From NCBI GenBank assembly GCA_963965975.1, contig OZ014414.1, positions 3,881,501 through 3,945,500 of the forward strand: a stretch of 64,000 nucleotides of DNA. Reading direction: 5' to 3'. Origin of the DNA: Xestospongia bergquistia (lineage: Eukaryota > Porifera > Demospongiae > Haplosclerida > Petrosiidae). The position numbers were made by a program, and so were the translations under genes. Under the pieces are notes generated by a model that was given only the letters and a program-made list of their open reading frames with translations, searched no databases and was not told the origin of the DNA. This document shows positions 1-64,000 of this stretch, in pieces (the stretch's first letter is position 1; each line of letters starts with the position of its first letter).

Positions 1-970
1 ATGTGTATGACCAAAATGTACATTATTTCGATAAACTACACAATTAATTACTTAAACAGTGTATAAAAATCAGATATACATAACATCATATACACCTATT
101 TGTTGATTTTCTGGTAGATCATGTCAATCCATTGATCGTAATTCTGATGTTTCTCAATGCATGATAAAAAAAAGATAATTATAATAACTCGCTGACAACT
201 TTTAAGTCGTGGTCAACACTCGTGCTCATTGTTCCATTATTGACCACAAAAAATACTTATTAATAAATATAAACTGAATATTAAATATTAATATTTATGT
301 ATTATTCAAAGTAGTTTATCAGTAATAATGGTATTGCTTAATATGTAGCGTCCTCCAGAAAATAACAAGAGATGGCTGCTATTACACAGACATGGTATCA
401 AATTAATTAAAAGTTGGTTTACAAGTTACAACCTACATCTTATTATTGACTCTTTCAATAGCTAATAAGACTTTAATAAATATAGAAGCATTTATTTTAA
501 AAACAAAGTCCAGTTTCTACTACTTTACTATATATCATTAAATAAGACTTGCTGTATTCTGTGATCAATTAAAGATATAGCATAATAAAGACGTAAGGAT
601 GGCGATGTCAAAACGAAAACAAGGTTGAGATAAATGTACAAATGAATTTTAAGATCCTATTTTTTCATTAAGAAATAGTTATTAGATAATGTGTACAAAA
701 AATAATATGTCTTACAAATCTACTCGTTGAGTTTCATGCAAGCAAAAAATTAACAATTTCTAAAAAAAGTGAACAAACATTAACAAACACAGAAAGTAGA
801 TGTTAGATGAAAAAGTACATAAACAAAGCACATGATAGAATTACAAAGCATATATCTTATCACAATAAATTAATAAATGGCAAAAAATAGTTATATCGTT
901 AAGAAAATGCAAACATTGAAAACAAAATCATCTTTTGTTATAAGTCACACTTAGTATGTGTTGCTGTCAG

Positions 971-1970
971 TTATTCTTCTTCAGTAATCAATTTAAACAT
1001 TTTGTATATGCTAAAGATGAAAATCTCAATACTAAGGAAAACAGCAAGAGAAAAAAACACCTATGTGTAGAATGGGAAGAATTAATGCAATTAAAATCAT
1101 AATCACACTTTTACTGCATAAAGTATTAATGTAATTTCCTTCAACTATAATACAAGAAAGTCAGTGGTAACTCCCTCTTATAGCTGCGTACATTTAGGAA
1201 ATGGAGATGCAATACAAAAGGATAATATTCAAAAGTCTATATAGCTACTTCACTTTAAAAACTTTTATGTACTTCTGTCATTATATTATGGGTTGTGATT
1301 TTTTGATAGCATATTAAATACTGTATATGATTTTTAAAGAGACATGATTATGAGCTTAAAAGTAAAATATATCAATATTGCTATAGTTATTCTGACATCA
1401 TGATAAGACAGTAGTACATTAAAATAAATTTCATTATACTTTCTTACAAGTGAAAGATAGACACATTTTTTATCTGAAGATATGCAGGCATATACTTATG
1501 CTTATTTCAAGCACAACTGATTCTTAAATGGCTTCCTGAATTTATAAAATAATTATGTAAAGAGCCCATCTCTGAATGCACTATTAGTTTTGCTGTAATT
1601 ACTTATAAAACTTAATTAAATTAACTTTATACTGTCAAGAATCAGTGGCTTTTACAAATATGCATTCTTATTATTGAAGCAGTAGCTGCTTCTACTATGT
1701 CTAAGTGGGAACTCTGCAAGTAAATGTTGTCTCAGTTCTAAATAAAGGTTAATAATTTTAAAAGAATTCAAACAAAAGAATAGTCATTGCACCAATATAG
1801 AATAACTATGTAATTATAGATGTATGACTTACAATGAGGTTGAATTACCTAGACCTTCTACATTATCACAAGTAATCGTCCATCCTACAATAAGAACTAT
1901 TGCAGTTACAACAGCAAATAAAGAAGAAATCACAAATATAGCCATTTAAACAGGTAAAGTAATCCAGCTC
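971..1970 (-). pseudogene. Four-pass membrane protein relic, copy 1 (exons 2 and 3)
   Basis: On the minus strand, the block 1970-1833 (138 nt) is preceded by a good acceptor (pyrimidine tract then CTTTAG) and followed by GTAAGTC. It encodes a hydrophobic segment beginning SWITLPV, then a TAA stop where copy 2 has GAA, then a membrane helix (AIFVISSLFAVV and on). The block 1060-971 follows an acceptor (CTACACATAG) and encodes another hydrophobic helix ending in EEE and a stop. Both blocks match exons of the copy 2 gene at 12059-15558. The matching first exon is the degraded block at 7003-7262, 5 kb away, beyond the PI-PLC gene. The stop in exon 2 and the decayed first exon make this a pseudogene. 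Family unknown. Confidence 0.6.
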
Positions 1971-2217
1971 CTAAAGTAGAAGCAACATTTTTTTATAATT
2001 ATAATATTCATGCACTTTTAAATAGATAATTTGCTGCATTTTAAGTTCTACTTCAGTGATACATGCATGCATGCATTAAAAAATTGATCATGATAAAAAT
2101 TGTACATTAAAATCTACTTTAATATCCTTAGTATATATCATTAGTACTGAGCATGGCTGAATTACCACAGAATTTAGAGTTCACTGTAAAAATAGATATG
2201 TTATTATAATAATCACT

Positions 2218-2381
2218 TTGTACTTTACATGGGTGGATTACTATGGAATGTAGAATTCTTGCAAATTGCTCACTACTTAATTTATTAGTATGTTGTACGT
2301 TCACATACCAACAAATTATACATTGATTAATTTATATAAATTTTTGACACTCCATAGTAGTCCATCAATGTAAAGTACAAA
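2218..2381. repeat. Short inverted-repeat element (MITE-like)
   Basis: Arms of about 33 bp at 2218-2251 and 2348-2381 are near-perfect reverse complements; both carry a CTTTACAT/ATGTAAAG core and a CTATGGA/TCCATAG core. Copy 2 of the duplication (14822-14915) has only a short version of this stretch. Either an element was inserted into copy 1 or part of it was lost from copy 2. No target duplication was identified. Confidence 0.5.
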
Positions 2382-2646
2382 CTAATTGTTAAAATAACAT
2401 ATTAATTTTTAGTGTTCATGTGAATGAATGACTGTATTTGTTAGTGTGCATATTATTCTGTTACAATTACACAGTGATTACTTCATGCAAGTGGCTGTTA
2501 AATTCCATAGTAATCCAAGTTGCCAAATTGGCTGGTTAGAGTAACTTTATATGTAACTTTATATGTAAATTGACAATGAATTTAGAGAAGTCAAAAGATC
2601 CTGCTTGCTACAATATGTAATGTACACGATGTCTGACATAACTACA

Positions 2647-2835
2647 ATGTTGCATACCTACCTACCAAATACACGAAGAGTTGTATGACTTTTATAGTAA
2701 CAGACTGGCCAGCATGTCATTATTATTGTTCAAGCAATTATTATGTGATAATTAGTTGCGATTATTAATTAGGTTTTATTATTAATTTAAAATTCATACA
2801 ACTCTTCATGTATTTGGTAGGTAGGTATGCAACAT
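2647..2835. mobile_element. 189-bp element with 42-bp terminal inverted repeats
   Basis: The left arm 2647-2688 begins ATGTTGCATACCTACC. Its reverse complement lies at 2794-2835, with one mismatch seen over 42 positions. The 105-bp AT-rich core has no coding potential. The element starts where colinearity with copy 2 breaks (copy 2 continues differently after about 15045). No target-site duplication is obvious, so the superfamily is open. It could also be a simple palindromic rearrangement. Confidence 0.6.
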
Positions 2836-3038
2836 TCAGTTATATGGCATGTGACCTCAATCTTAATATAGCTAAGTAGTATGTTTCATGTATATGGCTT
2901 CCACTAGATCATCAGGTGATTGTTATTAGAATGTGTACAGGTCATCCACATGTATACTACATGCAGGTACATCTATATCATTGTATAGATGTACATACAT
3001 GAAGGATGGTTCTTGGTGTAACTTGGAAATGACATGAG

Positions 3039-3064
3039 TGATGTCATCATATATGATGACATCA
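3039..3064. promoter_or_regulatory. Perfect 26-bp palindrome upstream of the PI-PLC gene
   Basis: The two 13-nt arms, TGATGTCATCATA and its reverse complement, abut with no spacer about 127 bp upstream of the PI-PLC start codon. The arms contain TGATGTCAT, close to a bZIP/ATF half-site. A regulatory role is inference from position and symmetry. Confidence 0.3.
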
Positions 3065-3190
3065 TCTAAACTATACAGTCACACTACTATTATTAACCCT
3101 ATGATACACAGTGATGTCATAATCTGAGTACAAGTCAGATTGTCATACAAGTTACGCCAACAAGGATCCTGAGTGAGGCGCTGAGAAGAC

Positions 3191-4543
3191 ATGTCTGTTT
3201 GTAGGATTATATTTATAATACTGTTTAGTCTGTTCCTTGTCAATGAAACAACTAAAACACCAAATAGAGGGTACTTATGGATCATTAATGCTAGTTCAAG
3301 ACTTTTCAAGATGACTAACCTACAAAACTACAAAATGGTAACTTGGAACTTTTCTGATATACCTCCTCAGACAATGAAAAGATTCTACATTGAGTATGGC
3401 ACAGATATCTATCAATCTGGTAATGTTACGTTCCAACTAGATGGAGATTATGAGGAGTTTGAAATACAGATTTGTTGGCCTTACAGTGACATTCAGTGTG
3501 ACCATGGTATTACTGTGAATTGGAAGACACTGTATATGATAAACTATGAAGTATTTCCTCCATTACTTCAAGGTCCACTTGGATGGATAGAAAATGGCTA
3601 CCTTTCAATTCTTGTATTAGAAAAAGGAGTTAGGACTACAGTCAAAACAGTTGAGCCTGATTCAAGCTCCATTGTCAACCCAATTGATACAATGACTATT
3701 CCAAAAACCTTCATTAACAGCCAATGGATGGACTATTACAGCGATATATTAGGCAGGCTTACATTAACAGAAATGACTCTACCAGGAACACATGACTCGG
3801 GAACATACCATCCAATTAATAGTTTTAAAAAGCCTTGGACTAAAACGCAAGCTGTAAGCCTTAACACTCAATTAAAAAGAGGAATAAGAGTCTTAGATTT
3901 ACGAATAGGACAGAATAAACCAGGTGATTATGTTATTGTACACGATGTATTTCGTACAAATTATAGTCTAAAAGAAGCTTTAAAAGAAGTCACTGATTTC
4001 ATTGACTCTACTTGTTATGAAATTGTAGTACTGGACTTTCATCGTTTTAACAATCTTGGAGAAGGAAGCTTTGACTTTGATCAGCTCAAAGGTCAAATAA
4101 AATCTTATCTTAGTGGCTACTATTTACATGTTAGTCAAGGCAAAGATAAGCCTCTTAAAGACATATGGGTTTCATGTAGAAAGGATCGAGTAGTTGTAGC
4201 CTGGAACACTAATAATTCAGATAGCTATATGTGGCCAGGAGTAGCACAAAGTTGGTACCAATATGCTAAAACAATAAATGATCTGTATGCTGATATTAAA
4301 GAAGATATGGCTGACACTCACTCTGGTATGTGGGCTACATGCTCATTTACAGCTAGTAGTGCACTCAATACACCACACGAGATTGCTGTTGAGTTAGACC
4401 CGACAATTACCCGATGGTATTATGGAGGATCAAAATGGTGTGAAAAGGCTAACATCATAAGTGTTGATTTCTTTGAATATACTAATATTATACAAGCCAG
4501 TATTATTAGTAGTCTAATGAAAGCTGGAACAAAATACATGTAG
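3191..4543 (+). CDS. Secreted PI-PLC X-domain-containing protein
   Basis: Single-exon gene of 450 codons. Residues 1 to about 22 form a signal peptide (basic start, then a hydrophobic run IIFIILFSLFLV). Residues about 25-165 form an N-terminal region I do not recognise, with alternating beta-like segments. From about 185 to the end lies a phosphatidylinositol-specific phospholipase C X domain. The first catalytic His is H201 in LPGTHDSGTYH, followed by VLDLRIG. The second is H251 in VIVHDVF, then VVLDFHRF. In the PLCXD family these two histidines cleave phosphoinositide or GPI-type substrates; there is no Y, C2 or PH domain. The signal peptide implies secretion or luminal action. The ATG at 3191 places the signal peptide at the N-terminus. 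It has no counterpart in copy 2 of the duplication and is the only clearly intact gene here. Exact substrate unknown. Confidence 0.9.
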   Translation: MSVCRIIFIILFSLFLVNETTKTPNRGYLWIINASSRLFKMTNLQNYKMVTWNFSDIPPQTMKRFYIEYGTDIYQSGNVTFQLDGDYEEFEIQICWPYSDIQCDHGITVNWKTLYMINYEVFPPLLQGPLGWIENGYLSILVLEKGVRTTVKTVEPDSSSIVNPIDTMTIPKTFINSQWMDYYSDILGRLTLTEMTLPGTHDSGTYHPINSFKKPWTKTQAVSLNTQLKRGIRVLDLRIGQNKPGDYVIVHDVFRTNYSLKEALKEVTDFIDSTCYEIVVLDFHRFNNLGEGSFDFDQLKGQIKSYLSGYYLHVSQGKDKPLKDIWVSCRKDRVVVAWNTNNSDSYMWPGVAQSWYQYAKTINDLYADIKEDMADTHSGMWATCSFTASSALNTPHEIAVELDPTITRWYYGGSKWCEKANIISVDFFEYTNIIQASIISSLMKAGTKYM

Positions 4544-4702
4544 TAATACATGTAAACTGATATTACAAAAGTATGAACTTGAAATAAGCATTTTATAATT
4601 TTACATGATGTGTGGTCATAAAATACTATTATTTAGTAGTCATTCTATATGTCTGTACAATTATTGTGTGTGGTTAGTAATTGAACAGTTATAAACATTA
4701 GC

Positions 4703-4714
4703 TATATATGTATA

Positions 4715-4773
<59 letters not shown>
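4703..4773. repeat. (TA)n microsatellite
   Basis: About 70 bp of TA dinucleotides with a few TATG variants near the 5' end, about 160 bp after the PI-PLC stop codon. The following stretch, 4774-5300, shows no gene that I can support. Confidence 0.95.
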
Positions 4774-5312
4774 CGGCAAAATTTGTTAACCAGTTATTAT
4801 AATTAACTTTATTTTTTTAATAAAACTTCTGGAAGGTTACATTTAGATCTGATCTCTATGACAACACCACATGATCTTATAGTATACTGCTTGCCATGTT
4901 TGCAGCCTGGGATATGTCAGTTTTTAAGTGTCAATATAAGTTTCCGTGAATTATTGACTTGTGTGGGGGGTTGCCAACACAAGATTTATGTTAAGACAAT
5001 TATAGCTAGCTTGCCACTTGCAGCAGAATGACTTATCAAGTTACTCCCTGTGTATTCTTCATACTTGTTATTAAGAACAGTATTGCTTTAATATGTAGCT
5101 TGAAATGACTGTACCAACCTATTACAATACTGTAGTGTCAAACTATGTGAACGTGGATTTACAGGTCATCTAAGCACCTACTTGCTGCCATTCAGTCTTT
5201 TCATAGCTAGTAAGACTTTAAGTAACTATTGAAAACATTTTATCAATGTCCAGTTTCTTGTATTTTACTATATGTCATTACATATAAGTAATGGCTATAC
5301 ACTGTAAAATCG

Positions 5313-5460
5313 GTGGTGTCATATTAACACCAAAATGTGGTGTCAAAAGTCTGTGCAAGAATGACGCCACTAATGGTGTCAGTATTGACACTAAGGTAAT
5401 GGTGTCAATTAAACACCATGTAAGTTCACATAACACATTCATCGGTGTCAAGTTAGCACC
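5313..5460. repeat. Cluster of GGTGTCA / TAACACC inverted motifs
   Basis: GGTGTC occurs six times in about 150 bp, mostly paired with a facing ACACC or GACAC within 10-12 bp to give small imperfect palindromes (for example 5315-5331, 5401-5417 and 5444-5460). The pattern looks like subterminal motifs of a non-autonomous DNA element. I cannot define ends or a target duplication. Confidence 0.5.
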
Positions 5461-5619
5461 ATAGAAAGTTTCCCACCATGCTTTCAGTGTCTATATAAAC
5501 TATTTGTTTTTCAAATCAAAAGGATTACAAAAAACAATAAAAGAACAAACAAAACAAAGAATACTGAAAGGAAGTTGTGAATAAATGAATCAATACACAG
5601 TGAAAGTAATATTCAATAG

Positions 5620-6290
5620 TCATACTGTAAATTTTGAGAGACTATTTAGAAATCCTTGGAGATGAAAAGGAATCTTTGTTGAAGGTTTCATCTGATATGC
5701 TGCCTCTAAAAACAATGCCATTGTTTTCATCTTCGGAGGATAGGCTATGTTAAACGAATAGTAACATGCCAAACCAGAATGAACAACTGTCATTGCATTA
5801 TGTATTGTCAAAACATTGTTTTCGACAACAACCAGAATGTCCACTAGATTACTTAAGCTCTCACCCAGTCCAATGATCAAGGGACGAGGCGACGACACAG
5901 ATTAAAGTGACTCTTCAACGTCCAAATGCTGTCCCTACATACAAATGTAATTTAGTTCAAAGAAATTATTTGCCTACCAAGACTGGCATGAACATAGTAC
6001 TCTTTTCTTGCCCCTCTCTGTTATGACATATGATACAATAGATAAAGCAAATGCACAAAGCTGATCTAGATGAACAGTTAACATTATTATAATTGAGTTT
6101 AGTACTAACCATTAGTTGGGTTCTCCAAGGCCTTATACATCACAAGTAGTCGCTTAACTTCCCTGTGTGTGTCAGAATATATCATGACCTGTTTCAAAAC
6201 CTTCAACAATTTACAATCCATCTCATCAGTACTCATATCTATCACAATGGCAAGCTTCTTCAACAGCAAACAGTTTTATAATTTTAAGTA
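5620..6290 (-). pseudogene. Uncharacterised protein, two 3' exons, probably decayed
   Basis: Minus-strand coding signal in two blocks. The upstream block (about 6290 to 6110) reads LLKKLAIVIDMSTDEMD and on to KALENPTN, and ends at a donor (ATG then GTTAGT). The downstream block (5934 to 5620) follows a TATGTAG acceptor, starts GQHLDVEESL, has an in-frame TAA near 5903, and continues as SPRPLIIGLGESLSNLVDIL to a C-terminus at 5620. The tail, with a P-x-LI-x-x-G start and a later YYSFNIAYPP, resembles an uncharacterised C-terminal region I associate with many invertebrate and fish predicted proteins of unknown function. Reading frame is kept across the intron. The stop makes decay likely, but an unusual splice could avoid it. 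No function is proposed. Confidence 0.5.
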
Positions 6291-6599
6291 AATTTAGCTA
6301 TTACGTCACTTACTATTTGTGGATGTTCAAGACAAGGATAGTCCTCCAGAATATGCTTCACAGAATGTTCATCTTCCTTCACCCACTTTCTTCATATAGT
6401 ATAAATAAATACATGGATACAAAAATGCTTAGTATTGAGAACATCAATGTACTAGAAGCTTCTTACATAAGTGACTTTAGAGCCAACAAAGCTTTCTTGG
6501 ACTTTCAGTTTACTATAAGCAAGAAAAGACTTCACAACAAAAAGCAATTATCAACGTAAAAATAAATAAGATGTAGGTGCCAATGGCTGTAGCTGTAGT

Positions 6600-6992
6600 C
6601 ACAATTGTGCTAAGAAATATTTGCAGTGTGAAATTGGAACCATCAACAAGAAAATTGAGATCAGCAACTGGGCAGTTGATGAAGCTTGCTGGACAAGCAA
6701 CTGTGAATGTCTGAATTGGCAAAAGCACCAAATTACTTACACTGTATGTAGCAAAAGGGAAATGCCCATCGTTGTTTGGCAGAGACTGGATACAAGCATT
6801 TTTTGGAGAAAATTGGATGAGCAGGTTAACAAACAAAGCAGTGCACTCAGTTGAAGAAGAAGTGTCAACAAAACTAGACAAGGTCCTTGAGAAATACACC
6901 AATAGTCTTTGGAGCAGGACTAGGTAAGCTGAAAGGTATCATAGCTCATTTAAGAGTTAAGCTAAACACAAAACAGAAGTTCTACAAACCAC
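6600..6992 (+). pseudogene. Ty3/gypsy polyprotein fragment (protease-RT linker)
   Basis: Read in the frame starting near 6605, the plus strand gives a broken but characteristic gypsy polyprotein segment: RKLRSATGQLMKLAG, a hydrophobic LTLYVAKGK stretch, LFGRDWIQAFF, then GLGKLKGIIAHLRVKL and KQKFYKP leading toward the RT. The G-R-D-W motif is typical of the protease-RT boundary in K02A2.6-like gypsy elements. There is at least one stop (about 6713), and the fragment ends where the duplicated gene relic begins near 7000. No LTRs were found. It is a dead fragment. Confidence 0.65.
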
Positions 6993-7002
6993 AAAGTTAA
7001 CG

Positions 7003-7262
7003 CTTTATCCTATTTTGATTCCATTGAAAATAACCAAAACTGCAAAACCAACAGCTGCCAATGCTGCACCACTGATAGAGAAATCACAGGCTAAATAGTT
7101 GGAATTATAATTTGTGCCACTTTTAAACAAAACCCAAAAACTCTAGCCTGTGGAGAGTGCATGGGGACAGCTGACAGCACAACAAATGATGTTGTAACTG
7201 AGTAAGAAATCATGCTAACACAATGCAATATTTAACTACCTCTCGACATTTTTCAAATGTTC
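7003..7262 (-). pseudogene. Four-pass membrane protein relic, copy 1 (exon 1)
   Basis: Minus strand, matching the intact first exon at 15284-15558 along its whole length. It starts with an ATG preceded by the same AAAA context (about 7250) and keeps recognisable pieces such as SYSVTTSF and SLSVVQHWQLLVLQFW. Those pieces fall in different frames because of indels, and it runs into stops. With the exons at 971-1970 it forms the decayed copy 1 of the gene. The two parts are now separated by the PI-PLC gene and a gypsy fragment. Confidence 0.65.
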
Positions 7263-8159
7263 TTCGACAGATAATGTTTGCATCAGATCAAAATTGTTCC
7301 TTTTATAGTCTTAATACACGTAAAATTTAAGGAGGGACAAGCTGACTACGCCGTACAGTATATCTTTGACTAGTCTATATTGTCACACCTACTTCATAAA
7401 TATACTCCATTTTCTACAACTTTGTTAATCAAGATTAATTTGGAAAAGGAGAGTTCATATTCCATTTCACATCTCCTGCCTACGTGAATGATTTGAGTTT
7501 TCAGACTAGTATACTTTTAAGCACTGCGATTTCTTAGTGAGTACAACTAAAGATTAAACTTTCATTTAATTGTGAATTTTGAATTTTTCATGTGTCATAT
7601 ATAGAGTAATAGCTTTAATTTACTGCCCTTAATCTTTGTACTATCTATTTTCAATTACATGGTAGAGTGACAGGTAAATTATAGAATAGTTAAGTAATAA
7701 TTTTTAAACACTTACTTCATCAACAAGGAATTTGATATTTTTTCTTAAGAACAGATCAACAAATATAGCTGTAGTAATTTCTGTCCTCAATCATGATTAA
7801 CTAATTCAGAAGTGACATGTTGATTATTACTTATATACATCTAGTAATATAGTTAACTTCTTAAGTTCCTTTAATTTTATACAGCTTAAATCCTCATTTT
7901 CATTTAAATTAAAATTTACTAGTTTTTGACATAGAGAACCTATAGTAAAATATGTTTACATTTAACATAAGTTTGTTTTCCCATAATAATTGAGCTGCTC
8001 CATTCAATAAACAAGTGAATATTGCATTGTTATGTGATGTGTCTGATAGTTATGACTGTAATGTTTGTGGCTTAAAGGGTAATTCAGGTATGTTGTACCA
8101 TTTGTAACCTCAATTACACAGTAGAGTGATATGATATTAATGGAATGTTTCTTCCAAAA

Positions 8160-8290
8160 GACCATTATGTATAACCAATAATTCCATCAATGCCAGTACA
8201 ACTAGTAACACTACTCTCACCAGTAATAATACTACAAGTATCACTACAATCATTAATATAATCAATATTATATAACCAGTAATAGCATAA
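8160..8290. repeat. Degenerate CAGTAAT / ACTA tandem repeat, first block
   Basis: Loose tandem repetition of CCAGTAAT, CCATCAAT and CTACAA motifs at roughly 18-27 bp spacing. The homologous block in copy 2 is 23525-23660. The run of ORFs on the minus strand (V, I and L rich) is a product of the simple composition. Confidence 0.6.
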
Positions 8291-9289
8291 ATAACATTAC
8301 ACACTAGAGAACCTATGGGATACAAATAAGTTTATATTAGAAAGATTTAGTCTTTACAAACAAATTTGCATTAATATTTAATGTAAGTTTGTTTCTTAAA
8401 AAGATTGAATTTTCTACTTTAAAAAGCCACCATTGGCTGTGTGACCCAGTAGTTATGACTAGAATGCTTTGTGGCTCAAAGTATGTATTTTACCATTTTT
8501 AACCTCAGTAGAGTCATATCTGATGTTAATGGAATCTTTCTCAATAAAGATCTGTTGACACCTATAGTTGCGATATCTATGAATTATATATTACATATAG
8601 GTGAGTGAGTGTCAAATAGAGCACAATGAATTATTACAATATTTAAATAATAGTTATTGAGACTTTTACTTAATCACAAAGGAATTTGATTCCTTGTCTT
8701 ATGACAGATTAGCAAATATAGCTGTATAATCTCAGTCTCAATTATGACCAAGCAATTCAGACATTATATATAATTATATTATTATATAGTTAGTTAACTC
8801 CATGAGTTCCTTTAATACTTTATATGGGTTAGATCCTCAGTTTCATTTTTTGGCTTATTTAAAAAACTGGTAGCTGTTTTGTAAAAGTTGAATGATTTAT
8901 AACACTATACCTATACATAGATTTGTACAAAACAATATTAATTTTGGAGTGAGAGGACCTATGGTAAAATAACTATAATTTTAATAAGAGTTTGTTTTCT
9001 TATAATAATTGATTAAATCGTTCCATTTAATAAACAAGTGAATGTTGTTCACGTAATATACTCAGTAGTTAATGACTGCAATGTTTTGTGGCTCAAAGGG
9101 CAATTTGTAACCTCAATTACACCGTAGAGTGGTATGATATTAATGGAATGTTTTCTTCCAAATTTCAAACTTTCTTATGCATGTAACTGTTGACTGTTGC
9201 ATTACATCATCTACAAGTAATGATGTCACCTAGTAATGAATAGCAGTATTGAAGATATTATTAGTTATAGTGGTATTTATTGCCACTAT

Positions 9290-9475
9290 GTAACCAGTAA
9301 TTCCATTAATACCAGTACAACTAGTAATTAATACTATGAAACCAGTAATCCATTAGTATCATTATAACTAGTAATGCAGTTACAACCAGTAATGCCATTA
9401 ATACTACTACAATTAGTAATATCATCAGTATCACTACATCCACTAATACCATTAAAATCATTATAACCAGTTAAA
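9290..9475. repeat. Degenerate CAGTAAT / ACTA tandem repeat, second block
   Basis: Units of the type AACCAGTAATGCCATTAATA are repeated with variation. The homologous block in copy 2 is 24825-25010. Same motif family as 8160-8290, so the two blocks probably share an origin. Confidence 0.65.
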
Positions 9476-10118
9476 AAATGAATTCCTATGTTACGTACAA
9501 GAGAGAAAATTGATTGCTTATAGCCACTAAAAATGGGAGAGAAAACTTGAAGCAAAAATTAAATGTTCATTTCAAGAAGTGATACTGAGGCAGATACGAG
9601 AACAGCATGGTTTGATAATGTGTGTATTTACATTGCTTCAGTTTATAAAGAGGTAGGAGTGTTACTAGCAAATATGACCAGATTTACAAAAGGGACCACT
9701 TCTGTTAAAACTTCTCAAAAATCTCAGTTGTTGTACACACAACCGTACATTTTTAATGGATCTTTAATAAGTTATATCTCAGTTTAAAAACAATAGATAA
9801 GTTGAATGCAAAATTTAGTAAGCATTCTACTTTTAAAAGTTTTACATGCATGTAAGTGTTTTTAAATGGTTTGATAGAAGTAGTCCCTTTTTGCAAATCA
9901 GGCTACAAATCCTATTGAGTTATGTTGTGATACATTACAGAATGCTCTAATACTTTTTAGTCCAATTTATATAAAATTACTTCTTGTTAAACTAGGTCCT
10001 CTTGTTACTTGTACTCTACCTTTATTATCACAGATAGCGTAAATCATTAGCATTATATCATTAATGTCATAATTATGCAATATTTTAGGTTTCCACCTGA
10101 CTTTTCCACAGACATATG

Positions 10119-10722
10119 GTCAAATCTGTGATGAATTACAAACTGGAAATGTTGTTTTATTTTCAGGGGCTACAAGATAGCGAGCACTTATCAAAACATT
10201 TGATGGAGCTATTTGTTCACATGTTGTTTTTGGTAAGTATAATAAATAGTATATAATAATAACAATATTTTGAAATATGTAAATGTTAAGACTCCGATAT
10301 TCCTGTCAAGACAGTTTGGGAATCCAGTACTAACAACCCTGATGTTGATACAGAAATTGTCTATAGAACTTTTACTACTCAGAAATAAAGTTTCACTAAG
10401 TGGTATGATTGTGTTGCTATTCAACAGTTAACATGACTGACTAATGAGCAATGGGAGACATTGATGTTAAAGGTTAGCTATGAAAGTAATGGTATTATCT
10501 TTGTATTGATTAGGTATGTATGAAGCTTCGGTATGTATGAAACTTCAAGGAAGAGCATATGAAAAGAACTAGTCAGATTTTATGGTGTCTGCTGTTGATT
10601 TTGATGACAAATACCTGGATTTTCTCAGGAGCCATGAAAAGGATTTCTGTTCCATATTTTGTAGTGAACTTGTGTACCTTTTATATCAAGAACTTGATCT
10701 CTTTGGTGACAAGAGTACTTGT
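10119..10722 (+). pseudogene. NlpC/P60-type (permuted papain fold) cysteine peptidase relic
   Basis: Three coding blocks with plausible splice sites. Exon 1 ends at 10232 before GTAAGTAT and reads ELQTGNVVLFSGATR, a stop, then IKTFDGAICSHVVF. Exon 2 (10291 to about 10426) contains TVWESSTNNPDVDTEIVYRT and an in-frame TAA. Exon 3 (about 10539-10722) reads LQGRAYEKN, a TAG, then DFMVSAVDFDDKYLDF and IFCSELVYLLYQELDL. The order G-D/N-x-x-LF, S-H-x-x-x and late C-S-E-L-V is the signature of permuted papain-fold enzymes (YiiX/YebB type), in which His precedes the catalytic Cys. Three stops, one per exon, argue for a pseudogene. It lies between the two copies of the duplication and was seen only once. 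Confidence 0.6.
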
Positions 10723-11074
10723 AATACTTAATTATTATATTATTTTCTTGTAGATAAAACCAGAATATTAATTTAAAACATTGTCTTTGTGTTTCTTTAT
10801 ATATCTACATTAATGTAGTTGTAAATGTACAATTTATAAAAATTGATTGGTTGATTTAACCTATATATAGTTATACAGGTTGCATGTATGTATCCAATTA
10901 TTTGATGTAATAAAGTAAAAAATCTCATACAGTTTTTATAACAATGTAATAAATGTATTATTAAATTAACTATTCTTATATATAATTGTTAGAACTATGA
11001 TGATAAGATGCTGGACCAGAGCTGTTATTATAAATTCATTCTACACTTCATTGTATTTTGTAGAGATTTATTCA

Positions 11075-13160
11075 ACCAAAATGTATGCTATTTGGATAAA
11101 CTACACAATTAATTTACTTAAACATTGTATGAAACTCACACATACATAATGTCATATGCAACTATTTCTTGATTTTCTGGTAGGTCATGTCAATCCATTG
11201 ATCTTAATCCTAATTACATCTACAACATCTCAATGCATGTAAAATAAAGTTGATTATGATAACTCATTAACAGATTTTGTGCCATGACAAACACACATAC
11301 TCCTTTTACATTATTTACCACACACAATACTTATAAAAATATTTAAACTAAATATTAAATATTAATGTTTATACATTATTCAAAGTAGCTTATCAGTACT
11401 AACAGTATTTCTTAATATGTAGGGTTCTCCTGGAAAAAAAATTGAGACGACTGCTATTACACTGACATGGTGTTAAATTAATTGAAAGTTGGTTTATAAG
11501 TTACTCAAGAACCTACCTATTATTATCGAGTCTTTCAATAGCTAGTAAGAGTTTAATAAATACTGAAGCGTTTTTTTTAGAAACAATGTCCAGTTTCTAC
11601 TATTTTACTATATATCATTAAATACGACTTGCTATATTCTGTAATAAATTAAAGATATAATATAATACAGACGTAAGGATGGTGTACCAAAAGGAAAAAG
11701 TTTGACATAAAATTAATGTAAAAATACATTTTAAGTTCCTATTTTTTTAATTAAGAAATAGCTGTTAGATAATATGTACAAAAAATAACATGTCTTACAT
11801 ATCTACTTGTTGAGTTTCATGCAAGCAAAAAATTAACATTTTCTTTTTAAAAAGGTAGACAAACATTAACAAAAACAGAAAGTAGATGTTAGATGAAACA
11901 ATACAGAAACAAAGCACATGATAGAATTACAAAAACATATATCTTATATCAGTAAATTAATCAATGGCAAAAAATAATGTTTGTAATATTATGGAGAGTC
12001 AAACATTGAAAGCAAAATCATCTTTTGTTATATAAGTCACACTTAGTATGTATTGCTGTCAGTAATTCTTCTTCAGCAACGGCTTTACATATTTGTATAT
12101 GCTAAAGACAAAAATCTGAATAATAATGAAAACAGCAAGAGAAAGAAACACCTATGTGTAGAATGGGAAGAATTAATGCAATTAAAATCATAATCACACT
12201 TTACCGCATAAAGTATTAATGTAATTCCATTCAACTATAATACAAGAAAGTCAGTGGTAACTCCCTCTCATAGCTGTGTACATGTATGAAATGGAGATGT
12301 AATACAAAAGGATAATGTTGGAAAATCTATATAACTACTTCATCTTAAAAACTTTTATGTACTACTGTCATTATATTGATTGTGTTGTGATTGTTTGATA
12401 GCATATTAAATATTGTATTTGATTTTTAAAGAGACATCATTATGACCTTAAAAGTATCAGATATGAATATTGCTATAGTTATTATGGGGTCATGATAAGA
12501 ACAGTAGTACATTAGAATAAATTTCACTATACAAGTGAAAGATTGACACATTTTTTGTCTGGAGATATGCAGGCATATACTTATACTTATTTTAACACAG
12601 CTGATTTGAAATGGCTTCCTGAATTTATAAATATTATTATGTAAAGAACCCATCCTTGAATGTACTATAGCTGTAATTTTATACTGTCAAGAATCAGGGC
12701 TTTTACAAATATGCATTCTTACTATTGAAAAGATAGCTGGTCCTACTATGTCTGAGTGGGAACTGCAAGTAAATGTTGTCTCAGTTCTAAATAAAGGTTA
12801 ATAATTTAAAAAGAATTCAACAACAGAATAGTCATTGTACCAATATAGAATAACTATATAATTATAGATGTATGACTTACAATGAGGTTGAATTGCCTAG
12901 ACCTTGTACATTATACAAGTAATCGTCCATCCTACAATAAGAACTATTACAGTTACAACAGCAAATAAAGAAGAAATCACATATATAGCCATTTCAACAA
13001 GTAAAGTAATCCAGTTCCTAAAGTAGAAACAACATTTTCTTTATAAGTATATACATGCACTTTTAAATAGATAACTTCATGCATTAAGATCTAACTCAGT
13101 GATACATGCATAAAAAATTGATCATGATAAAATTGTGCATTAAATTCTACTTTAATATTC
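11075..13160. repeat. Segmental duplication, copy 2, first block
   Basis: Colinear with 1-2120. It contains exons 2 and 3 of the membrane-protein gene and otherwise no recognisable coding sequence. It ends at TATTC (13156-13160), the target duplication of the gypsy element inserted here; the duplication resumes at 14729. Region 10723-11074 holds nothing that I can identify. Confidence 0.85.
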
Positions 13161-15558
13161 TGTTATAATATTACTTAATAATGTGTGGTCATGATGTATG
13201 AACATTGTTAATTGTGGTATACAATGCACTGTTTTTGTATTTTTGGTCAGTCTTGCAGTGTTGTTGTATTGCTTAGTTATTTTGTTCTGTAAGCTCTTTG
13301 AGTTATTTTGTGTTCTCATATAATACTATATACTCGGTCATATCAACGGCTCATAATATATATACAGACGAGAAAAGCCGACCCACAGGAAGATATCTCC
13401 TTTTGATCCTGAGGCTGAGACATGGACCTCATACTGTGAACGTTTGGGAGTTTACTTTACAGCAAATGATTTGACGGGGAATGAAGAAAAAAAAGCAATT
13501 CTACTTTCAGTTTGTGGAGCACCGACTTATAATTTAATGAAGAACCTCCTTCAGCCAGAGAAACTAGAGGTACGATGAGCTAATTGCTGTCCTAGAGCCG
13601 AAGCAGTCTGTGATAGTGCATGCAAAGGTACAAATTTAACACTAGAGTTCGTCTTTCTGGCGAATCAATGGCAGCATACATCGCTGCACTGAAATCGACA
13701 GAAGAACACTGTAGTTTCGACAAGCTAGAAGAAATGGTATACCATTTCTTCTAGCTTGTCGACCAATTGGTATGCGGAGTGGGAGACTCTTGCATGCAAC
13801 GAGCACTGTTGCAGGAGAAAGACTTAACGTATCAGAAGGCTCTCGAACTCTGCATGGCTACGGAACTAGCTACTAAAGATATCTCACTCTTACAGCAGAA
13901 ACCTGTAGGAGAAGTCAAAAGCATATACACTGGTCAACAGAGTCGTCTCACAAGAAGCAAATACACTTCATGATGTTGTTGTGGAGGAAATCACTCCTTG
14001 GATACGTGTCGTTTCAAGACAGCCGAATCCCAATTTTGCAAGAAGATCGGACACTTTGCAAAAGTTAAAGTTAGAAAAACACATTTGGTTAAGTGAGACT
14101 CCAGTTCTATACCACTCGAACCACCATACAAACCACAAACTCCTCAAGAAGGGTATACACTATTTACCACAGTAGGAGGAGGGAAACCAACAGTTTTGAC
14201 AGTTAATGAAACAAGGTGAACCTTCCCATAGAGCTAAATAAAGGAGCTTCTATATCTGTCATTAGTGAAGTTACTTATTGTTTATTTAGGTCATATAAAC
14301 TACAACCCCAAGTGTATCTCTCAAGTCCTACACTGGACAAGATATAGTCATCCGTGGCGAGATTGAAGTCCACATACAATATGTTGAACAGAAAGCAGTA
14401 TTACCACTTTTAGTAGTCAAGGGAGGAGGCGCAAGTCCTCAGACGCAATTGGTTGGAACTTCTAAATCTCATCACCATTGGGCTCTCTCATCTCTAAGAA
14501 TAAGAAATTATTTAGCACTCGTTTGGGAACTTTGAAGGGAATCTCAGCCAAACTCCAGGTTGAACCCAATACAGTATCATGGCCTTTAAACCAAACCCTG
14601 TGCCATATTGCCTTAAGAAGAAGGTTGAAAAAGAACTAGATTGTCTAGTAGATCTGAAGATAATTACCTCTGTTTCATTTTCATATACTCTGTCATATCA
14701 ATGGCTCGTAATACAAATATAACATGCATATTCTTAGTATATATCATTAGTACTGAGCATGGCTGAATTACTACAGAATTTAAAGTTCACTGTAAAAATT
14801 AATATTTTATTTTAATAATTATTTTGTACTTTATATGGGTGCATTACTATGGAATGTACACAGTAAGTACTTTATGCAGATGGCCGTTAAATTCCATAGT
14901 AATCCATTTAAAGTAAGTTGCTGAATTGGCTGGTTAGAGTAACTTTATATCTAAATTGTTACAGTGAATTTATAGACGTGAAAAGATCCTGCTTGCTACA
15001 ATATGTAATGTACACGATGTTTGACATAACTACTATGTCCATGCATTTAATGCTTTGGAGACAGATTAGAAAATTAATGGTCTGCTACATGATCACAAAA
15101 ATCTAACATCAATCATGCATGTTTACAGCATTAAACCACTATAACCATGTTTAAATTACTATAAAGCTAATATCAGTGTTTGGCAAAGAAAAATATACTG
15201 GTAAACCATTATTGAGCATGTATTGTATTTACTAAATTCTGTCTAAACTAAATTGTCATTTACTTAAATTAGTACGAACTTACTCTCTAACATCCAAGTA
15301 TCCTATTTTTATTCCCATTAAATTAACCAAAACTCCAAAACCAACAGCTGCCAAAGCTGCACCACTGATAGAGAAATCACAGGATGAATAGTTGAAATTA
15401 TAATGCTGGACATCTCTAAACAACAAACAACCCAAATTCTTGCCTTTGGAGAGTGTATGGGCATAGCCAACCAAACCTGCTGATAGCGCAAGAAATGATG
15501 TGATAACTGAGTACACAATCATTCTAATGCTGCGCCATATTACAATACCTCCCGGCAT
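12059..15558 (-). CDS. Four-pass membrane protein, copy 2 (three exons)
   Basis: Minus strand. Exon 1, 15558-15284, starts with ATG (AAAA just upstream) and encodes 91 residues: helix 1 about 14-32 (IVYSVITSFLALSAGLVGYA), a loop with two Cys, helix 2 about 64-84 (SISGAALAAVGFGVLVNLMG). It ends at GA before GTAAGT, phase 2. Exon 2, 13017-12881, starts with G after CTTTAG, so phase is kept; it gives a third helix (MAIYVISSLFAVVTVIVLIV), then in this frame a TAG. Exon 3, 12151-12059, follows CACATAG and gives a fourth helix ending KPLLKKNY and a stop, but its open frame does not match the phase of exon 2, so one junction is wrong or decayed. A 1,568-bp retroelement sits in intron 1. The four-helix plan resembles MARVEL or claudin-like proteins; the family is not identified. 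It may be a failing gene. Confidence 0.5.
13161..14728 (+). mobile_element. Deleted Ty3/gypsy retroelement with 5-bp target duplication
   Basis: Inserted in copy 2 of the duplication; copy 1 gives the empty site. TATTC flanks both ends (13156-13160 and 14729-14733), and the element begins TGTTAT and ends ATGCA. A stretch near 13333-13365 and the last about 40 bp (14689-14728) share GTCATATCAACGGCTC-like sequence, the 3' ends of two LTRs. Inside, the plus strand reads gag (FDPEAETWTSYCERLGVYFT), zinc knuckles near 13975-14070 (CCCGGNHSLDTC, then a degraded FCKKIGHFAKV), a protease region, and the start of RT (FKPNPVPYCLKKKVEKEL near 14590). The rest of pol is deleted, and frameshifts and stops are present. 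The gag and linker resemble K02A2.6-like gypsy elements. Confidence 0.8.
13717..13762. repeat. Perfect 46-bp palindrome inside gypsy gag
   Basis: The 23-nt arm TCGACAAGCTAGAAGAAATGGTA is followed at once by its exact reverse complement. The left arm reads as gag (FDKLEEM) and the coding sense resumes after the palindrome at QLVCGV. The gag frame has therefore been replaced locally by a fold-back copy. Confidence 0.9.
14729..15050. repeat. Segmental duplication, copy 2, second block
   Basis: Colinear with about 2127-2646 of copy 1, but shorter because copy 1 has extra inverted-repeat sequence. It is part of intron 1 of the membrane-protein gene. 15051-15283 contains no further recognisable feature. 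Confidence 0.8.
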
Positions 15559-15665
15559 TTTTCAAATGTTATTCAACAGATATTGTTTGATCAGCTTTTG
15601 AAGTCGAGGACGAACAATCCAATTCCTATTTCCAATTTCAATCAAACGGGATTATACGGACTTTG

Positions 15666-15947
15666 ATTGTCCATCTCTGTTTCCGTAAATGATATTAATT
15701 ATAGATTTTAGTTTCTGTATACGACAGACCTACAGTATACAACCAAAACTTGAACCCAGCCCAACTGGAAACATCTCGCTGATGCTCGATTCTGAGAGAC
15801 GGCTCGTGGTACTCTAGCTCCGCGTTTTATTGAGTAACAAGAAAAGCCTAGAAATGGGGCAAGTGGAACAAGGAATAAGAAACTCATCAACTGGGTCATA
15901 TATACCAAAAATACTTATATTGTCCATCTCTGTTTCCGTAAATGATA
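15666..15947. repeat. 29-bp direct repeats flanking a 224-bp segment
   Basis: ATTGTCCATCTCTGTTTCCG and the next nine bases occur at 15666-15694 and again at 15919-15947. The segment between contains an AACTGGAAACAT stretch and a GGCTCGTGGT stretch similar to parts of the inverted-repeat element at 38466-38759. It may be a remnant insertion with a long target duplication, or a local tandem duplication. The 66-residue ORF on the minus strand here has no recognisable similarity. Confidence 0.5.
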
Positions 15948-16157
15948 AGTATAATTATACCAAAAAAATCAACTGGGTCATTAATTGGAATTTTTAATTC
16001 GGGAGCGTGCGCGGAAGAAATAGGTAGAATGTCCGTTCTCTTCTCCGTAGCTAACTATGCTGTGTGTATAAAAGTATATCTATGACTAGATTGCACACGT
16101 ACTTCATAAGGCGACTCAATATATATTTTTTTAAAAACTACTGAAGCCTCTACAACT

Positions 16158-16735
16158 TTAAGGTAAAAATATCTGAAATTTTTTTTACGCTTTTTTTTGA
16201 TGCAATCATGTGAAGATATATACCTGTTCTAATAATTGATCATGCTTTAAAAATTTTTTTAAACCCTAGTACTTTGCAGAAATGTAGTTTGATTCCTTAA
16301 TATCTGCAATGCTTTGGAGACATCAAATAATAATATTAAAGAACCTAGAGGGCTGAAACTTTTGAAATTAAAGATGAAATCAATTACTACAATTACACGG
16401 ATGGATTTATTTCTACAAAAATATTTGACACTTTTTCAAAGCTATAAACCTTGCTTACTTTAACTATTATTATAATATGTTGTACAAATCGTACAAAGAA
16501 ATGCATCCTTAAAAGTACTAACTATTCGTTCTTGAACTTGTCAGCATGTTGTTACATTATCCATAAAATCAAAAATCACAACAACATTATCTAAAAGTGC
16601 AAAAGTCACCATCTTAATAATGAATAATCGATTTTAATTAATTAAAGTCAATGAATACACTTAGTGTCAGCATTGAGAATGCTATTAGCCGGAGAAGGTC
16701 AGCCTTCAATTTTTAACCCTTTTGTTCAAACCTGG
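16158..16735 (+). repeat. MULE left terminal inverted repeat
   Basis: Positions 16158-16680 pair with 22295-22818 over about 520 bp at high identity; shared landmarks are ATGCAATCATGTGAAG, AACCTAGAGGGCTGAAAC and CACTTAGTGTCAG. The inverted match resumes for about 45 bp at 16690-16735 (TTAGCCGGAGAAGG, then TTTTTAACCC), so the true repeat is about 570 bp. Confidence 0.9.
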
Positions 16736-17401
16736 CCCACACATGCGCAAGACCAAACAAAGCACGTTTATTCCCGGAAATAAAATTATAGCATGCTAGC
16801 ATTACACCCTCGTGACCCTCCTGGTATCACTAACACAGCTAGCAGTTGCTATGCTAGTAGTGTCCTCAAGTGTCTGCTGAGTCACCCTATTTTTTAGAAT
16901 TCCTGCAATCAATCACCAAACATACATGTTGTGAATGTATAAATCAGGTATAATATATATATTGTAAATTTAAAGTTAAAAAATTCAAATTAATACAAAC
17001 TTATGCTGTCACACAGGAGTATGTTTATTAAAGGTATTACTAAACCTATACAACATGTACATGTATAGCAGTGGTACAACAACACTTTCGTCAGAGTCTC
17101 TTGTTCAAACTCTATCAAGTATAAGAGAAAAAATACAATAAACATAAGAGTTTATTATTGTAAACAGATATGCATGAATCATTTGTTCCTGGTAGATACC
17201 AAGATGCTCATGAGTATTACATTCAACTAGTCGATATTTAACTGAATTATTTGATACAAGGTAAGGCTTTGTATCACATTTTAAAATGTTTATTATTGAC
17301 TACAGGACAAAATAGCTAGTAAAACAAAAAAAAATTTATGAGTGGATGGAAACTGGTTACAATTCAGTAATATTTTTATCAGCTATCTGACTCTTTTTAT
17401 C

Positions 17402-17605
17402 ACAGTGACATGTAACAAATGTAATCACAACAACAGTAAGACACAGACTGGTAGTGTGTTTGTATTGAAAATACATGTTAGTAATAATATTAAGAATGGT
17501 GCTCAATACTATGTTGAACAGGGTAACAAAAAAATCCACCTTCAGGATTTGATTTTTGATGAGTTAGATAATTCAGACGATATTCTAGACTACATTTGTC
17601 CCTAA
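17402..17605 (+). CDS. Uncharacterised exon within the MULE
   Basis: An open block preceded by an acceptor-like TTTTTATCACAG, reading TCNKCNHNNSKTQTGSVFVL and on to an acidic end, DELDNSDDILDYICP, and a stop. It has coding-like composition (charged, with a C-x-x-C) on the same strand as the transposase. I do not recognise the family. It could be a 5' exon of the transposon gene or a captured host exon. The flanks 16736-17341 and 17606-18080 show no other supportable gene. Confidence 0.3.
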   Translation, partial: TVTCNKCNHNNSKTQTGSVFVLKIHVSNNIKNGAQYYVEQGNKKIHLQDLIFDELDNSDDILDYICP

Positions 17606-18132
17606 GTTTAATATAATATAAACTTAGGTGTGGAAGCTATGGTAAATCTGTTCAGACTATTGATGTCACAAAACATGCCTATCTTTTATGTATTCACATA
17701 ACAAAGACTTCAACATTGTTAGTCAAACATATTGTAACAAATAACACTTATGACATTAATTGTTATGTTTAATAGAACTGAGTGTCCAGTTGTTCCAAGT
17801 ACAGGTATAAAACATTAGATAAGATGTGTGTAGCTAACACATACATCTGTATATTAACACTGTATGTATGTTTATTTGTATCACATTCAGAGAACTACAT
17901 TAAAAGGCAGTGCACTTTATAAACTTGTGGGGATAGTGAAATATCAGAATAGACACTACTCTTCATTTATATGCTAAACAGTACTCAATGGTTCTATATC
18001 AGTGACACATATGCATGTGCAAAATTGTATTTGTATATATAATCAATTATTAGTAATATAGGTTACTCCTATTAGTACAGCAACAATCATTCAACAAGAT
18101 CCATTCATGCTTTTCTATCAATTCATGATGTC

Positions 18133-18660
18133 ATGGTAGAACCACCTCTACAGGAATTGACAGGGGAGTTACTACATCATCGGTCAGCCAACATAGAGGA
18201 CGGAGCTAGAGTGGACATAGCAGTTCATGGATTTTGGAATCCCTTTCAACGATCCTTTTTTGATGTTAGGATATTTAGTCCATTTGCACCAACCTATTCT
18301 GGTACTCCCTTATCCTCTGTTTACAGGCAACCTAAGATGGAGAAACGACGCTGCTATGATGAGCGTATCCGGGTGGTAGAGATGGGATCATTCACTCCAC
18401 TAGTATTTTCCTCTTCAGGTGGGATGGGACCGTCAGCCACCACATTCTACAAGCGTTTGGCCTCCCTTATCGCTGATAGGAATGATCAACCATATTCTAG
18501 AGTTCTCTATTGGATTAGATGTCGTCTGGGGTTCTCTTTGTTAAGATCATCAATTGTATGCCTAAGAGGAGCTAGATCATCTCGTCATAGACCAATCACC
18601 TTCAAAGCTGACTCTGGTCATATCGACCTTGCTCTATCCGAGAGTGGCAGGGTCACATAA
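18133..18660 (+). CDS. Repeat-associated protein with a possible nuclease-like domain
   Basis: An open frame of 175 codons, apparently extending upstream without an ATG to about 18080 (STRSIHAFLSIHDV just before the listed start). Key features in order: EPPLQELTGE, ANIEDGARVDIAVHGFW, QRSFFDVRIFSPFAPTY, a basic KMEKRRCYDERIRVVEMGS, then FTPLVFSSSGGMG, YKRLASLIADR and a hydrophobic end with CLRGARSS. This order is familiar from many multicopy predicted proteins in cnidarians and sponges. The D-x-x-x...F-F-D-V-R spacing could be a PD-(D/E)XK-type core, but that is only inference. It is intact while the neighbouring transposase is broken, and unlike MULE transposases. Low-complexity T/G/C-rich sequence follows (18661-18860). 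Confidence 0.5.
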   Translation: MVEPPLQELTGELLHHRSANIEDGARVDIAVHGFWNPFQRSFFDVRIFSPFAPTYSGTPLSSVYRQPKMEKRRCYDERIRVVEMGSFTPLVFSSSGGMGPSATTFYKRLASLIADRNDQPYSRVLYWIRCRLGFSLLRSSIVCLRGARSSRHRPITFKADSGHIDLALSESGRVT

Positions 18661-19360
18661 CATATTCTTATGACATTCTCTTAACTTGTTTTATTTTCTG
18701 CTGTATTGTCTGACTTTCTTATTCTCTTCATTTTTTGTTTTTTTTTTGTTTGACTTACTGTACTGTTCTACACTGTTCTGTATTGTACTGTATTGTTCTA
18801 CTGTGCTATCCATTATCATGTGGTTATAAGTAGTATTAGATAATGGTACAAATGTACAGGCATATTACATAGAAACTGTAAACTTGCAGACAATAGAAAC
18901 ACACTGTCTATGTCATCCATTATGTGTCTCACTACAATGAACTACCTAACGGATGAGGTTAATACTATATGTATACTAATATGGTCTGTCTGAACAAAAC
19001 AATGATTTCAGGTCATTCAAGCATACATGAGCATCATAATGACAAAGGCATTAGCAACAGTATGATAAATCTAATTTACTATTCTGTATTATATGTATTG
19101 TCAGAATGGAAAAAAGTTTATGTGTTAGGCTCTCAGTTTATCAGGAAGTTATGCTTACATGGATACAAGTCAGTTACAAAATTACATCGAAATGTATGTA
19201 AAGAACTTTAAAAAGTCAAAATGCCATTCACTGGTACATAGGTCAACCTCACAGAACAAGATCTACTATTGTGTATTATTAACTATGCTGTATGTCATTG
19301 GACACTACTAGTACAAAAAAATCAGTTACATACTATTATATTACTACTGTACACAAACAG

Positions 19361-20115
19361 GTTATAGACGAGACAAGCAGAATATTTTGATTCATACAAA
19401 GGATCTGTGCAAAGTTATTGGTAGTCCTGACTACAAGAACATTCTTTCAAATTCAAATCAGGTCATTGAAAGAAAAACACTAGTACCTAACTGGGATCAG
19501 TGGAAGTACTTTCACAGAACAGTACATAATAGAACTGAGGTATGTATTATGACAGTTTGATTATAGGATCAACTTCTACAAACTAATGGTGTAGACTGTT
19601 TGTCACACAATTTGCTTATTGCCGTGTCTTTGATATGACTTGGGATTTTGATCATGTTTTTGTAATTACACAGTGACTATACCTAAACCTTCTTTAACTA
19701 TAGGAACATATGGGACTGTTAAGGGAAATATTAATAGAAGAAATTTTGTGTGGACAACTGTTGTGAGTTTTCATGATGAATAGTTTGATCTAATTTCAAC
19801 TATAAATTGCAGAGAATGTAACATCAAAGCATCACTACTACAGTCATCAATTCCTTTAAGTGGATTCAACTACCAACCTGTCTTTCTAGAAACTGAAGAT
19901 GCTTAATGCCTACATGATCCACTAATTAGTAAATCTTGGGGAAGGGGGGGGGGGGGTTAAGCCATCCTTAACATCTAAAACCTCTCTTTCTTTCAAAAAG
20001 AATAAAACATTTAAATCTGATGCCTTCAACACTGACTTTCTGAAAAAGGCAGCATTATTTCACACTACATCTAATAAGACCGAAAGTGATACAGAAGCTC
20101 ACACAAAGTGTGCAG
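19361..20115 (+). pseudogene. Upstream exons of the MULE transposase gene
   Basis: Exon-like blocks: 19361-19539 after ACAAACAG and before GTATGT, reading RRDKQNILIHTKDLCKVIGS and later WDQWKYFHRTVHNRTE; about 19705-19760 (EHMGLLREILIEEILCG); about 19814-19903 after AATTGCAG (ECNIKASLLQSSIPLSGFNY, then a stop); and about 19990-20115 (SFKKNKTFKSDAFNTDFLKK) ending before GTAATAC. They share the strand and spacing of the transposase exons and probably encode its N-terminal region. Stops within them indicate decay. The 80-residue ORF at 18969-19211 just upstream is weak and not called. Confidence 0.4.
19938..19957. repeat. Poly(G) tract
   Basis: GGGGAA is followed by thirteen consecutive G, conspicuous in this AT-rich context. 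A tract of this kind can form a G-quadruplex and is prone to length errors. Confidence 0.9.
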
Positions 20116-20125
20116 GTAATACTGA

Positions 20126-21837
20126 ATGCAAATACACATATTGTTGTTCATTGATTTGGTAATAGTTACAAAACTTCCAAAAAATCTGTCTAAGTCAACT
20201 AGTGAAAAACACACATGTTCAATCTGTGGAAGGGGTTATTCATTTCAAAGTGGTCTCTCAAAACACATGAGAAGTGTACATAATGATGTGGAAAGTGGTC
20301 TAGTTACATGTACTCTATGTAATAGCAGGTTTGTGATAACATGTGTTCATTACCTTAATATCTTTTACCAAAGAGTTACAAGTCTTCAAAAATTACTCCT
20401 ACATCTTCAATCAAACCATCAGCTGTCTATAGAAGAAAAGGAGATAAGTTTTGATACATTAGAAGAATTTTATGAATGGAAGGAAGAGTTTGAAACAATA
20501 CACATTCCTTATTTGTTCTTAAGTGTGTACCACAGGTCTCCAATGGTATGAAAAGGAGACCACAACCTGATAATTTAGATAATTTGGCAGATGATGATTT
20601 TCTGTTATGTTACCATTTTAATCTCATAACATTGGTTGTGACTGATTAATACGGGGAAGGAATACCAGTAGCTTGGATGCTCTCTAACAGAGAAGATGCA
20701 ATATCCTTGATATCTTTCTTTGCAGCCATTAAAGGTAGTAGCAGTGTGATTTCTCCATCATGGTTCATGTCAGATGATGCTGACAATTGCTTTAATGCAT
20801 GGAAAGCAGTGTTTGGTGAAGGAGATACAAAGAAAATCATTTGTGCTTGGCACATACATAGAACATAGAGAAAAGTATTAGCTGAAACTGTGAGAGACAA
20901 AGAAGATCAAAAAAATATATATCATCAACTAAGTATTTTACTCAGTGTAAGAGACGAAGCTAAATTTAGAGTTACATTGCAGACTTTTGTTACATACCTA
21001 CAAACAGAGCATGCTCATTTTTTGGCTTCAAATTACTGCTCACGGTTACCACAATGGCAACATGTTACCATACTCAAACGACAATCAACACTAACATGTA
21101 CCTTGAATTATTTCATAGAGTCCTAAAAATATTGTACTTAAACCACAAACTAAATAGAAGAATTGACAATTTACTTGTTCCTTTATTAAGAGTAGCAAGA
21201 GATAAGGCAGTTGAACGCTTTCGTAAGCAAGAAATGGAAATGGGAAAAAAATCACTTAGAATATGTGAGGTAAACAAATGCCACAAGAGAGCTCTTTTGT
21301 TAAAATTGTCTTCTGCTGCACAAATTGAAAATACAAAATGGAAAGTACAATCACAATCATTTCCTGACACACAAACTAAAACAAACTTGTTAAAGAAACT
21401 TCAAAAACTTAAAGCACTAGTTACTAACTGTCAAAATATAGATGCTATTCAGACTGCTAACAGGCACATTCAAGCTGCTATCTCTGTAATAACTGTTAAT
21501 AACTGTTATAAACCATCAAAGTACTGAAAAAAAGCTACCTGTTAAGCAAACGGTGTCACCAAATCAAAACTGTGAACATCAAACTTTTTTTTCTACAGAA
21601 AAGAGAAGGTACAGTTCTACTCCATCTCTATCAAGGCCTACTATTAACGAAATAAATAAAATTGAAAAAGACCTTGAGAGTGCTGATGTAAAATTCTGTG
21701 GTAGCTGTTTGAAAGATGACAAAACTACTATTGATGTTGTTGAATGGATACAATGTGACATATGCAAAGTATGGCTAGATCTCTATTGCGCACAACCACA
21801 ACTAACTACTATACCAGCTAATTATATGTCATTTTTG
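20126..21837 (+). pseudogene. MULE transposase with C2H2 fingers and PHD finger
   Basis: The first block (20126-20551) has a C2H2 finger (CSICGRGYSFQSGLSKHMRS then VH) and a second finger (CTLC...HLQSNH) split by a stretch that looks like a 40-45 bp intron (GTTTGTG to CCAAAG). FDTLEEFYEWKEEFE follows, usual just before metazoan MULE domains. The second block (20556-21524) has the catalytic core: LVVTD (D near 20644), GEGIPVAWMLSNRED, WFMSDDADNCFNAWKAVFG and IICAWHIHRT, as in MULE DDE transposases. TAA follows LVVTD where a charged residue is expected, and TAG follows HIHRT. The last block (21553-21837) carries a PHD-like CGSCLKDD...WIQCDICKVW, with Asp where the family has His. The enzyme would act on the element's own inverted repeats. 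It is inactive as read. Confidence 0.7.
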
Positions 21838-22044
21838 TAACATGAAAGAAACAAAATGATTTTAAAGTGTATAATATTTCTTTCTTACTTATGATTAGTG
21901 TTGTTATATCCTCTCATTATATCTAACTCTTTTTCATTGTCTTTGTTCCCTTGGTTACAACAGGTCCTTGACAAAGCTATCGTTGATCACATGCTGTACT
22001 CACGTGAGCTACACGCTAACACTTACGAAACGGAGAAAACGACG

Positions 22045-22818
22045 GGTTAAATTTTTGGATAACCTTTTCGGCTAATGGCTGTCATTGACTTTCGAGGGGT
22101 TAGAATAGTTAAATAAAATGTATTAATTATTATTACTATTATTATTATTATTATTGTTCGTAACCTTATGTGCCTTCATCTCAAAGCAGACGACGCTTTA
22201 ATACCAATAATAACAATAATAATAATAATAATAAATTAATAATAATAATAATATTTAACTGTTTTAACTCCCGCGAAAGTCACTTATCAATAACCTGACA
22301 CTAAGTGTATTCTGCATTGCCTTTAATTAATGAAAATCGATTATTCATTATTAAGATGGTGACTTTTGCACTTTTAGATACTGTTGTTGTGATTTTTGAT
22401 TCTATTGATAATGTAACAACCCGCTGAGAAGTTCAAGAACGAAAATGATCAATAGTTAGTACTTTTACGGATACATTTCTTTGTACAGTTTGTATAACAT
22501 ATAATAATAATAGTGATTAAAGTAAGCAAGGTTTATAGCTTTGTAAAAATGTCAAATATTTTTGTAGAAATAAATCCATCTGTATAATTGTAGTAATTGA
22601 CTTCATCTTTAATTTTCAAAAGTTTCAGCCCTCTAGGTTCTTTAATATTATTATTTGACGCCTTCAAAGCATTGCAGATATTAAGGAATCAAACTACATT
22701 TCTGCAAAATACTAGGATTTAAAAATTTTTTTAAAGCATGATCAATTACTGGAACAAGTATCTTCACATGATTGCATCAAAAAATATCTGAAAAAAATTT
22801 CAGATATTTTAACCTTAA
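22045..22818 (-). repeat. MULE right terminal inverted repeat, interrupted
   Basis: 22295-22818 pairs with the left arm. A further match lies at 22045-22078 (TTAAATTTTTGGAT, then CGGCTAATGG). The 22080-22294 stretch between is absent from the left arm and contains the trinucleotide repeats, so it arose or was inserted after the arms were formed. Confidence 0.85.
22124..22255. repeat. Facing (ATT)n and (AAT)n trinucleotide repeats
   Basis: 22128-22155 is mainly ATT repeats and 22205-22253 mainly AAT repeats, about 50 bp apart. The two tracts are reverse complements and could form a hairpin or cruciform inside the right MULE arm. Confidence 0.9.
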
Positions 22819-25095
22819 TATTGAAGATTAATATAGAAAAGGAGACTTCGTATTTAATTTATCATCACCTGCCTATGCCCATGATTTGAGTTTTCAGACT
22901 AGTATACCTTTAAACACTGTGATTTCTCAGTGAGTATAAATAAAGTTTAAACTTATGTCAATTTGGAATTTAGCATGTGTCCAATATAGAGTGTAGTAAT
23001 AGCTTAAATTTACTGCCCTTAAACTTTGTACTCTCTATTTTCAATTACATGTTAAAGTGACAGTAAATTATAGAATAATGATCTTATTTACCTTGATTCC
23101 TTTTCTAAATGACAGATCAACAAACAATTAATATAGCCATATCAACTAATTCAGAAGTGACATGTTAATTATTTTATTTATCTAGTTAGTTAATTCATTG
23201 AGTTCCTGTAATTTTATATAGCTGAAATCCTTAATTTCATTTTTGGCCCATTTACAACACTGGCAGCTCTTTTGTAAGATAACATTACCCTACTTATATA
23301 TTTATATTAAACTTTTCTAGTTTTTGATATAGATAACCTATCGTAAAATAAGTTTTAAATTACATTTACAAGTGAATGTTACATTGTTATGCGATGTATC
23401 CAGTAGTTATAACTGGAATGTTTCTGGTTCAAAGGGTAATTCAGGTATGTTGCATGTATCATTTGCAACCTCAATCACACAGTAGAGTGATATAATATTA
23501 ATGGAATGTTTCTCCCAAAAGACCACTATCTATAACCAATAATTCCATCAATACCAGTACAACTAATAATACTACTATAATCAGTAATAAATTATAACAC
23601 TTCCAGTATCACTACAATGAGTAATATAATCAATAGTATATAAGCAGTAATATTATAAATACTCAATACAAAGTAGAGAACCTATAGGATACAAACAACT
23701 TTACTTTAGAAAGATTTAATCTTTACAAAAAATTGCATTAATTTTAATACAAGTTTGTTTTCTTATAAAGATTGAATCTTTCTACTAAAAAACAAGCCAA
23801 AATTACCTGATGACATACACAGTAGTTATGACTGGAATGCTTTGTGGCTCAAAATGTGTATTTTACTATTTGTAGCCTCAATTACGCAGTAGAGTGATAT
23901 GATGTTAACAGAGTCTTTCGCCCAAAAGATCAGTTGACGGCTTATAGTTTCATTCAATTTAGCCTATTTAAAAAATTTGCAGCTCTTTTGTAAAAGTTTA
24001 ATGATTTACAACACTATACATATACATAGATTTGTACAAAAGTATTAACTTTGGACAGAGAGGATTATGGTAAAATAACATTACTTTTAATGAGAGTTTG
24101 TTTTCTTATGATTAAACCATTCCATTGAATAAAAAGTGAATGCTATGACTGCAATGTTTTGTGGCTCAAAGGGTATGTTTTACCATTTGTAACCTCAATT
24201 GCACAGTAGAGCGGTATGATATTAATGGAATGATTTTTCCAAAGTACTTGTTCATAGCTACTAGTCCTACTAAAATATGTATAATCAATAAGCTATGTTA
24301 CAACAAATAGCTTTTGCTTAGTTAACAGAATGTATTATATCACTCTCTCTCTCTCTCTATTTTAAGTTATATTTAGGTTGGTTTAATACAACTTATGACT
24401 TTGCAGTATACTCTGCTTGCCATCTTTATAGTCTGGGACTTGTCCATTGTTAAAAGTAACAATATACATCTACAAGAGTACAAATAATCTAAAAGTATGT
24501 TTCATTCATTCATTCATTCAGAACTGGTTTTGATGTGTCAAACTCCCTGTGAGACCAGGGTAGTGCTGTCTGCCCAAGACTTACCTTAAGTTATGAACTT
24601 CACACAACAGTTTCCAACTTGTAGTAGAATGAGTTATATTATCAAGTCCTTTCTGTGCTTTCTTCAAAGTAGCTTTTAAAAATCTTAGTGACAACACTTG
24701 AATGTTCAAGGTTGCTTATTCATGTAGCTGTTGACTGTTGCATTACATCAATGATATCACCTGGCAGTAATGAATAGCAGTATTGATGATTATTGGTAAA
24801 GTGATATTTATTGCCACTATGTATAACCAGTAATTTCATTAATACCAGTACAACTAGTAATAACACTAAACCAGTAATGCCATTAGCATCACTATAACTA
24901 GTAATACAGTTACAACCAGTAATGCCATTAATACTACTACAACTAGTAATATTATCATTACTACTACAACCAGTAACACCATTAAATCACTATAACCAGT
25001 TAAAAAATTAATTGCTATGTTATGTACAAGAAGGAAAATTGAATGCTTATAACTAATAATAGTGGGAGAGAAACTTGAAGCAAAAATTAAATGTT
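22819..25095. repeat. Segmental duplication, copy 2, third block
   Basis: Colinear with about 7440-9564 of copy 1, including both degenerate CAGTAAT repeat blocks. It ends at the 15-bp target duplication of the Penelope-like element (25081-25095). It also has a (CT)n tract at 24342-24358 and an ATTC repeat near 24503. No gene seen. Confidence 0.85.
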
Positions 25096-25154
25096 TGTAA
25101 GAAGAAAGATTATTTGAGCTTTATGAACGTGATAATAATTTATTCTGAAAAAAG

Positions 25155-25191
25155 TACAGAACGTTTCGGCCAAAGGTTTTCATTAGCTGTA
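25155..25191 (-). ncRNA. Hammerhead-ribozyme-like motif, core-mutated
   Basis: Minus strand 5' to 3': UACAG, CUAAUGA, AAACCUUUGGCC, GAA, AC, GU, U, CUGUA. Stem I is 5 bp (UACAG with CUGUA), stem III only AC/GU, and the cleavage triplet is GUU. The invariant CUGAUGA is changed to CUAAUGA, and stem II is weakened to CC/GG, so activity is unlikely. Very short stem III hammerheads are known from Penelope-like elements, where they are thought to act as dimers. Confidence 0.6.
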
Positions 25192-25392
25192 TGAAACTAG
25201 GCAAAAAAAGTCACGCTTTTATAGCAATGCATGATTGCTTACAGTTAGTAATTGGGCTGAGAGGTGAAAGGTTGTCCCAGAAGGCTGAGAAGAGACGCTA
25301 ATTTGTTCCGTGTAGAAGGTGAGTAAAAACATCTTGGACCATAGAGCTCGAAACAGACGCAAACTATTTAATTGTTGTGGGCGTGGTTAAGA

Positions 25393-26388
25393 TTATTGAT
25401 TTCGAACTGGAATGCTGTAGAGCAGAGATGTCCAGGTAGGATTGATGATAAAGCCTGGATCCAGGTTGATGGTATTGCTGGTGGTTTTGATGAAGATGGC
25501 TTCTTTGGTCTTTCTCTTCCACCAGCTGATTTCTTGTTCAAGTATTCTGCATTCATCCCATAAAATCTTGTGTCCCGTTTTGATGAAGTGGAGAGCTAGA
25601 GCATTGGTGGAATCACCATTCTTAACAGCCCTCTTATGTTCAGCTTTTCTTATTTTTATTGTTCTGCCAGTTTCCCCAATGTATACAGCACCACATTCGC
25701 AAGGGATCTCATAGATGACTCCCACTTTATCCTCTGGTGGAGTAAGGATCTTGACATGTGATAGGGATCTCCTAAGTGTATTTTTAGAGGTAAATGCAGT
25801 TTTGATGTTGAGGGAACGACAAGCTTGACTGATGCCTTCACTTAGGCCTCTGACATAAGGAAGGACAAGGGTTCTCTTCTTGTTCTCTTTTGTCAAGGAT
25901 TCTTCGGATGGTATTGGAGCAACTGTTGTTCTCTTCTTAGGTTTAGATTGAATAAGGCCATAGTAAATCCTTCTAGATGGGAAGCCGTTAGCTCTGAAGA
26001 CACTGTGTAGTCTCATGGAGTCTATCTCATGGGGGAGTGTATCCTCTGAGCATACGTTGATAGCTCTCTCCCTGAGACAATTGATGATACCTGATTTGAC
26101 AAGTGGATGGTGGTTGGATCTGTAATTCCGGTATCTATCAGTATGGGTGGGTTTCCTGTAGACTGTTGTAGTAAGCCTGTTGTTGTTCTTTGAGATGATT
26201 ACATCTAAGAAGGCAATGGAGTTGTTGATTTCCATCTCCCTTGTGAACTCAATCCTATCGTGTAGGCCATTGATGTGGGACAGAAAATCCTGTAGGGAAG
26301 AGCTGTTATGAGGCCAGATAACGAAGGTGTCATTGACATATCTTCTCCACAGTTTTGGTTGTAGATGAAAGGGTGAGATAGCAGTCAA
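25393..26388 (-). pseudogene. Penelope-like RT C-terminal part and GIY-YIG endonuclease
   Basis: An open frame of 331 codons. The RT catalytic box reads RRYVNDTFVIWPHN (YVND instead of the usual YxDD), followed by AFLDVIISKNN and the TVYRKPTHTDRYRNY stretch typical of Penelope RTs. A linker follows, then the endonuclease near residues 220-300: VGVIYEIPCECGAVYIGETG, then R, EHKRAV and WWKRKTKEAIFI. GIY-YIG nucleases nick target DNA to prime reverse transcription. The frame is separated from the upstream RT part by a frameshift and an in-frame stop (about 26392-26440), so no full-length protein can be made. The listed start Met is internal to the RT. Confidence 0.9.
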
Positions 26389-26391
26389 TTT

Positions 26392-27102
26392 TCAAAATCT
26401 TCCATAAAGATATTGGATACTGTGGGTGATAGTGGTGAACCCGTAGCTGCATGTACCGTCCGTCTGTTCGTAGAGCTTATCTCCAAACCTGAAGAAGGTG
26501 GATCTGAGGCATAGTTCTACTAGATGACAGATCTGAAGTGGGGTCATGGTGGTTCTATTTCCTAGATCCTCATCTGATTTTAGTCTATCTTTGATGATGG
26601 TGAGGGCATCATTGATTGGCACTCTGGTAAACAAGCTCTTAACATCAAAACTGACAAGTAAGTCATTTTCTTCCAGATGAAGGTGAGAGATGGTACTAAT
26701 AAAGTGGGAAGAATTTTTGACATAACTGTCCGTTTTCCCAACAAGAGGGGAAAGAATCCTATTAAGCTCTTTAGCCAGATTATATGTAGCAGATCCAATA
26801 GTACACACAATGGGTCTAAGTGGAACTTCTGTTTTGTGTATTTTAGGTAAGCCATAGATCTGCGGTATGGTAGGATTCTTTGGGATAAGGTGTTTGGCTA
26901 GTTCTGGGGAAATATTATTAGTTTGAAGGACATCTTCCAGAGATTTCTTTATGGAATTGGTGAATCTGTTGGTAGTGTTGCCTTTGGTGATTTTGTAGTC
27001 ATCCTGATCCAGTAGATTTCTTATTTTTGACACCTAGTCATCTTTGTTCATCACAACAGTGGCATTACCCTTGTCGGCTGGAAGTATGACTATCTCCTTG
27101 TT
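26392..27102 (-). pseudogene. Penelope-like RT N-terminal part, truncated
   Basis: This reads from the truncation point as KEIVILPADKGNATVVMNKD, an in-frame TAG (about 27034), then DQDDYKITKGNTTNRF, IYGLPKIHKTEVPLRPIVCT, ATYNLAKELNRILSPLVGKT and DLLVSFDVKSLFTRVPI. The last contains the first catalytic Asp (FDV). It reaches a frameshift inside the Q-T-D-G-T-A-x-G-S box near 26450. It is homologous to the RT at 54070-54800 throughout. The missing 5' end is consistent with incomplete reverse transcription at insertion. Confidence 0.9.
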
Positions 27103-27609
27103 CAAAAATTAAATGTTCATTTCAAGAAGTAATACTGATTGCAGAGGCAGATACCAGAACAGCATAGTTTGATAGTGTGTAATTTACTTGGTTCATGTTT
27201 ATAAAGAGTTAGGAGTGTTACTAGCAAATATGACCCGATTTACAAAAAGGGACCACTTCTGTTAAAACTTCTCAAAAAACTCAGTTGTTGTATACATAAC
27301 CATACATTTTCAATGAATGTTTAATAAGTTATATCTCAGTTTATGAACAATAGATAAGTTGAATGCAAAATTTAGTAGCATTCTACTTTTAAAAGGTTTA
27401 CGTACATGCAAGTGGTTTGATAGAAGTGGTCCCTTTTTGCAAATCAGGCTACAAATCCTATTGAGTTAGATCCTGATACATTACAGAATGTTCTAATACT
27501 TTTGGTCCAATTTATATAAAATTACCTCCTGTTAAACTAGGTCCTCTTGTTACTTGTACTCCACCTTTATCACAGAGAGTGTAAATCATTAGCATTATAT
27601 CATTAATGT
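27103..27609. repeat. Segmental duplication, copy 2, last block
   Basis: Colinear with about 9552-10058 of copy 1. Homology stops at about 27609, just after CATTATATCATTAATGTC, where copy 1 continues toward the peptidase relic and copy 2 into an unrelated coding relic. This is the distal duplication breakpoint. Confidence 0.85.
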
Positions 27610-28100
27610 CTGAAGTCTTAGCTGCCTTGAAAAAAGACATACAGAGAGATATGGATCATCTATATGTCTTATTAGATAATTGTACACATAAAGATATCCT
27701 GCAACAAATAAGAAAGATATAAGAGCAGCATTAAATTTTTGAAGGCAATAAGAGAAGCATCACTAGATTCAACCAGTTATCAAATGAACCAGCAAACAAA
27801 GCACTATCTCCACAAAAGAAATTTTTGCCAATTTGAAGACATTTAAAAACTCCATAAACAAAAATAACTAAACCAATCACCATCAATTAAATGAGGTAAA
27901 TGAGTCAATTCTATCAAAACTCCAATCGCTCAATTTACTTAGCCAAAAGTAGTTAGTAAACATCCTCCCACTTATTGTAAATGCTCAACATCTAAGAAGA
28001 CGAGACACAATCATCATAAGTCTAACAAAATCTATACTTCATTCAACAATAGCTTCAGTAACAGACTATCTATCCTTGAATACTATTTCATTACTCCATT
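27606..28100 (+). pseudogene. Unidentified coding relic at the duplication breakpoint
   Basis: An ATG at 27606 opens a 38-codon frame (MSEVLAALKKDIQRDMDH, then a heptad-like helical segment) that stops at 27722. The sense continues one frame over as IKFLKAIREASLDSTSYQMN and on to HKRNFCQFEDI, then after more stops as EVNESILSKLQSLNLLSQ. The composition is clearly protein-like and probably coiled-coil. I do not recognise the family. The initiating ATG overlaps the end of the duplicated block. Confidence 0.4.
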
Positions 28101-28199
28101 ATTATAATATAAACCAAATACATAGTATATCATTCATTCATGTGACAACTGTAGTGTTCATGTGATAGACCTAAATAATCAAACAAATCTTATATCATC

Positions 28200-29035
28200 A
28201 TAAGCTCCTTCAAATGTTGTGTCAAAATTAAAGATGATCAGAAAGGATGACTTTGCCAGTAAAGAAATCAACCAGTTTCATTAGTTCATCAATATCCATG
28301 GAGCCAGAACTGATCGATACCTGTTGATCCAATAATGGAGGGAACTTAGATTGGTCAAGGACCTCCAAGAGGATTATCATTAGGGCATTGACATATATAC
28401 CAATATCAGAAAATAATGACATAGCTGCAATGTGTAATTCCTCTTCATACCATGATGGGAATTATCAGAGTAAAAGGCCACAGGAGAAAAATTATTAGGG
28501 TTATCATCATAGAAGAAAGGTCATATATCAGGAACTAGATATAGTATTGTGTCACCTTTGATTAGCTCTCTAGATTGATAGGTATGTACGCCCCAAACAG
28601 CATGAATATTCTTTCTGTTGAACCGGTATTAAGTAAATAGACTCTGTAACTTTTCATATGACTTTCATTATGTAGCCATTTGGCATGTCATAGTGAGGCA
28701 TAGTAGTCAAGTACATTACGCTTCATCAGTTTAGTGTTTATAGAAAAATCACTTGAGTCAAATGGATCCCCTCCATTGTTCACCATAAAGTTGGTATTAA
28801 TATAAGTTTAAGAACAGTATATGGTTTGCAAATGAAATTACCTTGATAGCCAAGAAAATTAATAACATAAGGCTGAAAGAATGTCCATGGTTCTTTATGA
28901 GCATCATCCTGTTGTCATTCAGTGAGACCAGCAGAGGGTACTTGATACCAACAAGCAATTACACCACCAACTTTAGAATTGTGATCTTCAGTGACTTTTG
29001 GGTCATTGGTTGGTGGTGATATACATGAAGGACTC
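28200..29035 (-). pseudogene. Unidentified coding relic, minus strand
   Basis: Minus-strand blocks: about 29035-28850 reads SPSCISPPTNDPKVTEDHNS, KVGGVIACWYQVPSAGLTE, a stop, then EPWTFFQPYVINFLGYQG, ending at GGTAATTTC as a donor. About 28625-28440 reads FNRKNIHAVWGVHTYQSREL, IKGDTILYLVPDI, a stop, then FFYDDNPNNFSPVAFYSDN. One frame over it runs EEELHIAAMSLFSDIGIYVN, SSGSMDIDELMKLVDFFTGK and ends at 28228. Stops and one frameshift indicate a pseudogene. Family unknown. 29036-30350 shows only faint fragments (about 29060-29170) that I cannot assign. Confidence 0.4.
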
Positions 29036-30354
29036 TTTTACTGGATCATGCAAGAGGTGAGAGAGTGTCTTTCCATGGTTTTCTGTTCTGCTCCATAAGG
29101 AACTTCTTAATGACTAGTGTTATGAACCTGTTTAGCCATTTCCAATAATAAAATGGATGATATTCAGCCAATTATTTTTTCCTGAATCTACCTTAATCAC
29201 AATGACTATTCACGTGATGAAGCAAACATGGGGAAATGGAAAGCAAATAAATATATCCATTTCTAGTTCATTAAATTTAATACCTGCCAAGAGAATACCA
29301 CATGATACTTGTGAAACAGTTTTATGTGAACATAGTTAAGGTTTTGACTAACTTCTGACAACAATCATTCAAATTAATCTCCTTTGTTACATAATACAGA
29401 ATTCCATGACATAACAGCATCATATTCTGTTACAATCGTCTCAATTGTTTAGTTTTCTGGCAGTCTTAAATTAAAGCCAATACAATCCATAAGGTAATCT
29501 ATAGTTGTAAAACAAATGTAACAAAAGAAACAATTACAATCAGATTAACAATTACAACAATCAATCAGATTAACTGTTTTAGCAGCATCTGGTAGCTGTA
29601 AAATGTCAGTGACAAGTTTAAATTAATAACAGGGTCAGACTTACTTTTCTGAGACAGCCAGGATGGTATAATGTTTTGTTATAATGTATTTTCTTTGATG
29701 GAATAGAATTAATGAACTCATGAACCTCATTGACAAGTGAATATTATAATTTTGTAAAGCCTTTCAAAATCAAGCAGATATAAATAAACATTGAAAGTGT
29801 TTGTCATATATACATGGGTTGAGAAGAGATGACAAAGACCCAAACATCCCCTGAAACTATTATATATAAAAAGTGGATGCTTCAGCAATTACAAAGCAAA
29901 GCTGGTATCAATATCCCAACAGGGAGCTTGTTGATTTTCATATATGTTGTGTTTTCATAAAGACTTTATATCCATGAGAATAAACAAAAGGAATAAATGT
30001 ACAATCACTAAAATAACTAACCTTTAATTCAGTGTTGAATCATTTTGTTGGTCCAAGGTGCCTCATGCTTTCAAATGTATATATACATAATCAGATGCAC
30101 TTTAAATATCTTTGAATACTCAGTCATATACTGTTGAATGGATATAATGCTGACAAATCTATTGATATTCATCTTTTTCCCAGTGTCTATGTTATTAATT
30201 GCTTCATTAGAACTATAATTATATAATCACAGTCACATCCATACAATCTTGTGGCAGAACACTAAACTTGTCTTGTCCACCTTTTCAGAAATTAATTCCA
30301 GCTCATTGGCAAAATTGCATAAAAATAATATGTATAATTAATAATATAAATAAT

Positions 30355-30395
30355 ATAATATGTATATATAATTATATATATATATATATAATCAT
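30355..30395. repeat. AT-rich microsatellite
   Basis: A short (TA)n run with interruptions. The surrounding 30396-31370 has no supportable gene; a (GA)n tract lies at about 31143-31165. Confidence 0.85.
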
Positions 30396-31379
30396 AGCAG
30401 CTTACATAGCAACATCTATAACCTTAACCTTTCAGCTCTACTTTAATGTCCTAAAACATCATCTTCTTTGCCATGTTGGATTATTAGATTGAACTTATGC
30501 AGGAATCTGAATTTTATCTAAAAATATATAGTGTATTTGTCATGAAACAGCATTGTCTATGTAACATAACCTTGAATAAAAGACATGTATTGACAGTGTA
30601 AAATCTATTGTATTAGTCATGATCTGCATCGATTCATGCCAATATTTGAGATGAGATTTGATATACTGTCATTACTTTAACATGTCATTAATTTTTACAT
30701 AGATTTAAAAATCCACTTACTATATGTACATAATATACTCTATTTTCTATTTGCACTAGAATTATAAAAAGGTGTTATGTTAACTACAATTGCTGAGAGC
30801 TTCAAAGTTGCTAGTGATCTGCCTCAGAGCATTTATACTCCACTCCGAAGACAAAGCTAGTTCACTTATACTGAACTCGGAAACCCATTAATGGTAGGTA
30901 CTTTGATACCACTTTTAAATATTCTGGTACCGAGTATATCTGACACAACACCCATTTTTTTAACAAACAATTATGTAATAACAGTTAATAATTATGACAC
31001 CACACTGACCACCTGGTGATTGCGCATGCAAAAGTGCAGACTGCTTTAATAATTTCAATTAAATAAGACTTGTTGGATTGATATGAAACTAAGGAAATAT
31101 TATAAAGAAATGTTAAAATTTAATATATAATAATATGTCATGAGAGAGAGAGGGAGAGGAGACAGAAACATACCAGGCCGAACACTACCCTATATTTCTA
31201 ATAGACTATATCCTATTTGAATGTTGTCACTCAGTAAAAGAACTTGAGCTCAGTATTGTATTTGTAAAAACACTACTCTTTTCTAAATAGACTATCATTT
31301 TGCACAAAAGACCATATTTTACATTGAAAGATACAATCTAATTTAAAAAACACAACCCTATTAGAATGTTATCACTTTA

Positions 31380-31660
31380 AAAGACACTCTCCTAAAGGCA
31401 CTACCCTTTTCAAAATAGATTATCATTTTGCTTAAAAGGACTACACTATTTAAATGCTACTACATTTCAAACCATTGCCCTATTTTAAAAAAAGACTACC
31501 TTATTTTAAAAAGTCACTACCCTCTTTTAAAAAAGACATTGCCCTATTTTAAAAAGTCACTGCCCTATTTTAAAAAGTCACTACCCTATTTTAAAAAGTC
31601 ACTACCCTATTTTAAAAAACCACCACCATATTTAAGACTTTACTACCCTCTCTAAAATTT
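31380..31660. repeat. 21-bp minisatellite (CACTACCCTATTTTAAAAAGT)-type
   Basis: At least five consecutive units at 31510-31625 vary around CACTACCCTATTTTAAAAAG plus one base. More degenerate units run upstream to about 31170. The ORF across it (repeating LPYFKKS) reflects the 21-bp period and is not called as a gene. Confidence 0.85.
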
Positions 31661-31739
31661 CACTAGTCTCTCTTTCATGTGGCTATTTTGGCCCTAATCA
31701 CCTCTCATAATTTTGGCACTAATCACCTCTCATAAACTT

Positions 31740-32300
31740 TGACATTATATTTGAAAATATTGAGAATCTTTTCTATATACCCTTGTAGACTATCAATGTC
31801 ACTAGTCACTGCCTGAGTCTCAAATACTTGTATCACATATAGAAACAGTTTGACAGAAGTGGTTCGTTATTACAAAACAGATCATATATGATGTATTATT
31901 ATATAATATACATATAAATTATATACCAAAACTGTAAAAGTTGATTGATTGCAAATTGATTTAACTTTAAATACAGTGTTATACAGGTTGCATAGTTATG
32001 AAAAATATCAACATATAATGCTATTAATTACTAATTTATTACGAAAATGAAGGCAATGTAGCTAGACAAACAGTACTACATTAGTAAAAAACAACAATTT
32101 ACGCTTATTTTCAACAAAAATAAATTTGCTATTGCAATCTGTACAGATAACTAGTGGTAATTATACTGTTGAATATCAGATTTATCCCAAGTATAGCTGT
32201 GAAGTACTTCATATATTTTAAGTGTAGTCTGTTAAGTTCATATCAGGTCATTGTTACAATTGGGAATTATAAGAGTTGATGAACAGGATTTTATATTTTT
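31740..32300. repeat. Dispersed duplication matching 50520-51230
   Basis: TTTGACATTATATTTGAAAA, then CAGTTTGACAGAAGTGGTTC, then ACTAGTGGTAATTATACTGT occur in the same order and spacing at 50535, 50830 and 51108. The block precedes PTR-type coding sequence here and lies within a PTR relic there, so both derive from one transporter gene including its introns. Confidence 0.8.
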
Positions 32301-32388
32301 AGGTTTCTGTGGTTTCAAGTTTAACATTTGAGAAATGACAAGTCACCAGTCAAAATTCTTTAGTCATTACTGTCATTTGTCTTGATCA

Positions 32389-32880
32389 TTGTCACTGTCA
32401 TCTTCTTGTGCTTTTTTGCTTAGACACTTTCTGGTGTGTGTTTTATTATCAGCGTATTGCCCTAATAACCCATTATTTTTTGTAATATATGCACTTGCAT
32501 ATCTTTGTATTGTAATTGGATATGCTGGTTTTTGTGCTAACATTGTTCAGTTCAATATCGATCAACTTGTAGGAGCTTTAGCAGATGAACTAAGTTCTAT
32601 CATATACTGGCATAGCATTAATATTTGCTATATTTGAACTTGGACATGTTCTTTCCACCTTTTTCTTCTATTATCCTGTGTAACGATAGAAGTAACAGTC
32701 TCTGTGGTAATAACTCATTCCTTTTAAACATTGCCTGGAAACTACTCCTCTCATGAATTCTATCAAGTTGATTGCTAAAGTACTCGACTATGCTAGGAAG
32801 AACAAGTACCCAAAGAATTGTAGTGCCTTGACCTACAACAACCACACCAAATCACTCATCATCAGCACCTTATATTAGAT
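32389..32880 (+). pseudogene. PTR/SLC15-type transporter relic, middle part
   Basis: The first block reads NNPLFFVIYALAYLCIVIGY, then AGFCANIVQFNIDQLVGALA, DELSSIIYWHS. This is the G-x-x-x-N-x-x-x-F-x-x-D-Q-L signature region of proton-coupled oligopeptide transporters (POT/PTR). Later frames give FAIFELGHVLSTFFFYY and NSIKLIAKVLDYARKNKYPK, then ALTY, which follow in this family. Frames change at least twice and stops intervene (about 32637 and 32684). Family members import di- and tripeptides or nitrate with protons across membranes. The C-terminal part of a related copy is at 50330-51684. Confidence 0.65.
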
Positions 32881-33489
32881 AATGTATATAATGTACTTTA
32901 TACTGGAGAAATTAAAATTTGTTTTAGCTCTTTTAATGTGTTTCCTGTAAAGGAAACAAACAACACCCTTAACGTTAACTGTGAGTGCAGCATAATTAAT
33001 TTTTGCATTACTCCTGCTCTGCTCTACTAAATGGCTTTTTGAAAGCCACCATTAGTCTAATTTACAAGAGAATGTGCTGTTTTTGTTTACTAGAAAGAGA
33101 CTGTGACTGATTCAAAAATGTGTATTCTTTAATTCAATATACTGAGATTTTGTAAGACAATATATTTCATACTAAAGCTCTTTCCTCCTCACTCTCACTC
33201 CCACTCATCAACCTTCAATAGCCATACCCACTATTTCAGATGTGGCTTATTTTGACTACACCTCATATTTTAATTAATGCTCTAGGTTAGACTACAAGTA
33301 CCACACCTACTTGTCAAGATTCAGTAGACACACCTACAAAATATTGCACTGGCTTATTTTGACCACACCTCATTTTTAATTAATACACTAGGTCAGCCCA
33401 GAATAGTCTTAGGATATATTGGGTGGAAACGAGACTACTAATTTCTTGTGATTTCCTTAGCCTTCTTTCTGGATTATATCCTCACTCTC

Positions 33490-34740
33490 GCTCTATTTTT
33501 TTCTCATCTTGTCTAATATGTCAGTTAAATATTTGTCTCCAATTATATGGACTCCAAATAAACCTTGTTCTCTGGCATTCGCGATAATATAGTATAATTT
33601 GTTGTTAAGCCGCATTCAAATGTGACAACATGCACCTTTAATTAATATTATTATACTTTAGCATGCAGTAGTGAGAATACAATTGACCTCTCCTCTATAA
33701 GCACTCATAATTGTACCAAAAGCTTTCATCACTCCAGAGACTTTGGTTAAATGATTATTTTCAGCTAATGCGCCTGTAAAATTATTATGACAGCACATAA
33801 TATGTCATTGTGGATTAAAGACAACTAACCAAAGAGGTTCACAGTGAGATCAGAATACTTCTTTCTTTTAAAACATCATTAACAGCAGCTAAAGATGAGT
33901 AAGTATTATTAATAGCACTTATCTTACTTACTTAGTTCGTTTCTATTGTTTTCTGATGGTAGGGTTATTAATAAAACCAGAGAGAGCTGGTGAATCTTCC
34001 ATCACTTTCAATAAAATTAAAAAAGAAATCCATTAATACAAAAAACAGTTATATAAACCAGTACATGTACATATACACTCTACATGTACTTCATTATAAA
34101 TTATACATTAGCAGTTATAATAAGAGTTATATTAATATCTATCAATTACCTGAAAGTCATTTAGTTCCTCTTTCATTTACTCTAATGATGTTTTTTAATA
34201 GCAGCTAAAAACAAAGCATGAGCATATCTTCCTTCTAATCCAAACACTTGAATAGAAGCCTATAATATAAATGATAAATACTGTATATACTAGTCACAAA
34301 TCACAATGGATATGGTTCTTGGGTTAGAAATCAAAATCTAATGACCACATACCATTTAATTACTATTAATAATTTAGCATTATACAATAAATTGCCTTAT
34401 ACACATCATTCTATATATCTGGTAATGTTATTAATATCAGGTTATTCAATTTTAGGGTGGAATCTAGTTACTATAATTTATATAATTCACATAAACTAGA
34501 TAAATTTGCTGGCTTGAGACTGTTGAGAGCAAGACCACATACTGCATGTATGTACTCATTAACAGAACCAAATTAATACTCTTTATTGAGATGATTGCCT
34601 CATTAAAATGTTGACCAATACTATACGTATCATCACAGACATTTTAGACAATTAGCTTAACACTTCGTTGTGCAGCTACTCCTGTTGGTAATGTTGTACT
34701 CAGATATCTCATTGAACTAGTCTAAATGAATAAAAGAATA
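33490..34740 (-). pseudogene. Mitochondrial ATP synthase OSCP subunit pseudogene (ATP5PO-like)
   Basis: Minus-strand exon blocks in the order of the protein. About 34720-34660: MRYLSTTLPTGVAAQRSVK, like a mitochondrial leader. About 34268-34148: IQVFGLEGRYAHALFLAAIK, matching the conserved Y/F-G-x-x-G-R-Y-A-x-A-L-x-x-A-A of OSCP. About 33993-33938: EDSPALSGFINNPTIRKQ, stop, KRTK, before GTAAGTAAG. About 33900-33835: SDLTVNLFG. About 33770-33660 after TTTTACAG: ALAENNHLTKVSGVMKAFGT, IMSAYRGEV. About 33580-33510: HIIGDKYLTDILDKMRKK. OSCP joins the F1 head to the stator stalk. Lesions: a stop in the third block and frameshifts at poly-A runs in the second and fourth. Retained intron junctions mean a DNA-level duplicate, not a retrocopy. 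Confidence 0.65.
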
Positions 34741-34893
34741 AGCCAAATATAACTTAATGTAATGTAATTTCTAAATCCATAGAGATACACTTTCATGTTG
34801 ACTGTCTCTAATGATCAATCCTGAAATGAAGGAGGTTACCTATCACTGAATGTTGTGACAAGGACTAAACCAGAAGTCGGACACCAGATAGTC

Positions 34894-34942
34894 TCATACC
34901 CAGACCTACAAACATCAGAAAACATTGTAGGTCTGGGTATGA
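34894..34942. repeat. Perfect 17-bp hairpin
   Basis: TCATACCCAGACCTACA (34894-34910), a 15-nt loop, and the exact reverse complement (34926-34942). No coding context. It could fold as a short RNA hairpin or be a palindromic-element remnant. The rest of 34743-35238 shows no gene. Confidence 0.85.
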
Positions 34943-35238
34943 TGCTGCACATAGCTCAACATTGACCAATTTCATGTTGGATATGATGCATGTAATACAT
35001 CCAGCCTTATATTAAGAGATATAAGTACAACATTATGTAAGTAATTACTGAATGTTACATAATTATTCCAATACTTGTTTTAGCTATATACTTACTAAAT
35101 GGTTGACTCTGAGCCAGCAAAGTGCTCTCCAGGCAGCCTTGGCTCTTTGTGTTTCGTGCAGTGACAGTACGTGAGACTAGTGTAAGAAAGGGGTGGCTAA
35201 TACTTCTGTTGGCACGCCTAACAGCGCTATAACAAAAT

Positions 35239-35294
35239 GGCTACTAAGACAGAGAGAGATTATTTTCGAATCCCCTTGATTTATTACGTGAAAT
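35239..35294 (+). CDS. Possible first exon, MATKTERDYFRI
   Basis: ATG in good context (CAAAATGG) opens MATKTERDYFRIPLIYYVK and meets a consensus donor (AAAT then GTAAGTG). An in-frame stop follows shortly if unspliced, so it would need splicing. The next plausible exon on this strand is 36111-36311. No family recognised; evidence is limited to start context and donor. Confidence 0.25.
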
Positions 35295-35736
35295 GTAAGT
35301 GATAATAGCTGTTAAAATATAACTGTATTATTTCTTAATTAACTCCATTAGATAACGAAAGCATTTGTACAAATTGAAACACAGTAGTAATAGTATCAGC
35401 TTATAATGGAGGTATATGATGTCTAACATTCTTGTCCCTGATCCTGTGACTTTATTGAAACTACTGTTCAACAGTTGTTATTAAGTGGTCATCCTCTTAT
35501 TATATATTTAGATGGTATAGTTTAAAGAAAGTCAGGTTCATAGACTTAACATATCTTAGTCATTGACTACTGCACACTCTACAAAGACAACTGTAAAAAA
35601 TAGACATTACAGATGTATACATCAATGAAACTGATTTATAATGTTTTGAATTTTATCTATGTTAATATCAATATCTTGTTATATTGATATGATTTTATAT
35701 TTATACTGTTTTAACTACTGTTCATTGGGATTGTAA

Positions 35737-35750
35737 TGACGTCATGACGT
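35737..35750. promoter_or_regulatory. Tandem CRE-type sites (TGACGTCATGACGT)
   Basis: A perfect 8-bp CRE (TGACGTCA) abuts a second TGACGT. ATF/CREB-family bZIP proteins bind this palindrome. There is no defined promoter nearby, so function is inferred only from the motif. Confidence 0.3.
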
Positions 35751-35934
35751 ACTGCAACACAATGGCAGGACTTCATATATGCGTGATTAATAAACTTATA
35801 TTCAGGTAGACAACGTTCATTGTGTACTTGATAAGATATAGGGAGTTATATTGTTGTTACTATCATGGCGCAATATCCATGACCAACCGAGCATGCTCAG
35901 TTCGATTAGCCACACTAGTGGTGCCAAATTTGTA

Positions 35935-36125
35935 CTAGAAATTAATTAAGTTAGACGGCATTACTTCATTTTAGCAACCAGTATGTCAGGACTTTACTTC
36001 TGCAGGGCTGTTTAGCAAGACTAGTGACGCCGAATTTGTACTACTAATTAATAAACTTAGACGACATTATTTCATTTTAGCAACCGGTGTGTCAGGACTT
36101 TACTTCTGCAGGGCTGTTTAACAAG
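35935..36125. repeat. Two tandem copies of an about 120-bp unit
   Basis: The TGTCAGGACTTTACTTCTGC stretch followed by AGGGCTGTTTA occurs at 35982 and again at 36089; each is preceded by TTAGACG(A/G)CATTA(C/T)TTCATT. The second copy runs into the exon at 36111. The acceptor-like TTCTGCAG is therefore duplicated. Confidence 0.8.
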
Positions 36126-36311
36126 ACAGAAGAAGAAACTGGATTCCATGCAGCCAAGTCACTTGACAGTATTCTCTGCAGTAAATCTGAGACAATGGTG
36201 TTCCTTGCTACAACAAAAGAAAAAGACAGTAGTAACAAATACAGTCAGAGTAGCAATACTCCCTCCATATCTAGCTTGCCCATCTTAACTTTTAAATTCA
36301 GTGAGGTTTAG
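36111..36311 (+). CDS. Uncharacterised terminal exon
   Basis: After the acceptor-like TACTTCTGCAG the sequence is open for about 67 codons: LFNKTEEETGFHAAKSLDSI, then SKSETMVFLATTKEKDSS and a Ser-rich SSNTPSISSLPI before the stop. Hydrophilic and protein-like, but no known family. The last part (from about 36280) is duplicated at 36650-36820, where an ORF ends in the same ILTFKFSE. Could be a genuine 3' exon or chance. Confidence 0.3.
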   Translation, partial: GLFNKTEEETGFHAAKSLDSILCSKSETMVFLATTKEKDSSNKYSQSSNTPSISSLPILTFKFSEV

Positions 36312-36822
36312 CCCTTAGTCTTAGTGCATCTGTTATCTGAACTAACCCTGTCATAAGTCATTTTTAAACATAATATCTCACTAGTCCTTTTCTATGTAAT
36401 ATATAGACTTTAGTAACCAATATATATTTAGTACAATGTAACAAGTGTGAATAAAATTAGTCAAGTGTTTTTATTTAGTACAACCCTATTTACCCCCACT
36501 GTGTCTACTTTTGTATCAGTATCATCTTGTAATGGTCAGACAATTCCTCTTCTCTTGCACTTGTTGTGTAGCTCATTACAGCATATAGATCTCTCTATTT
36601 TGATAGCCTATTATCCTTTCATTATAATAAATTGTTTTCAAGGTATATTTCCCATCTTAACATTTAAATTTAGTGAGCTTTAGCCCTTAGTTTTAGTGCA
36701 TCTGTTATCTGAACTAACCCTGTCATAAGTCATTTTTAAACATAATATCTCACTAGTACTTTTTTCTGTAATATGCAGAGTTTAGTAACCAATATATATT
36801 TAATACAATGTAACAACCTAAT
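36280..36822. repeat. Partial tandem duplication, about 365-bp offset
   Basis: 36285-36450 matches 36650-36822 closely, including GCATCTGTTATCTGAACTAA followed by CCCTGTCATAAGTC. The intervening 36451-36649 is present once. Confidence 0.85.
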
Positions 36823-36824
36823 GT

Positions 36825-38095
36825 AATCATCAGGGCTACTGTGTCGTAGTATAATTGTTCCATCTACTGTGTCTTAATGTAATTGTCTAATCTGCTGTGT
36901 CCTAATGAAACATTCCCACTGTGTCCTAATGTAATTGACAATCTACCTTGTCCTAATGTAACAGCCCTGTCTACTGTTCCTAATGTCCAATCTACTGTGT
37001 CCTAGTATAATTATCCCATTTACTATGTCCTAACATAATTTTCATAACTACTGTGTCCTTGTGTAACCATCTGTTTTCTAACACTCTTGTCTACTTTGTT
37101 ATCTGTACCATCTACTGTGTCCTAGTATGATTGTCCTGTCTACTGTGTCCTAACGTAACTGTCCCATTTACTGTGTTCTAATATAACATCCTGTCTACTG
37201 TGTTGTAATGTAATTGTCCTATCTACTGTGTCCTAATGCAACTGTCCCATTTACTGTGTCCTAATGTAACTATCCTGTCTACTGTGTTGTGATGTAATTG
37301 TCCTATCTACTGTGTCCAAACATAACTGTCCCATCTACTGTGTCCTAACATAATTGTCCCATCTGCTGTATCCAGATGTAAGCTTCCATTCTACGGTCTC
37401 CTAGCATAATTGTCTGAACTACTGTGTGGTAATGTAATTGTCCTGTCTATTCTGTCCAATGTACTGTGTCTTAGTATAACTGTCCTGTCTACTGTGTCCT
37501 ATTGTGACTGTCTTGTGTCCTAATGTAATTGTGCTGTCTGCTCCTAATGTAATTGTGCTGTCTGCTGTGTTCTACTATCTCCTAATGTATTAGTCCCATC
37601 TACTGTGTCCTACTGTAATTTTCCTGTCTACTGTGTCCTAATGTACTTTCTTGTCTACTGTGTTCTATTATAATTGTCCCTTCTACTGTGTTCTGTAAAT
37701 GTCACTATACTGTGTCCTAATGTAAATGTCTTCTTTACTGTATTCAATGTAAATGTCCCTTATACTATGTTCCAATGTACTTGTCTCATCTGCTGTGTCC
37801 AAATGTAATTGTCTCCTCCATTGTGTCCTAATGTAACTCTCTCATGTCTTAATATAATTGTCCTGTCTGCTGTGTCCTAACATAACTGCTTGTCTACTGT
37901 CTCCTAATGTATTTGTCTCATCTACTGTGACCTAATGTAATTTTTCCATTTACTGTCTCCTAATGTATTTATCTTGTCTACTGTGTACTACTATGTCCCT
38001 GTGTAATTGTCCCATCTGTCCCAATCTGACTGTATTGTTTACTGTGTTCTAATGTAGCTGTCTCGTCTACTGTATCCTAATAATTGTCCTTGTAC
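36825..38095. repeat. 28-bp minisatellite (CTACTGTGTCCTAATGTAAT-type)
   Basis: About 1.27 kb of degenerate units around CTACTGTGTCCTAATGTAAT followed by TGTCCTGT, roughly 45 copies with substitutions and some partial units. No open frame crosses it. It lies between the unknown exon and the ABCA relic. 38096-38457 shows nothing else. Confidence 0.9.
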
Positions 38096-38465
38096 ACATT
38101 GCTAGGATAACAGGACACTAATAAATTTTGTATATTGTTGTGTCAAGTATAAATTTATGCTGTTGATACTTGATAACATAATGTGATGCACTTTCAAGGT
38201 GCTATTCTGCTTTGCTACACAGTACATAATATGATTTACAGTAAGACTATTCTTTAAATATGTGGTTATCATGTGGTGAGACCCTGCAAGGCACTGTTAT
38301 ATCATAGTTATAGCGATATTGTGATTGTAAAAATCCTAACGTTGTTTTGATCATATTGCTACTGCCATAAAGGTTTGCATTATGTGTCTATTTTACTTTT
38401 AAACTGAAGTGTTAGCAGAAACTGCGGAACTGCTATAAAACATTTTGAGAACTGGCAAGCTTTAT

Positions 38466-38759
38466 ATGGAAGCTGAAGGCAGACATTCTGTTCTACTTTG
38501 TAATTTCATATTCTGCTTTGAATTTTTCCAAAAATATCAATTCTACTTTGAAGTTTTTCCCAAAATTCCAATTACAATTCTATTTTCTATCCTTCGATGC
38601 AATATTTAACAACGAAAACCTTATGTCCCCACCCTAACTGGAAACATGTCACTTCCAAGAGATGGCTTGTGGTGCTTGTGCTCTGAGCTTCACTTGTTTA
38701 AGACTTCATTAAGTGATGGAATATAGAATTGGAATTGGATGTCTGCCTTCAGCTTCTGT
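38466..38759. mobile_element. 294-bp inverted-repeat element with 8-bp target duplication
   Basis: AGCTTTAT flanks both ends (38458-38465 and 38760-38767). Inside them GAAGCTGAAGGCAGACAT (left) faces its reverse complement (right). The interior has repeated TTCTACTTTG(A)A-TTTTTCC phrases and no coding sequence. An 8-bp duplication fits a non-autonomous hAT or related family, but the ends do not start CAG as in the hAT at 54731. 38768-39190 shows no gene. Confidence 0.7.
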
Positions 38760-39195
38760 AGCTTTATTACCTATTCAAAGCACTCATATTTAATGAAATG
38801 ACATTCATTGCTTGTTGTTTATTAGCAGTTAATTTCTATTTGCCACTCTTAAAAGTTGCATACAACAATACCTTAAAAATTGAAATGGACATACTGATGA
38901 TAATATATATATATTCATACACAAGTTGTACAAGTTGTCTACAACAATCTTAGAACTTGGTGGAACGCTGCGTAAAACAGAACAAGATATACTAGCAAAA
39001 ACTATATACTGTCATGTAACTGCCACAATGAGCCTTTTATTGTAATTTGTTACTGAAGTTATTTTCCCTCCCTGTTTGTATTAAAGATGTACATACATTT
39101 TATTATATCTTATTGATAAGATTATAGACAAACTTATTACAATAAAAGATCAAATAGATCTTATATAACATTACCTTAATACTGTTCTCTTATAG

Positions 39196-42100
39196 GACAT
39201 AAAGAAAAACTTGGTATAAGTAGTTTTGGTGTCTCAGTCACAACAATGGAAAAAGTGTTTATTAGAGTTGCTACAGGAACTAATGAAGTATTACTACATG
39301 AATCAAGGTATAATGTACTTTATAACGTAAAAAAATTATCATTTTCACTGTCTGTTAGACTTCAAAGACAGATGTCTCAACAGGAAGAGGTTCAATCGCC
39401 TCGACAAAAAGTGTCTCCACAACCTATAGCTACTGCTTTTGAAACTGTGTTAACAACAGAAGGTGCACACAATTACTTGTATTTTGTAGCAATTTTTAAG
39501 TTAAAAGTGACTATAATTTACAAATGTATGTCAATTTTTAGTTAAATCATCATCATGTTAATCCTACAGATGTAAACAATGAGGTAGCCCAGTCTATTCC
39601 TCTTCATGTCCCAAGATGTTGAGGTTACAACTCACAGTTTGTATATTAAGTCATTAAAAAATACTATATGCGATATAAGTACTAATTGTTTGAATGATGT
39701 GGCACAAGATGTGCGGTCAAGTAAGGCATCCCCCATCTTAATTCTAATGAGTAGATATTAACTGGTTCTTATCTGTCAGGCAATAGTCTTGTAGGTATTA
39801 GAGGCTGTATTTTACTATTGCCAAAATACTAAAAATCCTGCACATGCCATCTTGTTGTACACTTACCTACATAATTGATTATAATTATTGTTTTTATAAG
39901 GTTAAATCACTTGTGAGTTGAACTTTGTTATAGGAACTTTTAACTTTCCTCAACAAAGTATAACTGTTAACGCTGGTATTGTTCTCTGGTTTCAACAATT
40001 TTTGGCTATGTTTCTCAAATGATTGTATCAATCTTTTCGATTTTGGATATCTATTATATGGCAGATCATCATTCCACTAATCTTTGTATTATGGGGACGT
40101 ATTGTTGCTAAACTGTACCTGGACTGACTTCTGAAGACCCAATACGATTTAGTCTTCAGATGATGCCACGACTTTGTGTGTCACAAATCTTTTTAACTAT
40201 ACTGGTACTATTAGTGATCTCACTAATGTTACTGTCCATACTGATCTGAATAAGTGCTGTAATTATCAATATCAAATATTAGATAAATATTGTGCCTCCA
40301 GATCTAGGGTAATTTCTACTGTTTATAGCAAATTTGTTATAATTAATTTTAGGATAACATGATTCAATTCTATTTTGTTGTAATTGCATCAAGATGGTAT
40401 CAGTATTTAATCTGTTGGATTAGTGTCTAAATTTTTTATCTCCATGATCAGTCACTGATCTTGTAGTTAATGCAAATAGAATGGTTATTATTATTTTGTC
40501 AAGTTAGTTTTATTTTGGTTTGTCTCAGCTATTTTTCCCCAGAAATAATCCATTAAACTTGCAATTGAAACACAGTAACTAAGCCTTTTATGTATTGTAT
40601 TAGATGTAAATCCACTTACAATTGTTAAATAAAGTCACACCCACAAAATATTTCGATTCCATTTTCAGTGTTGGCATTTTGTAAACCAACAGAATTACAA
40701 TAATTATGTTACAATTGTTGCTAGTCTTTGCAATACTACTTGTATCTCCCATCTATGTATCCTTTTTTATTTTCTTTATTTAGTTGCTGTAGTGCCTCTT
40801 TAAGTCAACCTAATACTTGTACAAATCCTGCATTACAAAACCAACACTCTGTATCAGTTGACTGTCCTTATCCACCATCTAATATCTTTGCTGATGGTTC
40901 TACTCCTAGTGGACCATCAGATGATATAAATGTTTATGAAGCAGAGCAAGTCTTGATTGTTAGCTCACAGCTCAAAATCTATGACTTCTTAGTGAGATTT
41001 CAGGTAATGTTAAAGACAAAAGACATTTGATTTTTAAAACTGCTGCTGTTTTTGTGCCTTGTATGTGCAGCATGCCAGGGGAGGCATGTGTCTGATGTGT
41101 CTGTATGTGTGTCGTTCAATTCACAGCAATCAATAAATTTAATTACTTTGCATAACACACTTAGAAATTGATATAACTAACTGAACTCCTGAGTTTGAGC
41201 ACTTTTATAGTTTCTGAGCACTTTATCTGTGAACACAACAACAATCCAGTCACACACAATAACAATAATAATGTTAAAATAACCTTTGGATGATTTTTAC
41301 CAATATAATTTTTTTTCTACAGGGCAGTTATGTACTCCATTCATCACAGCCAACTTGCTCTATGTGTGGATGTCAATCAAGTAATAATGACATTTGTAGA
41401 TTCCTAGCTTATGCACTTGATGACTGTCAAATATCTCATCCTTATTTCTATTTCACTGAAACACCAATGACATATCTGTATTCAAAGTGCTCAGATACTA
41501 ATTGCAATAGCTCTATTGATATCCACATTTGTGATAATCTAAATAGTAGGTTTTGGTATTATGACTATGATTATTGGAGGGAGACATGTGGTCAGCATTC
41601 TTCTTGTCTCAAATGCAGTCAAGATCAGATTGGGACAACATCTCAACCTTATTCACCTGATAACCACTTATCTGCTACTGTGTGGTATAATAATCAGGTA
41701 ATAACAACATGATCTGGTGTGATGTTTAACATCGGTGTTGTGTGATGCTTAGTATATTAAGAATTATCTCCAGTTAGTAGTCAAAGTTATTTGTTATTAT
41801 TCTCAAACAATAATATTTTAGTAATTTTTCTGCTGTATATCTACCTTCTGAAGTCAGTTGTAATGTAATCTATTCATAATTACGATGAAGAGACTGGAAG
41901 AGCTATTTAACAGGCAAAACAACCATTGTCTTTAATCTTACGTACAATATTATTGCATTCATTTGTTATCTGTTTTATTGTATATAGCCCTACCATATGG
42001 GGGCAGCTGCTCTTATTGGTTTTATAACCTTTACTTTGAAGTCTTTAAATAGTAATCTCATTACCACAGTCTCTAATTATCCTCTACCTAGAAACATCCA

Positions 42101-45100
42101 ACAACAAGTGAGTTGATTATGTGTAGATTATGTGAGTCTCTGTCTACATCCTGTTCACAGAGCTTTATTTTTATGACTGATTATCTGTGATGTTTATGTT
42201 AAATGTCCAGTTATTAGTATATGTTGTGTATGACATATGACATGTGAGTCTATTTACCTGTTTTAATATATATATCAGTCTAGGTTACTGATGCTCAAAA
42301 CGAATTTTATGGCATTGTAATCAGAGTCTTATCTATTTTTGGACTAAGTTTCTTGTTTGCATGTTTTGTCAAGAGCGAGACTTGAAAGTGAGTTTCAGTT
42401 TCTATCATTTATGATCTGTAATGTAACTGTTGTTTATGTATAGGCCAAACATCTTCAGTTTGTGAGTGGTATTCATGCTACTTCATACTGGCTAGCAACT
42501 TTTGCTTAGGATTTACTAAATGCATTCATACCAGTTATACTGGCTGTAGTAATGTTTGCTGCTTTCCAGATTAATGGTTACAAAGGACAGAACATTGGAG
42601 CTCTGTTCCTGCTATTGATATGTTTATTGTAGACTCCTTACGAATGTGTGATTGGGAACATTTAAGATGTGATGATTTTGAGTGTTCAGGTGTTTATATT
42701 AAAATTTCATTGTCTCATCATTCCTATCAATTACATGATGTCTTTCTTGTTTGCTAATGCACTTGTTGCTTTTGTTTTAATGCTTTGTCTCTTCTTCTTT
42801 GGAGCTTTGGTAAGAAACAGGGTTTAAAGGAACATTGTACTAGATTCCTAGTTTGTCCACTTTGTTATGATGAATTGCATATAGGAGTGTCTGTACACTC
42901 TACAGCATTTAGAATATATTTAGTGATGATGTTTACTTTCAGGTCATCCTATTGGGTGTACAAATAGCTGTTCATGCTAATCAATGCATAGGTTAAATAT
43001 CAAGTTGTAATGTATTAATGTTCTATATCTTGTAGTTGTTAAGGTATTGAATGGATGAATAAAATGTATACCAACCAACTGACAGAAGAGATATGTGAAC
43101 AATCTGATGTGTCTTGATTGTAAGCTATGCTACAGTCTATGAGAATGATTATCTATTGCCATGTAATACATGCCTTAATTGTACTATCTCCCAACCAGCA
43201 TCTGTAGTGCTTTTGGAACTTCATATGTGAACAATGTCTTTACCTTTTCATCTCCTGGTATTGGGCATATCTTTTTATACTTGGTATTAAAGGGTATCTT
43301 ATTTCTAGTCATTGCAATAATGATTGAGGTATGTTATGTTATATTATCCTTTTCAATGTTTTTAATCCATGACCAAGAGTAACATTATTTTTATAAATAT
43401 AAAGACAGTTCTTTATTCCTGAACTGAAGCGACTTTTAAATCATCGTAAAAAACAAGAAGTTGAGTTTGTTGCATTAGCTGAGGTAGTAATACCGATTAG
43501 CTACAGTATTAATATTACAGTGTCTTTTAGGATGGTGATGATGTAGCTGCTGAAAAGAGGAAGATGAACTTTTCAACTGAGTATTCTGAATATGATGCTA
43601 TAGTTATAAGAATTTGATCAAAGTGAGCAAATGTATTGGAATTAAAGCAAATATCCTGATTAGTAGGGTATCTGTTACAATTATAAAATCTGGATTATTT
43701 AAATGGCAGGATATTTTGAGTGCACTGAAGACCCAAAAGAGGGTATTTGTATATATGACTCCATTGTTGATGTTTACTCATAGTAACATGTGACATGTGC
43801 TCTGTCCTTCATTGAATATTTAATGTATAAAAAGTTTTAAGGTCTAGTTAATTTGATTATGTAACCTCAGTTGCACCCAATAGCCTTTCCTATTAAAACT
43901 AAGAATATGAGAATATTAAACTGTCACAATAAAGACTATATTATAGTATTGGAATGGAGAGTGCAAGTTAATCCCACCTGTACTTCTTATGTCATAATCC
44001 AGAAGAAAAATAAGCATTAGAGTAGATACATTAGTAAACTTCACTAGTTTTTGTAATACATGTACTTTGCTTGTTTAACATCTTTATTAAAATCATTGCG
44101 TAATTATTCACATCAAACAACAAATGTGGTATTTATTATGAAAGAGTTTGAATCTGTATTTCTTTAAAGGAATACAAAATTCTCACAGCTACTGTCTGTA
44201 TTTGTTGGCCATATTGTCAAGAGGGCTGCAAGTTAGCTGTGAATGGCATTAGTTTTATTATACCCAGTGGTGAGTGTTTTGGAATACTAGGTGTCAATGG
44301 AGCTGGTAAAACTACCACCTTTAAAATGTTGACTGGAGATATTACTCCTACTTACAGCTGTCTTGAGCGGCTATGATGTCAAGTATATCTAAAGTATTGT
44401 ATTGTATTGTCAACAATGTAAAAATTGTTGATATTTTTCTAAATGCACAACGAAATCGTATTTTGTAACGACAATACTTCATTGTTGCCACTTTGAATGA
44501 TCTATTGCTAATGGTTTCAACAATTAAAAACAAATGTGTGGTATCTAAAATGTGCCAGACAGTTCTAGCTGTTGATTATATCATATATTATTTATATGTC
44601 CACTCACTTTGTTTTATTCTATTGTTATATGCAACAATTGAAAGGAACTATTGAAATAAACAGGATCCTTAAACCCTTGATACATAATAGCAACCAAATA
44701 ATTCATTTAATCCTAACTGTGTGTACTAGATGATGAGTGTGACTGATGATGCTTTATGCTTCTCACTGCATAGGGTGCTTTTCTGCCCATATTTCTAGCA
44801 TTCTATAGCTTTTGTATTCTACAAACACAATTACAAATTCACAATCTTTTGCTCTAGTCAATGTTTCCCTGTGAAGTCCATGTCTTTAAAAACAGTTGTA
44901 GGATAATTAAGTTACTGTTGTTACTTTTTTCACTAGAATATATTCATCATTTCAACATAGTATCACAATTATCCTGAATACAGGATAATTGATACTATGA
45001 GGCATTTGTATTTCCTTTATTCAGATGAAACCTTGGCAATATATGATTCTGTATGTATTAGTATTTGACATTTTTAATTGAGTAGGTAACAATCTTACAT

Positions 45101-45798
45101 TCCTCAGGACTCAATTACGTCCAACAACATATTGGTTACTGTCCACAGTTTCATGCTCTTATTGAGAAATTAACTGGAAAAGAAATCCTAACAATGTTTG
45201 CTAGACTGAGAGGTATTACTGAAAAGGCTATTAAGGGAACAGTTCAAGCAGAAGTACATCATTTAGATTTAGCTAAACACGCTAATAAAAGATGTGGAAC
45301 TTAACTGAAATATAGTTACAATGTAATTTTCTAAATCATGGCTAAGGGGCTAGATCGTTCTTATGCTACTTAATATCTCTCGTTCATGTAGTGGTGGCAA
45401 TAAGAGATATCAGTACAGCAATAGCTCATATGGGTAATCCCTTCTACTTGATGAACCTACTACTGGTATGAATCCAGCTACAAGGTGATTTCTCTGGAAT
45501 GTACTGACTAACATTATTAAAGAAGGAAGGAGTGTTATACTAACTTCTCATAGGTAGACAAAGAGTAGATAATTAGATGGTTGGATGGACAGATTGGCAT
45601 GTGGACACATGCACATGAAGCAATAATTGTTAGATAAAAAAAATTGATATCATGTTGTTTTTTAAGTATGAAAGAATACAAAGCTCTTTGTACATGACTT
45701 GCTATAATGGTTATGGAACATTTAAATGTTTAGGTAGCATACAACATCTTTAAAAGCAAGTAGGCTGTCATTCCTGGAATAACAAATATTTCTCTCTA

Positions 45799-45829
<31 letters not shown>

Positions 45830-46591
45830 AGACTTGGTTCTGGTTACACACTACAAATCAAAGTTTCACAATCTGGTACTGTCAACGAAAATGCATTTGT
45901 TTATTCTGGTAGTCAACATGCTAGTCGCCATGGTAACCCCTCATCAGCTCCATTTTCTCTTACAAGGACTATTATTCCAGCTAATGTTTATGACACATCA
46001 TGAATCCAACAGTTCATTACTAATGCTTTTCCAGGATCTTGGATTCTTGAACAGCACCAAGTTAGTAGTGCCCTCTAAATTCATAAAATACTTACAATAC
46101 ACTGTTTGTTATTCATAGATTGCTAGTACATTCATGTATTACAGATTGTATTAACATTGAGGAAGTTATTGTTCGATTCTGTATTCCTGCTGAAGGTGTC
46201 ACTTGGTCCAGGATGTTTAGTACTGTGGAACAAAATAAGGAACAATTGCTTATCAACAGCTATAATGTTAGTGAGACTACACTTGACCAGGTAAACTGTA
46301 TGACATAATATAATACATGCATTATATAGTTTCTTTTCACATAATGTTATGAAATCTATGCCCACTGGAGTAAATGGCCATTGAAGCTGTTGAGACATCT
46401 TCCACATCAATTGCTTCTTTTTGCTGTTTGTCCTTATGATTCAACATCATGCATCTGATTTATGTATTAGTCACTCTTTGGATACATGTCACTGATACAT
46501 ATTGTGCATGGAGATATAAAATAATAGCTTAGTTTTTGAAATCTCACTTTAGGTCTTCATCAACTTTGCTCAAGACCATAGTGTGTAATGT
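39196..46591 (+). pseudogene. ABCA-type transporter, C-terminal half, decayed
   Basis: Exon-like blocks in ABCA order. 39196-39308: EKLGISSFGVSVTTMEKVFI, the end of NBD1. About 39949-40060: GIVLWFQQFLAMFLK, start of TMD2. About 40783-41003 and 41322-41697: Cys-rich extracellular loop ending ATVWYNNQ. 41989-42108: PYHMGAAALIGFITFT. 42290 on: VTDAQNEFYGIVIRVLS. 42445 on: AKHLQFVSGIHATSYWLATF, then a stop where Trp is expected. About 43200-43330: last helices. 44200-44340: NBD2 with Walker [11 protein letters not shown]. 45109-45300: IGYCPQF. About 45394-45485: signature and LLLDEPTTGMNPATR. 45832-46072: GSGYTLQIKVSQSGT. 46118-46290: MFSTVEQNKEQLL. 46554-46591: VFINFAQDHSV, stop. ABCA proteins move lipids. 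TMD1 and NBD1 are absent upstream, and stops or frameshifts occur in several exons, so it is a partial dead copy. Introns are 50-700 bp. Confidence 0.75.
45803..45830. repeat. (CT)n tract at a splice acceptor
   Basis: A pure CT run ending in CTCTAG forms the polypyrimidine tract just before the ABCA exon at 45832. Confidence 0.9.
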
Positions 46592-46977
46592 ACATTATTT
46601 AGTATGAATCCTGCTAAAAAATTGACTGATTTCCTGTTACTAATAGTTTAGATATTTTATTGCTATTTTTAGTTTAGGTTGTGTGTAGGCAATTTTACTA
46701 TTTTATGATAATTGTTATTATTACGTAACGGTACATTAGTCATGTGGTCTACTGTGAATCTGAATATTCACACCTATCCATGGGCCTTAGAATCTATTTT
46801 TCAGAGGAGCCAATTATACTGCTGAGTAAGGAAAAATGACGGCTTTAAAGGACATTAAAAAGACAGCTCTTTATTCGTGCAAAAAAGTGAGTTTACATAT
46901 ACATTATCTGACAAATTATCAAAGTGTTACTGACTTGTATCTTGATCACACATACACATGCACACACAGCTCTTCCA

Positions 46978-47269
46978 GTTATTCAGAACATCCCTCTTCA
47001 CAGTCACTACAGTGTGGAGATGTGTTAGTACTAAGGTGTAGAGGATCTGTGTCCCATAACCTCCTCAATACCAGTGGTATTGGAATGACACGCCATTACA
47101 TCATCAAACTGATCATGACTCTGTTCTTAAGATCAGTGATGTTAATACATAACATACTGGAGACTACAAGTGTGAAGTGACTCATCCATACATCAATGAT
47201 CATAATTTAAACTGCTCTGTGAAATCACGCACAATTAAAGTGGAAGTATTGAAGTACCCAATACTTGGT
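46978..47269 (+). pseudogene. Immunoglobulin-like domain relic
   Basis: The exon-like block reads SLQCGDVLVLRCRGS, then in another frame QWYWNDTPLHHQTDHDSVLK, ISDVNT, a stop, and TGDYKCEVTHPYINDHNL, ending near KVEVLKYPILG before GTAAGT. The pattern L-x-C, central W, and (T/S)-G-x-Y-x-C is that of an Ig V/I-set domain. A frameshift near 47085 and a TAA near 47145 break it. Ig domains of this type mediate extracellular recognition. It lies 390 bp downstream of the ABCA relic on the same strand, but nothing links the two functionally. An ATG-led stretch at 46836-46890 may be an unrelated chance ORF. Confidence 0.5.
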
Positions 47270-50200
47270 AAGTAAGACCTGTACATGTTAATGGTTGTAG
47301 GTGTTAACTATATACCTGCAAGACACTGAGAGAATAGTAAATGGTGTAGGAATTAGATAATGGAACAGTCAGATTGTGTTCATATCAGTATGAGCTCACA
47401 ATGCTTGTGTATTGTTAAATGAAGAAAAATTTTTATGTGAGTACTCTTTGATGTTGTAATATGTAGTGATGTTAAATTCAGTGTTTTAATTTCATCTTCT
47501 GTGGTAGACGATATCTTGTTGGTAGCTACTCCAGTAACAGAGTTAATGAAAATGACATATCCATTAGTTTGTAATGACATAGTAAAGTACTACATATGCC
47601 ATTACATTACTTAAAACAAGCAACTAACTTTCACATACTTTGTAATGTTCATCATTCCCACCTCCTTAACATCTAATTTACCTGACATGTTTGCTTTTGT
47701 AATACAAAATGCCCATCAGTAATTAAGGTGGACACACAGTCCATCAGTTATTAAGTATCATTACTAAATATCAAATCCACTCCAATGATTTCGTATATAA
47801 TAAGTCACAACAGAGTTTCTTTTGGGTAGTTGATTAATCTATGAAAGTTTTTCAATATTGATTTCATTCTCTAGTCACACTTATCTAAATGTCCATCTGT
47901 AGCTGGTTGTTTACTTTCCAGGGCAGTGATCAAATTTACCCATTGTTTTAATTTTTCCAATTTTTAAATATTTTCTTAATCTACATTTAATATTATGTAA
48001 TAAAGATAAAGAAAGATAATCCACAACTGATTCAATCAAATTATCTAAGTGGTGATGTAGGGATAATAGTCTGGATGTTTACCTTTTCCTCAATATTGTT
48101 TTAAGCAAAGTTACATCTGAATGTCAATAAAAAATTACCTAATATGGCACAGGAAGATGCAGAACAGTAAATGAACTACTGTGGGAATTATGATTGCTCC
48201 AAGCAAAGGTTAGTATATAAAATTTATATTTTCATGACTCAGGTGGTGCATTAATGAAACCTTCAAACCTTTGAGTCTATGGAGATTTTTACAGATGTTA
48301 TGTATGTAAATGGTGAGATTACAGATATCTGCATATATTTATATTCTACAAACTAAACCTATTGATTTGTCATTCTAATGTTTGACTTGGAATTTTAATA
48401 TTTGAAAAGTGCATTAAAAACCAAGGAATGAATTATGATTGGTGTCAATTATTTTTAAAGCCAAATTGAATAGTATCAATGCTGATGTTACATACACCAA
48501 GAATGAATGCTATAAAGGGGCCATAAATACAGTTATTAATCAATTGTTATACGTCTATTCAGTGATTCCACAATTTATGATTCATTGTATTAATTATACT
48601 TGAGTAATTCAGAAGTATATAGGATAAATCCACCTGAAAACACTAGTCCATCTATGCCTCATTGGTTAACCTTTATCACTATTATTTTAATACTGATACA
48701 TAACCTTGTCTGTTAACATTAAGTCAAACTAGTTTATTGTTTCTCCATTGACCACAGTAGGTATTTATATTTATCATTATGGATAATTGTGGTTGTAAAT
48801 GTATATTGAAGCAAATATGGGTAATCGAACTAATAGATGTCATAAGGGAATCATATTTAAAGAGATATTAAATGCTACTTACCTTCTGTGGCTTTTAATA
48901 TTGTTTAACTAAATCACCTTTAGTTAAATTATCTGGTATTATCACAACACATGATAAGGACAAACTTATCTATGATACATTATGTTTTGTCAGTATTCCA
49001 ATTCTTTCTTGAATGGTTGTCATAGCAACAGTAAGTATCTCACCTTGCTCATCACATGATGTCATTATCCCACTACATACATGTATTGTTGAATGGATAC
49101 ATATACACAGTACCTGGATAAATTCTGTATATTAGACTGTATTAATGCTGGTATTGGATTAGAAAATCCCTTATTATAATATCAACTTTGTAATTCATAA
49201 TAATCAAATCATTATATGATACCCTGTTATAATTTACATTAAATAAATGCTTTTCATGAGTCACTTATGCAAAGGATTGATTAGTCAAGATAAGGTTAGT
49301 AGAACTATCCTTCTGTCTGTCTGTCCATTTATCTATTTATTTAGCATTCATGATATCATCTCTTTGTATCATTTATTTTATAGCTGCATGACATATGATT
49401 GGTTTGCACAATAATTGTACATTGTTGGCCAAATTTAAAGGAAACCTAATATTTATAGATATATTTAGAATATTTTCTGATGATATTAAAATAGTATTTG
49501 ATGGTAATAATGGTATTTCCTCTGGTATTGAATTGTCTGTTACAATGAATCAAAAATGATATCTTGACTAGATAAATAATTTAGTGAATGATTTATGGAC
49601 TAGTATGCACATTTATTAAACATTTACAATTGTCTACATGTCATTCTAGACTTTTTTATTGAACAGTCCACTCACCAAACATTCCCTCATTTCACAATTA
49701 AACCAATGACAAGTTTACATCACTTGTGTCATTCTCACATTACAGAGAAGTTAATGTCTTTCTCTTGAACCAACTGGAGTACTTGTTTGGGATATAGTTA
49801 CTGAGAAATTGTGGTAAAGATATCAATCCAGTGGTGATATAGTGTCATAAGACTTGAGTAGGAGTGTTAGTTTGACTATCAACTTAAAATAATTAATAAT
49901 CATGTTATTACCATTTCTGGACACTGGTAAGATACATGTACATGTTATCAGTACAACAATTTGCCTATTCCTCCATCTATATTAACACTATTATTTAACA
50001 TTATGTACAATAAAAAGTCATGAATACTTGATAAAGATTATATTTATTGGACACAAAATAATGTCACTGAGATCAACTTGTCTCAAAAAATGATGGAAAC
50101 ATATAGATAGAAAAAATGAAGAGAGCAACTCTTTTATACACCAGTGTATCACCAAGTGATCAAACATATTGTAACTTGACAACAGCAGCAGTAATGAAAA

Positions 50201-50280
50201 CCAACAAACTACTTACTATTAATAGAATTTAAGTCATATCGATTATAATTTGATAACTGTCTAAAGTCTTAAAAATATCT
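47270..50280. other. AT-rich region without a recognisable gene
   Basis: No open frame above about 66 codons, no splice-bounded coding block and no repeat beyond short AT runs that I could recognise. It may be intron or intergenic sequence between the Ig and PTR relics. Confidence 0.5.
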
Positions 50281-50329
50281 TGATGTTGTCTTGATAGGTA
50301 TAGTGTTTGTATTGTCATTTTTATAGTAA

Positions 50330-51684
50330 GTGATTTATAAATTGTCTTCATATGTTCATCATTCAATGAAATGTGATATAGATGTAATTCTATCAAAGAT
50401 GTTTGTTGTTTTGATTAGCTCTGTTATTGTACTGGTACTAACTGATCTCATTGTTTCCTGCAATGTTCACCTTACTCAGTGTTTGGATTTATTAAGTCCT
50501 TCACAGATATATAGGACACCAAACATAAACATAAACTTTGACAATATATTTGAAAATATAGAGAATCTTCTCATTTTGGTGTTATTGGGAGGAGAAGAAA
50601 AAAGTGTCATGCATTCTCATATCTAACATTCAGCACAGACTTACTGATAAACACAGCCTATAGTTGTAGACTACCAGTGTCACAACATGTTTTGTCTAAA
50701 GTCTCAAATACATGTAACTACAAATACGTTTGTAGGAAAAATACTGTTTAATCATTTTTATTACAATCATTGGATTAGTGTAAGTTAATAACCAACATAA
50801 AACCAATCATAACTAATGTAACTAAGTACATGAACAGTTTGACAGAAGTGGTTCATTATTACAAAACAAACACATGATTACATAAATTATATACCAAAAT
50901 TCTAAAAATGGATTAATCCCAGATTGTATCAATCAATAAATAATATAGAGGTTACATAATTATGAGAAATGCAAACACATTACTATTAATTACTAATGTA
51001 TTATGAAATTAAAGGTTATGTAGCTACACAAAGTGTAATACATTAGTAATAACAACTGTTTATGGTTAATTTTCAACAAACGTTTTTCAATTACAACCTG
51101 TACATATAACTAGTGGTAATTATACAGTTTTACATAATATCTTAGTCAGAATAGTGAATTATCCCCTCATTTATATAGCAGTGAGTAGTTCATTATTTTA
51201 TATGTAATCTGTTGGCAACCACATTGTCTGATGTGGTCATATTTAAGTACCAGAGGAATATCTTGTCATATTTCAATGATCTATTACTATTTCCTCAGAT
51301 ATTATATGGTATTGCATTTGCACTGACTTTCCCAACATCTTTGGAGTTCACAATAGCACAATCTCCCATACAAATGTGAGGGATGACGGTAGGAATGTGG
51401 TTTGCCTCTCTTGGAGTTCGTTATCTCATTAATATCATTAAAAAAATACTATTTTGGCTGTGATAACAAATCTAACAATTCTGTCCAAGTTTCTTTTACT
51501 ATATTACAAGGAGTATTGTTATCTTTGTTATACTGATACTGTTCATAATACTAGCTAAATGGTACAAGTTACATATGAGAGAGAATGAAATCAATATTGT
51601 TCAAAATGTTGATGAACACTATGAAAGGTATATGGACCTGGAAGAAGAATATAAAAGACAAATGGGACTATCTACTGACTGATA
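50330..51684 (+). pseudogene. PTR/SLC15-type transporter relic, C-terminal part
   Basis: The first block (50330-50626) contains a helix VVLISSVIVLVLTDLIVSC and then FDNIFENIENLLILVLL. The 50520-51230 stretch duplicates 31740-32300. The terminal block (about 51285-51684) follows TTTCCTCAG and reads ILYGIAFALTFPTSLEFTIA, QSPIQM, a stop, GMTVGMWFASLGV, then LILFIILAKWYKLHMREN and a charged tail, HYERYMDLEEEYKRQMG, ending STD and a stop. The x-x-P-x-x-x-x-x-E-F-x-x-x-Q-x-P-x-x-M core and the basic-acidic C-terminus are typical of animal PTR/SLC15-like proteins. Stops at about 51380 and frame changes mark a pseudogene. Confidence 0.6.
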
Positions 51685-51689
51685 TTTTG

Positions 51690-53440
51690 TTTTTAAAATT
51701 ATCATAATTGTGTTACTTTGCTGTGACAAATAGAGTGGTTGTGATTTTACACATGATATATATAAATTTGATGACACATTTAAATTATTGATGGCTGTCT
51801 TTATTTTTGGTAAATTTAAGTTGACAGAAATCTTTTTCTTTTACATATAAATCTTATATTGGTTAGACAAAAGTTGACCACACACATAAACAACTAATAG
51901 TGTTTTATAGTCAATATATGTCTCATTATATCTAACAAAATGTACTGTTATTACATTATGTGTAAGACTTGAAAAGGTTGAAAATTGTTTGACAAAATTA
52001 GATTGTGAACTTCAATATCATTTAAATAACTTTCTTCATTGATTATACTAACTTATAAACCTGAGTCTTAATTGACTGACAATTAAATCCTAACTGATAT
52101 AAAATGTACAACTAATATATACTACATAATGTGTTATCATGAAATTATGGCAAATAATATGTAAACAAATGGACAAACATATATTAGCAATGGATACATA
52201 TTGATTAGTAATGGATGCTCATACAGAATAATGGAAATTGTTCTTATTTAGTCTCCGATAAAAGATGACTATTATTGAAAGATATTTTTAAAATTAAGAA
52301 AAGATCTAAAGATGGCAATGCCAAAAAACATAAACAATAAATAAGGCAGTGACCCCCAACCAAACATCTGCAGAAACGTGTTCAGTAAAGACCAAAACAT
52401 ATTAATAGTATTATAATAAAAATCATAAAATAAATCATACATTATTATTACCTCTAACTTATAACAAATCCTAGATCCTGAAGCTCAACAATGCTATGTA
52501 AATAAAACAAAAACAAGAAGTAATAATGTGCTATAAACTCATAAGTTAAGATAATGTAAACTTAAACACTTTGATGGAGAGATAAATGAGTCACTTGAGA
52601 TCCAATAGTCCAACTAAACTATATGAACAAACAAAATTAAAGAACAATTATGTAATATAGGCTAACATTACATTAGAATATATTGACAGTATATCATTTG
52701 AGAGTAGTACATTCAACAGCCGTACATTTGGCAATATCACAACATAAAATTACTAAAGTATATTTTACAGTCTCATTATAAATAAGAAACTTACGGTTTA
52801 CAAAGACTATAACCTGTATATGTATCTATGACTGAACAGATAAACAAAATACAATTTTAACTTATACAGTGTTATTACAATTTTACTAACAGAATAAACT
52901 ATATGTGTCTTTAGTTATCATTACATCAGTATATCAAAATGTCCAGATAGCTAGCGAATACATATTATAGGCACAAACCAAACTTCCTACAGAATAAGAA
53001 GTCATATTGTCACTGGCTATTATTGAGTGTGTCACTATATTATAATACCATGTTATATATGTTAGCAGCAACACTGACAAATAAAGAGTAAACTTGATAA
53101 CTGACTAACCTCTTATCTGTAGTCTTACTGTATTCTGAGAATATATATTAATAAAAAAATTAAACAACATTAAATAAAATCAATTCTTACAAATATGTAT
53201 TCAGGCATCAGGCTGTTCCTACTGACAGACATTAGGTAACCATTTTTGTCAGACTGAGATTTGTATACTGGCACTGGTCTGTGGAATACTTGTAAGAGTC
53301 TAGTCTGTAAAATATTGTACAATGTTCTATCAATAATACAAGTTTTGATCTTCAGTAGACTATAAAATTAATAATAGGTTAGTCAACCTTAATCTTACTC
53401 CTTCATTTACATGTGTGTCATCACACTAATCATGAACACC
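51690..53440. other. AT-rich region, one possible micropeptide
   Basis: Mostly without coding signal. The only block I note is 52272-52400, listed next. Confidence 0.5.
52272..52400 (-). CDS. Possible 42-residue membrane micropeptide
   Basis: Minus-strand ATG at 52400 opens MFWSLLNTFLQMFGWGSLPY, followed by a hydrophobic LLFMFFGIAIF and a basic, polar end to tandem stops. One membrane helix, Trp and Phe rich, positively charged after the helix. No family recognised, no adjacent splice site needed. Chance ORFs of this size are common, so this is a weak candidate. Confidence 0.2.
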   Translation of the reverse strand: MFWSLLNTFLQMFGWGSLPYLLFMFFGIAIFRSFLNFKNIFQ

Positions 53441-53504
53441 TCATTTCATTCAATATCACACACTACTGCAACATCTACAGGTATTAAAATTTACACATAT
53501 AGAT

Positions 53505-53897
53505 ATTCGTATTGCATGGAGAACCAACCTAGCTCTGGTAAGAGAAAGAATCGAGGATGACAGAAGAACTAAGGCCATGCTAACGAAAGACATTGGTGAG
53601 ATATCAGCAAAACTATCCAACACTACACAACGGGAAGACCTCAGCAACATCTTTCACTGGGTAAACCACCACAAAATCAAAGTAAATAAGAAATCAAAAA
53701 AGCACCTTATCAAAAAATGCCAATACTTCATCAACAAGGACACTTCAAAGACAAAGCATTTTCAACTTAATGAAAAGAAACTGGTTGTCAACCTAAGCAA
53801 CCACAACTTAACGGAGCCTCAAAACAACGTCCTTACTTTGCCACCAACCCAAGAAGGGTCCCATACACTGATATTGTTGCAGCCACTGAGCAAGTGA
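53505..53897 (+). pseudogene. Penelope-like ORF, N-terminal region
   Basis: Open from before the first Met: RIAWRTNLALVRERIEDDRR, then IGEISAKLSNTTQREDLSNI, LIKKCQYFINKDTSK and KKLVVNLSNHNLTEPQNNVL. The last is the conserved N-L-S-x-x-x-L-T-x-x-(E/Q) stretch that precedes RT in Penelope-like elements. A frameshift near 53840 ends the frame. The sense continues in another frame through PSTEGQQL and about 54000-54060, LKENKEIVILPADKGNATVV, into the RT. This N-terminal part is absent from the truncated copy at 25096-27102. Confidence 0.8.
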
Positions 53898-53999
53898 CAA
53901 AATCACTACCATCAACTGAGGGACAACAACTTGTGAGACTGTCAAGTCCTGTCTGGATAAATCACCAATTCCCACTCTCAATCAGGTAGAACACGCAGC

Positions 54000-54730
54000 T
54001 ATCAAAAGCCTCAAGGAGAACAAAGAAATAGTCATCCTACCGGCTGATAAAGGCAATGCCACAGTAGTATTGAACAGAGACCAGTACACGTTCAAGATGA
54101 AAGAACTGCTGGACCAAGATGACTACAAAATTATAAAAAGAAATCCCATGAACAAACTTGTCAGCACCATCAAAAAAGCACTGGTAAACATCCTACAATC
54201 CAACAACATCACTCCAGAGCTAGCAAATCGCCTTATTCATAAGAATCCCACCCTACTGCAGATATATGGCCTCCCAAAGATACATAAAAAAGAGGTATCA
54301 TTAAAACCTATTGTCTGCACAATTGGCTCTGCCACATACAACCTGGCAAAAGAGCTCAACAGAATTTTATCCCCTCTTGTTGGTAGAACAGATAGTTTTG
54401 TCAACAACTCCTTCCACTTTGTCAACATCATCTCTCGAATCCACCTAGAGGATAATGACTTATTGGTCAGTTTTGACGTCAAAAGCCTGTTTACCAGGGT
54501 TCCTATCAATGAGACTCTTATCATCACAAAAGACATATTGCTTTCGGACTCAGAACTAGAAAAGAAAACCACCATGAAACTATGCTTAAAGTCTACATTC
54601 TTCAGCTATGAGGATGTTATATATGAACAAACAGGTGGTACAGCTATGGGATCCCCACTATCACCTACAGTGGCTAATATCTTCATGGAAGACTTTGAAA
54701 ACACAGCCATTGCTACATTCCACTTACAAC
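54000..54730 (+). pseudogene. Penelope-like RT, part before the hAT insertion
   Basis: IVILPADKGNATVVLNRDQY, DQDDYKIIKRNPMNKL, IYGLPKIHKKEVSLKPIVC, DLLVSFDVKSLFTRVPI (first catalytic Asp) and EQTGGTAMGSPLSPTVANIF, then FHLQP at the insertion point. The same segments occur in the copy at 26392-27102. About 12 codons seem missing between KKTTM and KLCLKS compared with the other copy. After 54730 the open frame continues by chance into the hAT end (to 54825); that tail is not RT. Confidence 0.9.
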
Positions 54731-55339
54731 CAGACATGGGGCAAGCATTTACTGAAGTGCTTGAAGCACAACTTAAAGCATTCATAAAAGAGCTTAAGCA
54801 CAAGCACAAGCATTTATGCTTCTAAAAAATAAGTGCTTGAAGCACAAATTCAAGCACTTAAAAAATGCTTGAAGCACAAGCACAAGCATTTTTGACAAAA
54901 AATGTCCTTCAAATAAACAATTCTTTTATCTAAGTCAACTTTTAAAATACTTCTTGTTAGATCGTATAAACATTAGTTATAGAATATAGTATCTACCAGT
55001 CGGCATCTCTCTGGCCTAAAGATCTTGTTTGCCACACTAAACAGCTGCTCTACTACATAAAAAGATACAGGAACTCCCAACACAGTTGTAGTTATATTTG
55101 CTAATGATGGATAAACAGACTGATAGCAAAAGAGTGCTAAGTGCACAAAGAACTTGCAGCCTTTGTGCTTAAAAGTGCTTATAAAGTGCTTTAAAGCACT
55201 AATGCTATAAAGTGCTTAAGCACAAGCACAAGCATAAATGCTTATATATAATAAATGCTTGAAAGCACCTCCAAGCATTCCAAAAAATGTGCTTAAAGTG
55301 CTTTCAAGCACAAGCACTCAAGTGCTTGCCCCATGTCTG
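54731..55339 (-). mobile_element. hAT-type element, 609 bp, nested in the Penelope RT
   Basis: 8-bp target duplication CTTACAAC at 54723-54730 and 55340-55347. Terminal inverted repeats CAGACATGGGGCAAGCA-TT at both ends. The interior is rich in AGTGCTTGAAGCAC-like palindromic phrases near both ends. A minus-strand block (about 55110-54985) reads PSLANITTTVLGVPVSFYVV, then EQLFSVANKIFRPERCRLVD, matching the hAT C-terminal dimerisation region (L-x-V-P-x-S/T...E-x-x-F-S-x-A...R). CAG ends, an 8-bp duplication and that remnant identify a deleted, non-autonomous hAT. Confidence 0.9.
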
Positions 55340-55344
55340 CTTAC

Positions 55345-55847
55345 AACATAAAATTTGGAAGAGATATATAGATGACACCTTTGTCATTTGGCCACACAAC
55401 AACTCCTCCTTACAAGAATTCCTGACCCACATCAATGGTCTACAAGATAAAATCAAGTTCACCATGGAGATTGAGAACAACAACTCTATTGCCTTCTTTG
55501 ATGTACTTGTTTCTAAAAACAATTGTAGATTGACTACAACTGTTTACAAGAAACCTACACATACTGATAGATACCTGAATTACAGATCCAACCACCATCC
55601 ATTCATCAAATCAGGTATTATCAAATGCCTCAGGAACAGGGCCCTCAATCTTTGCTCAGAAGGAAACCTCCTCTGTGAGCTAAATAGATTATACAATGTC
55701 TTCAGAGCAAATGGGTATCCATCAAGTAGAATAAACAACAGCCTTAAACCATCAAGGCTCAAAAGGAATGAAGATGTTTCCACCTCTCCCTGCAACCCTT
55801 TAACAAAGACAGACAGGAAGAGAACCTTATGTCAGAGGCCTCAGTGA
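55345..55847 (+). pseudogene. Penelope-like RT, part after the hAT insertion
   Basis: Resumes as HKIWKRYIDDTFVIWPHNNS with an intact YIDD catalytic box (the other copy has YVND), then IAFFDVLVSKNN, TVYKKPTHTDRYLNYRSNHH and the linker region up to RKRTLCQRPQ, where a frameshift (about 55830) ends it. Sequence just before 55345 in the same frame belongs to the hAT end. Confidence 0.9.
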
Positions 55848-56272
55848 GGACATTGGGAAAGCCTGTCGCCCCTTTAACATCATAACAGCCTTTTCCTCAA
55901 AAAATACACTCAGATTATTATGGGTCAAGACCCCACTCCACAGGAAGAAAAGATTGGAGTCACCTATAGGATCCCCTGTGAATGTGGAGCTGTTTACATC
56001 CGGGAAACAGGCCGAACATTGAAGACTAGGATAGCTGAACATAAAAGAGCTGTCATGAACAGAGATACCAACAATGCTCTTGCATGACACTACATTGACA
56101 CAGGACACAGGGTTGAAAACAGAATATTAGAACAAGAAATCAACTGGTGGAAGAGGAGAATTAAAGAAGCCATCTACATCAAAACCATCACCAACACCAT
56201 CAACTATGATTCAAGCTTAATCATCAACCCTACGTGGACTACTCTATTCTGCAGTAAACGATATTCTTAATA
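55848..56272 (+). pseudogene. Penelope-like GIY-YIG endonuclease, decayed
   Basis: In shifting frames: ITAFSSKNTLR, then VTYRIPCECGAVYIRETGRT, RIAEHKRAVMNRDTNNALA and NWWKRRIKEAIYIKTITNT in sense. The second Gly of the Y-I-G box is Arg (VYIRETG against VYIGETG in the other copy), which probably inactivates the nuclease. A stop follows ALA (about 56086). Confidence 0.8.
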
Positions 56273-56473
56273 ACTTATAGCCACTCCTCCTATTATTAAT
56301 TAACCAGTTCGCGTTCATTTCGTGCTTCGTGGTACAACTCTGTACTCGTGATCTCTAACATGGTACAACTTAGCGTCCTTTTCTATCTTCCTAGGACAAC
56401 TTCTGGCCTACATAAAAACCGTAAACATCATGCATTTGCTATATAAGTGACTGTTTTCTTGCCACTGTTTCTT

Positions 56474-56502
56474 AACAGCTGATGAAGGCCTTTGGCCGAA
56501 AC
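56474..56502 (+). ncRNA. Hammerhead-ribozyme-like core, 3' strand lost
   Basis: AACAG, CUGAUGA (56479-56485), A, GGCC-UUU-GGCC (4-bp stem II), GAAAC (56498-56502). The catalytic core is intact here, but the following bases are a degenerate ACTTTTAACTTTTAAC run where the copy at 25155 has GUU and CUGUA, so stem I and the cleavage site cannot form. An extra A precedes stem II. Confidence 0.55.
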
Positions 56503-56739
56503 TTTTAACTTTTAACTTTTTTTCAGAATTCTATCACGTTCATATAGCTCAATTAATTTCTATATTTAAAATATGAATAACGTGATAAACAAAATTCCTA
56601 CTTCAAATATCATATTGTATAATTAGACAATATTACCTCATCTTGTATTTTACACATACACACACTCACATGCAGATGAAGCACAAAATAATTGATAAGT
56701 ATTTAGTATTTTAATGCATAAATATTAACAAGCACTTTG

Positions 56740-56830
56740 ACAATATAACCTAATAATACTAAATGCAATACTACCAAATGTAATACTACTAAGTGTAATA
56801 CTGCCAAATTAAATATTGCCAAATGTTATA
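56740..56830. repeat. Short degenerate repeat AATACT-CCAAATGT
   Basis: About five units around TAATACTACCAAATG at 14-16 bp spacing, just upstream of the exon-like array. 56561-56739 contains nothing else recognisable. Confidence 0.6.
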
Positions 56831-56898
56831 TTGTTTAATATAATATTGTAATATCAGTGTCTAATGCAGCATTACTATATATTTTTTGTCTTCTATAG

Positions 56899-59800
56899 CA
56901 TTGCAAGACATTAGGATCAAGGCTAAAGAAATTCATCTATTTCAAAGAATCTAAGTGTGTAAGTAAACAGAAGAACACACTACTAGTTGACATAAAACAC
57001 CATTACTCTTAATTTCTTTTTATTTCTGTAGCGTCATTGTACATCACGATCTAAGAGCAAGGCATTCATCTATCTCAAACACTCTGGGGGTGTAAGTTAA
57101 CAGCACACAATATTAGTTGATATAAATTTATAATGCATCATTACTCTTAATTTCTTTTTATTTCTGTAGCATTGTTGGACATCACGATCTAGGAGCAAGA
57201 CATTCATGTATGTCAAAGACTCTGGGGGTTTAACTTAACAGCATACTCTAGTAGTTGACATCAATTTAAAAGACATCATTACCTTTAATTTCTGTTTATT
57301 TTTCAAGCATTGTTGTACATCACGATCTAGGAGCAAGACATTCATCTATCTCAAAGACTCAGAGGGTATAAGTTAATAGCACACATTACTAGTTGACATT
57401 AGTTTAAAAGACATCATTACTCATAATTTCTGGTTATTTCTCAGGCGTCGTTGGATATCACAACCTAGGAGTGAGACATTCAGCTATCTCAAAAACTTTG
57501 GAGGTGTAAGTGCTGAGCACCCACAATTACTTGACATTAACTTATAATACATCATTACTCTTAATTTTTGTTTATTTCCGTAGAATTATTAGACATTAAA
57601 ATCTAGCAGCAAGACATTCTTCCATCTCAAAGACTCTAGGGATGTAAGCTAACAACACACACTACTACTTTACATTAGTTTATAATACATCATTGTTCAT
57701 AATTTCGGGTTATTTCTCAGGCGTCATTGGATATCACGACCTAGGAGCAAATCATTCATCTATCTCAAAGACTCTGGAGGTGTAAGTTAACCGCAAACAC
57801 TACTAGTTGACATTGAATTAAAGACATCATTACTCTTAATTTCTGTTTATTTCTATAGCATCATTAGACATCACGATCTAGGAGCAAGACATTCATCTAT
57901 CTCATTACTCTAGGGGTGTATGTGTATGGCATAAAACTACTAGTAGAAATTAATTGATAATATATCATTACTCTTAATTTCTCTTTATTTCTGTAGGGTC
58001 GTTGTACATCACAATCTAGGACATTCGTCTATATCAAAGACTCTTGGGGTGTATGTGTATGGCACAAACTACTAGTAGAGAGTAATTGACAATACATCAT
58101 TACTTTTAATTTCTCTTTATTTCTGTAGCGCCATTGCACGTCACAATCAAGGACAAGACATTCTTCCATCTCAAAGACTCTGGGTGTGAATGTTAGCAGC
58201 ACACACACTAGTTGACATATAATCGATTATTACTTTTAATTTGTGTTTATTTCTATAGCATCTTCAACATCACAATCTAGGACCAAGACATTCATCTATC
58301 TCAATGATTCTAGGGGTGTATGTTAATGACACACACTACTAGTTATGGTTATATATATAATACACTGTCTCTTTAATTTCTCTTTAAATCTACTGTTTAG
58401 TTGCGGATCACGATCAAGGACCAAGATGTTCATTTATCTCAAAGACTTTGGGTTGTAAGTTAACCACAAACACTACTAGTTGACATTGAATTAAAGACAT
58501 AATTACTCTTAATTTCTATTTATTTCTGTAGCATCGTTGGACGCCACAATCTAGGAGGAAGGCATTCATCTATCTCAAAGACTCTGAGGGTATAAGTTAA
58601 CAGCACACACTACTAGTTGACATTAATTTCAAAGACATCATTAATTTCAATTTCTGTTCATTTCTTCAGCATCATTGCACATCACAATCTAGGAGAAAGA
58701 CATTCATCTATCTCCAAAAATCTAGGGGTGTAAGTTAATGGCACACACTAATAAAGATAAACTTATAACTGTAGCATCATTGTACATCACAATCTAGGAA
58801 GAAGACATTCTTCTATCTCAAAGACTCCGCAAGTTAACAGCACACACTACTAGCTGACATTAATTTATAGTACATCATTACTTTTAATTTCTGTTTATTT
58901 CTGTATCATCATTAGACATCACGATCTAGGAGCAAGACATTCATCTATCTCATTACTCTAGGGGTGTATGTGTATGGCATAAAACTACTAGTAGAAATTA
59001 ATTGATAATATATCATTACTCTTAATTTCTCTTTATTTCTGTAGGGTCGTTGTACATCACAATCTAGGACATTCGTCTATATCAAAGACTCTTGGGGTGT
59101 ATGTGTATGGCACAAACTACTAGTAGAGAGTAATTGACAATACATCATTACTTTTAATTTCTCTTTATTTCTGTAGCGCCATTGCACGTCACAATCAAGG
59201 ACAAGACATTCTTCCATCTCAAAGACTCTGGGTGTGAATGTTAGCAGCACACACACTAGTTGACATATAATCGATTATTACTTTTAATTTGTGTTTATTT
59301 CTATAGCATCTTCAACATCACAATCTAGGACCAAGACATTCATCTATCTCAATGATTCTAGGGGTGTATGTTAATGACACACACTACTAGTTATGGTTAT
59401 ATATATAATACACTGTCTCTTTAATTTCTCTTTAAATCTACTGTTTAGTTGCGGATCACGATCAAGGACCAAGATGTTCATTTATCTCAAAGACTTTGGG
59501 TTGTAAGTTAACCACAAACACTACTAGTTGACATTGAATTAAAGACATAATTACTCTTAATTTCTATTTATTTCTGTAGCATCGTTGGACGCCACAATCT
59601 AGGAGGAAGGCATTCATCTATCTCAAAGACTCTGAGGGTATAAGTTAACAGCACACACTACTAGTTGACATTAATTTCAAAGACATCATTAATTTCAATT
59701 TCTGTTCATTTCTTCAGCATCATTGCACATCACAATCTAGGAGAAAGACATTCATCTATCTCCAAAAATCTAGGGGTGTAAGTTAATGGCACACACTAAT

Positions 59801-60317
59801 AAAGATAAACTTATAACTGTAGCATCATTGTACATCACAATCTAGGAAGAAGACATTCTTCTATCTCAAAGACTCCGCAAGTTAACAGCACACACTACTA
59901 GCTGACATTAATTTATAGTACATCATTACTTTTAATTTCTGTTTATTTCTGTATCATCATGGACATCACAATCTAGGAGCAAGACATTCATCTATCTCAA
60001 AAACTCTGGGATAAGTTAACAGCACACACTACTAGTTGACATTAATTTAAAATACATCATTACTTTTAGTTTCTGTTTATTTTTGTAGCGTCGTTGGATA
60101 TCACGATCTAGGAGCAAGACATTCATGTATCTCAAAGACTCTAGGGGTGTATGTGTACGGCATAAAACTACTAGTATAGACTTATTGATAATACATCATT
60201 ACTCATAATTTGTATTTATTTCTGTAGCATCATTCCACATCACGATCTAGGAGCAAAACATTCATCTGTATCAAATACTCTGCGAGTGTAAGTGAACAGC
60301 ACACACTACAAGTCGAC
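56899..60317 (+). repeat. Tandem array of about 26 exon-like units with splice-site-like borders
   Basis: Unit period about 131-138 bp: a block of usually 60 bp, then a spacer of about 75-78 bp. The block is preceded by TTATTTCTGTAG and followed by GTAAGT or GTATGT in most units, exactly as an exon would be. Blocks start at about 56899, 57032, 57170, 57308, 57446, 57584, 57722, 57859, 57997, 58129, 58259, 58401, 58532, 58670, 58775, and so on to 60228. Many are open for exactly 20 codons of the type HxWTSRSRSKTFIYLKDSGG (units 1-4, 13, 14, 25, 26); two have 18 codons. Others have stops or one-base indels. If spliced, each phase-0 60-nt exon would add 20 residues (basic Ser/Arg start, FIYLK centre). 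No flanking gene was recognised. It may be a decaying exon array or a satellite. Confidence 0.85.
57859..59954 (+). repeat. Higher-order duplication inside the array, 2 x 1,048 bp
   Basis: 57859-58906 (eight units) is followed directly by 58907-59954, which appears identical wherever I compared it, including rare features such as the CGCCATTGCACGTCAC block and the GCAAGT donor. It is much younger than the unit-to-unit divergence, or an assembly artefact. Confidence 0.9.
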
Positions 60318-60734
60318 TGTGACCAATGGTGCCCTGCAGATGGATCGAGTTATACAGGTTGAGCTAGCAGATCACTCTTGTGATGATTCAGCAATATATG
60401 ATGAAAAATGGACCTATCAAAATACGCAAGAAACAGACCAATCAATATACTTAAGAAACGGACCAAGAAAAATCGCCAGACAGAGTATAAAACGGGGCAG
60501 ATGCGATTGTAAAGAGAGACTCGAATTCAAGCAGAGGAAAGGGTTCTAACAGGAGAAACTGAAGTTAACCACTAACAGCCGATCACCTTACGCCCTGTCT
60601 AACAGGACTCAACTGAACACTTGTTATATTCTCTACTGTTTTATTTTTATTATACGCTACCATATTTGTTCACTATTAAAGTTACTTTTGTTCTTTATGC
60701 AAAGTATTCCACTGAAAATAAGCAAGTTAAGACA
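60318..60734 (+). repeat. 5' LTR of the gypsy element (proposed limits)
   Basis: Starts TGTGACC right after TCGAC (the presumed 5-bp target duplication) and ends GTTAAGACA, six bases before the primer-binding site. Contains a TATA-like GTATAAAACGG at 60487 and ATTAAA near 60676. Without the 3' LTR the limits are provisional. The 85-codon ORF at 60292-60549 crosses the insertion junction and is not a gene. Confidence 0.6.
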
Positions 60735-60740
60735 GTAATC

Positions 60741-60758
60741 TGGTGGCAGCAGTGGGAT
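60741..60758 (+). other. Primer-binding site
   Basis: TGGTGGCAGCAGTGGGAT starts with TGG, the complement of a tRNA CCA end, six bases after the proposed LTR end, and has the GGCAGCAGTGGGAT form common in Ty3/gypsy elements. Confidence 0.7.
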
Positions 60759-60887
60759 ATTTTTGATACTGGTTGTGAGAAGTGAACTAAAGACAACAAG
60801 AAGTGAAACCATATGAGTAAATCCAGTTATCATTCCCGATTAAGGTGAACAGAGTCATTAAAGAATTTACCCAACACAGCTAGAGGG

Positions 60888-61413
60888 ATGGAGCAAATGG
60901 CAGAGGTGATGGCACAGATGGCCAAGATGATAAGAACCAATCAACAGATTCTGCAACAAATAATTAGAATGGCAGACAGACCCCAAGATGACCCTAATCT
61001 CAATCCAAAGGTAAAACTCCAGCCTTATAATGAAGGAAATGACATGGACCTTTCTTGAAACATTTGAAGCCAGCATGATGCTTAACAAAGTAGATGAAAG
61101 CTTATGGCTGACATACCTAATAGGACTGCTTAGAGAAAAAGCAGCAGATGCATGCCAGAGAATAAACTACGATGAAGCGGACTATGCTTATGTAAGGGAA
61201 AGACTACAGGACTACTTCAATGTGACTGAGAAAGGTCAGCAAAGGAAAGTTCAAAATCTACGTTTGCGACCCAAAATCTCCCATGAGAACTACATTGCCA
61301 AGAGTACTAAGTTAGTCAGGGGATGGTTAAAGCCAGATGAAGCAGTTAAAAGACTGTTGGACAAGATCTTACGAGAAGCATTAATTGATGGACTGACCAC
61401 AGAGATGATGTAA
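60888..61413 (+). pseudogene. Gypsy gag, N-terminal and capsid part
   Basis: Starts MEQMAEVMAQMAKMIRTNQQ with a helical, Met/Gln-rich segment, then VKLQPYNEGNDMD. A frameshift near 61050 is followed by FLETFEASMMLNKVDES, then W-L-x-x-L-x-G-L-L-R-x-K-A and the RLQDYFNVT and LRPKISHENYI stretches of gypsy capsid proteins, ending LIDGLTTEMM and a stop. Gag packages the element RNA. Confidence 0.75.
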
Positions 61414-61572
61414 TGGGTTGGAGAAAATCAACACCAGGAGGCAAAGGAACTAAAAGAATTGATCCATACCTATAGAACATACCATCGTAAGGAATACTGA
61501 TTCAACCAGACTAGGACCACAAGAAAGGATGAGCCCCGAGGAGGACGTCAAAAAAATACCAGTAGGAGACTG

Positions 61573-61998
61573 ATGATGGAGAGATCTCAGATGTCTACAG
61601 AGAAAGGGGGTCACCAACATCACCTGGTTAAGAAGCTGAAGTCAGAGATTACCTGCTTCAAGTGTCACCATAAGGGATACTCTGCTGCAGAGTGCACAGA
61701 GGAAAATTATTCATGCACCACTCGGAACCACAAACCTGAACCACAATTTGATAGAAAAGGTCGAAGTAACGGGGGACCAGTAGTCATGATGAAAATGGAC
61801 ATGGGATGTGCTACGACTACCATCCACAACAGTCTAATCCCTCTCGTATGCATAAAAGAGAGCATGATTGAGATAATAGCATCTACTGGAGAAACTTGTA
61901 ATTATAAGTTGGTTGACTTAACTCTTACGATCAATGGCAAGCGATATAATGTGGAAGCAGCCGTTGCTGATGAATTACCCGTTCCAGTGTTGTTATGA
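61573..61998 (+). pseudogene. Gypsy nucleocapsid knuckle and protease-like region
   Basis: Zinc knuckle CFKCHHKGYSAAEC: the C-x2-C and final C are present, but Tyr stands where the family has His. Then a protease-like domain: VVMMKMDMGCATTTIHNSLI has DMG in place of the catalytic D-(T/S)-G, followed by STGETCNYKLVDLTLTINGK and a V-P-V-L-L end. Both key sites look impaired. Only about 200 bp separate it from the integrase zinc-binding region. Confidence 0.65.
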
Positions 61999-62198
61999 AA
62001 GGACCTACCACTAGTAAAATTCATCGTCAATAGACTGACAAAAGACCAGTTAGTAGCATACACAACAAAAGGTAATAGCGTTAAGGACACTGAAGGTCCA
62101 GCACGTAATGACAACCTGACTAGCTGACCAGAGGAGAACCTTGCTGTAATGACCAGAGGTCAGGCACAGACACAGACTGAGGCTGAGGAGCAAACCCA

Positions 62199-63433
62199 AT
62201 GAGAAGAACAAGAGGCTCAGGGAAGACAACACCTCGATTCACGAGGAATGGTTGGAAGCAGACTTTGCAGACAACTTGTTTGAAGGCAGGACATTTAGGG
62301 AAGGAAAAGACTGTTCGTCAGATATTGCAGCGATTTTACCGGCCTACAATTTACCACGATGTTAGTGAACTTTGTAGGAGATGCCCAGAGTGTCAACTAA
62401 CCCAGCCAGGATGAGGGAGGATGGCCTCACTGATACAGTTACCTATAATGGGAGAACCATTTAACTGGATTGCAATGGACATTGTAGGACCTCTACTAAA
62501 GAGGAAGCAAGGACACCAATACCTACTAGTTATTTGTGACTACACAACCAGAAGTCTACCATTGAAGAAGGTTGCTGCACCTGCAGTCATTACTGCACTC
62601 ATTGACTTATTCTCAAGACACGGAATACCAGAGGAGATACTTACTGATCAAGGAACCAATTTTACGTCCCAGTCGCTACAGGAATTATACAAGGCGATCA
62701 GAGTAAAACCCATCAGGACTTCCCCATACCATCCTCAGATGGACGGGTTGGTTGAACTGTTCAACCAAACCCCGAAAAACATGACGCAACGACTTATTAA
62801 AGGAGAAGTTCGAGAATGGAATAAACTGATACCTTATTCGCTATTCGCCTACAGGGAAGTACCACAGGCATCCACAGGACTTTCACCATTCGAACTTATT
62901 TATGGATGAGATGTTCGAGGACCATTGGACATATTAAAGGAAATTGGATACAACCTAACCCACAGGACAATTATATAATAAACTATGTAAATAAAGTTCA
63001 TGAACGGCTAAAGACAGCTAAGGAGATTGTATACGAGAACATGACGAAGGCTCGGAAAAAGCAGAAAGAATGGTATGACCACAAAGACTGAGAGCTGCAT
63101 CTTTGAGAAGTGATGGTTTTACTACCGACCTGGCCAGAGAAACTGCTAACCAAGTGGAGAGAACCATACAAAATCACCAAGAAGCCTGGGAAAGTTAACT
63201 ATGAAATAGAACTTACTGATGGACGAATCAGAAGAAAAATCTTTCACATCAACATGCTGAAACCATGGAAGGAAGCAGCAGAGTCATTTCTGAACATTAT
63301 TGAGGATGAACAGGAAGATATTCCCTACCTAACCCAGGAGCAACAGGATCTACATGAAGTTCAACATGCCACAGACTTAATGATGGACCAGAGGGATCAA
63401 CTACAGAAGATGCTAAAAGAATTCTGGAACTAA
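62199..63433 (+). pseudogene. Gypsy integrase
   Basis: 62199-62414: zinc-binding end with AGHLGKEKTVRQILQRFYRP and CRRCPECQ. 62421-62909: core, with FNWIAMDIVGPL (first Asp), ILTDQGTNFTSQSL (second Asp) and YHPQMDGLVELFNQT (Glu), so the D-D-E triad is present. A stop at about 62908 interrupts FELIYG-x-x-V-R-G. 62906-63091 and 63110-63433 carry the C-terminal part: LLTKWREPYKITKKPGKVNY, KIFHINMLKPWKE. The same open frame then passes into QRDQLQKMLKEFWN, the usual lead-in to RT. The integrase inserts element cDNA into host DNA. Confidence 0.85.
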
Positions 63434-64000
63434 TTATCAAAGATCCAGGGAAGACAACAAAAGTTAAACATCGAATATTGACAAATGATGAACGGCCAAA
63501 ACGTCAACAACCTTAGACAAAAAATACCACCCACTCTAAGAGAAGAGGTTACAAAAGAAATTGAAAGAACTGCTAGACACCAGGATTGTAGAAGAATCAA
63601 GTAGTGAATGGACCTTACCAATAGTAATTGTGAAGAAAAACGACAGAAGCAATCGCATATGCATAGATTTGATGCCTACCCCATGCCTCATATTGATGAA
63701 CTACTAGACAATATCTAACAGTCGAAGTACTTGACTACATTGGACTTAGCAAAGTGGTACTGGCAAGTACAAATGGCCAAGAAAACAGCATTTTCAAGTC
63801 CATTAAGGCTATTGCAATGCACAAATGTGCCATTTGGACTGAGTGGGGCACCAGCTACATTCCAACGACTTATGGACCAAGTACTCAAAGGAACATAAGC
63901 CTACACACGAGTCTACCTGGATGACATTATCATCTATGGAGACACATGGGACAAACATCTGGAAAATTTACGAAATGTATTTGAACGACTCAGACAAGTA
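63434..64000 (+). pseudogene. Gypsy reverse transcriptase, cut by the window end
   Basis: In changing frames: KDPGKTTKVKHRI, then TLREEVTKEIERT-like and a region ending KKNDRSN-RICIDL, LTTLDLAKWYWQVQM (first Asp), TAFSSPLRLLQCTNVPFGLS, GAPATFQRLMDQVLKGT, a stop, and VYLDDIIIYGD with the YLDD catalytic box near 63914. It is positioned directly downstream of the integrase C-terminal domain. RNase H would lie beyond 64000. Confidence 0.8.

What the first reader, a model, noticed from the sequence alone, without database searches (positions are those of the whole stretch)
56899..60317. Tandem array of about 26 mini-exon-like units, many exactly 20 codons long
Each unit couples a block of usually 60 bp to a spacer of about 76 bp, and the borders look like splice acceptor (TTATTTCTGTAG) and donor (GTAAGT or GTATGT). 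At least eight blocks are open over exactly 20 codons of one repeat peptide (SRSRSK...FIYLKDS); two more are 18 codons, still a multiple of three. Phase-0 symmetric exons could be included or skipped in any number without changing frame, a way to make variable-length repeat proteins. Other units have stops, one-base indels, or donors changed to ATAAGT or GAATGT, so the array may be decaying, or may be a satellite born from one exon.
Basis: partly seen in the sequence, partly recalled or inferred. Interest (0 to 1): 0.85.

Follow-up and report, generated by a model that had tools for sequence, protein, structure and literature searches.

The report
Decayed array of repeated non-coding exons
The 26 repeated units look like a dead, satellite-like copy of an exon from a repeated non-coding gene family that also sits, pointing outwards, near many chromosome ends of this genome; in smaller relatives the splice sites are kept while the exon letters drift.

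Summary
The protein reading fails: no excess of synonymous changes, blocks and spacers diverge alike, and homologous arrays elsewhere have blocks of 58, 59, 60 or 62 bp. The exon reading fits the relatives: the same unit, between the same flanking mini-exons, occurs 1 to about 30 times at other loci, and in those arrays AG, GT and donor +3..+6 are kept while exon and intron drift equally; the four arrays above 30 units, and this window's, show no such constraint as groups. The window copy has lost an upstream donor and promoter-like motifs and is cut by a Penelope-like and an LTR element. The same exon order lies near at least 23 contig ends, pointing to the end, with 0 of 22 core splice columns variable among 21 copies. 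Best reading: a dead offshoot of an end-directed, spliced, non-coding RNA gene family that amplifies one exon. Transcription and splicing are inferred; no RNA data were available. Closest known: Plasmodium lncRNA-TARE and TERRA.

The parts
56885..60318 (+). Array of 26 exon-plus-spacer units (about 60 + about 76 bp); splice borders evolve like the rest of the unit, so it is read as dead
58886..59933 (+). Second copy of 57838-58885 (about 1,048 bp, eight units) inside the array
56676..56694 (+). Relic of the 19-nt exon that precedes the units in the family; AG at 56674-56675 kept, donor at 56695-56700 reads ATAAGT (GTAAGT in the other 17 of 18 listed rows)
56606..56884 (+). Rest of the conserved 5' flank that adjoins the array
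56751..56830 (+). 15-bp minisatellite (TAATACTACCAAATG); at other loci its reverse complement lies behind the array
52344..52997 (-). Relic of the other, inverted arm of the element: the arm that at chromosome ends points to the contig end (77-78% to the C8 left-end copy); a 42-bp remnant of the unit at 52469-52510
52998..53504 (.). Remains of the head-to-head region between the two arms; about 610 bp of it is missing against the C4d copy, and the motifs TGACTCA/TGAGTCA and CACGTGA, present in the 6 other loci checked, are absent
53505..56605 (+). Insertion with reverse-transcriptase frames, Penelope-like by eye (RVT_1 in Pfam), between the head-to-head region and the array (limits approximate)
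60332..60780 (+). LTR-like repeat of a retrotransposon (integrase core found downstream) that interrupts the array; a partner repeat lies past the window (L011:1272-1695, 81% identical) and units go on from L011:1722

Best explanation
The window array is a dead, satellite-like expansion of one exon of a multi-exon, non-coding RNA gene family. Anatomy (shown): a head-to-head element with a palindrome of usually about 620 bp in the middle; at interstitial loci the right arm carries a 19-nt exon, the about 60-nt exon repeated 1 to about 30 times with about 78-nt introns (and in relaxed loci more), then a 14-nt exon. The inverted arm, with the same exon order, lies near at least 23 contig ends and points to the end. 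Selection (shown statistically): AG, GT and donor +3..+6 are kept in arrays of up to 30 units as a group and at the chromosome ends, while exon letters, exon length and reading frame are not. Inferred: the palindrome is a bidirectional promoter, the RNA is transcribed and spliced, and what selection sees is the spliced product or the act of splicing (for example splicing-coupled chromatin effects near chromosome ends), not a protein. Unequal crossing-over changes unit number; once a copy loses its promoter and flanking splice sites, as here, the units drift and grow into a satellite (the dead block covers about C4:3938-3992 kb).
For: Arrays on C3, C4, C5, C10, C12 and C14 share about 1.65 kb of 5' flank and 0.2-0.75 kb of 3' flank; C7 and C8 copies share them too. 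In seven regular arrays AG/GT changes, gaps counted, are 4 against 46.1 expected (0 of 20,000 resamplings as low), exon 0.064 and intron 0.062 (the seven were picked). Without picking, all 16 arrays with at least 5 units: summed AG/GT frequency 3.26 against 5.80, P=0.0018; donor +3..+6 variants 41 against 59.6, P=0.0012. The 12 arrays of at most 30 units, window included: 14 AG/GT variants against 28.9, P=0.0002 (the size cut was chosen after the per-locus table). Internal AG/GT dinucleotides change like the body. A C8 array, fetched after the prediction was noted, keeps AG in 17 of 17 and GT in 16 of 17 (the other is GC), with 58-nt exons in 15 of 17. The 19-nt exon keeps AG and GTAAGT in 17 of 18 listed rows; the window is the exception. 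At 21 chromosome-end copies 0 of 22 core splice columns vary against 197 of 1,033 others. Orientation: copies at 13 of 13 left and 10 of 10 right contig ends point to the end, with one extra inward copy near the C10 right end.
Against: No RNA evidence at all; transcription and splicing are inferred from sequence. Single-locus P values are weak (best 0.012), and the count of distinct AG/GT variants over all 16 arrays is not significant (50 against 59.3, P=0.07). The four arrays above 30 units show no depletion (36 against 30.5). Of the three loci fetched as a test, C8 fits, C14d is about half relaxed and C12b (5 units) is decayed; pooled AG/GT P=0.28. C14d and C12b keep the 19-nt exon's borders although their units are relaxed, so decay of flank and units is not always coupled. 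C5b has lost 3 of 24 donors, the last C14a unit its acceptor (dropped by the length filter), and the second C7 unit its donor. The 14-nt exon shows both borders in 11 of 18 rows only; its acceptor is missing or unaligned in C12 and C14b, and C2L has a weakened donor. The contig ends were not shown to be telomeres: the start of C4 has no telomeric array. No spliced retrocopy was found.
Confidence: 0.66

Rival explanations
1. The whole family is a non-coding satellite or tandem repeat; the splice-like borders are chance or fossils and are not under selection.
For: True for the window and the neighbouring C4 block: AG/GT variants 27 against 22.0 expected; block and spacer diverge alike. The four arrays above 30 units are unconstrained as a group, and over all 16 arrays the count of distinct AG/GT variants is not significantly low (P=0.07).
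Against: Arrays of at most 30 units and the chromosome-end copies keep AG, GT and donor +3..+6 beyond chance; single-unit and two-unit copies with the same flanking mini-exons exist.
Confidence: 0.17
2. A protein-coding repeat gene: phase-0 20-codon exons, or a fast-evolving micro-exon gene in another frame, for example starting at the ATG of the 19-nt exon.
For: C3 array: 23 of 23 blocks are 60 bp and 20 of 23 open; 12 of 13 60-bp window blocks are open. Several loci have ATG at the start of the 19-nt exon. In C12 a frame that reads through exons and introns stays open for 259 aa on the array strand. Stop-making changes are fewer than expected in C4b (4 against 6.6, P=0.03).
Against: No synonymous excess in C3 (13 against 10.8 expected), C4d (10 against 9.9), window (8 against 11.8), C4b (31 against 27.5) or C4c (29 against 27.2); no codon periodicity, nor in the C12 read-through (12, 16, 15 variants), which other stops interrupt and which none of the other six arrays tested shows; block lengths 58, 59 and 62 in intact arrays; first units of four loci show 14 synonymous to 42 non-synonymous codon differences in the ATG frame, no expectation computed; C3 and C4d have TAA inside the 19-nt exon, C10c has TTG, and the chromosome-end copy C4L has no ATG there.
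Confidence: 0.06
3. A non-autonomous mobile element with long inverted arms (foldback-like) that carries a tandem repeat; splice motifs serve the element's own transcript.
For: Palindrome, minisatellites in opposite orientation on the two sides of the array, outer inverted repeats at C14a; copies on many chromosomes.
Against: Copies are strongly oriented: those counted at 23 ends point outwards, and in most interstitial clusters copies share one strand (C2 and part of C5 and C10 are mixed), as expected of segmental duplication and end exchange rather than insertion. No enzyme frame belonging to the element was noticed; target-site duplications were not searched.
Confidence: 0.11

Closest known systems
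lncRNA-TARE family of Plasmodium falciparum (PMC3218844; abstract and passages read)
   Same: Homologous non-coding loci on most chromosome ends (22 of 28 there; at least 23 contig ends here), oriented towards the end, alike (88.1% mean pairwise there; 87-96% to the C4 query here), with palindromic motifs.
   Different: Unrelated organism; none of the 8 passages on splicing or introns shown describes introns in it. Here mini-exons are conserved and one exon is amplified. Transcription is shown there, only inferred here.
TERRA and yeast subTERRA (PMC5932542; abstract and outline read)
   Same: Subtelomeric non-coding transcripts, towards telomeres (subTERRA in both directions, as two arms here would be).
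   Different: Telomeric-repeat content could not be shown here; multi-exon structure and exon arrays are not part of what I read about them.
C19MC microRNA host transcript with tandemly repeated exons (PMC7692494; passages read); SNORD115/116 host genes (recalled)
   Same: Repeated exons in a non-protein-coding, spliced host transcript.
   Different: There the introns are held to yield small RNAs; here 4 introns of 78-81 nt have folding z-scores from -2.0 to 1.0 and no Rfam family matched in the sources searched.
Splice-site constraint in human lincRNAs (PMC4245815; abstract and outline read)
   Same: Constraint sits in splice-related sequence rather than in exon cores.
   Different: That is a genome-wide average; here it acts on tandem copies of one exon.
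Schistosome micro-exon genes (name met in the listing; features recalled)
   Same: Many very small exons in series.
   Different: Micro-exon genes encode proteins with symmetric exons (recalled); here lengths and frame are not kept.

Membership tests
End-directed telomere-associated lncRNA families (lncRNA-TARE type) | Homologous loci on most chromosome ends | tested here: met
   23 of the 28 ends of contigs C2-C15 show a copy in a capped listing; that these contig ends are telomeres is not shown
End-directed telomere-associated lncRNA families (lncRNA-TARE type) | Transcribed towards the telomere | not testable with these tools
   Only exon order and splice-site orientation are shown: 13 of 13 left and 10 of 10 right ends have outward copies; no RNA data
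End-directed telomere-associated lncRNA families (lncRNA-TARE type) | Non-coding | tested here: met
   For the interstitial arrays: no synonymous excess, no periodicity, lengths not multiples of three; no codon test was run on the chromosome-end copies
TERRA | RNA contains telomeric repeats | tested here: inconclusive
   L029 (first 7 kb of C4) holds 3 TTAGGG and 1 CCCTAA only; the assembly may stop short of the telomere
Small-RNA host genes with repeated exons (C19MC, SNORD115/116) | Introns contain small structured RNAs | tested here: not met
   No Rfam match in the window, L021, L030, L031; 4 introns tested, z 0.2, 0.7, 1.0 and -2.0
Micro-exon or repeat-protein genes with symmetric exons | Exon length a multiple of three and coding constraint | tested here: not met
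   Lengths 58, 59, 60 and 62 in intact arrays; no coding signal
Neutral satellite DNA | No column-specific constraint | tested here: met
   Met for the window and the C4 block (27 variants against 22.0 expected); not met for arrays of at most 30 units (14 against 28.9)

The most novel reading that the evidence does not exclude
A spliced, end-directed non-coding RNA gene sits near most chromosome ends of an animal-like genome; interstitial head-to-head copies amplify one non-coding exon to dozens of copies, and selection keeps the splice sites of nearly every copy in the live arrays while ignoring the exon sequence, so that the number of splicing events, not the RNA's letters, is what matters. 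The window shows the end state: a copy that lost this selection and turned into a satellite.
Probability: 0.45. Interest if true: 0.78.

Novelty: new variant of a known kind. Interest (0 to 1): 0.6.

Why it matters
If true, it gives a natural experiment that separates selection on splicing from selection on sequence in a non-coding RNA: dozens of copies of one exon in live and dead arrays in one genome. It would also add a multi-exon, exon-amplifying example to the known end-directed telomere-associated RNA families, and show a route by which an exon becomes a satellite.

Tried and rejected
Protein repeat: rejected on codon tests, frame and length. A frame +1 protein starting at the ATG of the 19-nt exon looked attractive by eye (note) and showed no clear signal in the count. 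Reading straight through the units: longest frame on the array strand 45 to 71 aa in six of seven arrays and 259 aa in C12 (in one search the C12 strand label is that of the locus, not of the array); the C12 frame shows no codon bias and is broken elsewhere in the array. Mirtrons or structured introns: not supported. Known RNA families: none at gathering score in the window or in L021, L030, L031. Spliced retrocopies as indirect proof of splicing: none seen (a capped listing, where the reversed control also had 0, so a weak test). A 5' UTR of a downstream gene: the long frames behind five arrays (C4d, C5a, C5b, C5c, C12) lie on the opposite strand, and in the 1.5-8 kb fetched no downstream stretch beyond the 3' flank is shared by all loci. 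A YY1-like motif noted is not general (2 of 7 regions) and is dropped. Searches for a printed precedent (ten searches, titles and abstract starts seen, four papers opened) showed no spliced, end-directed family with amplified exons; only open-licence papers are held, so this is weak evidence of novelty.

Rows dropped before counts: units with 90 or fewer aligned bases or blocks of 40 or fewer, 110 or fewer, 100 or fewer; one search lists the dropped rows of the first 14 loci and their borders (among regular arrays: one C14a unit with a lost acceptor, nine partial C14b rows, and two minus-strand rows at C4d and C10b, from the inverted arm by position). Also dropped: loci with fewer than 5 units (C5c), two of the three near-identical C14b copies, gaps and CA-repeat columns and columns with fewer than 17 of 21 sequences, where one donor of the first split unit was not caught by the site pattern (11 sites used). 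The three arrays C10a, C14d and the C4 block run beyond the fetched pieces. C3R has two copies; one was aligned. The second C10 right-end copy (C10:7335286, pointing inwards, under 1 kb from the contig end) and the C1 matches (contig length not seen) are not counted among the 23 ends.

Full report
What is there. The window (C4:3881501-3945500 of a 146.5-Mb, 21-contig genome) holds 26 plus-strand units at 56885-60318 with a period near 138 bp. Each unit has a block of usually 60 bp between an acceptor-like border (pyrimidines, then AG) and a donor-like border (GTAAGT or GTATGT). AG is intact in 20 of 26, GT in 17 of 26, both in 12. About 1,048 bp of the array (eight units) is a second copy of the stretch before it.

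Relatives. A 402-bp piece has 187 matches, a lower bound, those listed being on C3, C4, C5, C10, C12 and C14. I fetched 20 regions, then L029-L031, L032-L034 and 20 chromosome-end pieces. A profile found 607 units in the window plus the first 20 regions, all but a few on one strand within each locus. With units masked, the flanks of different arrays still match: about 1.65 kb upstream at 73-92% (C3 against C4d, C10, C5, C12) and 0.2-0.75 kb downstream. So the array sits inside a larger repeated gene-like element. Unit number differs: 1 at C14:3832k, 2 at C7:3301k, 3 and 5 on C5, 16 to 29 at C3, C4:4036k, C10b, C10c, C12, C14a, C14b, C5b and C8, and at least 67 at C14d and 90 at C10a.

Coding test. 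In the regular arrays the usual block length is 60 (C3, C4d), 59 (C12, C14a, C14b, C5b), 62 (C10) or 58 (C8). No synonymous excess: C3 13 against 10.8 expected, C4d 10 against 9.9, window 8 against 11.8, C4b 31 against 27.5, C4c 29 against 27.2. Stop-making changes are fewer than expected in C4b (4 against 6.6, P=0.03) and, weakly, in the window (1 against 3.2, P=0.07), the results that lean the other way. Changes do not gather at one codon position. First units of four loci show no clear coding signal in any frame, though no expectation was computed. In C12 one frame that reads through exons and introns is open for 259 aa on the array strand; it has no codon bias, is broken elsewhere in the array, and has no counterpart in six other arrays.

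Splice-site test. In seven regular arrays, substitutions per site are 0.064 in the exon, 0.062 in the intron, 0.000 at AG, 0.011 at GT and 0.015 at donor +3..+6; AG+GT changes, gaps counted, are 4 against 46.1 expected from other columns of the same loci. These arrays were chosen after I had seen, so I repeated the test without choosing and without gaps. All 16 arrays with at least 5 units: summed AG/GT frequency 3.26 against 5.80 (P=0.0018); donor +3..+6 variants 41 against 59.6 (P=0.0012); AG/GT variants 50 against 59.3 (P=0.07). Split by size, a cut chosen after the per-locus table: 12 arrays of at most 30 units (the window among them) 14 against 28.9 (P=0.0002); 4 arrays above 30 units 36 against 30.5 (no depletion). 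The window, C4b and C4c alone: 27 against 22.0. AG and GT dinucleotides elsewhere in the unit change like the body, so this is not a general property of those letters. Single-locus tests are weak: the lowest P values are 0.012 (C14b), 0.038 (C3) and 0.041 (C4d).

Test on fresh loci. Before fetching, I noted that regular arrays should keep AG/GT. C8 (17 full units) did: AG 17 of 17, GT 16 of 17 with one GC, donor +3..+6 unchanged. C14d (65 full units) is about half relaxed (0.05 against 0.10). C12b (5 units) is decayed. Pooled, AG/GT is not significant (P=0.28) and donor +3..+6 is (P=0.04). So live and dead arrays both exist, and the large ones examined tend to be relaxed.

Neighbouring mini-exons. 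Upstream lies a 19-nt block between CAG and GTAAGT, kept in 17 of 18 listed rows (three are near-identical C14b copies; one is the inverted chromosome-end copy; ten built the profile); the window is the exception, with ATAAGT. C14d and C12b keep it although their units are relaxed. Downstream lies a 14-nt block between CTCTAG-like and GTGAGT-like borders, with both borders recognisable in 11 of 18 rows. A palindrome lies in the 5' region of 9 of the 10 stretches with 5' flank that one search printed (usually 490-770 bp, 303 bp in C14a); the window is the one without. TGACTCA (either strand) and CACGTGA occur there in 6 of 6 loci checked and not in what is left in the window.

Chromosome ends. 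A piece of the 5' flank is found near the ends of many contigs. There, on the strand that points to the contig end, lie the same parts in the same order: 19-nt exon, a relative of the unit exon (split in two by an extra intron), and 14-nt exon. Copies lie within about 71 kb of 23 ends of contigs C2-C15; those at the 13 left ends are on the minus strand and those at the 10 right ends on the plus strand; one further copy near the C10 right end is inverted. Aligning 21 of them: 0 of 22 core splice columns vary, 2 of 20 donor +3..+6 columns, and 197 of 1,033 others; core plus donor 2 against 8.0 expected, P=0.007; gaps were not counted, and C2L has gaps at the 14-nt donor. Most ends listed have two copies of the split unit where C4L has one. 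The window's own inverted arm survives as a relic at 52344-52997.

Why the window copy is dead. Part of its head-to-head region is gone, an insertion of about 3.1 kb with reverse-transcriptase frames sits between it and the array, the 19-nt exon's donor is lost, and an LTR element cuts the array; its two LTR-like repeats are 81% alike, which suggests an old insertion. Units go on behind it to about C4:3992k.

Mechanism. Shown: shared anatomy, end-directed orientation, constraint on splice sites without constraint on frame or exon letters. Inferred: a bidirectional promoter, transcription, splicing, and a function that depends on splicing or on the spliced RNA. Human lincRNAs are reported to be constrained mainly at splice-related sequence, with splice-chromatin coupling as one proposed reason (PMC4245815, abstract and outline). 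The nearest known system is lncRNA-TARE, 22 of 28 Plasmodium chromosome ends, transcribed towards the telomere (PMC3218844, abstract and passages). The resemblance is in location and orientation; I do not file this as a member of that family, since transcription was not tested and the organisms are unrelated.

Organism. Not named. Penelope-like elements, a frame with a HEPN domain and a sub-threshold DnaJ match that resembles KIAA0730 (sacsin, name recalled), and MATH-domain repeats beside arrays suggest an animal; that is an impression, not a test.

Noticed in passing
window 3185-4543 (+): Single open frame of 452 aa with a phosphatidylinositol-specific phospholipase C X domain (Pfam E 6e-8).
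   Followed up: no
window 25393-27033 (-) and 53436-55847 (+): Two Penelope-like elements by eye; RVT_1 was found in a frame of the second, the first was not scanned.
   Followed up: partly
window 36836-38088: Minisatellite of a 28-bp unit (CTACTGTGTCCTAATGTAATTGTCC-like) in a stretch with strong strand skew.
   Followed up: no
L010:143-242 and its matches on C4, C5, C6, C14: A 100-bp piece of the array's 3' flank recurs at about 65-170 kb spacing on one strand within clusters on C5, C6 and C14; three of the C14 copies are over 99% alike over kilobases, so very large repeat units seem to carry arrays.
   Followed up: partly
L025:3-3032, L027:3-3233, L028:2-1411, L016:3047-4891: Long uninterrupted frames on the strand opposite the arrays, downstream of them: HEPN domain with a sub-threshold DnaJ match (C5, sacsin-like), MATH-domain repeats (C12), one without a Pfam match (C4).
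   Followed up: partly
L029:5938-6288 (-): Frame that looks by eye like a SET-domain histone methyltransferase, about 6 kb from the start of contig C4.
   Followed up: no
C10:7335286-7335764: An extra end-type copy under 1 kb from the right end of C10 that points inwards, against the rule seen at the other ends.
   Followed up: no
L009:5151-5776 and homologous places: The palindrome's arms are only about 65-72% alike within a locus, about as far apart as, or further than, different loci are from each other, so the arms do not seem to be homogenised.
   Followed up: no
L028:4200-6400 (-): In the C12 array one frame stays open for 259 aa through exons and introns; probably chance, since the 138-bp period is a multiple of three.
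   Followed up: partly
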